DNA of 42,801 bases from Candidatus Bipolaricaulota bacterium (GTDB lineage: Bacteria; Bipolaricaulota; Bipolaricaulia; UBA7950; UBA9294): contig JAUVYF010000004.1 in assembly GCA_030603215.1 (NCBI GenBank), positions 1 to 42,801 on the forward strand, in the 5' to 3' direction. This document shows, piece by piece, positions 1-42,801 of the stretch. Both the position numbers and the translations under genes were made by a program. Each line of letters starts with the position of its first letter. Position 1 is the first letter of the stretch. Below the pieces are notes generated by a model. It was given only the letters and a program-made list of their open reading frames with translations, ran no database searches and had not been told where the DNA came from.

Positions 1-331
1 GGACAGACCTCAACCACGGATGTACACGGATATACACGAATTAAGAAACCACAACAGACAATTAGAAGAGGGTTAAAATCAGCGTCCATCAGTGTTAATC
101 CGTGGTCGGAATGTGTATCAGTGTTCAGTTATTCACAACAATCTTTCAGCTTTCAGTTCCTCCCATTCAACCACTCAACCAATCAACTATTCAACTATCT
201 TATCGTTCTTAGCGGCTTGAGTGAGTGAAACGAACGAGCGAGGGAAAGGCTTTATGTCAGAAGAAGGAGGTTGTTATTACACCCCGTATCTTGTCTAGAA
301 CGTGAGGAGGCTGTCCAGTTTTGGCGGTGAT
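1..331. repeat. Gene-free left edge with ACGGAT-family repeat
   Basis: No gene is seen here. Positions 12-106 are a full copy of the window's commonest dispersed repeat. It starts AACCACGGAT, ends TTAATCCGTGGT, and has ACACGGAT-like units every 10 nt in its left arm. The two ends are complementary, so it can fold into an imperfect hairpin. Positions 164-199 are a degenerate run of TCAACYA units, the reverse complement of the 'AGTTGATTGGTTGA' module seen near 27.65, 39.0 and 40.5 kb. The ABC operon to the right is transcribed towards this region; I see no convincing U-tract terminator for it. Confidence 0.75.
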
Positions 332-1000
332 TTAGCGCTGCTCAGCTTGCTCGCCAAGTCCGGGAATCCTTACTCGCTGTTCCAACAAGCGCAATAGTTG
401 CGATATGATGAAGATCAGTGCCAGATAGAATAGGGCCACAACAATGAATACCTCGAAGTAGCGGAAGTTGCGCATGGCGATCCGTCTTCCAACACCCATC
501 AAGTCGAGCAATGTTATAGAGAAGACGATGGAAGAATATTTGACCATCAAGATCAGTTCATTCGACCATGATGGGATAACAATACGAAATGCCTGTGGTA
601 GCACGATGTAGCGAATAGCTTGTGGTAGGGTCATCCCAATTGCGCGCGCGGCCATGAGCTGGCCTGGGTTGACGGCTTGGATCGCCCCACGTAGGTACTC
701 TGCCTGATACGCTCCTGTGTTGAGCCCTAACGCGAGAATCCCGCTGATGAACGCGGAGGGGTAAATTCCCCAGCTTGGAAGACCGTAATAAACCATGAGC
801 AGTTGTACGAGTAGCGGTGTGCCGCGGAAGATCTGGATATAGATACTGCATGGAGTGGAGATCAATCGGTTTCCGTAAACACGTCCCAACGCGAGCAGGA
901 TTCCCAGCACAATTCCCATCGCGATACATGCTGTGGTAATTTGCAGGGTTAGAACAAGGCCCTGCGAGAGCTTCGGAAGCCACGCCAAGTCAAATACCAT
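332..1000 (-). CDS. Polar amino-acid ABC transporter permease (HisM/GlnP type)
   Basis: Inner-membrane permease subunit of a polar amino-acid importer. The 222-residue length is typical of the HisMQ/GlnP family. Hydrophobic segments fill the chain, and the EAA-type loop for ATPase docking is visible near residues 117-135 (AARAIGMTLPQAIRYIVLPQ). The family N-terminus (short amphipathic lead, then a transmembrane helix from about residue 20) supports the ATG at 1000, which overlaps the stop of the upstream ATPase gene (TAATG). It is the last gene of the operon binding protein - permease - ATPase - permease. Two different permease genes suggest a heterodimeric channel. The substrate cannot be read from the sequence. 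Confidence 0.93.
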   Translation of the reverse strand: MVFDLAWLPKLSQGLVLTLQITTACIAMGIVLGILLALGRVYGNRLISTPCSIYIQIFRGTPLLVQLLMVYYGLPSWGIYPSAFISGILALGLNTGAYQAEYLRGAIQAVNPGQLMAARAIGMTLPQAIRYIVLPQAFRIVIPSWSNELILMVKYSSIVFSITLLDLMGVGRRIAMRNFRYFEVFIVVALFYLALIFIISQLLRLLEQRVRIPGLGEQAEQR

Positions 1001-1749
1001 TACTCCGTCTCCCCGTACAGCTCTGTGATCTTGTTCAGAAATTCTCCTGTTCGCGGATGCTTTGGGGCGGAGAACATTTGTTGTGGGCTGCCCTGCTCAA
1101 CAATGACTCCGTGTTCCATAAACACGATTTCATCGGCAACTGCACGGGCAAAACCCATTTCATGTGTAACGACCAGCATTGTCATTCCATCCTTGGCTAG
1201 GTTGATCATCACCTCGAGAACCTCCCCAATCAGTTCCGGGTCAAGGGCTGAGGTTGGTTCATCAAACAGTATTAGCTTTGGCTCCATTGCCAGAGCTCTG
1301 GCAATGGATACACGTTGTTGCTGGCCGCCGGAGAGCTGAGCCGGATAGGAATCTATTTTGTCATCGAGCCCAACTCGTTCTAGCTCTTTCATTGCGAGCT
1401 TTCTTGCGTCTTCCTTTCTCATTCCCTTTACCTTAATAAGGCCGATGCTTACATTTCGCAGTGTGTTCAAGTGCGAAAACAGGTTAAAATCTTGAAAGAC
1501 GAAGCCCATTTGAGCGCGTAGTTTGTTGATACTGGATTTAGGATGTGTAACCTCAACCCCATCCAACCAGACCCGGCCTTTATCTGGTTGGGTCAACTGA
1601 TTGATGCAGCGAAGGAATGTACTTTTCCCAGTACCAGATGGGCCAATCACAACCATGGTTTCGCCGCGTTCAAGCTCCAGTGAGACCCCTTTTAAGACCT
1701 CTTCTTTCCCATACCTTTTGTGGATATTCTCAGCCTTTAGTAGACTCAT
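1000..1749 (-). CDS. Polar amino-acid ABC transporter ATP-binding protein (GlnQ/HisP type)
   Basis: Cytoplasmic ATPase that powers the importer. All motifs of a working ABC ATPase are present: Walker A GPSGTGKST (residues 36-44), Q-loop in FVFQDFN (about 83-89), signature LSGGQ (139-143), Walker B LILFDEP (159-165) and H-loop VTHEMG (His196). The 249-residue length and the run FNLFSHLNTLRNV are characteristic of the GlnQ/HisP class. Its start overlaps the upstream permease stop by 4 nt (ATGA), so the two are probably translationally coupled. The next permease starts inside its stop codon. Confidence 0.96.
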   Translation of the reverse strand: MSLLKAENIHKRYGKEEVLKGVSLELERGETMVVIGPSGTGKSTFLRCINQLTQPDKGRVWLDGVEVTHPKSSINKLRAQMGFVFQDFNLFSHLNTLRNVSIGLIKVKGMRKEDARKLAMKELERVGLDDKIDSYPAQLSGGQQQRVSIARALAMEPKLILFDEPTSALDPELIGEVLEVMINLAKDGMTMLVVTHEMGFARAVADEIVFMEHGVIVEQGSPQQMFSAPKHPRTGEFLNKITELYGETE

Positions 1750-2396
1750 GTGTTTTGGGTTCCTCCCTTCATCTGCAGGCCAGGTATTCGTAGCCGTCGT
1801 TCAAGCCAACTCAGGCTACGGTTACCGCTGTAGGTCAATACCAAAAAGATCACTGCTACAGCTAGGTAAGCAAGCATCGCCAGCTCATAGTGTCGATCCA
1901 TAATAATGCGTGCGTGACGCAAAACCTCATTCAGCCCTACCACATAGGCGAGTGTGGTGTCTTTTACAACAGATGAGAACTCGTTTGACCAGCCAGCAAG
2001 GGAAAGACGAATAGCCTGAGGCATGATGATTGTGATAATCGCTTGTAGTCGACTCATTCCCATCGAGCGCGCGGCCATCATTTGGCCCTGTGGAATGGCC
2101 TGGATAGCTCCGCGGAAGATCTGCGATTGATACGCGGAAGAACGAATTCCAAGGGCAAGGGTTGCGGCAACAAAAGGTGGGATATTTGCACCAAACTGTG
2201 ATGGCCCAAAGTAGAATAAGAATAACAGAACAAGGGCAGGAATACTGCGAAAAACCCAAGCATAACCTGCAGCAAGTGTACCGGCAAAGCGTCCTCCATA
2301 AACCTGCAGCAGGGCAACAACAGTTCCCAGGAGCAACCCTAGGAGCAACAAAGCAAGCAGCAGTTCGATATTGATCAACGTGGCCCGCAACAGCAT
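1746..2396 (-). CDS. Polar amino-acid ABC transporter permease (second subunit)
   Basis: Second membrane subunit of the importer, with an EAA loop near AARSMGMSRLQAIITIIMPQA. The start is odd. From the first ATG (2396) the protein lacks the roughly 10-residue amphipathic lead usual in the family, and there is no good ribosome site in front of that ATG. In the same frame, 36 nt upstream, an AAAGGAGG site stands 5 nt before an ATA codon (2432-2430), giving an extra N-terminus IEGIITIAKSFP that fits the family. No ATG, GTG or TTG occurs between the upstream in-frame TAA and the ATG at 2396. Initiation at AUA is therefore possible; I list the conservative ATG start. Confidence 0.9.
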   Translation of the reverse strand: MLLRATLINIELLLALLLLGLLLGTVVALLQVYGGRFAGTLAAGYAWVFRSIPALVLLFLFYFGPSQFGANIPPFVAATLALGIRSSAYQSQIFRGAIQAIPQGQMMAARSMGMSRLQAIITIIMPQAIRLSLAGWSNEFSSVVKDTTLAYVVGLNEVLRHARIIMDRHYELAMLAYLAVAVIFLVLTYSGNRSLSWLERRLRIPGLQMKGGTQNT

Positions 2397-2459
2397 AGGA
2401 AAACTCTTTGCAATAGTGATAATGCCTTCTATGGGTGCCTCCTTTATTTACTACAAAGA

Positions 2460-2489
2460 GCCTCCCTCCAATCCTTACAGGAGGGAGGC
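2460..2489 (-). terminator. Intergenic hairpin between binding-protein and permease genes
   Basis: Perfect 10-bp GC-rich stem GCCTCCCTCC / GGAGGGAGGC with a 10-nt loop, 24 nt after the binding-protein stop. On the minus strand it is followed by TCTTTGTAG, a poor U-tract, so it is more likely a partial attenuator or mRNA-stabilising hairpin than a full terminator. In ABC importer operons such hairpins commonly let the binding protein be made in excess over the membrane parts. Confidence 0.7.
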
Positions 2490-2513
2490 GTCAAACAATC
2501 GGATACTATGAAC

Positions 2514-3440
2514 TTAGTTGGCTACTTCGTCAGCCATTGCTTTTGCAAAGGCATCTACATCCTTGTCTACCAGGAGAAGATCCTTGCAAGAAAGCCAGGC
2601 TGCTTCGAGTTCGTCGTTCGTTGGACCAAAGTAAGCCTTGAGAAGATTATCCCAAGGGCTTCCGGGAGTAACGACTAGCATTTGTGCCCCTCCCGGTGCC
2701 TCAACAACCTTAAGCCCCAATTCACTTACCGCGTCATTGATTCTAGGGAGTAGCCCTTGCGGGTCTCCAGGTGCGACGAGGAACCCGAAATACTCGTAGG
2801 TATTAACTATTCCGGCGATCATAAGTAGGTCTGGATAGGCGGAGATGGAAGACTGTGAAGCGGGCTCATCCTGGAGCACTGCGTCGAGCCGGCCTCTAAC
2901 TAGATCAAGTATTGCTGTTGGGTAGAACTCGTACCCTTTCACTTCGATGTCAAGTCCCGCCCCTTGCAGTTCGTCTTCTAGGAAGTAAAAACCTGTCGTT
3001 CCATTTTGAGCTCCTATCGCCTGTCTCGGTCCAAGTCCAGCCATTGCGGTGATAATGTTCAGTCCGGAATCCTTGCGTATCACAACTGCCTGATTGGACA
3101 AGTAATATGGGTCAGAATAATCAATGGTCTTTGCACGCTCAGCGGTGATGCCAAACCCGGATACGCCTAGATCAGCCTTCCCTGTAATCACGTTTTGGAT
3201 AATCACGTCAAAGCCAGTGTTCAAGATCTCAACCTCGAAGCCAGCAACAATTGCAATCATACGTATTGCATCGAGGTCAAATCCAAAGAATTCGCCATTG
3301 CTAGTAACCATCTCAAATGGCGCCCACGGGATATCCGAAGCGACTATGTATTTGTCCTGTGCTAGAGTCAGTGCACCAGTAGCAACCAGTACCATCATTG
3401 TTAACACTACTATCCCAGTTATGGCTCTGTGAATTTTCAT
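2514..3440 (-). CDS. Amino-acid ABC transporter substrate-binding protein (SBP_bac_3)
   Basis: Exported binding protein of the importer. The N-terminus MKIHRAITGIVVLTMMVLVATGALTLAQ is a signal peptide (split here as positive start, about 17 hydrophobic residues, then an Ala-x-Ala-like region). The mature part carries family 3 solute-binding features: the opening IVASDIPWAPFE, then GFDLDAIRMIA, then TAERAKTIDYSDPYY. I moved the start from the ORF-track ATG (3473) to the ATG at 3440, because AGGAGGT lies 10 nt in front and the signal peptide begins there. It is first in the operon and has its own promoter. The ligand is not predictable beyond a polar amino acid or similar. Confidence 0.95.
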   Translation of the reverse strand: MKIHRAITGIVVLTMMVLVATGALTLAQDKYIVASDIPWAPFEMVTSNGEFFGFDLDAIRMIAIVAGFEVEILNTGFDVIIQNVITGKADLGVSGFGITAERAKTIDYSDPYYLSNQAVVIRKDSGLNIITAMAGLGPRQAIGAQNGTTGFYFLEDELQGAGLDIEVKGYEFYPTAILDLVRGRLDAVLQDEPASQSSISAYPDLLMIAGIVNTYEYFGFLVAPGDPQGLLPRINDAVSELGLKVVEAPGGAQMLVVTPGSPWDNLLKAYFGPTNDELEAAWLSCKDLLLVDKDVDAFAKAMADEVAN

Positions 3441-3471
3441 ACTATACAGCACCTCCTGTGCAAAGTTATTC

Positions 3472-3501
3472 AATATAACATGAATGTAGACAGCAGGTCA
3501 A
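3472..3501 (-). promoter_or_regulatory. Promoter of the amino-acid ABC operon
   Basis: On the minus strand TTGACC, an 18-nt spacer, then TATATT preceded by TG plus one base (extended -10). It sits 31 nt before the binding-protein start and separates that operon from the small gene upstream. Confidence 0.65.
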
Positions 3502-3512
3502 GCTGGCTAGAT

Positions 3513-3701
3513 TCAGTGAATGCGCAGAGTGAATAAACAGGCAAACAAGAAGCCCAATGCAAGGCCAGCGAGGATGCCAACCGATGGACTACCAAGTACC
3601 GCGCCAACTACTACCCCCACAAGAAGTCCTAGTGGAATAAGAGTCATGAAGTGTTTGGCGCGTGAATGAACGAATCTGCTCAACATTTTAGTGGCAAGCA
3701 T
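3513..3701 (-). CDS. Small Gly-rich membrane protein, two predicted helices
   Basis: 62 residues. A basic N-terminal 15-20 residues is followed by two hydrophobic segments rich in spaced glycines (LIPLGLLVGVVVGAVLG and VGILAGLALGFLFACLF). It resembles the 64-residue protein at 9933 in length, layout and the G-x-x-x-G spacing, so the two are probably paralogues. No function is recognised. The ribosome site is weak (CTAAGAG); ATG codon 6 is an alternative start. It lies on the same strand upstream of the ABC operon but that operon has its own promoter. Confidence 0.6.
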   Translation of the reverse strand: MLATKMLSRFVHSRAKHFMTLIPLGLLVGVVVGAVLGSPSVGILAGLALGFLFACLFTLRIH

Positions 3702-3820
3702 CTCTTAGCAATTATACGTAACGCGGCTTGAGATGTACATCACTTGTTATGAGCCGTCATTGTACCTGTCTGGTAGCGGTAAGACCCCTTTAGAGAAAGG
3801 CCGCTATCGTGCTATTTTCA

Positions 3821-3849
3821 TTGTGCTGGAAACGGAATCTCGGTACAAT
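3821..3849 (+). promoter_or_regulatory. Probable nifJ promoter
   Basis: TTGTGC, 17-nt spacer, TACAAT (-10 matches 5 of 6), 56 nt before the nifJ start. Just upstream, 3774-3805 holds a compound inverted repeat (TAGCGG...CCGCTA enclosing CCTTT/AAAGG) in the divergent gap, which could be an operator. The -35 match is poor. Confidence 0.4.
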
Positions 3850-3890
3850 AATCTGACCGCGCAAATCTACTATGCGCTGTCTGCGTTTGA

Positions 3891-7460
<3,570 letters not shown>

Positions 7461-7485
7461 AGCAAAATCCAGCTCACGATACATG

Positions 7486-7779
7486 AACCGCGGATAAACA
7501 CGTACAAAGCGTCACCACGGATGGATACGGGATAAACCTGAACCACGGATGGACACGGATATACACGGATGAAGAAATCACAAAAGGCAATTAAAAGAGG
7601 GTTAAAATCAGCGTTTATCTGTGTTAATCTGTGGTTCATGATCTTCGAAGAACACTAACCACGGATAGACACACATAGACCTCTACCACTGATGGACACG
7701 GATATACACAGATAAGATACTCAATAGACATTATTATGAAGGGGTTTCAATCTGCGTCCATCTGTGTTAATCCGTGGTT
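7486..7779. repeat. Two full ACGGAT-family repeats plus fragments
   Basis: Full copies lie at 7541-7636 and 7685-7779, each opening AACCACGGAT or a variant and closing TTAATCYGTGGTT. Half-copies lie at 7486-7502, 7514-7535 and 7657-7680. The left arms carry three ACACGGAT-like units 10 nt apart; the right arms can pair with them. This fills most of the gap between nifJ and the next gene, and no gene or terminator is otherwise seen there. Confidence 0.85.
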
Positions 7780-7832
7780 CAAACTGTTCATCGGTGGTCC
7801 TTGTATCGATCAGCGTTGAGGAGCAGAATCCT

Positions 7833-8498
7833 ATGAAGATAGCGCTCTATCCGGTTCCTTTGTTGGTTGTTGCAGTTTTCCTCTTGATCCGGGCCGGTAT
7901 CTTGAGGAAACAGCGGCAGTTTTGCTTGTTCAAGCCGATTTCTACATTGCTGGTGATTGCGGTAGCGTTACTGTCGGTTCTAGAGCCGGAGCAAGAGCTA
8001 ACTTACACAGTAGGCGTGATGATAGGTTTGGTCCTCTCCCTTGGCGGGGATATTGCACTGCTGTTTGAGGACAAGCGTAACGCCTTCGCGCTTGGATTGG
8101 CATTATTCTTACTGGCTCATGTTTCCTACACCGTGACTTTTGCCATTCTGGGACAAGTGTCAGCATGGGATGCTCTCTCTATGGGGGTACTGACAGTAGC
8201 GGGGCTTGGGTTCTACGCGCTAATTCGACCCAACCTCGGCAAGATGCGAGTGCCGGTTATAGCATACATATTGGTCATCTCCGTGATGGTAAGTCGAGCC
8301 GGTTCAACGTTTTCTAGACCGCTCTTTACTAACGGGCAGGCTTCGATGGTGGTCGCCGGTGCGTTGCTGTTTTACCTCTCGGATTTGATTCTGGCAGCAC
8401 ACCGGTTTTGGAAGCCCTGGCGATACCGTCGCGTCAGCTTGGGCCTCTATTACAGCGGACAGCTTCTCATTGCGCTCGCTGCAAGTTACTTTGTCTGA
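7833..8498 (+). CDS. YhhN/TMEM86-family integral membrane protein
   Basis: About 221 residues with seven or eight hydrophobic helices. Family hallmarks seen: GLVLSLGGDIALLF, then ALGLALFLLAHVSYTVTF, then GALLFYLSDLILAAHRF, with conserved Asp and His residues in the membrane. Characterised members (TMEM86) are lysoplasmalogenases; bacterial YhhN function is less certain. I chose ATG 7833 over the ORF-track start because GAGGAG lies 9 nt ahead and the preceding 23 codons overlap the repeat region. It appears to be monocistronic. Confidence 0.85.
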   Translation: MKIALYPVPLLVVAVFLLIRAGILRKQRQFCLFKPISTLLVIAVALLSVLEPEQELTYTVGVMIGLVLSLGGDIALLFEDKRNAFALGLALFLLAHVSYTVTFAILGQVSAWDALSMGVLTVAGLGFYALIRPNLGKMRVPVIAYILVISVMVSRAGSTFSRPLFTNGQASMVVAGALLFYLSDLILAAHRFWKPWRYRRVSLGLYYSGQLLIALAASYFV

Positions 8499-9173
8499 TT
8501 GGGAAAAACAGCATCAACAGAGAGATTCCCGCACCCACAGATGAAGACGCATAAAGTTTAACCACGGATGAACACGGATATACACAGATGAAGAGAGTTC
8601 ATAGAGTTTGTTGGGTTCGTTGAGTCTGTAGAGTTCATAGGGTTCAGTGAACAAAAAGCGAGGCACATCAAACAATCTTCCGTTCCCACGAAGGAAGGCT
8701 AAAGATCACCACTTTTTTCCCTCCCCCGATCGAGGGAGGGAATTAAAGGGAGGGGGAGAAGGGCTAGCTAATCATGAGTCGAGAGACAATGACGAGTAAA
8801 GTGTGATGCGTAATGAGAGTCTCATGGCTAGTAGCTTGTAGCCAGTGGGTTGTAGTGGCCTATGATCTGGGAACCTACAGCACATGAAAGTGTTACTTCC
8901 CGTCGTTCTCCTTTAACCACTCACTACTTGCCACAAACTACACGCCTCATTTCCAGGGATCTCAAACAATCTTCCCTCTCCGACATCCCAACGTTCAACC
9001 GTCATTCCGGCGTAAGCCGGAATCCAGCCAAATAATTGTTCTATACAAATTCTGCTAATTGGCTCAAGGCTGTTATTTATTGACTGATGCGCTTGCGTTG
9101 CCTTCACCATAATATTATTATGACGCGAAAGGTGGTATTTGTAAGTGGTTGAGGCTAGAGTCAGGAGTAAGAT
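8499..9173. repeat. Gene-free stretch with several repeat modules
   Basis: No gene seen. 8560-8595 is the left half of the ACGGAT repeat, joined directly to an AGAGTTCATAGAGTTTGTTGGG module (8588-8650, about 9-nt period). 8721-8760 is a GGGAGGG-rich palindromic block (CCCTCCCCCGATCGAGGGAGGG). 9004-9023 is a perfect 8-bp inverted repeat, ATTCCGGC gtaa GCCGGAAT, of the kind dispersed in many genomes. A possible promoter for the next gene (TTGCGT, 17 nt, TATTAT) lies at 9093-9121. Confidence 0.7.
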
Positions 9174-9845
9174 ATGTTGTATGAGATTAGAACTATTAGA
9201 TTATCATTGCCATATAGATTAGGTAGTGTAAATTGCTACCTGATAAAAACAGATACCGGCTATATCCTAATCGATACGGGGTGTTCAAATAAACGAGCCA
9301 ATCTTGAGAAAGAACTTGAAAACGCGGGTTGTAAGCCTGGTAACCTCAACCTTATCATCTTGACACACGGCGATTTTGACCATACTGGCAATGCCGCTTA
9401 TATCAGTAGAAAGTTTAAGACGAAAATAGCAATACACTATGACGATTCAGGAATGGTCGAACACGGTAATATGTTCTGGAACAGAAAAAAAGGCAATATT
9501 ATTATCAGAATGATAGCACCGATACTCTTCAAATATGGTAAATCCGAAAGATTTGAACCTGATTTGTATATTGAGGGTGGATTTAGCTTTTCTCAATATG
9601 GATTCGATGCTAAAGCACTTCATATTCCCGGTCACTCAAAGGGTTCAATAGGAATCCTGACAGCTGACGGTGACCTGATTTGTGGCGATCTACTTGAAAA
9701 CACAGAACAGCCAGATATCAATTCTATTATGGATGACTTAGAGACAGCGAATAAAAGTATCGAAAAACTTCGAAGTTTGAAAGTGAATACTGTATATCCT
9801 GGTCATGGTAAACCGTTCTTGATGGAGCTACTCTTAAACAAATAA
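9174..9845 (+). CDS. Metallo-beta-lactamase-fold hydrolase
   Basis: Soluble metal-dependent hydrolase of the MBL superfamily, 223 residues. Seen motifs: start of the fold with VNCYLIKTDTGYILIDTG, metal site THGDFDHTGN (residues 64-73), IPGHSKGS, LICGDLL and VYPGHGKPF. The usual HxHxDH reads HxDxDH, a variant found in a sub-branch, so metal binding at the second His position differs. Substrate unknown. The gene is much more AT-rich than its neighbours and uses many AAA, AAT and ATA codons, which hints at transfer. GGAG precedes the ATG. It stands alone between repeats. Confidence 0.88.
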   Translation: MLYEIRTIRLSLPYRLGSVNCYLIKTDTGYILIDTGCSNKRANLEKELENAGCKPGNLNLIILTHGDFDHTGNAAYISRKFKTKIAIHYDDSGMVEHGNMFWNRKKGNIIIRMIAPILFKYGKSERFEPDLYIEGGFSFSQYGFDAKALHIPGHSKGSIGILTADGDLICGDLLENTEQPDINSIMDDLETANKSIEKLRSLKVNTVYPGHGKPFLMELLLNK

Positions 9846-9932
9846 ACTGAAATGAGCCGAGTTATATGAACATTAGTAAAGAAAGGCAGCCAAGAATGAG
9901 TAGAACCATATATATGGTTAATAGGAGGTATC

Positions 9933-10127
9933 ATGTCCCCACAGTCAGATGACCAAAAGAAGCAATGGAATATAACCGGGGTGGCCATACCCGCAGGACT
10001 CTTTATCGGCATGGGTGTTGGGTTTTTGGTGGATAACATTACTGCAGGCATCTTCCTTGGTCTTGGCGGTGGTTTTCTAGCCATGATGATCGGTATGTTG
10101 ATTCTGCGTATCAAATCCGGCGGATAG
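9933..10127 (+). CDS. Small two-helix Gly-rich membrane protein
   Basis: 64 residues: a polar lead (SPQSDDQKKQW), then two hydrophobic segments with spaced glycines (VAIPAGLFIGMGVGFLV and GIFLGLGGGFLAMMIGML) and a basic tail. AGGAGGT lies at an ideal distance from the ATG, so translation is likely. It resembles the 62-residue protein at 3513. Function unknown. The layout resembles small AtpI/glycine-zipper-like proteins, but there is no ATP synthase gene nearby. Confidence 0.75.
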   Translation: MSPQSDDQKKQWNITGVAIPAGLFIGMGVGFLVDNITAGIFLGLGGGFLAMMIGMLILRIKSGG

Positions 10128-10165
10128 TAAAGATGAACGTTATGGCAGCGCCCACGCGCTAGATT

Positions 10166-10192
10166 GTAGATTCGAGTCCTACCCGGGAGCCA
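10166..10192 (+). other. tRNA 3'-end fragment
   Basis: GTAGA-TTCGAGT-CCTAC forms a T-arm (4 of 5 pairs) with the canonical TTCGANT loop, followed by CCGGGAG and CCA. No matching 5' acceptor strand (CTCCCGG) or intact anticodon arm lies upstream, so this is a fragment, not a working tRNA. tRNA 3' ends are common integration sites; this one precedes the direct repeat and the DUF3800 cassette. Confidence 0.4.
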
Positions 10193-10238
10193 GCTCCCTA
10201 AATAAATTGTTGCCCCTGCTTATAGAGGCTTCATTTGG

Positions 10239-10368
10239 GTAAGATAGAAGCAGTCCAACGTCCAATGTCCAACGTTGAAAGACAGTAACCGGTAATGGGT
10301 GAAAAGACGGTCGGGAGTCGAGAGTCGGGAGTCGGGAGTCAAGGCCAGGAACTGAAAACTGATAACTG
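10239..10368. repeat. Left direct repeat bordering the DUF3800 cassette
   Basis: 130 nt nearly identical to 12447-12569. The visible difference is tandem copy number of a 7-nt unit: three TCCAAYG units here against two on the right. It includes a run of GTCGGGAG/GTCGAGAG 8-nt units and the module GAACTGAAAACTGATAACTG. The two copies enclose about 2.1 kb containing the DUF3800/BECR genes. Confidence 0.85.
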
Positions 10369-11081
10369 ACGACCACTGAAGGAGTGACATAGAACCGCTA
10401 CTACCCTGCATTCCCGGGCCCTGCCCTGGACCCGATCCAGGGCATACCGTCATGCCGGACGTGATAAGCCTGCCCTGTGAAATCTTGTTGTGCCTTGTAT
10501 TTAACAGGGCCTGCCCCGTACTTGATACGGGGGCATCCAGATGTCGAGGAACGGTCTGACCGTTCCTGTTATGTTCTGTTTAACGTCGGACACAGGTTCC
10601 GACGCCACGCACGATCTGACGGCTGATAACTGCCTCTTCCTGAAAGCTGATCGCTGATTGCCAGCGGTTGCCTATCCTGAAAACTGATAACTGCCTTTCT
10701 TCCTGATACCTGCCTTCAACTTGCTTCCTCAAGCAGCAGCCTGAAGGGTTCATGGCCCTCGAATTCATAGAGGAAGTAAGATGGCGGGTCGTTCGTTTGA
10801 ATCACGATCTCGTGCTATCATAGGTCATGTATTATAGGAAGTTCACCAATGGACAAGGAGGAACTCTACAGCCTAGTTGGATAGCGCCCGCATCGTCGAG
10901 GAGACAAGTCAGTGAGTGTCAAGTCATGTGGGAAAGCAGAAAGGATGCTGGGACCGGGTTCTTGCGATCCAACAGCATGGAGGAGTTTTGTAACTAGAGC
11001 TCACCTTTCGATTCTTTCGTGGCCCTTTACTCGTTAACCGCGAGCGATCCGGCTGATGGTTGAGTAGTGGAGGTCAAAGCT
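10369..11081. other. Gene-free stretch with palindromes
   Basis: No convincing gene. 10429-10442 is a CCCTGG/CCAGGG palindrome and 10514-10532 a CCCGTACTTGATACGGG palindrome. 10547-10567 is a perfect 10-bp inverted repeat, AGGAACGGTC T GACCGTTCCT, operator- or terminator-like. 10580-10760 repeats modules found at 27.73-27.83 kb and 12.55-12.62 kb (GACGGCTGATAACTGCC, then CCTGATACC, then CTTGCTTCCTCAAGCAGCAGCC). 10870-10890 resembles a tRNA D-arm (AGTTGGATAGCGC) but no tRNA can be folded from it. Confidence 0.5.
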
Positions 11082-11792
11082 ATGGCCCAAGTCTTTAACG
11101 TGTATTGCGACGAAAGCTGTCATCTTGAACATGACCGGCAAGAGGTCATGGTATTGGGTGCGGTCTGGAGTCCGATTGAGAAAACTAGAGAAATTGCCCG
11201 TTCCATCCGCGATATCAAAGAGGGACACGGGCTCGCTCGTCACTTCGAGATTAAGTGGACCAAGGTTTCTCCGGGAAAGATCGATTTCTATATCGACTTA
11301 ATCGATTACTTCTTCGAAGAGCCGGATCTCCACTTCCGTGCACTGATCGTTGCGGATAAGGCCGGGCTCCAGCACGAAGCATACGGGCAAAGCCATGATG
11401 AATGGTACTTTAAGATGTACTTTACCATGCTCAAAGCAATCCTTCGGCCCAACGCCTCCTATCGGATCTATCTGGATATCAAAGACACGCGTAGCTCTCC
11501 AAAGGTTAGGAAACTTCAAGATGTACTCTCTAATAACGCTTACGACTTCTCACGGGAGATCATTCAAAAGGTTCAGACCGTCCGCTCGCACGAAATTGAA
11601 CAAGTACAATTGACCGATCTGTTTATCGGAGCTATCGCTTATGTCAATCGCAACCTTTCCGGCAGCAGTGCCAAGCAGCAGTTAGTGGAACTCACCCGCG
11701 AACGTTCGGGATATACCTTGACTCGCTCCACACTTTACAGGGAAGATAAACTCAACCTATTCCGGTGGACTGCCCAGGAGCTGGATGAATGA
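11082..11792 (+). CDS. DUF3800 protein (RNase H-like fold)
   Basis: 236 residues. DUF3800 signature at the N-terminus (VYCDESCHLEHD, the acidic strand-1 motif) and at the C-terminus (EQVQLTDLFIGAIAYVNR, where family members carry QLaDlilGA). Conserved Asp and Glu residues fit an RNase H-like active site, but activity is unproven in most members. The family is found in mobile and defence-related loci. The start is ATG 11082, because GGAGG lies 8 nt ahead; the ORF-track start is a GTG upstream. The next gene overlaps by 4 nt (ATGA), so the pair is translationally coupled. Confidence 0.85.
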   Translation: MAQVFNVYCDESCHLEHDRQEVMVLGAVWSPIEKTREIARSIRDIKEGHGLARHFEIKWTKVSPGKIDFYIDLIDYFFEEPDLHFRALIVADKAGLQHEAYGQSHDEWYFKMYFTMLKAILRPNASYRIYLDIKDTRSSPKVRKLQDVLSNNAYDFSREIIQKVQTVRSHEIEQVQLTDLFIGAIAYVNRNLSGSSAKQQLVELTRERSGYTLTRSTLYREDKLNLFRWTAQELDE

Positions 11793-12286
11793 CGGAAAAG
11801 CCTCGGTGGTTACCACCAATGCTGGATCTTACAGGTAGGTCAGAAAAGGAGTGCCTTTCTATTCTGTATAAGATATTCACGAAGGACTTCAAGAACGACC
11901 ACCCTTCGTTCCGTGGATTGCCGGTATGGTGGAATCGCAGAATTCTGCTAGAGCCACGCTACGAGGAAGGCTTCTGGCACCTTGTTAGTAGAGAAGAGCC
12001 TAGTACAGTTAGTCGCCATTTGGACCTTCCTAGGGCAGAGCGGTTACCTTGGTGTAAGCCGGTTCTCACCAACTCTGATCCACATCTGACAAAGGTCTGG
12101 AACTACCTTGAGCGCGGACACCGGTTGCGTACGTATGTTTGGCTCGAGCCTTGGGATTACTGCGTTGTCCTCGAGCGCCGTAGTCTATCGGGAAAGCAGA
12201 TTATCTGGCTTATCACGGCGTTCCACGTAGATGGCGCCTCAAGAAGGAGAAATGTACGGAGGAAGTTCGAGGAACGAGAAGAGTAA
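11789..12286 (+). CDS. Putative BECR-fold (phage-type) nuclease-like protein, partner of DUF3800
   Basis: 165 residues. Not certain. The layout EEGFWHLVSREE, RAERLPWCKPVL, RTYVWLEPWDYCVVLE and LITAFHVDG followed by a basic tail matches, from memory, the BECR/PBECR group of small RNases (barnase-EndoU-colicin-RelE fold). There, a His near FWH, a Ser/Thr and Arg residues would form the active site. It could be a toxin or effector with the DUF3800 protein as nuclease partner or neutraliser. Seen: ATGA overlap with DUF3800, a basic C-terminus, no signal peptide, no membrane segment. The pair lies between direct repeats. Confidence 0.6.
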   Translation: MTEKPRWLPPMLDLTGRSEKECLSILYKIFTKDFKNDHPSFRGLPVWWNRRILLEPRYEEGFWHLVSREEPSTVSRHLDLPRAERLPWCKPVLTNSDPHLTKVWNYLERGHRLRTYVWLEPWDYCVVLERRSLSGKQIIWLITAFHVDGASRRRNVRRKFEEREE

Positions 12287-12287
12287 A

Positions 12288-12443
12288 ATGCATTCGCCGC
12301 CCGAATGGACGGCGAAAGATCTCCTTCTACACATGGCAGATGAGGCTAATACTATTATAGGAACTGAAAGCGTTAAGTCAAGCGGAAGAGTTGCCCGACC
12401 CACGGCCCAAGGAATTCCGGGGACGGATACCCCTAAATGGTGA
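12288..12443 (+). CDS. Small ORF after the DUF3800/BECR pair
   Basis: 51 codons beginning 2 nt after the BECR-like stop (MHSPPEWTAKDLLLHMADEA...). The position would suit a third operon gene such as a small antitoxin, and GAGGAACGAG lies upstream. Against this, the last 15 or so codons fall in a repeat module that recurs at 40418 (GIPGTDTPKW here, GIPRTHNPKP there). The C-terminus is thus repeat-derived and the ORF may be fortuitous or truncated. Confidence 0.35.
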   Translation: MHSPPEWTAKDLLLHMADEANTIIGTESVKSSGRVARPTAQGIPGTDTPKW

Positions 12444-12569
12444 TGAGTAAGATAGAAGCAGTCCAACGTCCAAGGTTGAAAGACAGTAACCGGTAATGGG
12501 TGAAAAGACGGTCGGGAGTCGAGAGTCGGGAGTCGGGAGTCAAGGCCAGGAACTGAAAACTGATAACTG
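12412..12569. repeat. Right direct repeat with GGAATTCCG tail module
   Basis: 12447-12569 is the right-hand copy of the 10239-10368 repeat. It is preceded by a module, GGAATTCCGGGGACG then ATACCCCTAAA then GTGATGAGTAAGATAG, which recurs at 40418-40470 downstream of the HEPN gene. Within it GGGG acggata CCCC can form a hairpin. The same kind of tail therefore follows two unrelated toxin-like gene pairs. Confidence 0.8.
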
Positions 12570-12884
12570 CCTTTCTTCCTGATACCTCCTTTAACTTGCT
12601 TCCTCAAGCAGCAGCCCGAGATGGAGCTTGTGTCCCCTGAATTGCAGCCACGGATCCACACGGATAGATACCGATCACATATCCAATAAACATTATTATG
12701 GAGAGGTTTTAATCTGTGTACATCTGTGTTAATCAGTGGTTCATGAAATAGGGTTTTGTGTCCCGCGAATTCCTACTCGGCCCAGCTAGTTGAGCATCGA
12801 CGAAGCAGCCACTGCTATTCACTTGCGCAAATAGTGGTAGATTCGTATTCTATGCGTACTTCATAAAGGGAGGAAACGAGATCA
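12570..12884. repeat. Repeat modules upstream of the MscS gene
   Basis: 12570-12618 is the CCTGATACC / CTTGCTTCCTCAAGCAGCAGCC module, 12618-12645 a GTGTCCC..GAATT module, and 12646-12742 a full ACGGAT-family repeat ending AATCAGTGGTTC and running into GAAATAGGGTTTTGTGTCCC. A weak promoter for the MscS gene (TTGCGC, 17 nt, TATTCT) may lie at 12824-12852. Confidence 0.7.
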
Positions 12885-13967
12885 ATGATTGAACGTTGGT
12901 TGAGCTATCATGTGTTGGGGAGTGAGATCTGGCGTTACGGAGTCGTTCTGCTTCTGTTCTTAGGGGCGTTTGTTCTCTATCGACTTTTCCGAATTATTGC
13001 ACGTCGCCTTTCTCCGCCAGAGGCAAAGAACAAAGTACGTCAGGCAGTGCTCGACCTTATTCAGAGTCTTCTTCGTGGCGCCCTTCCATTTCTGCCAATT
13101 TGGCTGTCCATCTATGTCTTCCGGGTTCCAGAAAACATTCAGGAGATCATTGATCGGCTATTCTTGGCTATCCTAACCATCTTCATCCTCTACCTTGTAA
13201 CCAAATTAGTAGGCTTGATGACTGTCTTGCTTAGGGGACGAGCAGCAAGAACTGAATCGACTCTTGACGAGCACTTGGTCCCGCTATTGGGCAAGGTCCT
13301 CAAATGGTTCATCTGGGGAATCGGTTTTCTCCTCTTCCTTCAGAATGTCCTCCACTACAACATCTCAAGTCTCCTTGCCGGGCTGGGTATCGGTGGGTTG
13401 GCTGTTGCCTTCGCCGCTCAGGACACAATCGCTAACATCTTTGGAGCGGTGATGATCTTCATCGACCGACCGTTCAAGGTAGGCGACGCCGTCAGCATTG
13501 AGGCATTTGAAGGATCGATCGAGGCGATCGGACTGCGCTCGACACGGCTGCGCACCTGGGATGGAACCCTGGTAACGATCCCCAATCGCACGGTGGCCTC
13601 CGCTAACATTAACAACCTAGCCGCTCGGCGGACGCGCCGAACCAATTTCACCATCGGCCTTGTCTACGATACCCCTACTACTAAGTTGGAAGAGGCTCTT
13701 ATCATTGTGCGAGAGAGCTTGGAGAAACACCCCTCAACCGGGCAGTACCGTGCCTACTTCAACCGTTTCGGCGATTTCTCGCTGAATATTCTTGTGCAGT
13801 ACTGGTGTAACGTCATGGACTATGAAATCTACCTACGTTCACTCGAGGAGATCAACATGGAGATCAAGAGCCGCTTTGAGGCAAGCGGGATTGAATTCGC
13901 GTTCCCCACCCAGACCCTCTACCTGAAACCAGAACAGAGTCCCCAGCCAAGTGAGTCTCCGTCATAG
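12885..13967 (+). CDS. MscS-family small-conductance mechanosensitive channel
   Basis: Membrane channel that opens under tension to release solutes in osmotic downshock. 360 residues. An N-terminal helix from about residue 20, further helices near 60-75 and 85-110, then the pore-lining TM3 and beta-domain entry are clear: GLGIGGLAVAFAAQDTIANIFG (about 165-186), followed by FIDRPFKVGDAV. The cytoplasmic domain has TWDGTLVTIPNRTVASANINN, as in MscS. GGGAGG precedes the ATG. Monocistronic; the gene to the right converges on it. Confidence 0.94.
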   Translation: MIERWLSYHVLGSEIWRYGVVLLLFLGAFVLYRLFRIIARRLSPPEAKNKVRQAVLDLIQSLLRGALPFLPIWLSIYVFRVPENIQEIIDRLFLAILTIFILYLVTKLVGLMTVLLRGRAARTESTLDEHLVPLLGKVLKWFIWGIGFLLFLQNVLHYNISSLLAGLGIGGLAVAFAAQDTIANIFGAVMIFIDRPFKVGDAVSIEAFEGSIEAIGLRSTRLRTWDGTLVTIPNRTVASANINNLAARRTRRTNFTIGLVYDTPTTKLEEALIIVRESLEKHPSTGQYRAYFNRFGDFSLNILVQYWCNVMDYEIYLRSLEEINMEIKSRFEASGIEFAFPTQTLYLKPEQSPQPSESPS

Positions 13968-14091
13968 GATAAAGTCAGACGAATCCAATGAACTGCTGTT
14001 GCCGTTACACAGAGGACGAAGGCAGTCTGAGGTATGGCGTTAGATTCACTTGTTCACAGCTAATTGGCTGAGACGCTGTCTCGCTCCTACT

Positions 14092-15405
14092 TCACTTCAG
14101 CGTAAACGGCGGATACTCATCCGTTGTCAACAGAAGCATATAAGCCGCGACTCTCAGATGCCAGCGGAACACGCCAACCACGAAGTCGAACAGGTTCTTC
14201 GGATACCGCCCGCCAAACATAATCGCAAACCAAGCAATGATGATGATGATGACCGTGGCAGCGTCAAGGAACCCCAGAACGATGTAGTGGGGAATAGCTA
14301 GGAAATATTTTACTAACGGCATCCACTGGCTGAGCTCCGTCTTGGCGTTCGGATAGGGAATACTCAGCTCTACCACCTGTTCTTCATCTATCGACGGATA
14401 CGTGTCCGTAAGCAGCGCGAGGTAGGCGGCCACTCGGGTCACGAACTTGGCGAGTGCCAGGTTCCAGTCGAACCACCACCGGGGATACTTCCGCTGGAAG
14501 ATGATAAGTAGCGCCGTGGGTAGCACAACGAATGCCGCGCACCACGAACCTTTCTCCCACGCAAATGCTGGTCCGGCTAGGAGCGAGACAACGATCAGGA
14601 TGGGAATTGCTACAATGGGCCTGAAGAAAGTTGTCAACCTATCTAGCTCTCTGTTGGTGTAGCGGATGGATAGAGTTGCCGGATAGTCGTTAAACAACGG
14701 CAAGGAGCGATCGGGCCGTGGTACTTGGGGTGAAGACCTACGTGTGGCGATGAGAATCATAAACACAGCGACGAGCAGGAACACAATTCCGCCGACAAGC
14801 AAGCCGATAGCGATCGCCTTCACAAGAGGGATCTTTGCCGCCAGTCTGACTTCGGCGTCAATTCCGAAGGAGCTGTCTTCGTTCATAAGTACGAGGACGA
14901 AGCTTCCCTCTTCGACGGTCCACGTCAGTGTCTGAGTTTCAGGGCCATGAACGGAAGCCACCCAGAAGTCCTGAGAGACGGGATCGGCGGGAAGAACGAC
15001 TCCGGGGAAGCGACGGTAGTATAGCCGCTCTTTTTGCCGCCAGCTGAACTTGAGCTGGGTAATCTCATCGCGGGCAACGCCAGCCAGATAGCTGGCCGCG
15101 TCCTCCGTATCGGCAATGCCGATAAAGAGACCATTTCCCGGCCGATTGTTCGTGACTATTAACCGGATGTTCACCAACCGACTCCAGTCTAGCATCCACG
15201 CTACGCCAAGATCGATGTTGGCCGGTTGGGTAGTTATGGCTGCGGAGTCTCTGTCGATCTCGATGAGGCCGGATGTGTAGAACCCTTCGCCATCCTTGAG
15301 CGTGTTCTCGGCCCAGAACAGAACTCCACTCCCAGCGAGAAGAGCCAGTGCGATGAGCACAATCAACGACCCGAAAAACAGTAGCGCTACTTTTCCTGCC
15401 TTCAC
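14092..15405 (-). CDS. DUF4389 membrane protein
   Basis: 437 residues. N-terminal helix (VALLFFGSLIVLIALALLAGSGVL), an extracytoplasmic region of about 170 residues, a helix near 200-225, then the DUF4389 half with helices, the motifs RYTNRELDRLTTFFRP and IPYPNAKTELSQWMPLVKYFLAIPHYIVL, and the C-terminal FRWHLRVAAYMLLLTDEYPPF. Function unknown. The start is GTG 15405: GGAGGT stands 6 nt in front; the ORF-track TTG at 15420 lies inside that ribosome site. It is convergent with mscS. Confidence 0.85.
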   Translation of the reverse strand: MKAGKVALLFFGSLIVLIALALLAGSGVLFWAENTLKDGEGFYTSGLIEIDRDSAAITTQPANIDLGVAWMLDWSRLVNIRLIVTNNRPGNGLFIGIADTEDAASYLAGVARDEITQLKFSWRQKERLYYRRFPGVVLPADPVSQDFWVASVHGPETQTLTWTVEEGSFVLVLMNEDSSFGIDAEVRLAAKIPLVKAIAIGLLVGGIVFLLVAVFMILIATRRSSPQVPRPDRSLPLFNDYPATLSIRYTNRELDRLTTFFRPIVAIPILIVVSLLAGPAFAWEKGSWCAAFVVLPTALLIIFQRKYPRWWFDWNLALAKFVTRVAAYLALLTDTYPSIDEEQVVELSIPYPNAKTELSQWMPLVKYFLAIPHYIVLGFLDAATVIIIIIAWFAIMFGGRYPKNLFDFVVGVFRWHLRVAAYMLLLTTDEYPPFTLK

Positions 15406-15513
15406 CGCCGCACCTCCCAACAGTGCTTGGTAATGTGACGTATTGTATCGAACGAAATCAGAGAAAGCAACGGAAAATTAGTCGTTGACGGTCACGCCTG
15501 TAAATGGGATCCG

Positions 15514-15639
15514 CTAGATGTAGCTGGCGGCAAAACGTTCCAAAGAGGGTTTGCTTCTTAAAGCAGAGACAACTCGCTCTAGTTCATCTCGCTTGTTGTA
15601 GGGCGGTATCCCGATGCGGACTAGCCCACCTGAGGCGGA
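15514..15639 (-). pseudogene. C-terminal relic of a class V aminotransferase / cysteine desulfurase-like protein
   Basis: Directly after the methyltransferase stop, in the same frame, 41 more sense codons precede a second stop. They read GGLVRIGIPPYNKRDELERV and continue with a helix-like tail. This pattern (GG.VRIG.P.YN...E.DR) is the C-terminal domain of class V PLP-dependent aminotransferases. The rest of the gene is absent, so it is a remnant left by deletion. It could also be read by stop-codon readthrough, which I consider unlikely. Confidence 0.6.
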
Positions 15640-16428
15640 CTACTCCTTTGTGGCGCGAGTAGCGATGAACGAGTCACAGTACTTGGAGATCAGCTCTCCA
15701 GGGAAGGTGTCCTCGTAGAATCCGGCAATGACGAACCCAGCGTCGATTTGACCACCTAGTTGATCGTGCAACGTGTGTCCGAACTCAACTGGAGCGTCCT
15801 TTCCATAGTATCGAGCCCGCTCCTTCTCGCTGATACTCGATAGCTCAGAATAGGGAAGAGAGAATCGCGCCTGCAGGATTCCTTCCTCCTCCTTTTTCGG
15901 GTCGAACAGATACAGGATAGGATTGTCGAAGCCAGAGAGAAGAGTACCACCATGGCGGAGGACGCGGTAGGCCTCGCGCCACACCGGCAGCACATCGGGA
16001 ACGAAGCAGTTGGATACCGGATGAACGATAAGATCGAACACCTCGTTGGCAAAGATGGAAAGATCACGCATATCTCCCTCAATCGTGCGGATTGGCAGAT
16101 TCTCGCGCTTGGCAACAGCTCGATCCTGCGCGAGCTGCTTTGGCGAGTTATCGTACACCGTTACGTTCGCCCCAGCAGCAGCGAGGATCGGCCCCTGCTG
16201 TCCGCCACCCGAGGCGAGGCAAAGAACATCACACCCGGAGGGATTCGGAAACCAGCTCTTGGGCACGGGTTTTGTGGGGGTGAGGATGATCTCCCACTCA
16301 CCTTGCCGAGCGGCAGCGATCACATCCGCGCTTACAGGAATGGTCCATGGATTACCGTTCTCCACATTCCTGTTCCACGCGTCTCTGTTGAACGTGCGGA
16401 TGTCGATCTTGTCTCTGTTGTTGCTCAT
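15640..16428 (-). CDS. Class I SAM-dependent methyltransferase
   Basis: 262 residues, Rossmann-fold methyltransferase. SAM site: [30 protein letters not shown], about residues 64-93, with motif GGGQQG. Then [21 protein letters not shown] and [10 protein letters not shown] (motif post-I to III). The opening [23 protein letters not shown] is typical of this subfamily. Substrate unknown. It starts inside the stop of the second methyltransferase (ATGA), so both are co-translated. A decayed aminotransferase C-terminus follows in frame. Confidence 0.9.
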
Positions 16429-17123
16429 TTCGTCTTCTTTCCCACGTACAGACCGCGATTGGCAATCCCCCGCGGATCGTATGTAACAGATAGACCAGCA
16501 TCGGCGAACATCTGCTTCATTTCCTCAATCTCGAATAGCCCCAGCTCATGGTGCTCGACAAAGTGCGTTGTTCCCTCCGGGGTCCCTATTAGGTGATGCA
16601 GATCGAAGTAGGAGACGCGTCCTTTCATCAAACTCGTGCTGACTCGCGCGATCTTTAGATTGGGCTCATCAATAAGCAGCGCGTGCGCCGTTCCCGGATG
16701 CCATGCCCGGGGAGTGAACCACGGCTCGACGATCAGGAGGCCACCACGGATAATGTGCCTTCCCATGCAGGCAATTGCCTTGCTGGCGAGCTCCAACGTC
16801 TTCGCGTACCCAATCGCACTGAACAGGCAGGTGATCACATTGAACGTCCTACCTAAATCGAAGTCGGTCATGTTGTCTTGATGAAATGGCACGTTCGGGT
16901 TCCGCCTGCGCGCAATCGTGAGCATCTCCTGTGAGATATCGAGCCCTTCGACCTCGAATTGGTCCTTCAGATACTCGACATGTCTTCCCGTCCCACAGGC
17001 AATATCAAGGAGGTGTCTGCCCTCAGAGCAGAGACGTTGTTCAATGATCTGTGCAATCTTGCCCGCTTCCTGCTCGTAATCCTTAAATGAGTAGATCTTG
17101 TCGTAGTACTTGGTAACATCCAT
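16425..17123 (-). CDS. SAM-dependent methyltransferase (DesVI/TylM1-like)
   Basis: 232 residues. SAM motif [16 protein letters not shown] (about 38-53), then [11 protein letters not shown], then [15 protein letters not shown]. The opening [18 protein letters not shown] and the acceptor-side features ([18 protein letters not shown]) resemble amino-sugar N-methyltransferases such as DesVI/TylM1, but there are no deoxysugar genes nearby, so the substrate is open. GGAGG lies in front of the ATG. First gene of a two-methyltransferase operon. Confidence 0.88.
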
Positions 17124-17264
17124 ACCGCGCCTCCAAAACGAAGTCTATCCGAGAGACACATTACTGGCAACGGTAGTATAATACACATGATATCCTGATT
17201 CACCAGCCCGTCTCGTATGAATTCCTTCCCCCTTTGTCGGCCGTTTTCGCCATGAGAGAAAAGC

Positions 17265-17294
17265 TTGCCAACCGGACGAAATCTGAATTATACT
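17265..17294 (+). promoter_or_regulatory. Promoter of the phosphoesterase gene
   Basis: TTGCCA, 18-nt spacer, TATACT: 5 of 6 matches in both boxes, 60 nt before the ATG at 17355. Confidence 0.6.
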
Positions 17295-17354
17295 ATTCTA
17301 CCACTGCAGCGAGAATCAAAGGAACCTTAGATTGTTGCCGGATGGGGGATCACA

Positions 17355-18755
17355 ATGTTTAACAGAAAAATCAGTTCAGCCGCTCGTAGATACCTATTCC
17401 TTTCCACCGTGTTAATTGCCATTATAGCCGGATGCAGTAGCGGTAACGGTAGTCAACTGATTACTGTTGTGAGTTTTTCCGACATCCACTTTACTCCCTT
17501 CTACGACACAACTATCTTTACCCAACTTGTCGAGCTACCAGCGGAGGATTGGGAGGCGATATTTCAACAATCGACCGCAACCGACCCGTTGAACTGGGGC
17601 GAAGAAACCAACTACAACCTTATGAAACAAACCATACAAAAGGCATGTAATGAGGCAACAGAAGCTGCTTTTGTCATCTTCACGGGAGATATCCTGACAC
17701 ACCGGTTCAGCACCACGTTTTATGCTTTGTATGGTGCGAAAGACGAAACTGCAATGCGCGCATTTACATACAAGACACTCTCCTTTTTTGCGGCGCAGGT
17801 TCGTGAATATTGCGGAACTGTCCCCATTGCATTTGCCCTCGGTAATACCGATTCATATGAAGGTGACTATTTGAGTGCGCCTGGAAGCGAGTTTTTGGCA
17901 GATACATCCGAACTGTTCTATTCAACGCTACTTATGGAAAAAGCCGACCCCAGTACTTTCTCTTCGACATACACGGCTGGGGGGTATTATGCTACCGATC
18001 TACTCGGTTCAAATCTTACGTTGATGAGTCTCAATACAGTCTTTTTCTCGCCACACGCCGCCAGCGGAACCGAGGACGCCGCAGCGACACAGATCTCGTG
18101 GCTTGAAGATACATTATCTTCGGCACGTACGCATGGCAAAAGGGTCTGGATTCTGATGCATATTCCACCGGGTGTAGACATATACGGTTCCGTCAGGTCA
18201 TATATGGATGAAAGCGGCCACCTGTCTGATGCCTCCGTTATGTGGAAAGCTGATTTCCAGCAAAGCTTCAGCGAAATTCTTACAGAGTATTCCGACACTG
18301 TGGTTGCTATGCTTGCGGGGCATACCCATATGGACGAATACAGGCTCTCAGTGGAAAATAGTAGCTATTCCAGTGGATCCGTCGTCGTGACGCCGGGAAT
18401 TAGTCCAATCTTTGGGAACAATCCTGCGTTTAAAGTTATTAGCGTTTCTGCAGATAGCTGGGTGCCTGTTGATTATTATTCCCTGTATAACCCTCTTGAC
18501 GCAGAGACGCAAACATTCAGCACGTATTATACCTTTTCAAATGCATATGGATTAAGTGGCACTCTCGATTCGGCTCTCGCCCAGCTTGCTGATGAATTTG
18601 ACACAGAACAAACTCAGCGGGCAACATACACGACATATTACTACTCTGGCAATGACGATTCTAACCCAATCAATGATGTCAATTGGCCGGCATATAAATG
18701 CGGTATCACCAAGATGGATAAAGACGACTTTATCGAATGCGTAAATTCTGATTGA
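17355..18755 (+). CDS. Calcineurin-like metallophosphoesterase lipoprotein (acid sphingomyelinase-like)
   Basis: 466 residues, exported and lipid-anchored: signal peptide with lipobox IIAGC, Cys at about residue 27. Metal-binding motifs in order: FSDIHF, FTGDILTH, LGNTDS, MHIPPG, AGHTHMDEY. Spacing and the C-terminal layout fit the acid-sphingomyelinase-like phosphodiesterase branch. The usual GNHD/E reads GNTD, so the proton-donor His is replaced at that point. The natural substrate (a phosphodiester outside the cell) is not predictable. It has its own promoter, and the downstream gene has another. Confidence 0.9.
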   Translation: MFNRKISSAARRYLFLSTVLIAIIAGCSSGNGSQLITVVSFSDIHFTPFYDTTIFTQLVELPAEDWEAIFQQSTATDPLNWGEETNYNLMKQTIQKACNEATEAAFVIFTGDILTHRFSTTFYALYGAKDETAMRAFTYKTLSFFAAQVREYCGTVPIAFALGNTDSYEGDYLSAPGSEFLADTSELFYSTLLMEKADPSTFSSTYTAGGYYATDLLGSNLTLMSLNTVFFSPHAASGTEDAAATQISWLEDTLSSARTHGKRVWILMHIPPGVDIYGSVRSYMDESGHLSDASVMWKADFQQSFSEILTEYSDTVVAMLAGHTHMDEYRLSVENSSYSSGSVVVTPGISPIFGNNPAFKVISVSADSWVPVDYYSLYNPLDAETQTFSTYYTFSNAYGLSGTLDSALAQLADEFDTEQTQRATYTTYYYSGNDDSNPINDVNWPAYKCGITKMDKDDFIECVNSD

Positions 18756-18895
18756 GGCATTCATGCTGGCCGCCTAAATTGCCGTCCCCAACGCGCAAAC
18801 AGCCCGCCCCAACTCTCTCTCCAAGATGCGTAGCATCATCCACCAAAGACCAACCAAGCGTGGGACCTATGTCCCTCAAATTGCCAGGAAAACAG

Positions 18896-18924
18896 TTGAC
18901 ACCTGCCACTTTTCATCATAATGT
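18896..18924 (+). promoter_or_regulatory. Possible promoter for the small ORF and thioredoxin genes
   Basis: Perfect TTGACA, 17-nt spacer, weak TAATGT (CATAAT at 15-nt spacing is the alternative). About 50 nt downstream an AAGGAG ribosome site opens a 49-codon ORF. Confidence 0.45.
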
Positions 18925-18974
18925 ATTGCAAAGTTGCACAGTAATCCTTCTTACGAGGACAAGGAGCTGGGTTC

Positions 18975-19124
18975 ATGAGTTTGCCGTGGAAGAAGCGACA
19001 ACAGATTCCCGACGCGCGAGCGCGAAATGCTTGGGAAACCACTCACAATTCAGCCAATGGGTGTCTCGAATTCATTGAGATATTTCGCATCGCGTGTCTG
19101 CGCAGCCTTATTCGGAGGCAATAG
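18975..19124 (+). CDS. Small basic ORF coupled to the thioredoxin-fusion gene
   Basis: 49 codons (MSLPWKKRQQIPDARARN...). Its TAG stop directly abuts the next gene's ATG (TAGATG), giving translational coupling. AAGGAG stands 8 nt before the ATG and a TTGACA box lies upstream. The composition is basic at the front and mixed later, with no recognised family. Too short for the supplied ORF track. It may be a leader peptide or a small protein. Coding status is uncertain. Confidence 0.45.
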   Translation: MSLPWKKRQQIPDARARNAWETTHNSANGCLEFIEIFRIACLRSLIRRQ

Positions 19125-21218
19125 ATGATGTGGCGTTCCACGCTAGTTAGCTCAGTGCTGATACTTGTATTCTCTGTAGTAGTTATCGCGTCGACGGGGA
19201 ATCTTGAATACGTGGACTCGATCCTCGATCTGACGACCTCATACTACCCGCAGGTGGCGCGGCTCTCCTATGATCCGATACCAGGATTGACCGAGCCGGC
19301 CTACAGCGGTACGCCAGCGTACGCCTCGGTCACACTTGCCGAGAGGAGCTTCGCGCTGGCCCTCGAACGGGACGGCGACAGCGGGAAGCTGTACGTAGAC
19401 GCTGATGGGAGCAAGGCTCTAGCGCGTGTCGATTGGATCCAGCAACTGTGGGACGGGAGCTATATGGGGAGCGTATCCTTCCAACTGCCGGCAAGTGATG
19501 GCAACAGCACGCGCGCGTATCGCCTCGCCCTTGTGTGGACCCCGGCGACGCCGATGGTGATCACCTACTTCCGCGACAACCGCCAGGAAGGGCAGATCGA
19601 GCTTGGAGGAGTGACGTATAGGATCGCGATCATTGATGAGAATAGCGATGGCATGTTCGACGATCTGGATCATGATCTACTCCTGATCGACATCGATCAG
19701 GACAGTGAACTCCTGACGAGCTCCGATTCTCACGAGCGGTACTGGCTTGATGCCCCGTTCAACATCGATGGCACAGTGTACGCGGCGACGAGCGTCTCCC
19801 GCAACGGCTCCAGGATTGTGATCGACAAATCGGATAGGTGGGTTGAGGCGAATGCCCCGCTTACTGTAGGTTCTCCCGCTCCACACTTCTCCGTTGTCGA
19901 TGCGGATGGAGAGAGACTTTCTCTCTCCTCTCTACAGGGGAAGATCGTTGTTCTAGATTTCTGGGCGAGTTGGTGCGCCCCGTGTCTTTATGAGCTTCCA
20001 TATGTGGAAGCGATCGCCAACGACTACGCGGATCGCGGGGTTGTAGTAATCGGGATTGACAGCGATCGCAGCGAGGGGGCATTCAGAAGCGCGGTCTCGT
20101 ATTTCGGCCTTACCTATCGGCAGGTGTTCGATGGGGCTGATGGAAAGATCTCCTCTCTGTACCGCGTTTCTGGAATACCAATGACGTATCTTATTGACCG
20201 TGACGGAATAATCCGCGGCAAGCGACTGCGCGGTGACGATCTCAAGCAGGCAGTCGTCTCCTCCCTCGCTTCGGTGGGTGCCGCAGATGCTGCATTGTCA
20301 CAGGAGGGGATCCTTTCTTTTGCCGTCTCTCCGGCGGAGATAGCGCTCTCTCCCGCTAGTACGACGCTGCTTCAGCTGTCGATGGACAATAGATCGATCC
20401 ATCCGGCAGATGACATCGCGGTGACCCTCGTCGAAGCGGAGGGGTTCTCTCTCGATCCCGCGGAAGCGGGCCTTGAGGTACTCCAACCGTTCAGCAAGGG
20501 GATGCTAGAGGTGAGACTTACTTCCTCACCCGATGTGCCTATAGGGACGGACGAGATCGCTCTACAGGTGATCTACACCTACTGTATCGACATTAGCTGC
20601 CTCCAGATCGTTGATGAGGTTCCAGTCACGGTTGTTGTCGGCAGGAGCGGGGGGACGACAACTACGAAGCGGGAACTCCCTGCGTGGCTTGTGATGAGCA
20701 TCGTGGGAGGGCTGGTTGGTGTAGGTGTCGCACTGTGGCGGCTAACTGGTGCGCACCTTCCTCTGTACATCGCCTTGTGTACGGTCATAGTTGCCGGTTT
20801 CGTGTATGGTGTTATCCTTGGTCAGCACGAGCAAGCGCAAGGAATCGCTGCTGTGCTGTGCACCTCATGTGTCGGGATCGATGAGGTGAGAGGGGAAGCG
20901 CCTCCCCTCTCCGACAGTGCGATCTCGGCTCTGGCTGGGCTTGAGAAGAGCATCGATCTGATCGTGTTCTACGCCCCATGGTGCCGCACTTGTCCGTATG
21001 CAGAGTCGATGGTGAGGGAGATGGCAGAGCGAACGGATCTCCTATCCTACAGTTTCGTGAACGTGGACACGAATCGCGAGCTGGCGGAGTCCAATGGAGT
21101 TATCCGCTCCAAGCGGACGATCGTACCGGCGATAGTGCGCGTGGATACCGGCGACATCATCTTTGGCATCGAGGACCTGGAAGCGCGCCTGCTCAAGGTC
21201 CTTGCGGGAGAATCATGA
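19125..21218 (+). CDS. Membrane-anchored protein with two thioredoxin domains (TlpA-like plus C-terminal thioredoxin)
   Basis: 697 residues. Signal peptide (about 1-25), an N-terminal beta-rich region with an Asp-rich IIDENSDGMFDDLDHD loop, then a TlpA/AhpC-TSA domain with WCAPC (Cys284, Cys287) and cis-Pro motif VSGIPMTYLID. A beta domain follows (about 390-505), then two membrane helices (about 518-540 and 544-566). The C-terminal thioredoxin domain has WCRTC (Cys620, Cys623). If both active sites face outward, it may pass reducing equivalents between disulfide centres. GGAGG precedes the ATG. Its stop overlaps the polyferredoxin start (ATGA), implying joint function. Confidence 0.88.
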   Translation: MMWRSTLVSSVLILVFSVVVIASTGNLEYVDSILDLTTSYYPQVARLSYDPIPGLTEPAYSGTPAYASVTLAERSFALALERDGDSGKLYVDADGSKALARVDWIQQLWDGSYMGSVSFQLPASDGNSTRAYRLALVWTPATPMVITYFRDNRQEGQIELGGVTYRIAIIDENSDGMFDDLDHDLLLIDIDQDSELLTSSDSHERYWLDAPFNIDGTVYAATSVSRNGSRIVIDKSDRWVEANAPLTVGSPAPHFSVVDADGERLSLSSLQGKIVVLDFWASWCAPCLYELPYVEAIANDYADRGVVVIGIDSDRSEGAFRSAVSYFGLTYRQVFDGADGKISSLYRVSGIPMTYLIDRDGIIRGKRLRGDDLKQAVVSSLASVGAADAALSQEGILSFAVSPAEIALSPASTTLLQLSMDNRSIHPADDIAVTLVEAEGFSLDPAEAGLEVLQPFSKGMLEVRLTSSPDVPIGTDEIALQVIYTYCIDISCLQIVDEVPVTVVVGRSGGTTTTKRELPAWLVMSIVGGLVGVGVALWRLTGAHLPLYIALCTVIVAGFVYGVILGQHEQAQGIAAVLCTSCVGIDEVRGEAPPLSDSAISALAGLEKSIDLIVFYAPWCRTCPYAESMVREMAERTDLLSYSFVNVDTNRELAESNGVIRSKRTIVPAIVRVDTGDIIFGIEDLEARLLKVLAGES

Positions 21219-22027
21219 GGCTATCATTGATACGGCGGACAAGTCAAGGGTTTGGGCTGTTCCTTGCCCTGTTCGGGTTCACTGGGATTGGCATGACGCA
21301 CATCATCTTTCCTGGGCTGCACTGCTACGCGTGTCCCCTCTCGGTAACGATTTGCCCGATAGGGCTGATGCAGAATCTCGTGATTTTGGGTACCGTTCCT
21401 TACTTCTGGATTGGAGCGATTGTGGCCTATGGCCTTGCTGCCGGGCGTGGTTTCTGTGGCTGGTTTTGTCCTTTCGGGATGTTGAACGATCTTCTATCGT
21501 TCAACAAGACGCGCATCATCAGGAGTCTCTCCTACTCCAAGTATGCGGTACTCGTGGGGACACTTGTCTCCGCCTGGGCGTTCGCCGACACGATATTCTG
21601 CAAGCTTTGCCCAGCCGCATCGATCGAGGCGTCGATACCCTATTTCTTCATGGGGATAGCGCGCGTCAATCGACCGTTCATCATCCACATGATCTCCCTC
21701 GGGGTTGTGCTCGCAGGGATGGCGCTCATTGCGCGATTCTGGTGTCGTTACCTGTGCCCGATGGGGGGAATCCTGTCACTGTTCAACAGGGTCAGCTTTC
21801 TGCACTTGAAGCTTGATAGCAGTCGGTGTTCGAGCTGTGACGCGTGCACCGCAGCGTGCCCGATGGGCTTGAAACCGCACGAGGAGTACGATAGCCACAA
21901 CTGCATAAAGTGTGGTAAGTGTATTACCACGTGCTCGCTCGGCGCGCTTTCGCTGAGCCTGTTACCTCAGTTACCGCTCTTGCGACGGCACCAGAGGAAA
22001 GGTTGCGTTCCAGATGAGAGCGGGTAA
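21215..22027 (+). CDS. NapH/YccM-like membrane polyferredoxin
   Basis: 270 residues with about five membrane helices. Cysteine motifs: CYACPLSVTICPIG (about 38-51), GFCGWFCPFG (about 78), FCKLCPA (about 128), WCRYLCPMGG (about 175), then two C-terminal [4Fe-4S] motifs, CSSCDACTAACPMG (about 205) and CIKCGKCITTCSLG (about 230). The second ends CS instead of CP. Such proteins carry electrons across or along the membrane. I use ATG 21215, overlapping the preceding stop; the ORF-track start at 20978 is a shadow inside that gene. With a reductant such as ferredoxin, it could feed the thioredoxin domains of its partner. Confidence 0.9.
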   Translation: MRLSLIRRTSQGFGLFLALFGFTGIGMTHIIFPGLHCYACPLSVTICPIGLMQNLVILGTVPYFWIGAIVAYGLAAGRGFCGWFCPFGMLNDLLSFNKTRIIRSLSYSKYAVLVGTLVSAWAFADTIFCKLCPAASIEASIPYFFMGIARVNRPFIIHMISLGVVLAGMALIARFWCRYLCPMGGILSLFNRVSFLHLKLDSSRCSSCDACTAACPMGLKPHEEYDSHNCIKCGKCITTCSLGALSLSLLPQLPLLRRHQRKGCVPDESG

Positions 22028-22222
22028 ACTGTTATCGTAGGTAGGTAACTATCGACTAACGAGTATCGCTAGGTCATGTACGCACGTTTCCCTGACGAAG
22101 AATGTATCACGGATGGATCATATTCCTTTTGCATGAGAGCGAAGGTAATTTGCTCTTGCTCCTGAAACACATCTTTGTAGAGCGGTGTGTGACGATGCTA
22201 ATGAGAGGAAAATGGAGGAATG

Positions 22223-24316
22223 ATGAGCAAGGCAAGGGATATTACTAAGATTCGCAACATTGGGATAATGGCTCATATCGATGCTGGTAAGACTACGGTG
22301 ACGGAGCGGATTCTCTTCTTCACCGGGAGGAGCCACAAGATTGGCGAGGTAGATGATGGTGAGGCTACCATGGACTGGATGATCCAGGAGCAAGAGAGGG
22401 GGATCACGATCACCTCTGCGGCAACGACAACCTATTGGAAGAACCATCGGGTGAACATCATCGATACGCCAGGACACGTCGATTTCACGGCGGAGGTGGA
22501 GCGATCCTTACGTGTACTCGATGGAGCGGTGGTCCTCTTTTGTGCCGTAGGAGGCGTGCAACCCCAGTCGGAGACTGTGTGGCGCCAGGCCGAGAAGTAC
22601 CGTGTTCCCCGCATCGCCTTTGTCAACAAAATGGACCGCACCGGCGCGGATTTCGAGGGTGTGGTGGAGGAGATCAAGAAGGAGCTTGGCGCTAACGCGG
22701 TTCCAGTCGTCATCCCAATCGGAGAAGAAGCTTGCTTTCAAGGGTTGATCGACCTCGTGGACATGAAAGCAGTCTACTACGACGATACGCCGAAGGGGGC
22801 TGTCATCCGCGAGGAGGATATCCCTGAGGAACTGCTACCGCGGGCACACCAGGCGAAAGAGGAGATGATCGAGCGGATCAGCGAGCAGGACGATCACCTG
22901 ATGGAGCAATTCCTTAATGGAGAGACGCCTGCTCGGGAGAATGTCGTACGCGCCATTCGGATGGCGACGATTGAGGGACGGTTCATCCCGGTTCTATGCG
23001 GAGCAGCGTTCAAGAACAAGGGAGTGCGCCGTCTGCTCGACGCGATTGTCGATTACCTCCCCTCGCCGGGTGATCTTCCCCCAGTGATTGGAGCATACCG
23101 AAAGGAGAACAAGGATATCGTTAGAAATCCGAGCGATGATGCGCCACTTGCTGCGCTCGCGTTCAAGGTTCAAACCGACAAACACATAGGAAAACTTACC
23201 TATGTTCGTGTCTACTCCGGGGTGTTGAAGGCAGGGGAGTTCGTGCTGAACTCTAGCGGGCAGAAGAAACAGCGCGTTGGCCGGCTATTCGAGATGCACG
23301 CCAACCATCGAGAGGCGGTCGAGGAGATGCACGCCGGCGAGGTTGGTGCAGTAGTAGGGCTTGCAGACACCCGCACCGGTGATACGCTCTGCACTTCAGA
23401 GCACCCTATCGTGTTGGAGTCGATCGAGTTTCCGTCACCGGTGATCGGCGTGTCCGTGGCGCCAACAAGTGGGGAGGATCGAGACAAACTGGCTAAGGCC
23501 CTTCACCGTCTCGCCGAAGAGGACCCAACCTTTGTGGTGCGTTCGAACGTTGAAACAGGTGAGGTGATCATCTCGGGGATGGGAGAGTTGCACTTGGAGA
23601 TCATCATCGATCGTCTGCACCGTGAGTTCAACGTGAAAGCCGCTGTTGGCACGCCTCAGGTAGCGTATCGGGAGACGATCATTGGGTCGATCGACCACGA
23701 GTACCGCCACGTCAAACAGACCGGAGGTCGAGGTCAGTACGCACATATGGTGTTCCGAGTCGAGCCCAGCAAGGCGGGCGCTGGGCTACAGTTCGACGAT
23801 GAGATCAAGGGAGGGAAGATCTCGCGTGAGTTCCTCCGCGCGATCGAACGGGGAATCATAGGCGCGATGGCCAAGGGGCCGTACGCGGGATTCCCGATGG
23901 TCGACATCAAGGTCGTAGTTTACGATGGGTCGATGCATGAAGTGGATTCTTCAGAGCAGGCGTTCCGCACCTGTGGGGCAAATGGATTTCGGGAGGCATG
24001 CAAGAAGGCCGGTCTTCAGCTTCTCGAACCAACGATGAGCGTCGAGGTGACCGCGCCTGAGGATTACACCGGAGCGGTTAGCGGAAGTGTGGCTGGGAAA
24101 CGCGGGAAGATCATCGCGATAGATACGAAGAGGAACGCAACGATCGTACGCGCGTTGGTCCCGCTAGGGGAGATGTTCGGTTACGCCTCCGAGCTGCGAA
24201 ACATCACCAGCGGCCGGGGGAACTTCACAATGCACTTTGAACACTACGAGGCGGTCCCATACGCCCTTTCCGAGGAGATCGTCGCCGCGCGACGAGAGGG
24301 AAAGGAGAAGCGATAA
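22223..24316 (+). CDS. fusA: Translation elongation factor G
   Basis: GTPase that drives ribosomal translocation. 697 residues, with the five-domain EF-G order: G1 AHIDAGKTT (about 17-25), switch [12 protein letters not shown]3 DTPGHVDF, G4 NKMD, then domain II ([20 protein letters not shown]), domain III ([14 protein letters not shown]), domain IV ([14 protein letters not shown], with the loop [12 protein letters not shown]), domain V ([18 protein letters not shown]). It looks like the canonical EF-G1 rather than a tetracycline-protection variant. It is not beside rpsL/rpsG/tuf here. The second ATG (22223) is better spaced from GGAGG than the first (22220). Confidence 0.95.
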
Positions 24317-24416
24317 GACTAGCGGGATTGACGAACTATCCCAGAATCATCTACTCGCGACCAGCCCGGGTTGCAGTGTTGTGCACACCTTACGGGAGTA
24401 GTTCACAGAAGCCTTC

Positions 24417-25241
24417 TCACCCGCTTCGCTTCAGCCGACCGGTGCGTTTAGCGTACCGCTCCACGCGGCCGAAGATGAACAGACCCACCATAATCACTGC
24501 TGTACCTGCTGCGATCAGGATGAAGACAATGGAGAGAAGAGAGCGGGTCGACTGGCCGTGCAGGAGGCAGCCGCGCATTCCCTTAATAACGTAGGTTGCG
24601 GGTGAGGCGGAGGAGACCACCTGTAGCCATGCGGGTAGTGTCTCCACTGGGTAGTAGACCCCAGAGATGAGGAGGAGGATCGCTGCGGCGGCGTTCGTCA
24701 TCTGCGCGCCCCTCTCCGGATAGAGGAGAGGGAGGACCGCGGCGACGATGCCTAGGCCGACGAATGACACACTGCCCGCCAACAGAAGAAGGACCGCTCC
24801 GGGAAGGTTCGCCCCCGCAAGGTCGAGGTTAAAGAACGAGGCAACGATGATCAGGATTACGAGCGTGCGTAAGATCCCGTAGATGATGGCGAACAAGGTT
24901 GTGCCAACGAGATGAGTCGCTCGCGAGACCGGGGCCATGAATGTGTATTCGATCGTCCCCTCCCATCGCTCCCAGGCGATCATTTCGGAGATCGAGTAGA
25001 AGATCACCGAGAGGTACGACCAGATCAGGGTTCCCACCAACAAATAGGTGATAAGGTACTGCGTGTCGAGGGTTTGCCCAGTGATCTTTTCCATTCCCGC
25101 GCCGATGTAAGTGACGGCGAGGGAATTAACGAGTGAGTAGATCAGCCACACAACTTCCCAACCCCAGTAACGCTTGATCAGGTTGATGTTCCGCTCGATA
25201 AAGGCGTAAGCAACCCGCATCTCCTTCATAAATGGGTTCAC
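24417..25241 (-). CDS. ABC-2 type transporter permease
   Basis: 274 residues with six hydrophobic segments typical of the ABC-2 fold: entry IERNINLIKRYWGWEVVWLIYSL, cytoplasmic loop RWEGTIEYTFMAPVSR (coupling region), helices near 100-150 and 160-190, and the family's LLLISGVYYPVETLPAWLQVVSSASPATY with the C-terminal amphipathic part. It exports an unknown substrate with the ATPase encoded just upstream; the start is GTG overlapping the ATPase stop (GTGA). Convergent with fusA. The gap (24349-24399) holds a CTACTC..GAGTAG hairpin without a U-tract. Confidence 0.93.
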   Translation of the reverse strand: MNPFMKEMRVAYAFIERNINLIKRYWGWEVVWLIYSLVNSLAVTYIGAGMEKITGQTLDTQYLITYLLVGTLIWSYLSVIFYSISEMIAWERWEGTIEYTFMAPVSRATHLVGTTLFAIIYGILRTLVILIIVASFFNLDLAGANLPGAVLLLLAGSVSFVGLGIVAAVLPLLYPERGAQMTNAAAAILLLISGVYYPVETLPAWLQVVSSASPATYVIKGMRGCLLHGQSTRSLLSIVFILIAAGTAVIMVGLFIFGRVERYAKRTGRLKRSG

Positions 25242-26056
25242 TTGTCTTGCTCCTTCTCCTCCATCTTCTTGCCCGTAAGCTCGATGAATACGTCCTCCAA
25301 TGTTGCGTCCTGCCCATTGCGTCGGCTTACCGATCGCTTCAGGCCCTGAGGAGTGTCAAGAGCAATGATCTTCCCCTCGTCGATGATTGCGATGCGGTCG
25401 CACAGCCGGTCGGCCTCCTCCATATCGTGTGTGGTGAGGAGGATCGTTGCACGATGTGCCTCACGTATCTCGCGTACGAAAGCCTGCACGTCACGCTTCG
25501 AGTAGGGGTCGAGGCCAGTCGTCGGCTCATCCAGAAGGAGGAGAGTAGGCGAGGTGAGGAAGCCTCGTGCTACTGCGACCTTCTGTTGCATCCCCCGCGA
25601 CATGTTCTCCATCGGGGAGGTGAACGTCTCCTCCTTTAGGCCGAGGCGGAGCATGATCTTTCGCATCTTCTCGCGCGCTTGCCGAATCGGCATCCCGTAG
25701 AGGCGAGCAGCGTAAGCCAGGTTCTCCAATGGAGAGAACTTCTTGAAGAAGGCGGCGTCGACCGAGACGCGGTTGATCAACCGCTTGACCGCGAACGGTT
25801 CCTTCTCGACATCATGACCAAAAATGTGGATTGTGCCAGAGTCGGGGAGGAGGAGCGTGGAGAGAAGCCTGATTAGGGTTGATTTTCCCGATCCATTAGG
25901 GCCAAGAACCCCGAAGATCTCTCGGCGAGAGACCGACATGCTTATCCCAGAGAGTGCGACTACTTTCTCTTTTTTCGTATTAAGGAAGCGTTTGGCACGT
26001 TCCTTCTTGATGAAAACCTTGGAAACCTGTTTGATTTCGAGTGCGGGGGTACTCAT
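25238..26056 (-). CDS. ABC-2 type transporter ATP-binding protein
   Basis: 272 residues, with an N-terminal insertion of basic residues (KKERAKRFLNTKKEKV) before the core. Walker A GPNGSGKST (about 54-62), signature NMSRGMQQKVAVARG (the MSRGMQQ variant replaces LSGGQ, as in DrrA/NatA-like exporters), Walker B LLLLDEPTTGLD, H-loop LTTHDMEE. AAGGAG lies in front of the ATG. Forms a two-gene exporter with the permease. The daunorubicin- or sodium-exporter-like class does not identify the cargo. Confidence 0.94.
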   Translation of the reverse strand: MSTPALEIKQVSKVFIKKERAKRFLNTKKEKVVALSGISMSVSRREIFGVLGPNGSGKSTLIRLLSTLLLPDSGTIHIFGHDVEKEPFAVKRLINRVSVDAAFFKKFSPLENLAYAARLYGMPIRQAREKMRKIMLRLGLKEETFTSPMENMSRGMQQKVAVARGFLTSPTLLLLDEPTTGLDPYSKRDVQAFVREIREAHRATILLTTHDMEEADRLCDRIAIIDEGKIIALDTPQGLKRSVSRRNGQDATLEDVFIELTGKKMEEKEQDK

Positions 26057-26520
26057 AGTAACTCCTTGGAGAATTGAGAAGAGGGAAAACTAACCGGCAA
26101 AAAAGCGAATAAGACCACAAACGACACGTGGACCTATGCTAAAGCACTTTATTCCTCACCATTATCGTACCCCCCCAAGTAGGTCTTGTGGGACCGGTTG
26201 TTTTGAAAGAACTGAAAGCAGTATACAAACACGGAAAGGCGATGTCAAGGACCGAATTGATTCATCTAGAATGTACTCCAAACCGTATCGTTGCCTCACC
26301 TAAGAAATGTACTCAAAACAGGAGGTTTACCCTGCGGGATAAGTAAAGACCTGCCCTCACGGGAACTAGCCAGCCGGAAGAGCTACATCATACTAAGCCG
26401 GATGTCTCCGCGGCGACAAATGTTGGCTCCCACCCTTGACAAGGAGGGCACTCTCGTCAATTCTGCAGAGCCCATCTCCCAAGGTATAATCAGGGGGTTG
26501 TTATAAGGAGGCAGTAAGAG
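26057..26520. other. Gene-free stretch before the metal permease
   Basis: No gene seen. 26272-26322 shares blocks (ACTCCA, AACCGT, GTTGCCTCA, GTACTC.AAA) in the same order with the reverse complement of about 30478-30552, probably relics of one element. A good -10 (TATAAT, 26485-26490) lies 31 nt before the next ATG. The TTGACA at 26436-26441 is too far away (43 nt) to be its -35, so activation by a regulator is possible. Confidence 0.5.
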
Positions 26521-27558
26521 ATGCTTAACGTGATACAGGAGATCCTCTTGGCCTCCTGGCAGATGCTCGGACACATGGCTCTGTTTCTCCTGCTCGGGTT
26601 TCTCATCGCTGGAGCGCTGTCAGTCGGCATGTCGACAGAATGGCTGCAACGGCATCTGGGTCGAGGAGGGATCAAGCCGGTCATCAAGGCGACGCTCCTT
26701 GGTGTTCCTCTCCCCCTCTGCTCCTGTGGGGTGATACCTGTGTCGGCTTCGATGCGCCGCCATGGGGCAAGTCGCGCAGCTACGACGGCATTCCTTCTCT
26801 CCACCCCACAGACGGGGATCGATTCGATACTCGTCACCTACTCACTCCTTGGTGGCGCATTCGCGGTTTTCCGGCCGCTGGCCGCCCTTGTTACCGGTAT
26901 CATTGGCGGCATCATGGTGATGCTTATGGGTAAGGATCATGCGCAAGCGGACCCTCTCAAGAACCGGATAGTAACACCGCAAACAGGCGAACATACAAAT
27001 CGGTCGATTCCGATACAGATCCTGCGTTACGGATTTGCCACCCTTCCAGGAGAGATCGGCTTGACTTTGATTGTAGGGATAGTGATCGCCGGCGCGATAA
27101 GCGCTCTCGTACCCGTAGGAAGCGTTTCGGCGTATATCGGAGGAGGGATTGTATCGATCCTTATCATGATGGCCGCGGGAATTCCGATGTATGTCTGCGC
27201 TACCGCATCCATCCCAATTGCGGCGGGGCTGCTACAGGTTGGAGTATCATTTGGTGCGGTGTTTGCGTTTCTCATTGCAGGTCCGGCGACGAATGCCGCC
27301 ACGTTGACCACCCTGTGGAGGGTCCTTGGGCGACGGACGACGGTGATCTTCCTGGCAGCGATCGCCGCAAGCGCGATTGGATTCGGTCTACTGCTCAACG
27401 CTCTTGTTCCCGTAGCGAATCAGGTGCTCCCTCAGCTTGCCGCTGCTCCGTACGTAGAGGGCGGAGGAGTACTGAATAACGCGATGGGGGCACTATTGCT
27501 TGCCGTATTGATTGTGTCAAGATCGCTACGCACCAAGAACTTGGAGAAAAAACAGTAA
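26521..27558 (+). CDS. SO_0444-family (DUF318) permease, probable Cu/Zn or metalloid efflux
   Basis: 345 residues, eight or more membrane helices in two repeats. Family hallmarks: LGVPLPLCSCGVIPVSASMRRHG (about residues 60-82) with its CSCG cysteines, LLSTPQTGIDSI, then MMAAGIPMYVCATASIPIAAGLL and FLIAGPATNAATL. Members near metal genes have been assigned to Cu/Zn efflux, and ArsP-like relatives to organoarsenical efflux. A central loop of about 40 polar residues is present. GGAGG precedes the ATG. No metal regulator or partner is seen nearby. Confidence 0.9.
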   Translation: MLNVIQEILLASWQMLGHMALFLLLGFLIAGALSVGMSTEWLQRHLGRGGIKPVIKATLLGVPLPLCSCGVIPVSASMRRHGASRAATTAFLLSTPQTGIDSILVTYSLLGGAFAVFRPLAALVTGIIGGIMVMLMGKDHAQADPLKNRIVTPQTGEHTNRSIPIQILRYGFATLPGEIGLTLIVGIVIAGAISALVPVGSVSAYIGGGIVSILIMMAAGIPMYVCATASIPIAAGLLQVGVSFGAVFAFLIAGPATNAATLTTLWRVLGRRTTVIFLAAIAASAIGFGLLLNALVPVANQVLPQLAAAPYVEGGGVLNNAMGALLLAVLIVSRSLRTKNLEKKQ

Positions 27559-27934
27559 CAAGTAATGGGTGATGGGTAACGGGTGATGAGTTCGTTGGGT
27601 TCGTTGAGTTGAAAACATAGCTGGAAGCGGAGAAAGGCAGGTCAAGTAGTTGATTGGGTGAATGGTTGCGTCTAACAAACGGTCTACGTTTTCTTGTGTA
27701 GCGTCGTACTTCATGTGCGACGTTGTCTTTGACGTTGGACACCCCAGTGCAATAGAATTGCACGGGGCAAGCAGGTTCCAACGCTACCAACGGTCTGACG
27801 ACTGATAACTGCTTCTCTTTCTGACACCTGATCCCATGACCCTTGAGTTATGGGCTGGCATGTATCTGGTCCTTCATCGCGGAGATACACTTATGTTATA
27901 CTGGTAATCAGTTCAAGTAGTCAAGGAGGCAGTG
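27559..27934. repeat. Repeat and hairpin cluster upstream of the serpin gene
   Basis: 27561-27595 is a run of AATGGGTGATGGGTAACGGG; 27590-27615 the TTCGTTGGGTTCGTTGAGTT module; 27645-27670 the AGTTGATTGGGTGAATGGTTG module. 27701-27721 is a CGTCGTAC ttcat GTGCGACG stem. 27743-27768 is CCCC-a-GTGCAAT aga ATTGCAC-g-GGGG, lying inside a larger GACGTTGGAC..GTTCCAACG pairing that also occurs without the insert at 10583-10608. No gene. Confidence 0.65.
27897..27902 (+). promoter_or_regulatory. Extended -10 box before the serpin gene
   Basis: TGTTATACT: an extended -10 (TG, one base, TATACT), 32 nt before the ATG. The -35 is poor (TTCATC at about 18 nt), which is common for extended -10 promoters. 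Confidence 0.45.
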
Positions 27935-29170
27935 ATGACCCGCCGAATACTATTGCTTGTTATGTTAGCCATTATCCTCACCTCGGTGTTGACCCAAGGA
28001 ATCACGTCTAGCAGTATCACCCTAAACAATATAGATGAACTAGCAGCTGCAAATACGGCGTTTGCCGTTGGCCTGTATAGCGCTCTTCCCAAAGAAGGGA
28101 ATCTTTTCTTTTCCCCCTTATCGATCTACATGGCATTGGCGATGACTTCCGCCGGTGCTAACGGAGACACGTTGGCACAGATGGAGGAGGCCATGCACTT
28201 CCCGTTCAGCCAGGAACAACTCCATCCAGCATTTCATGCCCTCATGTCAGCGCTGGAGAACCGCCAGTACCTTCCTGATGACCGGGGAGAAGGGTTCACT
28301 CTGAACCTGGTTAACTCTATCTGGGCGCAGAAAGGATATGCGTTCCTTGCAGATTTCCTGGACGTACTAAAGGCGTCTTATGGCACCGGAGTGCGGCTTG
28401 CGGACTTTGCTGCCGACCCTGACGCTGTACGAGACGCGATAAACATGTGGGTCGAGGAGGCAACTCATGATCGGATCGTTGATCTAATCCCACAAGGCGC
28501 GATCACTAAGGAGACTCTGCTCGCATTGGTGAATGCCATTTACTTCAATGCCCCGTGGGCGTTCCCTTTCGATGAGCAGGACACGGAGCTAGAGCCGTTC
28601 ACACTTCTTGATGGAACAGAAGTAGAAGTGCCGCTGATGCACGAAACCGAGCTACTTGGCTACGCCGAAGGCGATCAGTACCAAGCAGTGGAACTTGATT
28701 ACAATGGAAATGACCTGTCCATGGTTGTGATTCTCCCCAGTTCGGGCGCTTTTGAGGCAGTGAATTCGCGCCTCTCGCCTGCGTTCATCAGCCAGCTGAT
28801 CGGTGATCTGTCACGGGAGAATGTTATTCTTACTCTGCCAAAGTTCACCGTTGAGTGGTCAGATGTCCTCAATGATACTCTTGCGGGCTTGGGTATGCCG
28901 GATGCATTTAACAGCTCCGTTGCCGATTTCTCGGGTATCGATGGACGACGCGTATTCTTCATTGGCGCGGTCATCCACAAGGCGTTTGTATCCGTAGACG
29001 AAGCGGGAACAGAAGCTGCCGCAGCAACAGCAGTAATCATGGTAGGATCGGCACCAGGTTATCAACCAACCTACTACGAGGTTAACGTAGATCGCCCGTT
29101 CCTGTTCTTCATCCGGGATAAGGAGACACAAGCGATCTTGTTCTTTGGCCGTGTGGTCCACCCAAAGTAG
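27935..29170 (+). CDS. Secreted serpin (serine protease inhibitor)
   Basis: 411 residues with a signal peptide (RRILLLVMLAIILTSVLTQG) and the whole serpin fold: NLFFSPLSIYMALAMTSAGANGDT, LVNAIYFNAPWAFPF, LPKFTVEW, and the C-terminal DRPFLFFIRDKETQAILFFGRVV. The reactive-loop hinge is intact, VDEAGTEAAAATA: small residues at P12-P9 as required for loop insertion, so it is probably inhibitory. Counting Gly as P15 puts Ser-Ala at P1-P1', suggesting elastase- or subtilisin-like targets. GGAGG and an extended -10 stand in front. Bacterial serpins are patchy, probably acquired. It converges on msrB. Confidence 0.92.
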   Translation: MTRRILLLVMLAIILTSVLTQGITSSSITLNNIDELAAANTAFAVGLYSALPKEGNLFFSPLSIYMALAMTSAGANGDTLAQMEEAMHFPFSQEQLHPAFHALMSALENRQYLPDDRGEGFTLNLVNSIWAQKGYAFLADFLDVLKASYGTGVRLADFAADPDAVRDAINMWVEEATHDRIVDLIPQGAITKETLLALVNAIYFNAPWAFPFDEQDTELEPFTLLDGTEVEVPLMHETELLGYAEGDQYQAVELDYNGNDLSMVVILPSSGAFEAVNSRLSPAFISQLIGDLSRENVILTLPKFTVEWSDVLNDTLAGLGMPDAFNSSVADFSGIDGRRVFFIGAVIHKAFVSVDEAGTEAAAATAVIMVGSAPGYQPTYYEVNVDRPFLFFIRDKETQAILFFGRVVHPK

Positions 29171-29191
29171 ATACTTCTCTCGAGACCGTAT

Positions 29192-29602
29192 TTACTCGGT
29201 GTCCGCTTTTTTGTCGATAAGCTTAAGGGCGGCGGAGTTGATGCAGTAACGCAACGAAGTCGGAGCAGGTCCGTCGTTGAATAGATGACCTAAGTGAGCA
29301 GCACATCGGGCGCAGAGTACCTCAGTACGGACCTTATCATCGCTCTCATCTCTCTGGGTTTGTGTGTTCTTCTCGTCAATAGGCTGCCAGAAGCTTGGCC
29401 ATCCTGTTCCTGAATCAAACTTGTGTTGGGAATCGAATAAGGGAAGCCCGCAACAAACGCATTCGTAGATGCCGGGCGTCTTCGTACTCCAATAAGCACC
29501 GGTGAACGCCGATTCGGTCCCCTTCCCGCGTGTAATGCGGTACTGTTCAGGCGTCAGAGACTTACGATACGTCTGGTTGCTCTCTACCATGTCTTTCATC
29601 AT
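29192..29602 (-). CDS. msrB: Peptide-methionine (R)-S-oxide reductase
   Basis: Repairs oxidised methionine. 136 residues, single-domain MsrB: EQYRITRGKGTESAFTGAYW, zinc cysteines in CVCCG (Cys48, Cys51) and CARC (Cys97, Cys100), FDSGTGWPSFWQPI, and the catalytic RYCINSAAL (Cys120). No signal peptide, so cytoplasmic. The resolving Cys is not obvious; the extra Cys50 sits in the zinc motif. A ribosome site AAGGAAAAG lies in front of the paired ATGs. It is 22 nt from the convergent serpin gene. Confidence 0.95.
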   Translation of the reverse strand: MMKDMVESNQTYRKSLTPEQYRITRGKGTESAFTGAYWSTKTPGIYECVCCGLPLFDSQHKFDSGTGWPSFWQPIDEKNTQTQRDESDDKVRTEVLCARCAAHLGHLFNDGPAPTSLRYCINSAALKLIDKKADTE

Positions 29603-29734
29603 TTCTTTTCCTTCTCCTGTGTCTGCTTCCTCCCCAGACCGACAAGAATCATTGACAGGCCTTGTGCGTTCCGATAACAGCCGGTGGACATAGACTCCTT
29701 TACCTCCGTTGTTCCGGCTACCTCAAGCGCTGGT

Positions 29735-29962
29735 TCATTCACGCGCCATCTTTGCTCCACACTTTGGACAATCTATCTGATAGCAAGGGGACGCGACACG
29801 GTGGGCGATCTTCTTCCCGCAGTGTGGGCAGACGCAGTAGCCGGACGGTCCGGCGCCAGCGCTGTTTCCTCCCATTCGTCCGCGGCCTTGGCCGCCTTGG
29901 CCACGACCAAATCCTGTTCCTCGTCCGGCGCCGGCGGGTCCTGTTCCATCTCCTCTGGGCAT
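29735..29962 (-). CDS. Small Gly-rich protein with C-terminal zinc ribbon
   Basis: 75 residues. N-terminal low-complexity MPRGDGTGPAGAGRGTGFGRGQGG, then a double-CxxC zinc ribbon, CVCPHCGKKIAH..PCYQIDCPKCGAKMARE. The opening MPRGDGTGP is shared with DUF5320-type small proteins of anaerobes, often found beside iron-sulfur or NifX/NifB-like genes, but none is nearby. GGAGGAG gives a strong ribosome site. Function unknown; metal or Fe-S handling is only an inference. Confidence 0.75.
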   Translation of the reverse strand: MPRGDGTGPAGAGRGTGFGRGQGGQGRGRMGGNSAGAGPSGYCVCPHCGKKIAHRVASPCYQIDCPKCGAKMARE

Positions 29963-30680
29963 ATTCTCCTCCTTTACTCAATTGCACTCATACTTCTGAG
30001 AGCAGGTTCTTAGTCTTGATATTCTCTCCTCTGGGACCATTCTCCGATCAGCTAATAGCGGAGAGAATTCCTAGGAAGATGATACTCATTTCCTTCTCTG
30101 AGACAATCCCAGCCGCAAACGCGGCATATCGATAAGCCAGACCCCACAGTCGAGAGTCGGTTGAGTTCGTTGGGTTTGTTGAGTCTATAGAGTTCATTGG
30201 GTTGAAAACATAGTCGGGAGTCGAGAGTCGGGAGTCGAAAATGGAGAACTGAAAGCTGATCGCTGACAGCTGAGCGCTGATAGCTCTTTCCTGAAAGCCG
30301 ATCGCTGATTGCTGACAGCTGAAAGCTTCTTTTCCTGGGAGTAGTGGATAACTTTGGAACTTTTGAGTGCCCTAAGGCGAGCGATCTTGGGCAGCTTGTT
30401 GTCGGGAGCAGGGCATAACAGTGGGTACCGTACAGTCGCCTGTGAGATAGATGTAGTCACTTGACTACCTCAAGACAGGCCACGAATATCATTTCGAGTA
30501 CTTTTTAAATGAGGCAACACAACTTCGCCAAACGGTTTTCTGGAGTCTACCATCGTATTCTTCAGTAACGGGGATTGGACTCACGTCCTGATTCTTGGTC
30601 TTTCTCCGACTTACCGGTGCGGTTGGCTATGAACCTGATGGTGGAGTATTCCAGCCACCGATGGACACTGACAGTCACTA
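29963..30680. repeat. Long intergenic mosaic of repeat modules
   Basis: 30147-30200 holds the GAGTTCGTTGGGTTTGTTGAGTC module, 30205-30240 the GTCGGGAGTCGAGAGTC 8-nt run, 30245-30330 a GAAAGCTGATCGCTGACAGCTGA run. 30335-30445 is the LKSSKV relic (separate entry). 30451-30466 is an inverted repeat, GTAGTC actt GACTAC. 30478-30552 shares blocks with 26272-26322. The ORFs here on both strands run through repeats and are not genes. Confidence 0.7.
30335..30445 (-). pseudogene. Relic peptide 'PAPDN..KIARLRALKSSKVIHYSQ', copy 1
   Basis: On the minus strand, a continuous frame reads YPLLCPAPDNKLPKIARLRA then LKSSKVIHYSQE. Copies at 36.1 and 42.6 kb keep the same frame and most residues while the DNA differs at third positions (for example CTC versus GTC, TCC versus TCG). 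This suggests descent from one coding gene's C-terminus. The parent family is not recognised. Confidence 0.45.
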
Positions 30681-30776
30681 ACCACGGATGGACACGGATT
30701 TACACGGATTAAGAAATCATAATGGATAACTGAAAGAGGGTTGAGATCAGCGTACATCAGTGTTAATCCGTGGTTC
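30680..30776. repeat. ACGGAT-family repeat, full copy
   Basis: Opens AACCACGGATGGACACGG and closes TGTTAATCCGTGGTT, with an internal GAAAGAGGGTTGAGATCAGCG matching the core of the 12-106 and 7541-7636 copies. A broken half-copy (CCACCGATGGACACTG) lies just before it at 30655. Confidence 0.9.
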
Positions 30777-30884
30777 ATGTTCTGATGTTTTCGTGTGCAT
30801 TGCCATGACTGGTGACATGGTGGATGGCAGCCTCGTATTCCAGTCGCAATGGCCCTGTCATGATATGCCAAGCCCAAGACAAAG

Positions 30885-30940
30885 AACAACAAGAATGAAG
30901 GTGTGACCCAGTCTCCGCATGACTTCACTTCCTTGTTGTT
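30885..30940 (-). terminator. Long hairpin at the argH stop
   Basis: On the minus strand AACAACAAGGAAGTGAAG pairs with CTTCATTCTTGTTGTT (16 pairs, two single-base bulges, 22-nt loop). The argH stop lies in the first arm. The following bases are only moderately U-rich, so its strength as a terminator is uncertain. Confidence 0.45.
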
Positions 30941-32316
30941 AGTTTTCTTTGAGCAAGTAGCTGTTTGGCTTTCTCAATCTGAGCACGGACCACTAACGGA
31001 GCGGTACCCCCCTGTGTATCCCTCGCTTCTACCGACCGCTGGAAATCGAGGGCCTCATACAGGTCTTCGCTAAAGGCCGAATGGATGGCCTGGTAATCGA
31101 CTAGAGGTAAGTCTTTCAGTGATACCGCCAACCTCTCGGATCGCCTCACGGCCAGACCTATCAAGTGATGACTCTGGCGGAATGGTAGGCCTTTACGCAC
31201 CAAGTAATCTGCAAGGTCTGTTGCGAGAAGGCTATCGTCCCACGCGGCGGCCATGTGTGCCGCATTCACCTGCATAGTGTGAATCACCCCAGCTGCGATA
31301 GGAAGCTCCTTTTTGAGCGTATCGATCACGTCGAAAACCGCCTCTTTGTCTTCCTGTAGGTCTTTGTTGTAGGTTGATGGGAGCCCCTTAAGCGTCGTCA
31401 GTAGCCCCACTAAGTGGCCCACTATTCGTCCGCTCTTACCTCGTATCAACTCCAGCGAGTCGGGATTCTTCTTTTGGGGCATGATACTGGAGCCAGTGCT
31501 GTAAGCATCAGCTATTTCCACGAAGCCAAACTCGCGTGTGGACCATATAATGAGAGTCTCCGCCAGGCAGCTGAGGTGCACCTGCACCAAGGCAGCCCAA
31601 GTCAAGAATTCGACAACGTAGTCTCGGTCGCTCACTGCATCCATACTGTTCTCGCTTACGCTAGCGAAGCCCAATTCGGCGGCCAGTGTCCTGCGGTCTA
31701 TGTTGAATGGATTCCCGGCCAGCGCCCCCGACCCCAGTGGACAGACTCGCAAGCGCCCTGTTAAATTGGTTAGTCGCTCGTGATCACGTTGAAACTTCCA
31801 AAAGAACGACATCAGCCAGTGGCTGAAAAGCACTGGTTGTGCTGGTTGTAGATGTGTGTAACCTGGCATGACAATGTCCGGGTGACTCTCAGCCTTCTCG
31901 ACAACGACCACCTGTAATTCGATCAAAGCCTGTCTCAAGACCGCTATTGTGTCCAACAAGTAGAGGCGGAGATCGGTAGTCACCTGATCGTTACGAGAAC
32001 GACCGGTATGCAGCTTGCCTGCTATCGGGCCCATCAGCTCCTCAAGTCGCCGCTCGACGGCAGTGTGAATATCCTCATCGCCCGGCTTGGTCTGAAAGGC
32101 GCCGGTGTCGAATTCGGTACGAACCTGCTCCAGGCCAGCGATAATTTGGTTACGTTCTTCTTTGGTAATGATGCCCGCGAGTGCCAAGGCACTGGCATAG
32201 GCGATACTCCCTCGAATATCGGCAGCGTACATGCGCCGATCGAATCCGATGGAGTCGCCAAAGTGTCTCATCAACTCATCGGTTGCTGATGTAAAACGCC
32301 CTCCCCAAAGTGTCAC
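30925..32316 (-). CDS. argH: Argininosuccinate lyase
   Basis: Splits argininosuccinate to arginine and fumarate, the last step of arginine synthesis. About 463 residues, usual length. Family signature GSSIMPQKKNPDSLELIRGK (catalytic Ser loop), with GKLHTGRSRNDQV and GYTHLQPAQPV also present. Start: GTG at 32316, because AAGGAGGAG lies 5-6 nt ahead and the protein then opens VTLWGGRFT as in the family; the ORF-track ATG (32349) adds 11 residues that overlap the ribosome site. Operon with argG, 32 nt apart. Confidence 0.97.
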   Translation of the reverse strand: MTLWGGRFTSATDELMRHFGDSIGFDRRMYAADIRGSIAYASALALAGIITKEERNQIIAGLEQVRTEFDTGAFQTKPGDEDIHTAVERRLEELMGPIAGKLHTGRSRNDQVTTDLRLYLLDTIAVLRQALIELQVVVVEKAESHPDIVMPGYTHLQPAQPVLFSHWLMSFFWKFQRDHERLTNLTGRLRVCPLGSGALAGNPFNIDRRTLAAELGFASVSENSMDAVSDRDYVVEFLTWAALVQVHLSCLAETLIIWSTREFGFVEIADAYSTGSSIMPQKKNPDSLELIRGKSGRIVGHLVGLLTTLKGLPSTYNKDLQEDKEAVFDVIDTLKKELPIAAGVIHTMQVNAAHMAAAWDDSLLATDLADYLVRKGLPFRQSHHLIGLAVRRSERLAVSLKDLPLVDYQAIHSAFSEDLYEALDFQRSVEARDTQGGTAPLVVRAQIEKAKQLLAQRKLTTRK

Positions 32317-32348
32317 GTTTTCTCCTCCTTGCGGGCTGTAACCCAGCA

Positions 32349-33608
32349 TTAGTCTCGTTTGAAGTGGCTGTAGTCGGGTGACTCTAGTTCTGACATTCCT
32401 CCGTTTTCCATGTCGATCAGCGCTCTAACCTTGAGAGGTAAACCAAACAGATTGATGAAGCCTTCTGCGTCACTCTGGTCATAGACGTCGTCCTGGCCAA
32501 AGGTGGCAAAATCCTCGCGGTAGAGACTAAAGGGTGATTTGCGGCCCACTACGGTGCAACTGCCCTTGTATAGCTTGACACGCACGGTCCCAGTCACCCG
32601 TTCCTGAGTCGTAGCGACGAAGGCATCTATGGCCTCACGCAGTGGCGTAAACCACTGACCGTTGTACACCAATTCAGCGTAGCGATGGCCGACTAGTTCC
32701 TTGTAATGTAGGGTTTCCCGATCCAGACAAATGCTCTCCAGCCCTTGGTGCGCGGTATAGAGGATGGTTCCTCCAGGGGTCTCGTACACGCCCCGCGATT
32801 TCATGCCCACCAGGCGGTTCTCCACCATGTCAGCAAGACCGACCCCATGGGCACCACCCAGTTCGTTGAGGTGGGTGAGGAGTTCCACTGGTCCCTGCGG
32901 ATCGCCATCAACAGCGATTGGCACACCCTTGTTAAAACCAATGGTCAAGTAATGGGGGTCATCAGGCGCACCCTCTGGCGGCGTGGTGAGGCAGTACATC
33001 TCTTTCTCTGCCTCGTTCCAAGGATCTTCCAAGATGCCGCCTTCATGACTCAGGTGCCAGATGTTGCGATCACGACTGTAGATGGATTTTTCTGTTGTTG
33101 CCACTGGAATGCTATGAGCACGGGCATAGGCTAGTGCATCCTCACGAGAGCGGATCTTCCACTCGCGCCACGGAGCGATCACCTGCAGTGTAGGGTTAAG
33201 GGCTTTAAAGGTGAGCTCGAAGCGTACCTGATCATTACCCTTGCCCGTGCAACCGTGTGCTACAGCGTCGGCCCCTTCCTCTTTGGCGGTCTTCACCATG
33301 TACTTAGCAATGAGGGGACGAGCAGTAGCTGTACCCAAAAGGTAAAGTCTTTCATAGATGGCACCCGCCTGCAGTGTGGGGAACGCGTATTCGGTGAGAA
33401 ACTCTTCACGCAAATCGGCAATGTAAACCTTGCTTGCGCCACTAGCAATGGCCTTTTCCTCCAACCCTACTAGTTCATCGCTCCCCTGTCCTACATCGGC
33501 AGTAAAGGCAATTACTTCACAGTCATAGTTTTCCTTTAACCATGGAACAATAACCGAGGTATCCAACCCTCCGGAGTAAGCTAACACCACTTTGTCGATT
33601 TTCTTCAT
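32349..33608 (-). CDS. argG: Argininosuccinate synthase
   Basis: Joins citrulline and aspartate using ATP to give argininosuccinate. 419 residues. N-type ATP pyrophosphatase P-loop AYSGGLDTS (residues 10-18), then [15 protein letters not shown] and the C-terminal [21 protein letters not shown] lies in front of the ATG. First gene of argGH. About 250 nt of leader separate it from a near-consensus promoter; that leader holds an Arg-rich mini-ORF fused to an intrinsic terminator, so transcription is probably attenuated by arginyl-tRNA supply. Confidence 0.97.
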
Positions 33609-33763
33609 TTCTTAGGCTCCTTTAAAGTGCTTCTATATGGTCTATGAGACTTCATCTTTATTTAAGGAAAGAGCCACTTGGTCGGACAAGATAACCTGAT
33701 GGCTGTGAAAAGAATCGGCGGGCCGGGCAACAACCTCAACCGTATACGTAAGAGTAAACCTAG

Positions 33764-33811
33764 AAAAAAAGGGGAAAAAGAAGCATACGGCTCGGGTGCT
33801 ACCCGACCGTA
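33764..33811 (-). terminator. Intrinsic terminator in the argG leader (attenuator)
   Basis: On the minus strand TACGG-T-CGGGT / ACCCG-AG-CCGTA forms an 11-pair stem with one bulged base and an AGC loop. It is followed by TGCTTCTTTTTCCCCTTTTTTT, a long U-rich tract. It lies about 155 nt before argG, where a terminator only makes sense as a regulated one. The leader peptide's stop codon lies in the loop, and the last Arg codons touch the base of the stem. Downstream ATACGG could pair with CCGTAT of the 3' arm as a weak antiterminator. Confidence 0.8.
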
Positions 33812-33855
33812 CGTCTACGCAAACAAGAGAAACATCTACGCTTATACCACTTCAT
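33799..33855 (-). CDS. Arg-rich leader peptide of argGH (18 residues)
   Basis: Reads MKWYKRRCFSCLRRRTVG then TAG: five Arg codons in 18, as CGT AGA and CGT AGA CGT. It begins 9 nt after the -10 box, so the message would have only about 3 nt of 5' leader, and translation would be of the leaderless type; no Shine-Dalgarno is possible. A ribosome stalled on the CGT AGA CGT run would cover the 5' arm of the terminator and allow read-through when charged tRNA-Arg is short. When arginine is ample it would finish, leave, and let the hairpin form. This mechanism is inferred from layout. Confidence 0.6.
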   Translation of the reverse strand: MKWYKRRCFSCLRRRTVG

Positions 33856-33864
33856 GACTGTTGT

Positions 33865-33893
33865 ACTATACACTTCCTCCCTAATTATGTCAA
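33865..33893 (-). promoter_or_regulatory. Promoter of argGH
   Basis: Perfect TTGACA, 17-nt spacer, TATAGT (5 of 6): the best promoter in the window. Predicted start about 33858, giving a leader of roughly 250 nt before argG. I saw no ArgR-box-like palindrome, but did not search exhaustively. Confidence 0.8.
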
Positions 33894-33918
33894 GGGACCG
33901 CATACATGGTTCGCTAGC

Positions 33919-34085
33919 AAGAGTTCATAGAGTTTGTCGGGTTCGTGGAGTTTGTAGAGTGAGTAGGAACCGCGAAGTGAGACCTGAAAACTGATAACTG
34001 CCTTTATTCCTGGCAACTGCCTTTCTTCCCGAAAGATTCCTTTCCTTTGCTGATTACTGAATACTGAAAGCCTTGAATTGCATGG
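33919..34085. repeat. Repeat modules upstream of the argGH promoter
   Basis: 33919-33965 is the GAGTTCATAGAGTTTGTCGG module, 33981-34005 CTGAAAACTGATAACTGCC, and 34006-34075 a degenerate run of the same kind (CTGATTACTGAATACTGAAAG). No gene. Confidence 0.65.
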
Positions 34086-34091
34086 TACTTA

Positions 34092-34832
34092 TCAAAAGAG
34101 TACTCGGCAACTGATGCCACATTTCTCTAAGCCAGAGCAGAGCTCCTGGCTTTTCAAGAATAGGGACGGTCTCTCTAATTGGTATTCCCGATAAACCCAG
34201 TCGGCATGGTGATAATTCATTTTGTCAATCAAAGCGTAATCCACTTTCCCATCAAGAATATCAACCAATTCCTCCGCCTTGGGAAGCATTGGTGCAATCA
34301 TTGCGAAAGCCCTAATCCCAGCCGAATGTAGCTCTCCAAGCGCGCTTATTCTTTCCTTAATTGGGGGAGCGTATGGTTCAAACAGACGTCTTATCTTTTC
34401 ATCCCCTGTAGTCACGGTCATGCCAACCTCAACCGTGGAGGACCCTTTCAGTAATTCCAGATCCCGCAATACTAGTGCGGACCTTGTTTGGATTGTGATT
34501 GGCCAATCATGTTGAATCAATATCTCAACGCACATCTTGGTTAGCTCGTACTTTCTCTCTATTGGTTGATATGGGTCACATACTCCGCTTATCCAAACCC
34601 TGCCAGCCGGCTTTCTTTTTACTTCCTCCTGTAATAAGTCTGGAGCATTAATCTTCACATCAACGAACTGACCCCAGGGTTCCTTATGCCCACTGAACCT
34701 CTTCATAAAGCGAGCATAGCAATAAGTACAGGCATGCTGGCAACCTACATAGGGATTGATGGTGTACTCATATACCTTAGATCGGGATAAGATACTTCTG
34801 GCCCTTGTCTCTCGAATAATCATCGCTATCAT
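34092..34832 (-). CDS. Radical SAM protein, spore photoproduct lyase-like (Rv2578c family)
   Basis: 246 residues. The radical SAM cluster motif is CxxxCxYC in GCQHACTYCYARFM (about residues 30-43). Features of the SPL-like group: YTINPYVGCQHAC, WISGVCDPYQPIERKYELT, and TIQTRSALVLRDLELL. It binds a [4Fe-4S] cluster and makes a 5'-deoxyadenosyl radical; the reaction is unknown for this branch. The gene is AT-rich against its neighbours. ATG codon 4 (34823) is an alternative start. It stands alone on its strand. Confidence 0.9.
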   Translation of the reverse strand: MIAMIIRETRARSILSRSKVYEYTINPYVGCQHACTYCYARFMKRFSGHKEPWGQFVDVKINAPDLLQEEVKRKPAGRVWISGVCDPYQPIERKYELTKMCVEILIQHDWPITIQTRSALVLRDLELLKGSSTVEVGMTVTTGDEKIRRLFEPYAPPIKERISALGELHSAGIRAFAMIAPMLPKAEELVDILDGKVDYALIDKMNYHHADWVYREYQLERPSLFLKSQELCSGLEKCGISCRVLF

Positions 34833-34837
34833 CTTTA

Positions 34838-34843
34838 ATTATA
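34838..34843 (-). promoter_or_regulatory. TATAAT box just before the radical SAM gene
   Basis: Perfect TATAAT ending only 5 nt before the first ATG, so the predicted transcript would begin at or after that codon: leaderless, or starting at ATG codon 4. No convincing -35. Confidence 0.35.
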
Positions 34844-34953
34844 CAGTAGCCTGGATTGTTTAGTCTGTAAGCGGAGCGCACTGAACAATTGCCTGAATTG
34901 TCACCTTATTGTACAATCTGGCATATGCGTCGCTCCTTAATAAAGATGGAGTG

Positions 34954-34983
34954 TTGACAGCCAGGATGCAAGGGGTCTAGCAT
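34954..34983 (+). promoter_or_regulatory. Promoter of the alpha/beta hydrolase gene
   Basis: TTGACA, 18-nt spacer, TAGCAT (4 of 6), 46 nt before the ATG at 35030. Confidence 0.45.
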
Positions 34984-35029
34984 AGTCCTAATGAGAAGGC
35001 TAGGACATAGTTCCAACGGAGACAGTGCT

Positions 35030-35932
35030 ATGAAAGTATTTTCTATTCTGGTGGTAATATTGAGTTTAATCGTGACATCGATACTGGGAAGTTGTGCACA
35101 GAAGACCTCATTGAGCAAAGAGGCAATAGCAGAAATGGAATCAAAAACCGTGCAGGTGGGAGACATCGATGTTGGGTACAAAATGTTTGGTGAAGGGGAA
35201 CCAATTGTATTGATAACAGGCTACGGCGCCACAATGGATCTCTGGTGCCCAGAAGTGTTAGCAGGTCTTGCCTCACATTACAGGGTGATCATATTCGATA
35301 ATCGTGGAATGGGAAAAACAACCGCTTCAGATAAGGAATTTACCATCGAATTATTCGCAGAAGATACTGCCGATCTCATGAACACCCTCAATATAAATCA
35401 TGCCCACGTAGCTGGTTGGTCTATGGGTAGTTATATCGCCCAAGAGCTTGCACTTAAATATCCTGAAAAGGTTGGTAAACTTATCCTCTATGCTGCAGAT
35501 TGTGGAGGACAAGAAGCCATATACCCCGATCCGGAAGTACTAGCTGTACTTACTGATGTATCAGATACTACCGGCAACAGGGAGGAGCAACTTTTTAAGA
35601 TGCTTTTCCCCAAAAAGTGGCTGGAAGATCATCCTGATCCCAGTACATATTTCCCGATTCCGACTGAGACGAGTCCCGCTGAGAACATTGAGCGTCAGTA
35701 CGAAGCTTGGGAAAAGTGGAGCGGTACATATAGTCGATTGCCGAAGATCACTCAACCTACGTTGATTATAACAGGAACTGACGATGTGCTTACTCCTCCT
35801 GAAAATGCTCTTATGATTGCCAAACGTATTTCTGGATCTTGGGTTATCCAGTTAGAAGGGGGTGGACATGGCGTGATGTATCAATATCCAGAAAGATTCA
35901 CTCGAATATTGCTTACCTTTCTTGAAGATTAG
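35030..35932 (+). CDS. Alpha/beta-hydrolase lipoprotein
   Basis: 300 residues. Signal peptide MKVFSILVVILSLIVTSILGSC with a lipobox (LGSC), so a lipid-anchored exported enzyme. Hydrolase motifs: oxyanion region ITGYGATMDLW, FDNRGMGKT, nucleophile GWSMGS (Ser), acid in ITGTDDVLTPP, and the catalytic His in GGGHGVMYQYP. This is the layout of esterase/haloperoxidase-type hydrolases. I take ATG 35030, since the ORF-track start adds 13 residues before a good signal peptide. Substrate unknown. AT-rich like the gene on its left. Confidence 0.88.
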   Translation: MKVFSILVVILSLIVTSILGSCAQKTSLSKEAIAEMESKTVQVGDIDVGYKMFGEGEPIVLITGYGATMDLWCPEVLAGLASHYRVIIFDNRGMGKTTASDKEFTIELFAEDTADLMNTLNINHAHVAGWSMGSYIAQELALKYPEKVGKLILYAADCGGQEAIYPDPEVLAVLTDVSDTTGNREEQLFKMLFPKKWLEDHPDPSTYFPIPTETSPAENIERQYEAWEKWSGTYSRLPKITQPTLIITGTDDVLTPPENALMIAKRISGSWVIQLEGGGHGVMYQYPERFTRILLTFLED

Positions 35933-36364
35933 CACTTCTTCGATTTGTTTTTAGATTCCCCCACGCGTAGGCTGAAACAATTAGCTAACTTCTTGTACAT
36001 TATGACGAAAAGTTCAATGGGAATAGCTTTGCTCTTTTGATGTGCCCTAGCTTTGCTCTTTTGTGCTTCTCACCTTTGTCTTCTTCCCTTGAGCTAAAGA
36101 CTTGGGAGTAGTGGACAACCTTGGAACTTTTGAGTGGCCGAAGCCTAAAGTGTTAGAGCCACTCTATGCGCGCTGAGCAAACGGTCCAGAGCGAACACAG
36201 CCAAAAAGCTTAGAAATCCTGATAAAGTCTCCTATCGGAATGGGTCAAATGGTATGGTTCGGCAACAAAGGGAACCTTCGGTTACGAGGTCTCTGTCAAG
36301 TGTTGGAAGACATTTGTAGCTTTGACGGCGCTTTCCAAGACGTGAACCTTTAAATCCTCGTGGT
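35933..36364. other. Gene-free stretch with a direct repeat and relic copy 2
   Basis: 36024-36064 contains AGCTTTGCTCTTTTG twice, 28 nt apart. 36079-36140 is the second copy of the LKSSKV relic. The rest shows nothing recognisable. Confidence 0.55.
36079..36140 (-). pseudogene. Relic peptide 'LKSSKVVHYSQ', copy 2
   Basis: Minus strand reads LKSSKVVHYSQ then VFSSREED. The DNA GTAGTGGACAACCTTGGAAC also matches copies 1 and 3. The upstream part is lost. Confidence 0.45.
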
Positions 36365-37216
36365 TTAGGATGCCCCAACCTCCGCTCGCTCCAGGAGCGC
36401 GAGTGTGGTCTTCCACGCATCGAGGAAAGAGACTTCCTGGCCATGGGGAAGCAGGTAGAGCAGATTCCGCTTCCAATCTCGTTCAAACTCGGCACGTCGG
36501 GCACAAATTGCTGTTAAACTCAGCTGCCCTACATCAAGCCCTTTTGCAGCAAACTTCTCTTTGAGGAGGGGAAGAATAGCTGTGATGTTAACCCCTTTTT
36601 TCATGAGAATATGAATGTCGTAGATATCGCGCGAGATGGCGAATCGGCGTTGTCCACCAACAGCACGGATCTTTTCGGCAAGCATTTCAGCGAGTGAGTA
36701 ACATGGCAGAATGGCTTGACCTAGGGCGTGGGCGTCGGAATAAGGGTGAATCAACGAGCGCTTTTCAACAGGGAGGATGAGGCTTTCCTTTCCCGTGATA
36801 TCCAACCGAATCGCCTGGGGTGAACCGGCAAAGCGCAGTGGACCTCTGAAGTAGATCCTTGCCTGCAACGTCTCTACACCATACTCATCGGAGATTTCCT
36901 CGAAACGAGGTGTTCTAACAGAAAAATCAGGCCCTCCTCTTTCCTCACACCACTGTGCTGCTTGTTCTACCCGCGGCTTCAAGCTCTTTGTGTTCATGGT
37001 TGTGGTAGCGGTGAAGTCCAGATCCTCAGAGAAGCGGTGCTGGGAGAAATACGCCTTGCGCAGACACGTGCCACCCTTGAAACGAAGACGATCTTTCAGA
37101 TGATTAGCAGCATATAGAGCGGCTAAGAACCATCCTAAGGCATAATCCAGGTTCAAGATCATTGGATCAATCTCCTGGTTCGCAGCGCGTCGCCGGAGCT
37201 CCGCTTCACGAATCAT
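36365..37216 (-). CDS. abiEii: AbiEii/AbiGii-family nucleotidyltransferase toxin
   Basis: 283 residues. Nucleotidyltransferase core: FKGGTCLRKAYF (about residues 47-58) followed by RFSEDLDFTA (motif GG-T/S then D-x-D), and the helical part YSLAEMLAEKIRAVGGQRRFAISRDIYDIHIL with the conserved Lys-x-x-A and R-D-x-Y-D. In characterised AbiE systems this is the toxin, which modifies tRNA or binds nucleotides; the antitoxin represses the operon. It starts within the antitoxin stop (ATGA). Confidence 0.92.
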   Translation of the reverse strand: MIREAELRRRAANQEIDPMILNLDYALGWFLAALYAANHLKDRLRFKGGTCLRKAYFSQHRFSEDLDFTATTTMNTKSLKPRVEQAAQWCEERGGPDFSVRTPRFEEISDEYGVETLQARIYFRGPLRFAGSPQAIRLDITGKESLILPVEKRSLIHPYSDAHALGQAILPCYSLAEMLAEKIRAVGGQRRFAISRDIYDIHILMKKGVNITAILPLLKEKFAAKGLDVGQLSLTAICARRAEFERDWKRNLLYLLPHGQEVSFLDAWKTTLALLERAEVGAS

Positions 37217-38034
37217 TGGTTATCCCTAATGCCAGGGATATAGGAGTTTATTCGCAGCCGCCATTTGGAAACGATCTTTCCCTCTTTCCCGGATCCCGGC
37301 TCGAGCAGCGAGACGCCAGCAGAGAGATGGGATTGCCAGAGATCAAGGCGTTCCTTCAATTTGGGAATAGGAAGGTTCATTGTCTCCACTAGATAGCCCA
37401 AACGCTTAACAACCGCTCCCACGCGAAACTGCTCTAAGTAGGCATCAATCTGCTTCCAATCGATCTCGTTCCAGGATCCGCGCAGCGCCTCAGCAAGCTG
37501 TGCAATTCCACCGCTAAGGTCCAGACGATCCGCCGCGTCTATCAGGGTCTTTTCTCGGTTTGTGACTAGGACGCTTCGACCATCAACGCTACTAGTGGCA
37601 ATGCCGAAGAACTTGCGTTCTCTCACGGTCACAAAGCGGAAGGAGATCCCCAAACTCTTTCTCACGCGTTGGGAGGTACGTTCAGGTGTCTGTAAGAATA
37701 TCACCCGCGGCATCTGCTCAGTCATGTGCCAGTAATGAAGGGCAGACCAATATGCCACAGCAACACGTTTGGCAAGGTACGGTGCGATGACCAGCCCTTC
37801 CTCGGACCATTCCCGCCGTAAACCGGCCTCCAAGGGAATGACCATATATGTTCCACGTGTCAAGCGCTCAAGCCATCCCTTGTTTAGAAGACGGTGCAGC
37901 ACCTTGGTCGTGTAGGCACGGTTTTGCCAAAACGCGTGCGCTTCCTTGAACGTGAAGATCCCGCTCTTCTCAGCCGCCATACGAACGAGAAACTCCGCCT
38001 CTTTGGGTCCCAACTCAGCTATATTCCGTGCCAT
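37213..38034 (-). CDS. abiEi: AbiEi-type antitoxin with N-terminal winged helix
   Basis: 273 residues. N-terminal wHTH (FTFKEAHAFWQNRAYTTKVL, then KGWLERLTRGTYMVIPLEAG), then the AbiEi antitoxin domain (VAVAYWSALHYWHMTEQMP, FVTVRERKFFGIA, VTNREKTLIDAADR) and a C-terminal helical part. The start at 38034 (MARNIAEL) is preferred to the ORF-track start because the 72 extra residues are repeat-like and lie across the promoter. Type IV toxin-antitoxin pair with the following gene. Confidence 0.9.
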   Translation of the reverse strand: MARNIAELGPKEAEFLVRMAAEKSGIFTFKEAHAFWQNRAYTTKVLHRLLNKGWLERLTRGTYMVIPLEAGLRREWSEEGLVIAPYLAKRVAVAYWSALHYWHMTEQMPRVIFLQTPERTSQRVRKSLGISFRFVTVRERKFFGIATSSVDGRSVLVTNREKTLIDAADRLDLSGGIAQLAEALRGSWNEIDWKQIDAYLEQFRVGAVVKRLGYLVETMNLPIPKLKERLDLWQSHLSAGVSLLEPGSGKEGKIVSKWRLRINSYIPGIRDNQ

Positions 38035-38068
38035 AAAAACCACCCCAGACAGGTATGTTTCTGTGCAC

Positions 38069-38097
38069 AATATAACACGACTATTGGGAGATATCAA
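38069..38097 (-). promoter_or_regulatory. Promoter of the AbiE operon
   Basis: TTGATA, 17-nt spacer, TATATT (5 of 6 in each box) with an extended TG. Just downstream, CAGA..TCTG (38048-38065) is a small inverted repeat that could be an antitoxin site; weak evidence. Confidence 0.6.
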
Positions 38098-38385
38098 TTT
38101 CTGGGTTCCTCGCTGTTTGGAGTGGGTAGTGCTGGGATTCTCATCTCGCTGCATGTGGCCACTGCGCAAGGCGGCTCTCAGGTGCAGATTGCCAGTTTCT
38201 TCATGACCGCGATGATCCTTTCCTTCGTCCTTCTTACGTTCGATGAGCAAGTCCAGCCTGTTCTCGACAGACTGAGTTTCACACAGACAGCGGGGACACG
38301 TCTGGGCATATTTGCTGTTGCAGGTGTCGTTCTGCTGAACGTTGTGATTAAACCCTTCCGTCCTTCAAAACTGATCGTTCGTTGA
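38098..38385 (+). pseudogene. C-terminal remnant of a membrane protein
   Basis: Open frame with a protein-like hydrophobic pattern, FFMTAMILSFVLLTF and FAVAGVVLLNVVIKP, but no ribosome site or start of its own; the ORF-track start lies within the antitoxin gene. It reads as the last about 95 residues of a gene whose front was lost, perhaps when the AbiE operon arrived. Family not recognised. Confidence 0.45.
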
Positions 38386-38495
38386 AAGCCCCTAGGCTGG
38401 AATCTGTTTTTCACTTGTGAAACTTAGTCCTCACGACTGAAGATCTCAATTAATTGCGCTACGAGAAGCTATTGCCTACAGTGCTGTAGCGCTAC

Positions 38496-38902
38496 ATGAA
38501 ACATAAGACAAATGCCCCACCTAAAGAAATACTCACACTAATCGAGCTATTCCAGCACAATCGGGACTCATGTTGTTCTATGCAGTACAACGAAACACAG
38601 CTGCGTCCTGAATTTGTCAATCCGTTCTTCAAAGCACTCGGTCGGGACGTTGATAACAAACAAGGCTACGTTGACGCATACACGCAGGCATTCAATCGGC
38701 ATCACATGCAAGTTGGTCACCTGTTTCAGGGTAGGTTCAAAGCAATCGTTCTGGAGAAGGAGGGATACCTGGTTGTTATCAACCGTACCGGGACTACGGA
38801 TACACCCAGAGGGAGATAGCACAGCATCTCGGCCTTCACTACGCAACCATCAGCTGGAGGATCAACAAATGGGAAAAGACGTGCAAAAGCCGTGCACGTT
38901 GA
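38496..38902 (+). pseudogene. Degenerate RAYT (REP-associated Y1 transposase)
   Basis: The first frame contains YTQAFNRHHMQVGHLFQGRFKAIVLEKEGYL, the hallmark of Y1/RAYT transposases. The usual YIHLNPVRA then fails through a deletion and frameshift. After it, the other frame reads RDYGYTQREIAQHLGLHYAT, the C-terminal HTH of the same family, to a stop at 38902. The catalytic N-terminal HUH part is missing, so it is inactive. Confidence 0.75.
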
Positions 38903-39330
38903 GTTGCAGGACGTGACCCTTCAAACACGGATGGACACTAACCACGGATATACACGGATCAAGAGAGTTCATAGAGTTCGTTGGGTGAAGCAGTTAAATA
39001 GTTGATTGGTTCAGTAAGGAATCGCGAGCTGAAAGCTGAGCGCTGATAGCTTTCTCCCCTGATAGCTGAAGGCTGAAAGCTTCCTTTCTTCCTGATACCT
39101 AATACCTGGTACCTAGTATCTGCTTCTAACTTGATTCCCCAAGAAGGACCCTGAGATGAGGTCTGTGACCATCGGCTCCGATCGCCTTCTGATGGCCTGT
39201 TCGACGTTCACCCGCTCGTACAGACGACTGACATGGGAATTCCGGGTCCTTGCTCTTGGATTGACAGCCGCTCCATTAGCAGTAGAATGTACTGCGTATG
39301 CAGTGAAAGACACTACAATTGGAGGGGCAG
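38903..39330. repeat. Repeat modules before the MNT gene
   Basis: 38924-38970 is a half ACGGAT repeat joined to AGAGTTCATAGAGTTCGTTGGG; 38995-39015 AGTTGATTGGTTCAG; 39025-39080 a GAAAGCTGAGCGCTGATAGC run; 39085-39125 CTGATACCTAATACCTGGTACC; then CTTGATTCCCCAAGAAGGA. No gene seen. Confidence 0.75.
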
Positions 39331-39903
39331 ATGCTTGAACAGCTACTAGGATCGAGATTGCGAGCACGGGTAATTGGCTGGCTCTTCACCCATCCGGACG
39401 AGCGCTTCTACATCCGGCAGTTGACAGGGCTACTTCACGAGGATTCAACAAATCTCAGCCGTCAGCTGGCCCAGCTGGAGTCGCTCGGTATTCTCCTCTT
39501 CGAGCGCGATGGGAGGCAAAAGTACTACCGCGCGAATCCCCGTTCGTCAATCTTCGAGGAACTTAAGAGCATAGCCGCCAAGACCACAGGTGCCGTTGAC
39601 GTACTGCAAAAGGCACTCGAAGAGCACCGGGACCACATTCAGGACGCGTTTGTGTTCGGCAGCTTCGCCCGGCAAGAGCAAACAGCGGACAGCGACATCG
39701 ACCTGATGATCATCGGGAGCTTGGACGCAGTTGCCCTCCACGCCTCCATCTCGCGTGCGGAAAGCGAGCTTTGTCGAACTGTCAACTACTCGCTGCTCTC
39801 GCGCGAAGAGTACCAAGATCGGCGAAACAGCAGAAATGGCTTCCTCTCCTCTGTTCTTGAGGGCCCGAAGCTGATGGTGATGGGAGCGGTCGATGAAACT
39901 TGA
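39331..39903 (+). CDS. MNT-type nucleotidyltransferase with N-terminal winged helix (antitoxin)
   Basis: 190 residues. N-terminal ArsR-like wHTH (RARVIGWLFTHPDERFYIRQ.., QLAQLESLGILLF, RQKYYRANP), then a minimal nucleotidyltransferase domain with FGSFARQEQTADSDIDLMII (GS-x9-D-x-D). MNT proteins neutralise HEPN toxins by adenylylating them (type VII toxin-antitoxin); the helix domain may autoregulate. ATG 39331 follows GGAGGGG; the ORF-track TTG is upstream. It overlaps the HEPN gene by 11 nt. Confidence 0.9.
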   Translation: MLEQLLGSRLRARVIGWLFTHPDERFYIRQLTGLLHEDSTNLSRQLAQLESLGILLFERDGRQKYYRANPRSSIFEELKSIAAKTTGAVDVLQKALEEHRDHIQDAFVFGSFARQEQTADSDIDLMIIGSLDAVALHASISRAESELCRTVNYSLLSREEYQDRRNSRNGFLSSVLEGPKLMVMGAVDET

Positions 39904-40333
39904 CAGACTTCTGCAGGAGCGCAGGATCTATCGCCAGAAGATCGCCTCGGCAGACATCCTGGCGGTGATTGCCCGGGCAGAGAGCGATATCGACTCCGCT
40001 CAGTACATGCTGAAACGTGATCCTGATTGGGCGTTTTCCATTGCCTACAACAGCGTCTTGCAGGCTTCACGTGCGTTGATGTTCTCTCGTGGGTTTCGAC
40101 CGTCAAGCCATGAAGGGCACAAGAACACATTCGCCTTCCTCTGCGCGGTCGCCGAAGAGGATCGAAGAACGCTGGTTGATTTCTTCGATCGGATGCGGGT
40201 GAAACGCCACCAAGCCGTCTACGAGACTGCCGGACTCATCACCAGAATTGAGGCGGAAACACTCATTGAACAGGCCCAAAGCTTTATCACTTGGGTGAAG
40301 GGTGAACTCGACAAGCAGGCTCCCCTTCACTGA
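39893..40333 (+). CDS. HEPN-domain toxin (RNase)
   Basis: 146 residues, all-helical. HEPN features: AESDIDSAQYMLKRDPDWAFSIAYNSVLQASRALMF, then the active-site region FDRMRVKRHQAVYE with the R-x4-H RNase motif, and a C-terminal helix. Partner of the MNT protein just upstream; together they form an HEPN-MNT toxin-antitoxin. The 11-nt overlap implies coupled translation. Confidence 0.88.
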   Translation: MKLDRLLQERRIYRQKIASADILAVIARAESDIDSAQYMLKRDPDWAFSIAYNSVLQASRALMFSRGFRPSSHEGHKNTFAFLCAVAEEDRRTLVDFFDRMRVKRHQAVYETAGLITRIEAETLIEQAQSFITWVKGELDKQAPLH

Positions 40334-40362
40334 GTAGAGGTCGTGAAGACGATACTCTGCTC
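40332..40362 (+). terminator. Hairpin after the HEPN gene
   Basis: GAGTAGAG pairs with CTCTGCTC (8 pairs, one G-U), with an inner GTC..GAC. It covers the HEPN stop region. No U-tract follows. Confidence 0.35.
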
Positions 40363-40681
40363 CCAGAGCCGTTCAGCCTGTACTATGTGATCAATCTAAG
40401 CGGTAGCAGCAGGCACGGGAATTCCGAGGACGCATAACCCTAAACCGTGATGAGTAAGATAGGACCAGTCCAAAGTCGGGAGTCAGCAGTCTGGAGTCGA
40501 TAATCGAAAACAACAGAAGACCAGGTGAGTAGTTGATTGGTTGAGTAGAGAAAAGAGTTCGTTGAGTTCGTTGAGTTCATTGGGTTGAAAACATGGTCGG
40601 GAGTCGAGAAAAGGCGAGTTAAATAGTCGATTGGTTTATTGGTTGAATGGGAAGCGTGAACTGACTACTGAGAACTGAGAC
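40363..40681. repeat. Tail module and repeat mosaic downstream of HEPN-MNT
   Basis: 40418-40470 repeats the module found after the DUF3800/BECR pair (GGAATTCCGAGGACG, CCCTAAA, GTGATGAGTAAGATAG, then CAGTCCAA). Then GTCGGGAGTC units, GTAGTTGATTGGTTGAGTAG, GTTCGTTGAGTTCGTTGAG, and ATAGTCGATTGGTTTATTGG. No gene. Confidence 0.75.
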
Positions 40682-40826
40682 CTCTGAAAAACCCTGTTTG
40701 CTGTGAATTCTACCAATCCTGCCTGTCAAGGCCGGCACCCGCCAATCCAGTACTAGTCTCTGCTTACGCATGTTGGCGAAACCCATCGCTCTTGCAGAAT
40801 CTGGGGACAGCAGGGGTTTTTCAGAG
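40682..40826. mobile_element. 145-bp MITE-like element
   Basis: Terminal inverted repeats CTCTGAAAAACCCTG and its complement CAGGGGTTTTTCAGAG (one extra base on the right), with partial extension (GCTGT/ACAGC). The interior has no coding potential. Size and ends fit a non-autonomous derivative of an IS element; no clear target duplication is seen. Confidence 0.6.
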
Positions 40827-41122
40827 CTCTCAAAACTGATAACTGAAAACTGCCTTTCTTGCTAATACCTGCTTCTAGCTTGATTCATCTAGGAGCAGCG
40901 TGAAATAGGGGTTGTGTCCCTCGAGTTCCAACCGCAGATGTACACGGGCAAAGCTTAACCACGGATGGACACGGATATACACAGATGAAGAGAGTTTATA
41001 GAGTTCGTTGAGTAGGAAGCGCGAACAGAACACTGATACCTGATACCTGGTAACTGATACCTGCGATAATCTGTGGTTCAGGAAATAGGGTTTGCGTCCC
41101 TCGAATTCAAGAGTTCAAATTC
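40827..41122. repeat. Repeat mosaic before the AAA/DUF4143 gene's 3' end
   Basis: AAAACTGATAACTGAAAACTGCC (40833), AATACCTGCTTCTAGCTTGATTC, TGAAATAGGGGTTGTGTCCCTCGA (40903), half ACGGAT repeats (40930 and 40957-40990) joined to AGAGTTTATAGAGTTCGTTGAG, CTGATACCTGATACCTGG (41033), and the closing right end of an ACGGAT repeat (ATCTGTGGTTC, 41070) joined to GAAATAGGGTTTGCGTCCCTCGA. No gene. Confidence 0.75.
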
Positions 41123-42343
41123 TTATAAGTCCGCGAAAGGCAGTGCTACTACTCCCTTTCCTAGTGGCAACCGGACATGGCCTGGGTGGACGACGTATCC
41201 GGGTAGCACACGTTTCCCGAGGTCGCTCCGGAGTCTCTTAATGCTTGCAGCCATACGAGGCCGTGGCGTTGCGGAGAGCTTGACTTCGATGGGAATAAGC
41301 TTTCTATTGGCCTCGATCAGGATATCCACTTCTACCCCCGAAGAAGTCCGCCAGAAATAGATCTTAGGATCCTCACCCCGGTGGAAATAAGATTTGACAA
41401 GCTCCGCTATCACCGCCGTTTCGAAAATCGCCCCTCCCATGGGGCCGGCCGCGGCGTGCTCAGGATCCCTAAGTCCAACAAGGCGGCACAGTGTGCCAAC
41501 ATCATTGAAGAAGATCTTCGGGGTCTTAACCATGCGCTTTCCTACATTGGCGAAGTACGGTCTGAGGACCGTTACCTGGAACGTTGCTTCCAATATCGAT
41601 AACCAAGCTTTTGCTGTGTTGACCGCTATGCCAAGGTCACGCGCGAGTTCAGTCAAGCTCAGCAACCCAGCGCTCCTTGCAGCGAGCGCTCGGATGAAGT
41701 TCTGAAACAAGGTGAGATCTCCCACCTGCCTGAGCGAACGGACATCGCGCTCCAAGTAAGTCTGAATATAGCTTGAGTGCCAGAGAAAGGGATCGCGGCT
41801 CGGATCTGCAACCAGCTCTGGATAGCCGCCCCGTAGAAAGCTCTTCCACAAATCGCGATAGGAGATCTCCCTGCGTGACAACGCTCGTTTGTCCGATTCC
41901 CAAGGGAACACCGCATGTGGATCACCAAGAGTCTCTCGCTGTGTAAGGGGCATCAGTCGCAATATCGCACTACGACCGGCAAGCGACTCCGTCACTTGCT
42001 CCATGAGGAGCAGGTTCTGCGATCCGGTGAGAAGGTACTGTCCGCTTTGAGCCCGTCGAGCGTCAACCCGCTCTTTAATATAGGGGAGGAGCGTTGGTGC
42101 GTACTGGATTTCATCAAAGATTACGGGCGGGGGGAACATTTCAATGAAAGCTCGAGGATCTGTCTGCGCTGCTGTACAAACATCCGGAGGCTCAAGAGAA
42201 ACGTAACCAAAATCCCCTTCGAAGAGGTGCTTAAGCAGTGTCGTTTTACCCGACTGACGCGGCCCGATTAACACCACGACCGGAAACTCCCGCGTGGCTT
42301 GCTCTATAACAGGTTCAAGCGATCGATTGATATATCTGGCCAA
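41123..42343 (-). CDS. AAA_14/DUF4143 family ATPase
   Basis: 406 residues. Walker A LIGPRQSGKTT (about 25-35), Walker B PPVIFDEIQYAP, sensor LLTGSQN, then the DUF4143 C-terminal domain with a winged-helix-like middle (SLTELARDLGIAVNTAKAWLSILEATF) and a PD-(D/E)XK-like end, EVDILIEANRKLIPIEVKLS. Widespread accessory gene of unknown role, often near toxin-antitoxin loci. The start is TTG with GAGGAGG 10 nt ahead. A palindrome sits in its promoter, so autoregulation is possible. Confidence 0.88.
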   Translation of the reverse strand: MARYINRSLEPVIEQATREFPVVVLIGPRQSGKTTLLKHLFEGDFGYVSLEPPDVCTAAQTDPRAFIEMFPPPVIFDEIQYAPTLLPYIKERVDARRAQSGQYLLTGSQNLLLMEQVTESLAGRSAILRLMPLTQRETLGDPHAVFPWESDKRALSRREISYRDLWKSFLRGGYPELVADPSRDPFLWHSSYIQTYLERDVRSLRQVGDLTLFQNFIRALAARSAGLLSLTELARDLGIAVNTAKAWLSILEATFQVTVLRPYFANVGKRMVKTPKIFFNDVGTLCRLVGLRDPEHAAAGPMGGAIFETAVIAELVKSYFHRGEDPKIYFWRTSSGVEVDILIEANRKLIPIEVKLSATPRPRMAASIKRLRSDLGKRVLPGYVVHPGHVRLPLGKGVVALPFADL

Positions 42344-42369
42344 TTTCTCTAAACCTCCTCAAACATACA

Positions 42370-42397
42370 ATTATGCATTTCAAATGCAAAATTACAA
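42370..42397 (-). promoter_or_regulatory. Promoter with internal palindrome for the AAA/DUF4143 gene
   Basis: TTGTAA, 16-nt spacer, CATAAT. The spacer and the edge of the -10 contain GCATTT c AAATGC (42375-42387), a perfect 6-bp inverted repeat placed where a repressor would block polymerase. Confidence 0.5.
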
Positions 42398-42399
42398 GG

Positions 42400-42590
42400 A
42401 TGTACACGGACAAAGCTTGACCACGGATGGACACGGATCAACTTAGGAGAAAACTATTCTTGTGAACAAGCATCAATCGGTGTACATCAGTGTTAATCAG
42501 TGGTTCATGGAATAGCGTTGCATTCCTCGAATTCCTCAGGTTCCTATGGTTTCTCACCTGCCAGACCTGAGAGCAGCTGGTACCCCCTAC
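42400..42590. repeat. ACGGAT-family repeat, right edge
   Basis: 42419-42506 is a full but divergent copy (starts ACCACGGATGGACACGG, ends TGTTAATCAGTGGTTC), followed by GGAATAGCGTTGCATTCCTCGAATTCC, the module that also follows the 12.6 and 41.0 kb copies. Confidence 0.8.
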
Positions 42591-42697
42591 TGGACGACTT
42601 TCGAACTTTTGAGTGGTCTAGGGCGAGCGATCTCGAGGAGGTTGTCGTGGGGAGCAGGAGATGACAGTAGGTACGCCGCGTGCCGCAGGTCGGGTTG
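42588..42697 (-). pseudogene. Relic peptide 'PAPHDN..EIARPRPLKSSKVVQ', copy 3
   Basis: Minus strand: AAYLLSSPAPHDNLLEIARP then RPLKSSKVVQ and a stop. It aligns with copy 1 residue for residue over about 30 positions, while the last HYSQ is lost. Confidence 0.45.
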
Positions 42698-42706
42698 AGC
42701 GACTGG

Positions 42707-42801
42707 TTAGACAATGTTCTTGGCTATAAACAGTCCAATCAGCACAAACGGGGAAAAAATGTCGAAATACAAAACAGGTCCAGCATTAAAGATATTAATG
42801 T
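42707..42801 (-). CDS. Partial C-terminus of a membrane protein (runs off the window)
   Basis: Minus-strand frame open from the window edge to a TAA at 42709-42707. It reads PVLYFDIFSPFVLIGLFIAK with a final NIV: a clear hydrophobic helix and a protein-like composition. Only about 31 codons are visible, so no family can be given. Confidence 0.4.
   Translation of the reverse strand, partial: INIFNAGPVLYFDIFSPFVLIGLFIAKNIV

Follow-up and report, generated by a model that had tools for sequence, protein, structure and literature searches.

A DUF3800 gene and its 165-residue partner, lying within a 42,801-nucleotide stretch of DNA from a Candidatus Bipolaricaulota bacterium (the window, that is, the whole stretch analysed; it constitutes contig C113 of a draft genome of 1.74 Mb that is 87% complete), are accompanied by a third, convergent element, a conserved small RNA (sRNA) of about 60 nt. 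The architecture of this three-part module, composed of a predicted RNase HII-like protein (A), a coupled partner (B) and the sRNA, is well supported by sequence and prediction, from which the whole of the evidence comes. We propose, with a probability of about one half, that A and B would constitute a nuclease pair controlled by an inhibitory sRNA, which phages may have copied as an anti-defence device. The A-B pair is already known as the candidate anti-phage system PDC-M04 and occurs also in phage P1; what is new here is an unannotated sRNA, absent from Rfam, as the third partner of this catalogued candidate defence pair. The sRNA gene (12284-12381), which the earlier sequence-only reading of this DNA did not mention, tells more about the locus than any of its other parts.

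A conserved pair of overlapping genes

The protein-coding part of the module consists of the following genes.

11082..11792, + strand: gene A, DUF3800 protein, PDC-M04A; 236 aa from the ATG at 11082, with the GTG at 11067 as alternative start
11789..12286, + strand: gene B, 165-aa partner, PDC-M04B (PDLC04360, PHROG 16230), distant homologue of P1 rlfB

The sequence-only reading had described two genes overlapping by ATGA, the first of them encoding a DUF3800 protein, and both statements hold: the open reading frames (ORFs) run from 11082 or 11067 to 11792 and from 11789 to 12286, and A matches Pfam PF12686 with E 1.4e-13 and 52.2 bits, above the Pfam gathering cut-off of 21. A Pfam search with B matched no family. 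The PADLOC models match both proteins strongly, A as PDC-M04A (PDLC04353, E 3e-96) and B as PDC-M04B (PDLC04360, E 1e-38), in adjacent, overlapping genes of the same order, which places the locus in PDC-M04; the models of that candidate system cover proteins, whereas the window locus adds the convergent sRNA. In the literature searched, neither a paper naming PDC-M04 nor an experiment on its anti-phage activity was found, and it is a candidate system. B also matches PHROG 16230 (E 2.5e-8), which is labelled as a replication protein.

How often the two genes adjoin, a survey already suggested in the sequence-only reading, could be read from 85,462 species genomes, in which 69 loci with B were found in many phyla. 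An A homologue was detected by HMM in 63 of the 69, directly upstream of B in nearly all, with an overlap of -4 in 29 and of -1 in 14 of the 63 loci, so that a conserved two-gene module is supported. Aligned homologues of A have a mean column identity of 63%, those of B one of 43%. Within the phylum the distribution is patchy (about 6 in 100 genomes); the pair also occurs as rlfA-rlfB on P1-like plasmids (spelled rflA-rflB in the record) and as an unnamed pair in Rhizobium, and viral sequences scanned for close relatives of B yielded none. The immediate neighbours across loci include type I specificity, HsdR and GmrSD genes: among 64 neighbouring proteins scanned, ten carry a type I specificity domain, five HSDR_N and two GmrSD_N, and PADLOC specificity models match 12. 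The PDC-M04 matches of both proteins, the conservation of A with B and these type I restriction-modification neighbours together uphold the earlier view of a nuclease-type module, likely acting in defence.

In one related genome (G022) A is 83% identical to that of the window and B only 37%, and homology resumes just 3' of B, a pattern that looks like an exchange of B. The same genome holds, on contig C298 (L123), a degenerate second copy, in which the 38 N-terminal residues of A are separated by about 1.2 kb from the C-terminal portion of a B. At two other loci (L115 and L122) the A homologue forms the C-terminal end of a very long ORF of about 1300 and 900 codons, respectively, possibly a fusion. 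A second, distant DUF3800 gene (20% identity) is present in the window's own genome on contig C25 (L020, 3710-4384, minus strand), amid genes whose sequences read as methylase and specificity subunits of type I restriction systems.

Predicted folds of the two proteins

A is predicted to be an RNase HII-like DUF3800 protein. Its AlphaFold2 model (pLDDT 90.7) retrieves RNase HII/H2 in Foldseek with E 2e-5 and probability 1.0, and all 21 PDB matches with E < 0.001 are RNase HII, H2 or HIII. The acidic residues D10, E11, D132 and D179 are, among others, invariant in 59 sequences, and these four make up a candidate DEDD-type site, as read from the alignment. The likeness to RNase HII lies in the predicted fold and perhaps in the invariant acidic residues, while A is about 10-16% identical to its PDB matches and, unlike RNase HII, is nearly always paired with B. 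When solved relatives were sought by sequence, none was found for B and only the C3HR3_9r_shift4 chain (E 0.0023) for A.

The earlier assignment of B as BECR-like is weakly supported. The model is confident (pLDDT 93.2) and its C-terminal half has the arrangement alpha-beta4-alpha, but no PDB entry matched with E < 0.001, and the PBECR sequence search gave no match for the window protein and one marginal PBECR3 match (E 0.06) in 1 of 60 members. The weak structural matches were to 7vd7, a toxin-antitoxin complex, and 6n90 (YoeB/ParE), and the sole strong one was to an uncharacterised phage protein of 28% identity. Residues E59, F62, W63, H64, R76, R82, W88 and T143 are invariant. A BECR-type nuclease is a possible but unproven identity for B.

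A convergent small RNA behind the pair

Directly downstream of B, the opposite strand carries the following elements.

12284..12347, - strand: conserved sRNA of ~60 nt, convergent with A-B, matched by the covariance model; start (~12347) and end (~12284) deduced
12376..12381, - strand: -35 box TTGACT of the sRNA promoter, from promoter analysis
12354..12359, - strand: -10 box TATAAT of the sRNA promoter, with a 16-nt spacer, from promoter analysis
12321..12343, - strand: 5' hairpin of the sRNA, UCAUCUGCCAUGUGUAGAAGGAG, with the SD-like AAGGAG, from alignment and pairing
12293..12316, - strand: terminator-like hairpin of the sRNA, UUCGCCGUCCAUUCGGGCGGCGAA, from pairing
12284..12291, - strand: U-rich tail of the sRNA, GCAUUUUA, directly after the terminator-like hairpin

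The sRNA was found through a search for a third reading frame, conserved DNA being evident just 3' of B, and then through an alignment of the downstream regions, in which paired and covarying segments emerged. In the window the covariance model matches positions 12287-12349 with E 2.9e-19. The alignment argues strongly that the minus strand is under selection for structure: paired cells amount to 95.1%, 13 of 18 pairs have changed on both sides, and covariation reaches 0.404 against 0.184 in shuffled alignments (none of 500 shuffles being as high), whereas partners slid along the alignment are only 41-55% paired. The strand is indicated by 84 G-U against 6 A-C cells and by folding energies, which are better for the minus strand in 46 of 51 copies (mean -27.7 against -20.7 kcal/mol). 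At a fixed distance lies a putative sigma-70 promoter with 2.77 mismatches on average, compared with 4.32 +/- 0.11 for shuffled and 4.52 for other-strand sequence, and in 45 of 64 loci the -10 box ends 8-10 nt ahead of TCATC. It is from such features that we infer the transcript itself.

Other identities for the element were considered and set aside. An RNA of the plus strand is rejected by the promoter, wobble and energy tests; a third small protein by the fact that the ORF beginning MHSPP, which covers the element in the window group, is not kept in frame elsewhere; and an integron attC site or transposon end by the finding of no conserved partner element upstream of A. Nor is the element a known Rfam RNA, since no family of Rfam 15 matches it in the window or in 26 other loci scanned. 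This includes the DUF3800 RNA families (DUF3800-I RF02969, DUF3800-IX RF02968, DUF3800-VIII RF03075 and others), which resemble the sRNA in being small structured RNAs linked to DUF3800 genes and yet gave no match in the window at E up to 5, nor in the other loci scanned. To our knowledge, Rfam's DUF3800-associated RNAs have no known function.

Linkage of the sRNA to A and B

A, B and the sRNA stay together across many bacterial phyla and on P1-like and rhizobial plasmids, the sRNA sitting behind nearly every intact B. A regular expression finds the element at 66 of 72 B ends, the six misses comprising four contig ends, a single mismatch and one B that reads through the element. On the P1-like plasmid, where the DUF3800 gene and B overlap by 1 nt of stop and start codon, the same element follows rlfB, as it does the B partner in Rhizobium. 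Because the loci of the sRNA alignment had been chosen for B, it is the searches of whole genomes with the covariance model, rather than the alignment, that constitute the independent test. In all 15 records holding the pair, one strong copy adjoins B, one record having a second, weak match besides. Among 100 genomes of the phylum, matches lie beside B in G000, G005, G016, G022 and G061, with one further match at E 0.007.

Two copies in the phylum have an unusual setting. In G016 a relict sRNA match (contig C11, L133 2683-2746) is preceded by a B-like remnant, apparently a B C-terminus, in a locus with neither A nor B detectable, as in a decayed cassette. In G044 (contig C16, L134) the element, at 1213-1283 with E 8e-6, lies about 150 nt 3' of a different gene, an ORF at 305-1066 judged from its sequence to be of DUF3800 type and not accompanied by B; the sRNA may therefore go with other DUF3800 types too.

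A scan of 299 Pseudomonadota genomes for the sRNA alone gave six strong matches: the starting genome, two new A-B loci (G261 and G378) and three solitary copies, in whose genomes no A was detected. Readable -35 and -10 boxes were recognised by eye at two of these three, and the third lies amid genes whose protein sequences appear to be those of phage terminase and portal. Whole records were checked for A in 31 cases, and the absence of A or B from a short locus by HMM is no proof of absence from the genome.

Solitary copies in phages

The sRNA occurs without A in many viral genomes. Scanning IMG/VR viral contigs with the exact 5' hairpin pattern gave at least 141 loci; among the matches listed, 141 loci, the sRNA stands alone at 108, has B adjacent at 20 and lies on a sequence ending too soon at 13. 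Of 25 whole viral records searched, 24 lacked A, the exception belonging to a locus with B adjacent. Given that these loci were picked by the 5' hairpin, only the second stem-loop and the gene context are independent there. The second stem-loop is kept in the solitary copies (mean z -2.4, compared with -0.1 for control positions; 88 different sequences among the matches listed). Promoter spacing is not conserved in them (5.8 mismatches, again among the matches listed), so that these copies either are transcribed differently or do something else.

Several of the solitary viral sRNAs, among the matches listed, fall within tRNA arrays carried by phages. Bacillus phages of the SPbeta/phi3T type have the sRNA 100-200 nt from an Rfam DUF3800-VIII sRNA, and about 60 nt further on they have a unit of the same layout as the sRNA with another stem. 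In phi3T the element falls within an unannotated gap of about 700 nt between phi3T_54 (yonK) and phi3T_55 (48642-49357, corresponding to L305 2143-2858).

Proposed mechanism and alternatives

The mechanism that we favour, an inhibitory sRNA acting on a nuclease pair, would operate as follows. A and B, the latter translationally coupled to the former, would form a nuclease complex acting against phage in an abortive or toxin-like manner; the sRNA, produced from its own sigma-70 promoter and ended by its own terminator, would bind A and/or B and hold the complex in an inactive state, in the manner of an RNA antitoxin; and the solitary phage copies would be decoys that keep the complex silent. 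A precedent for phage mimics of antitoxin RNA is found in escape mutants of phage TE, which make a pseudo-ToxI RNA (PMC5086642). The sRNA would in this reading be an inhibitor rather than a guide or substrate. The type III toxin-antitoxin systems (ToxIN, CptIN, TenpIN) likewise combine a nuclease protein with a small RNA, and phages are known to carry mimic antitoxin RNA for them. The analogy is incomplete. Type III systems are defined by a tandem-repeat RNA antitoxin located upstream of the toxin and co-transcribed with it, an arrangement that the window locus does not have: its sRNA is single-copy, downstream and convergent, with its own promoter, and no ToxN-type domain was detected in either of its two proteins. 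This difference in layout counts against an inhibitor, as do the unconserved promoter spacing of the solitary phage copies and the annotation of P1 rlfA/rlfB as lytic-replication genes, which are non-essential (PMC10695390).

The main rival to an inhibitor, to which we would give a distinctly smaller though substantial share of belief, is that an A-B ribonucleoprotein nuclease has the sRNA as its guide, scaffold or cofactor; copies in phages would then be decoys that load A-B with the wrong RNA, or the molecules sensed by the system. DUF3800 proteins are RNase H-fold proteins linked to non-coding RNAs, and appear as accessory nucleases in some CRISPR loci (PMC10910872; PMC12669027), which is in keeping with such a role, as are the existence of a single conserved sRNA with invariant bases in its 5' hairpin and its 1:1 linkage with A-B. 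Against such a role, the terminator stem is the one variable, spacer-like part of the sRNA, and solitary copies are numerous in phages devoid of A.

It is improbable that the sRNA is purely regulatory, an antisense or terminator element that lies where the A-B mRNA ends and adjusts its amount, with phage copies of unrelated role. The sRNA does overlap the stop codon of B, and its complementarity to the 3' UTR is complete, but the predominance of G-U over A-C cells noted above means that pairing is optimised on one strand, and the sequence of the 5' hairpin is kept across phyla and in phages lacking the genes, a conservation for which cis-antisense has no need. Slightly less credence still is due to the idea that the sRNA acts on ribosomes as a translation decoy through its SD-like AAGGAG, A and B processing or degrading it. 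A box of the type AA(G/A)GAG is found in nearly all aligned copies, partly paired within the 5' hairpin, yet some copies have AAAGAG, a weaker anti-SD match, no start codon is seen at a fitting distance, and the association with A-B would be left unexplained.

Very little weight attaches to the view that proteins of the RlfA/RlfB type serve lytic replication of phages and plasmids and that the chromosomal copies are remnants. The P1 genes are annotated next to repL, with a possible link to lytic replication, neither a defence role nor an sRNA being noted in the descriptions consulted; the label of PHROG 16230 points the same way. Against this stand the dispensability of rlfA/rlfB in P1 (PMC10695390) and the intact, coupled copies in many phyla, often beside restriction genes.

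Flanking repeats and the question of mobility

Three further features flank the module and are not part of it.

10164..10194, + strand: tRNA-Asn(GTT) 3' fragment, 94% identical to intact copies
10239..10372, resuming after ~304 nt at 10677-10744, no strand assigned: interspersed repeat, left copy
12447..12620, no strand assigned: interspersed repeat, right copy

From the sequence alone, the pair had been taken to lie between near-identical direct repeats, with a tRNA 3' fragment just outside on the left, and to move or excise by recombination between them. The tRNA fragment is real (~10164-10194, 94% identical to the 3' end of tRNA-Asn(GTT), of which contig C112 of the same genome bears an intact gene); it is an orphan just left of the repeat, and no integrase was seen among the window genes scanned. 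The repeats are likewise real, 10239-10372 and 12447-12569 being 98% identical over an ungapped core of 109 nt, but neither their extents nor their specificity survive. The right copy runs on to about 12620, matching 10677-10744, so that about 304 nt interrupt the left copy, and the family matches 45 places in the same draft genome: window 10239-10372 and 44 others are interspersed repeats of short tandem motifs such as CGGGAGT and CTGAAAA.

Related loci give no sign of a cassette bounded by these repeats. G005 and G016 carry the pair at other sites and share with the window only 11062-12383, G022 shares A and a short segment beyond the 3' end of B, and in all three the flanks are unrelated and have no homology to the window's repeats. 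The search for an empty site brought no clean example; the closest, in G003, a genome of the same genus lacking the pair, has similar repeat DNA ahead of the MscS gene that it shares with the window, but a different gene lies beyond on the upstream side and the site is thus not a clean one. Direct repeats surround the pair at 4 of 37 testable loci, which is no clear excess over shifted control positions, where the count is 0-3 in about 40. At one locus in G022 (L054), a direct repeat of 78 nt, 95% identical, lies on both sides of the pair, and the flanking ORFs on both sides have the peptide GLTEEELRYILDSQ in common. Despite the two repeat cores that flank the pair, a two-gene mobile cassette excising through them is the least credible reading of the locus, since the repeats are genome-wide and flanking repeats are not in excess elsewhere.

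Significance

The locus ties one DUF3800-linked RNA to a specific conserved protein pair. The solitary copies provide a concrete hypothesis, an inhibitor RNA set against a phage decoy, which might account for the RNAs as well as for the candidate defence pair, and, the pair being a defence candidate present in phage P1, it is testable in E. coli K-12. More tentatively, and with rather more doubt than conviction, we suggest that DUF3800 systems may form a broad class of RNA-controlled nuclease defences, against which phages (SPbeta-like phages, large phages with tRNA arrays, and prophages) would carry solitary or tandem cognate RNAs as a general anti-defence, the class of the RNA being matched to the class of the DUF3800 protein.
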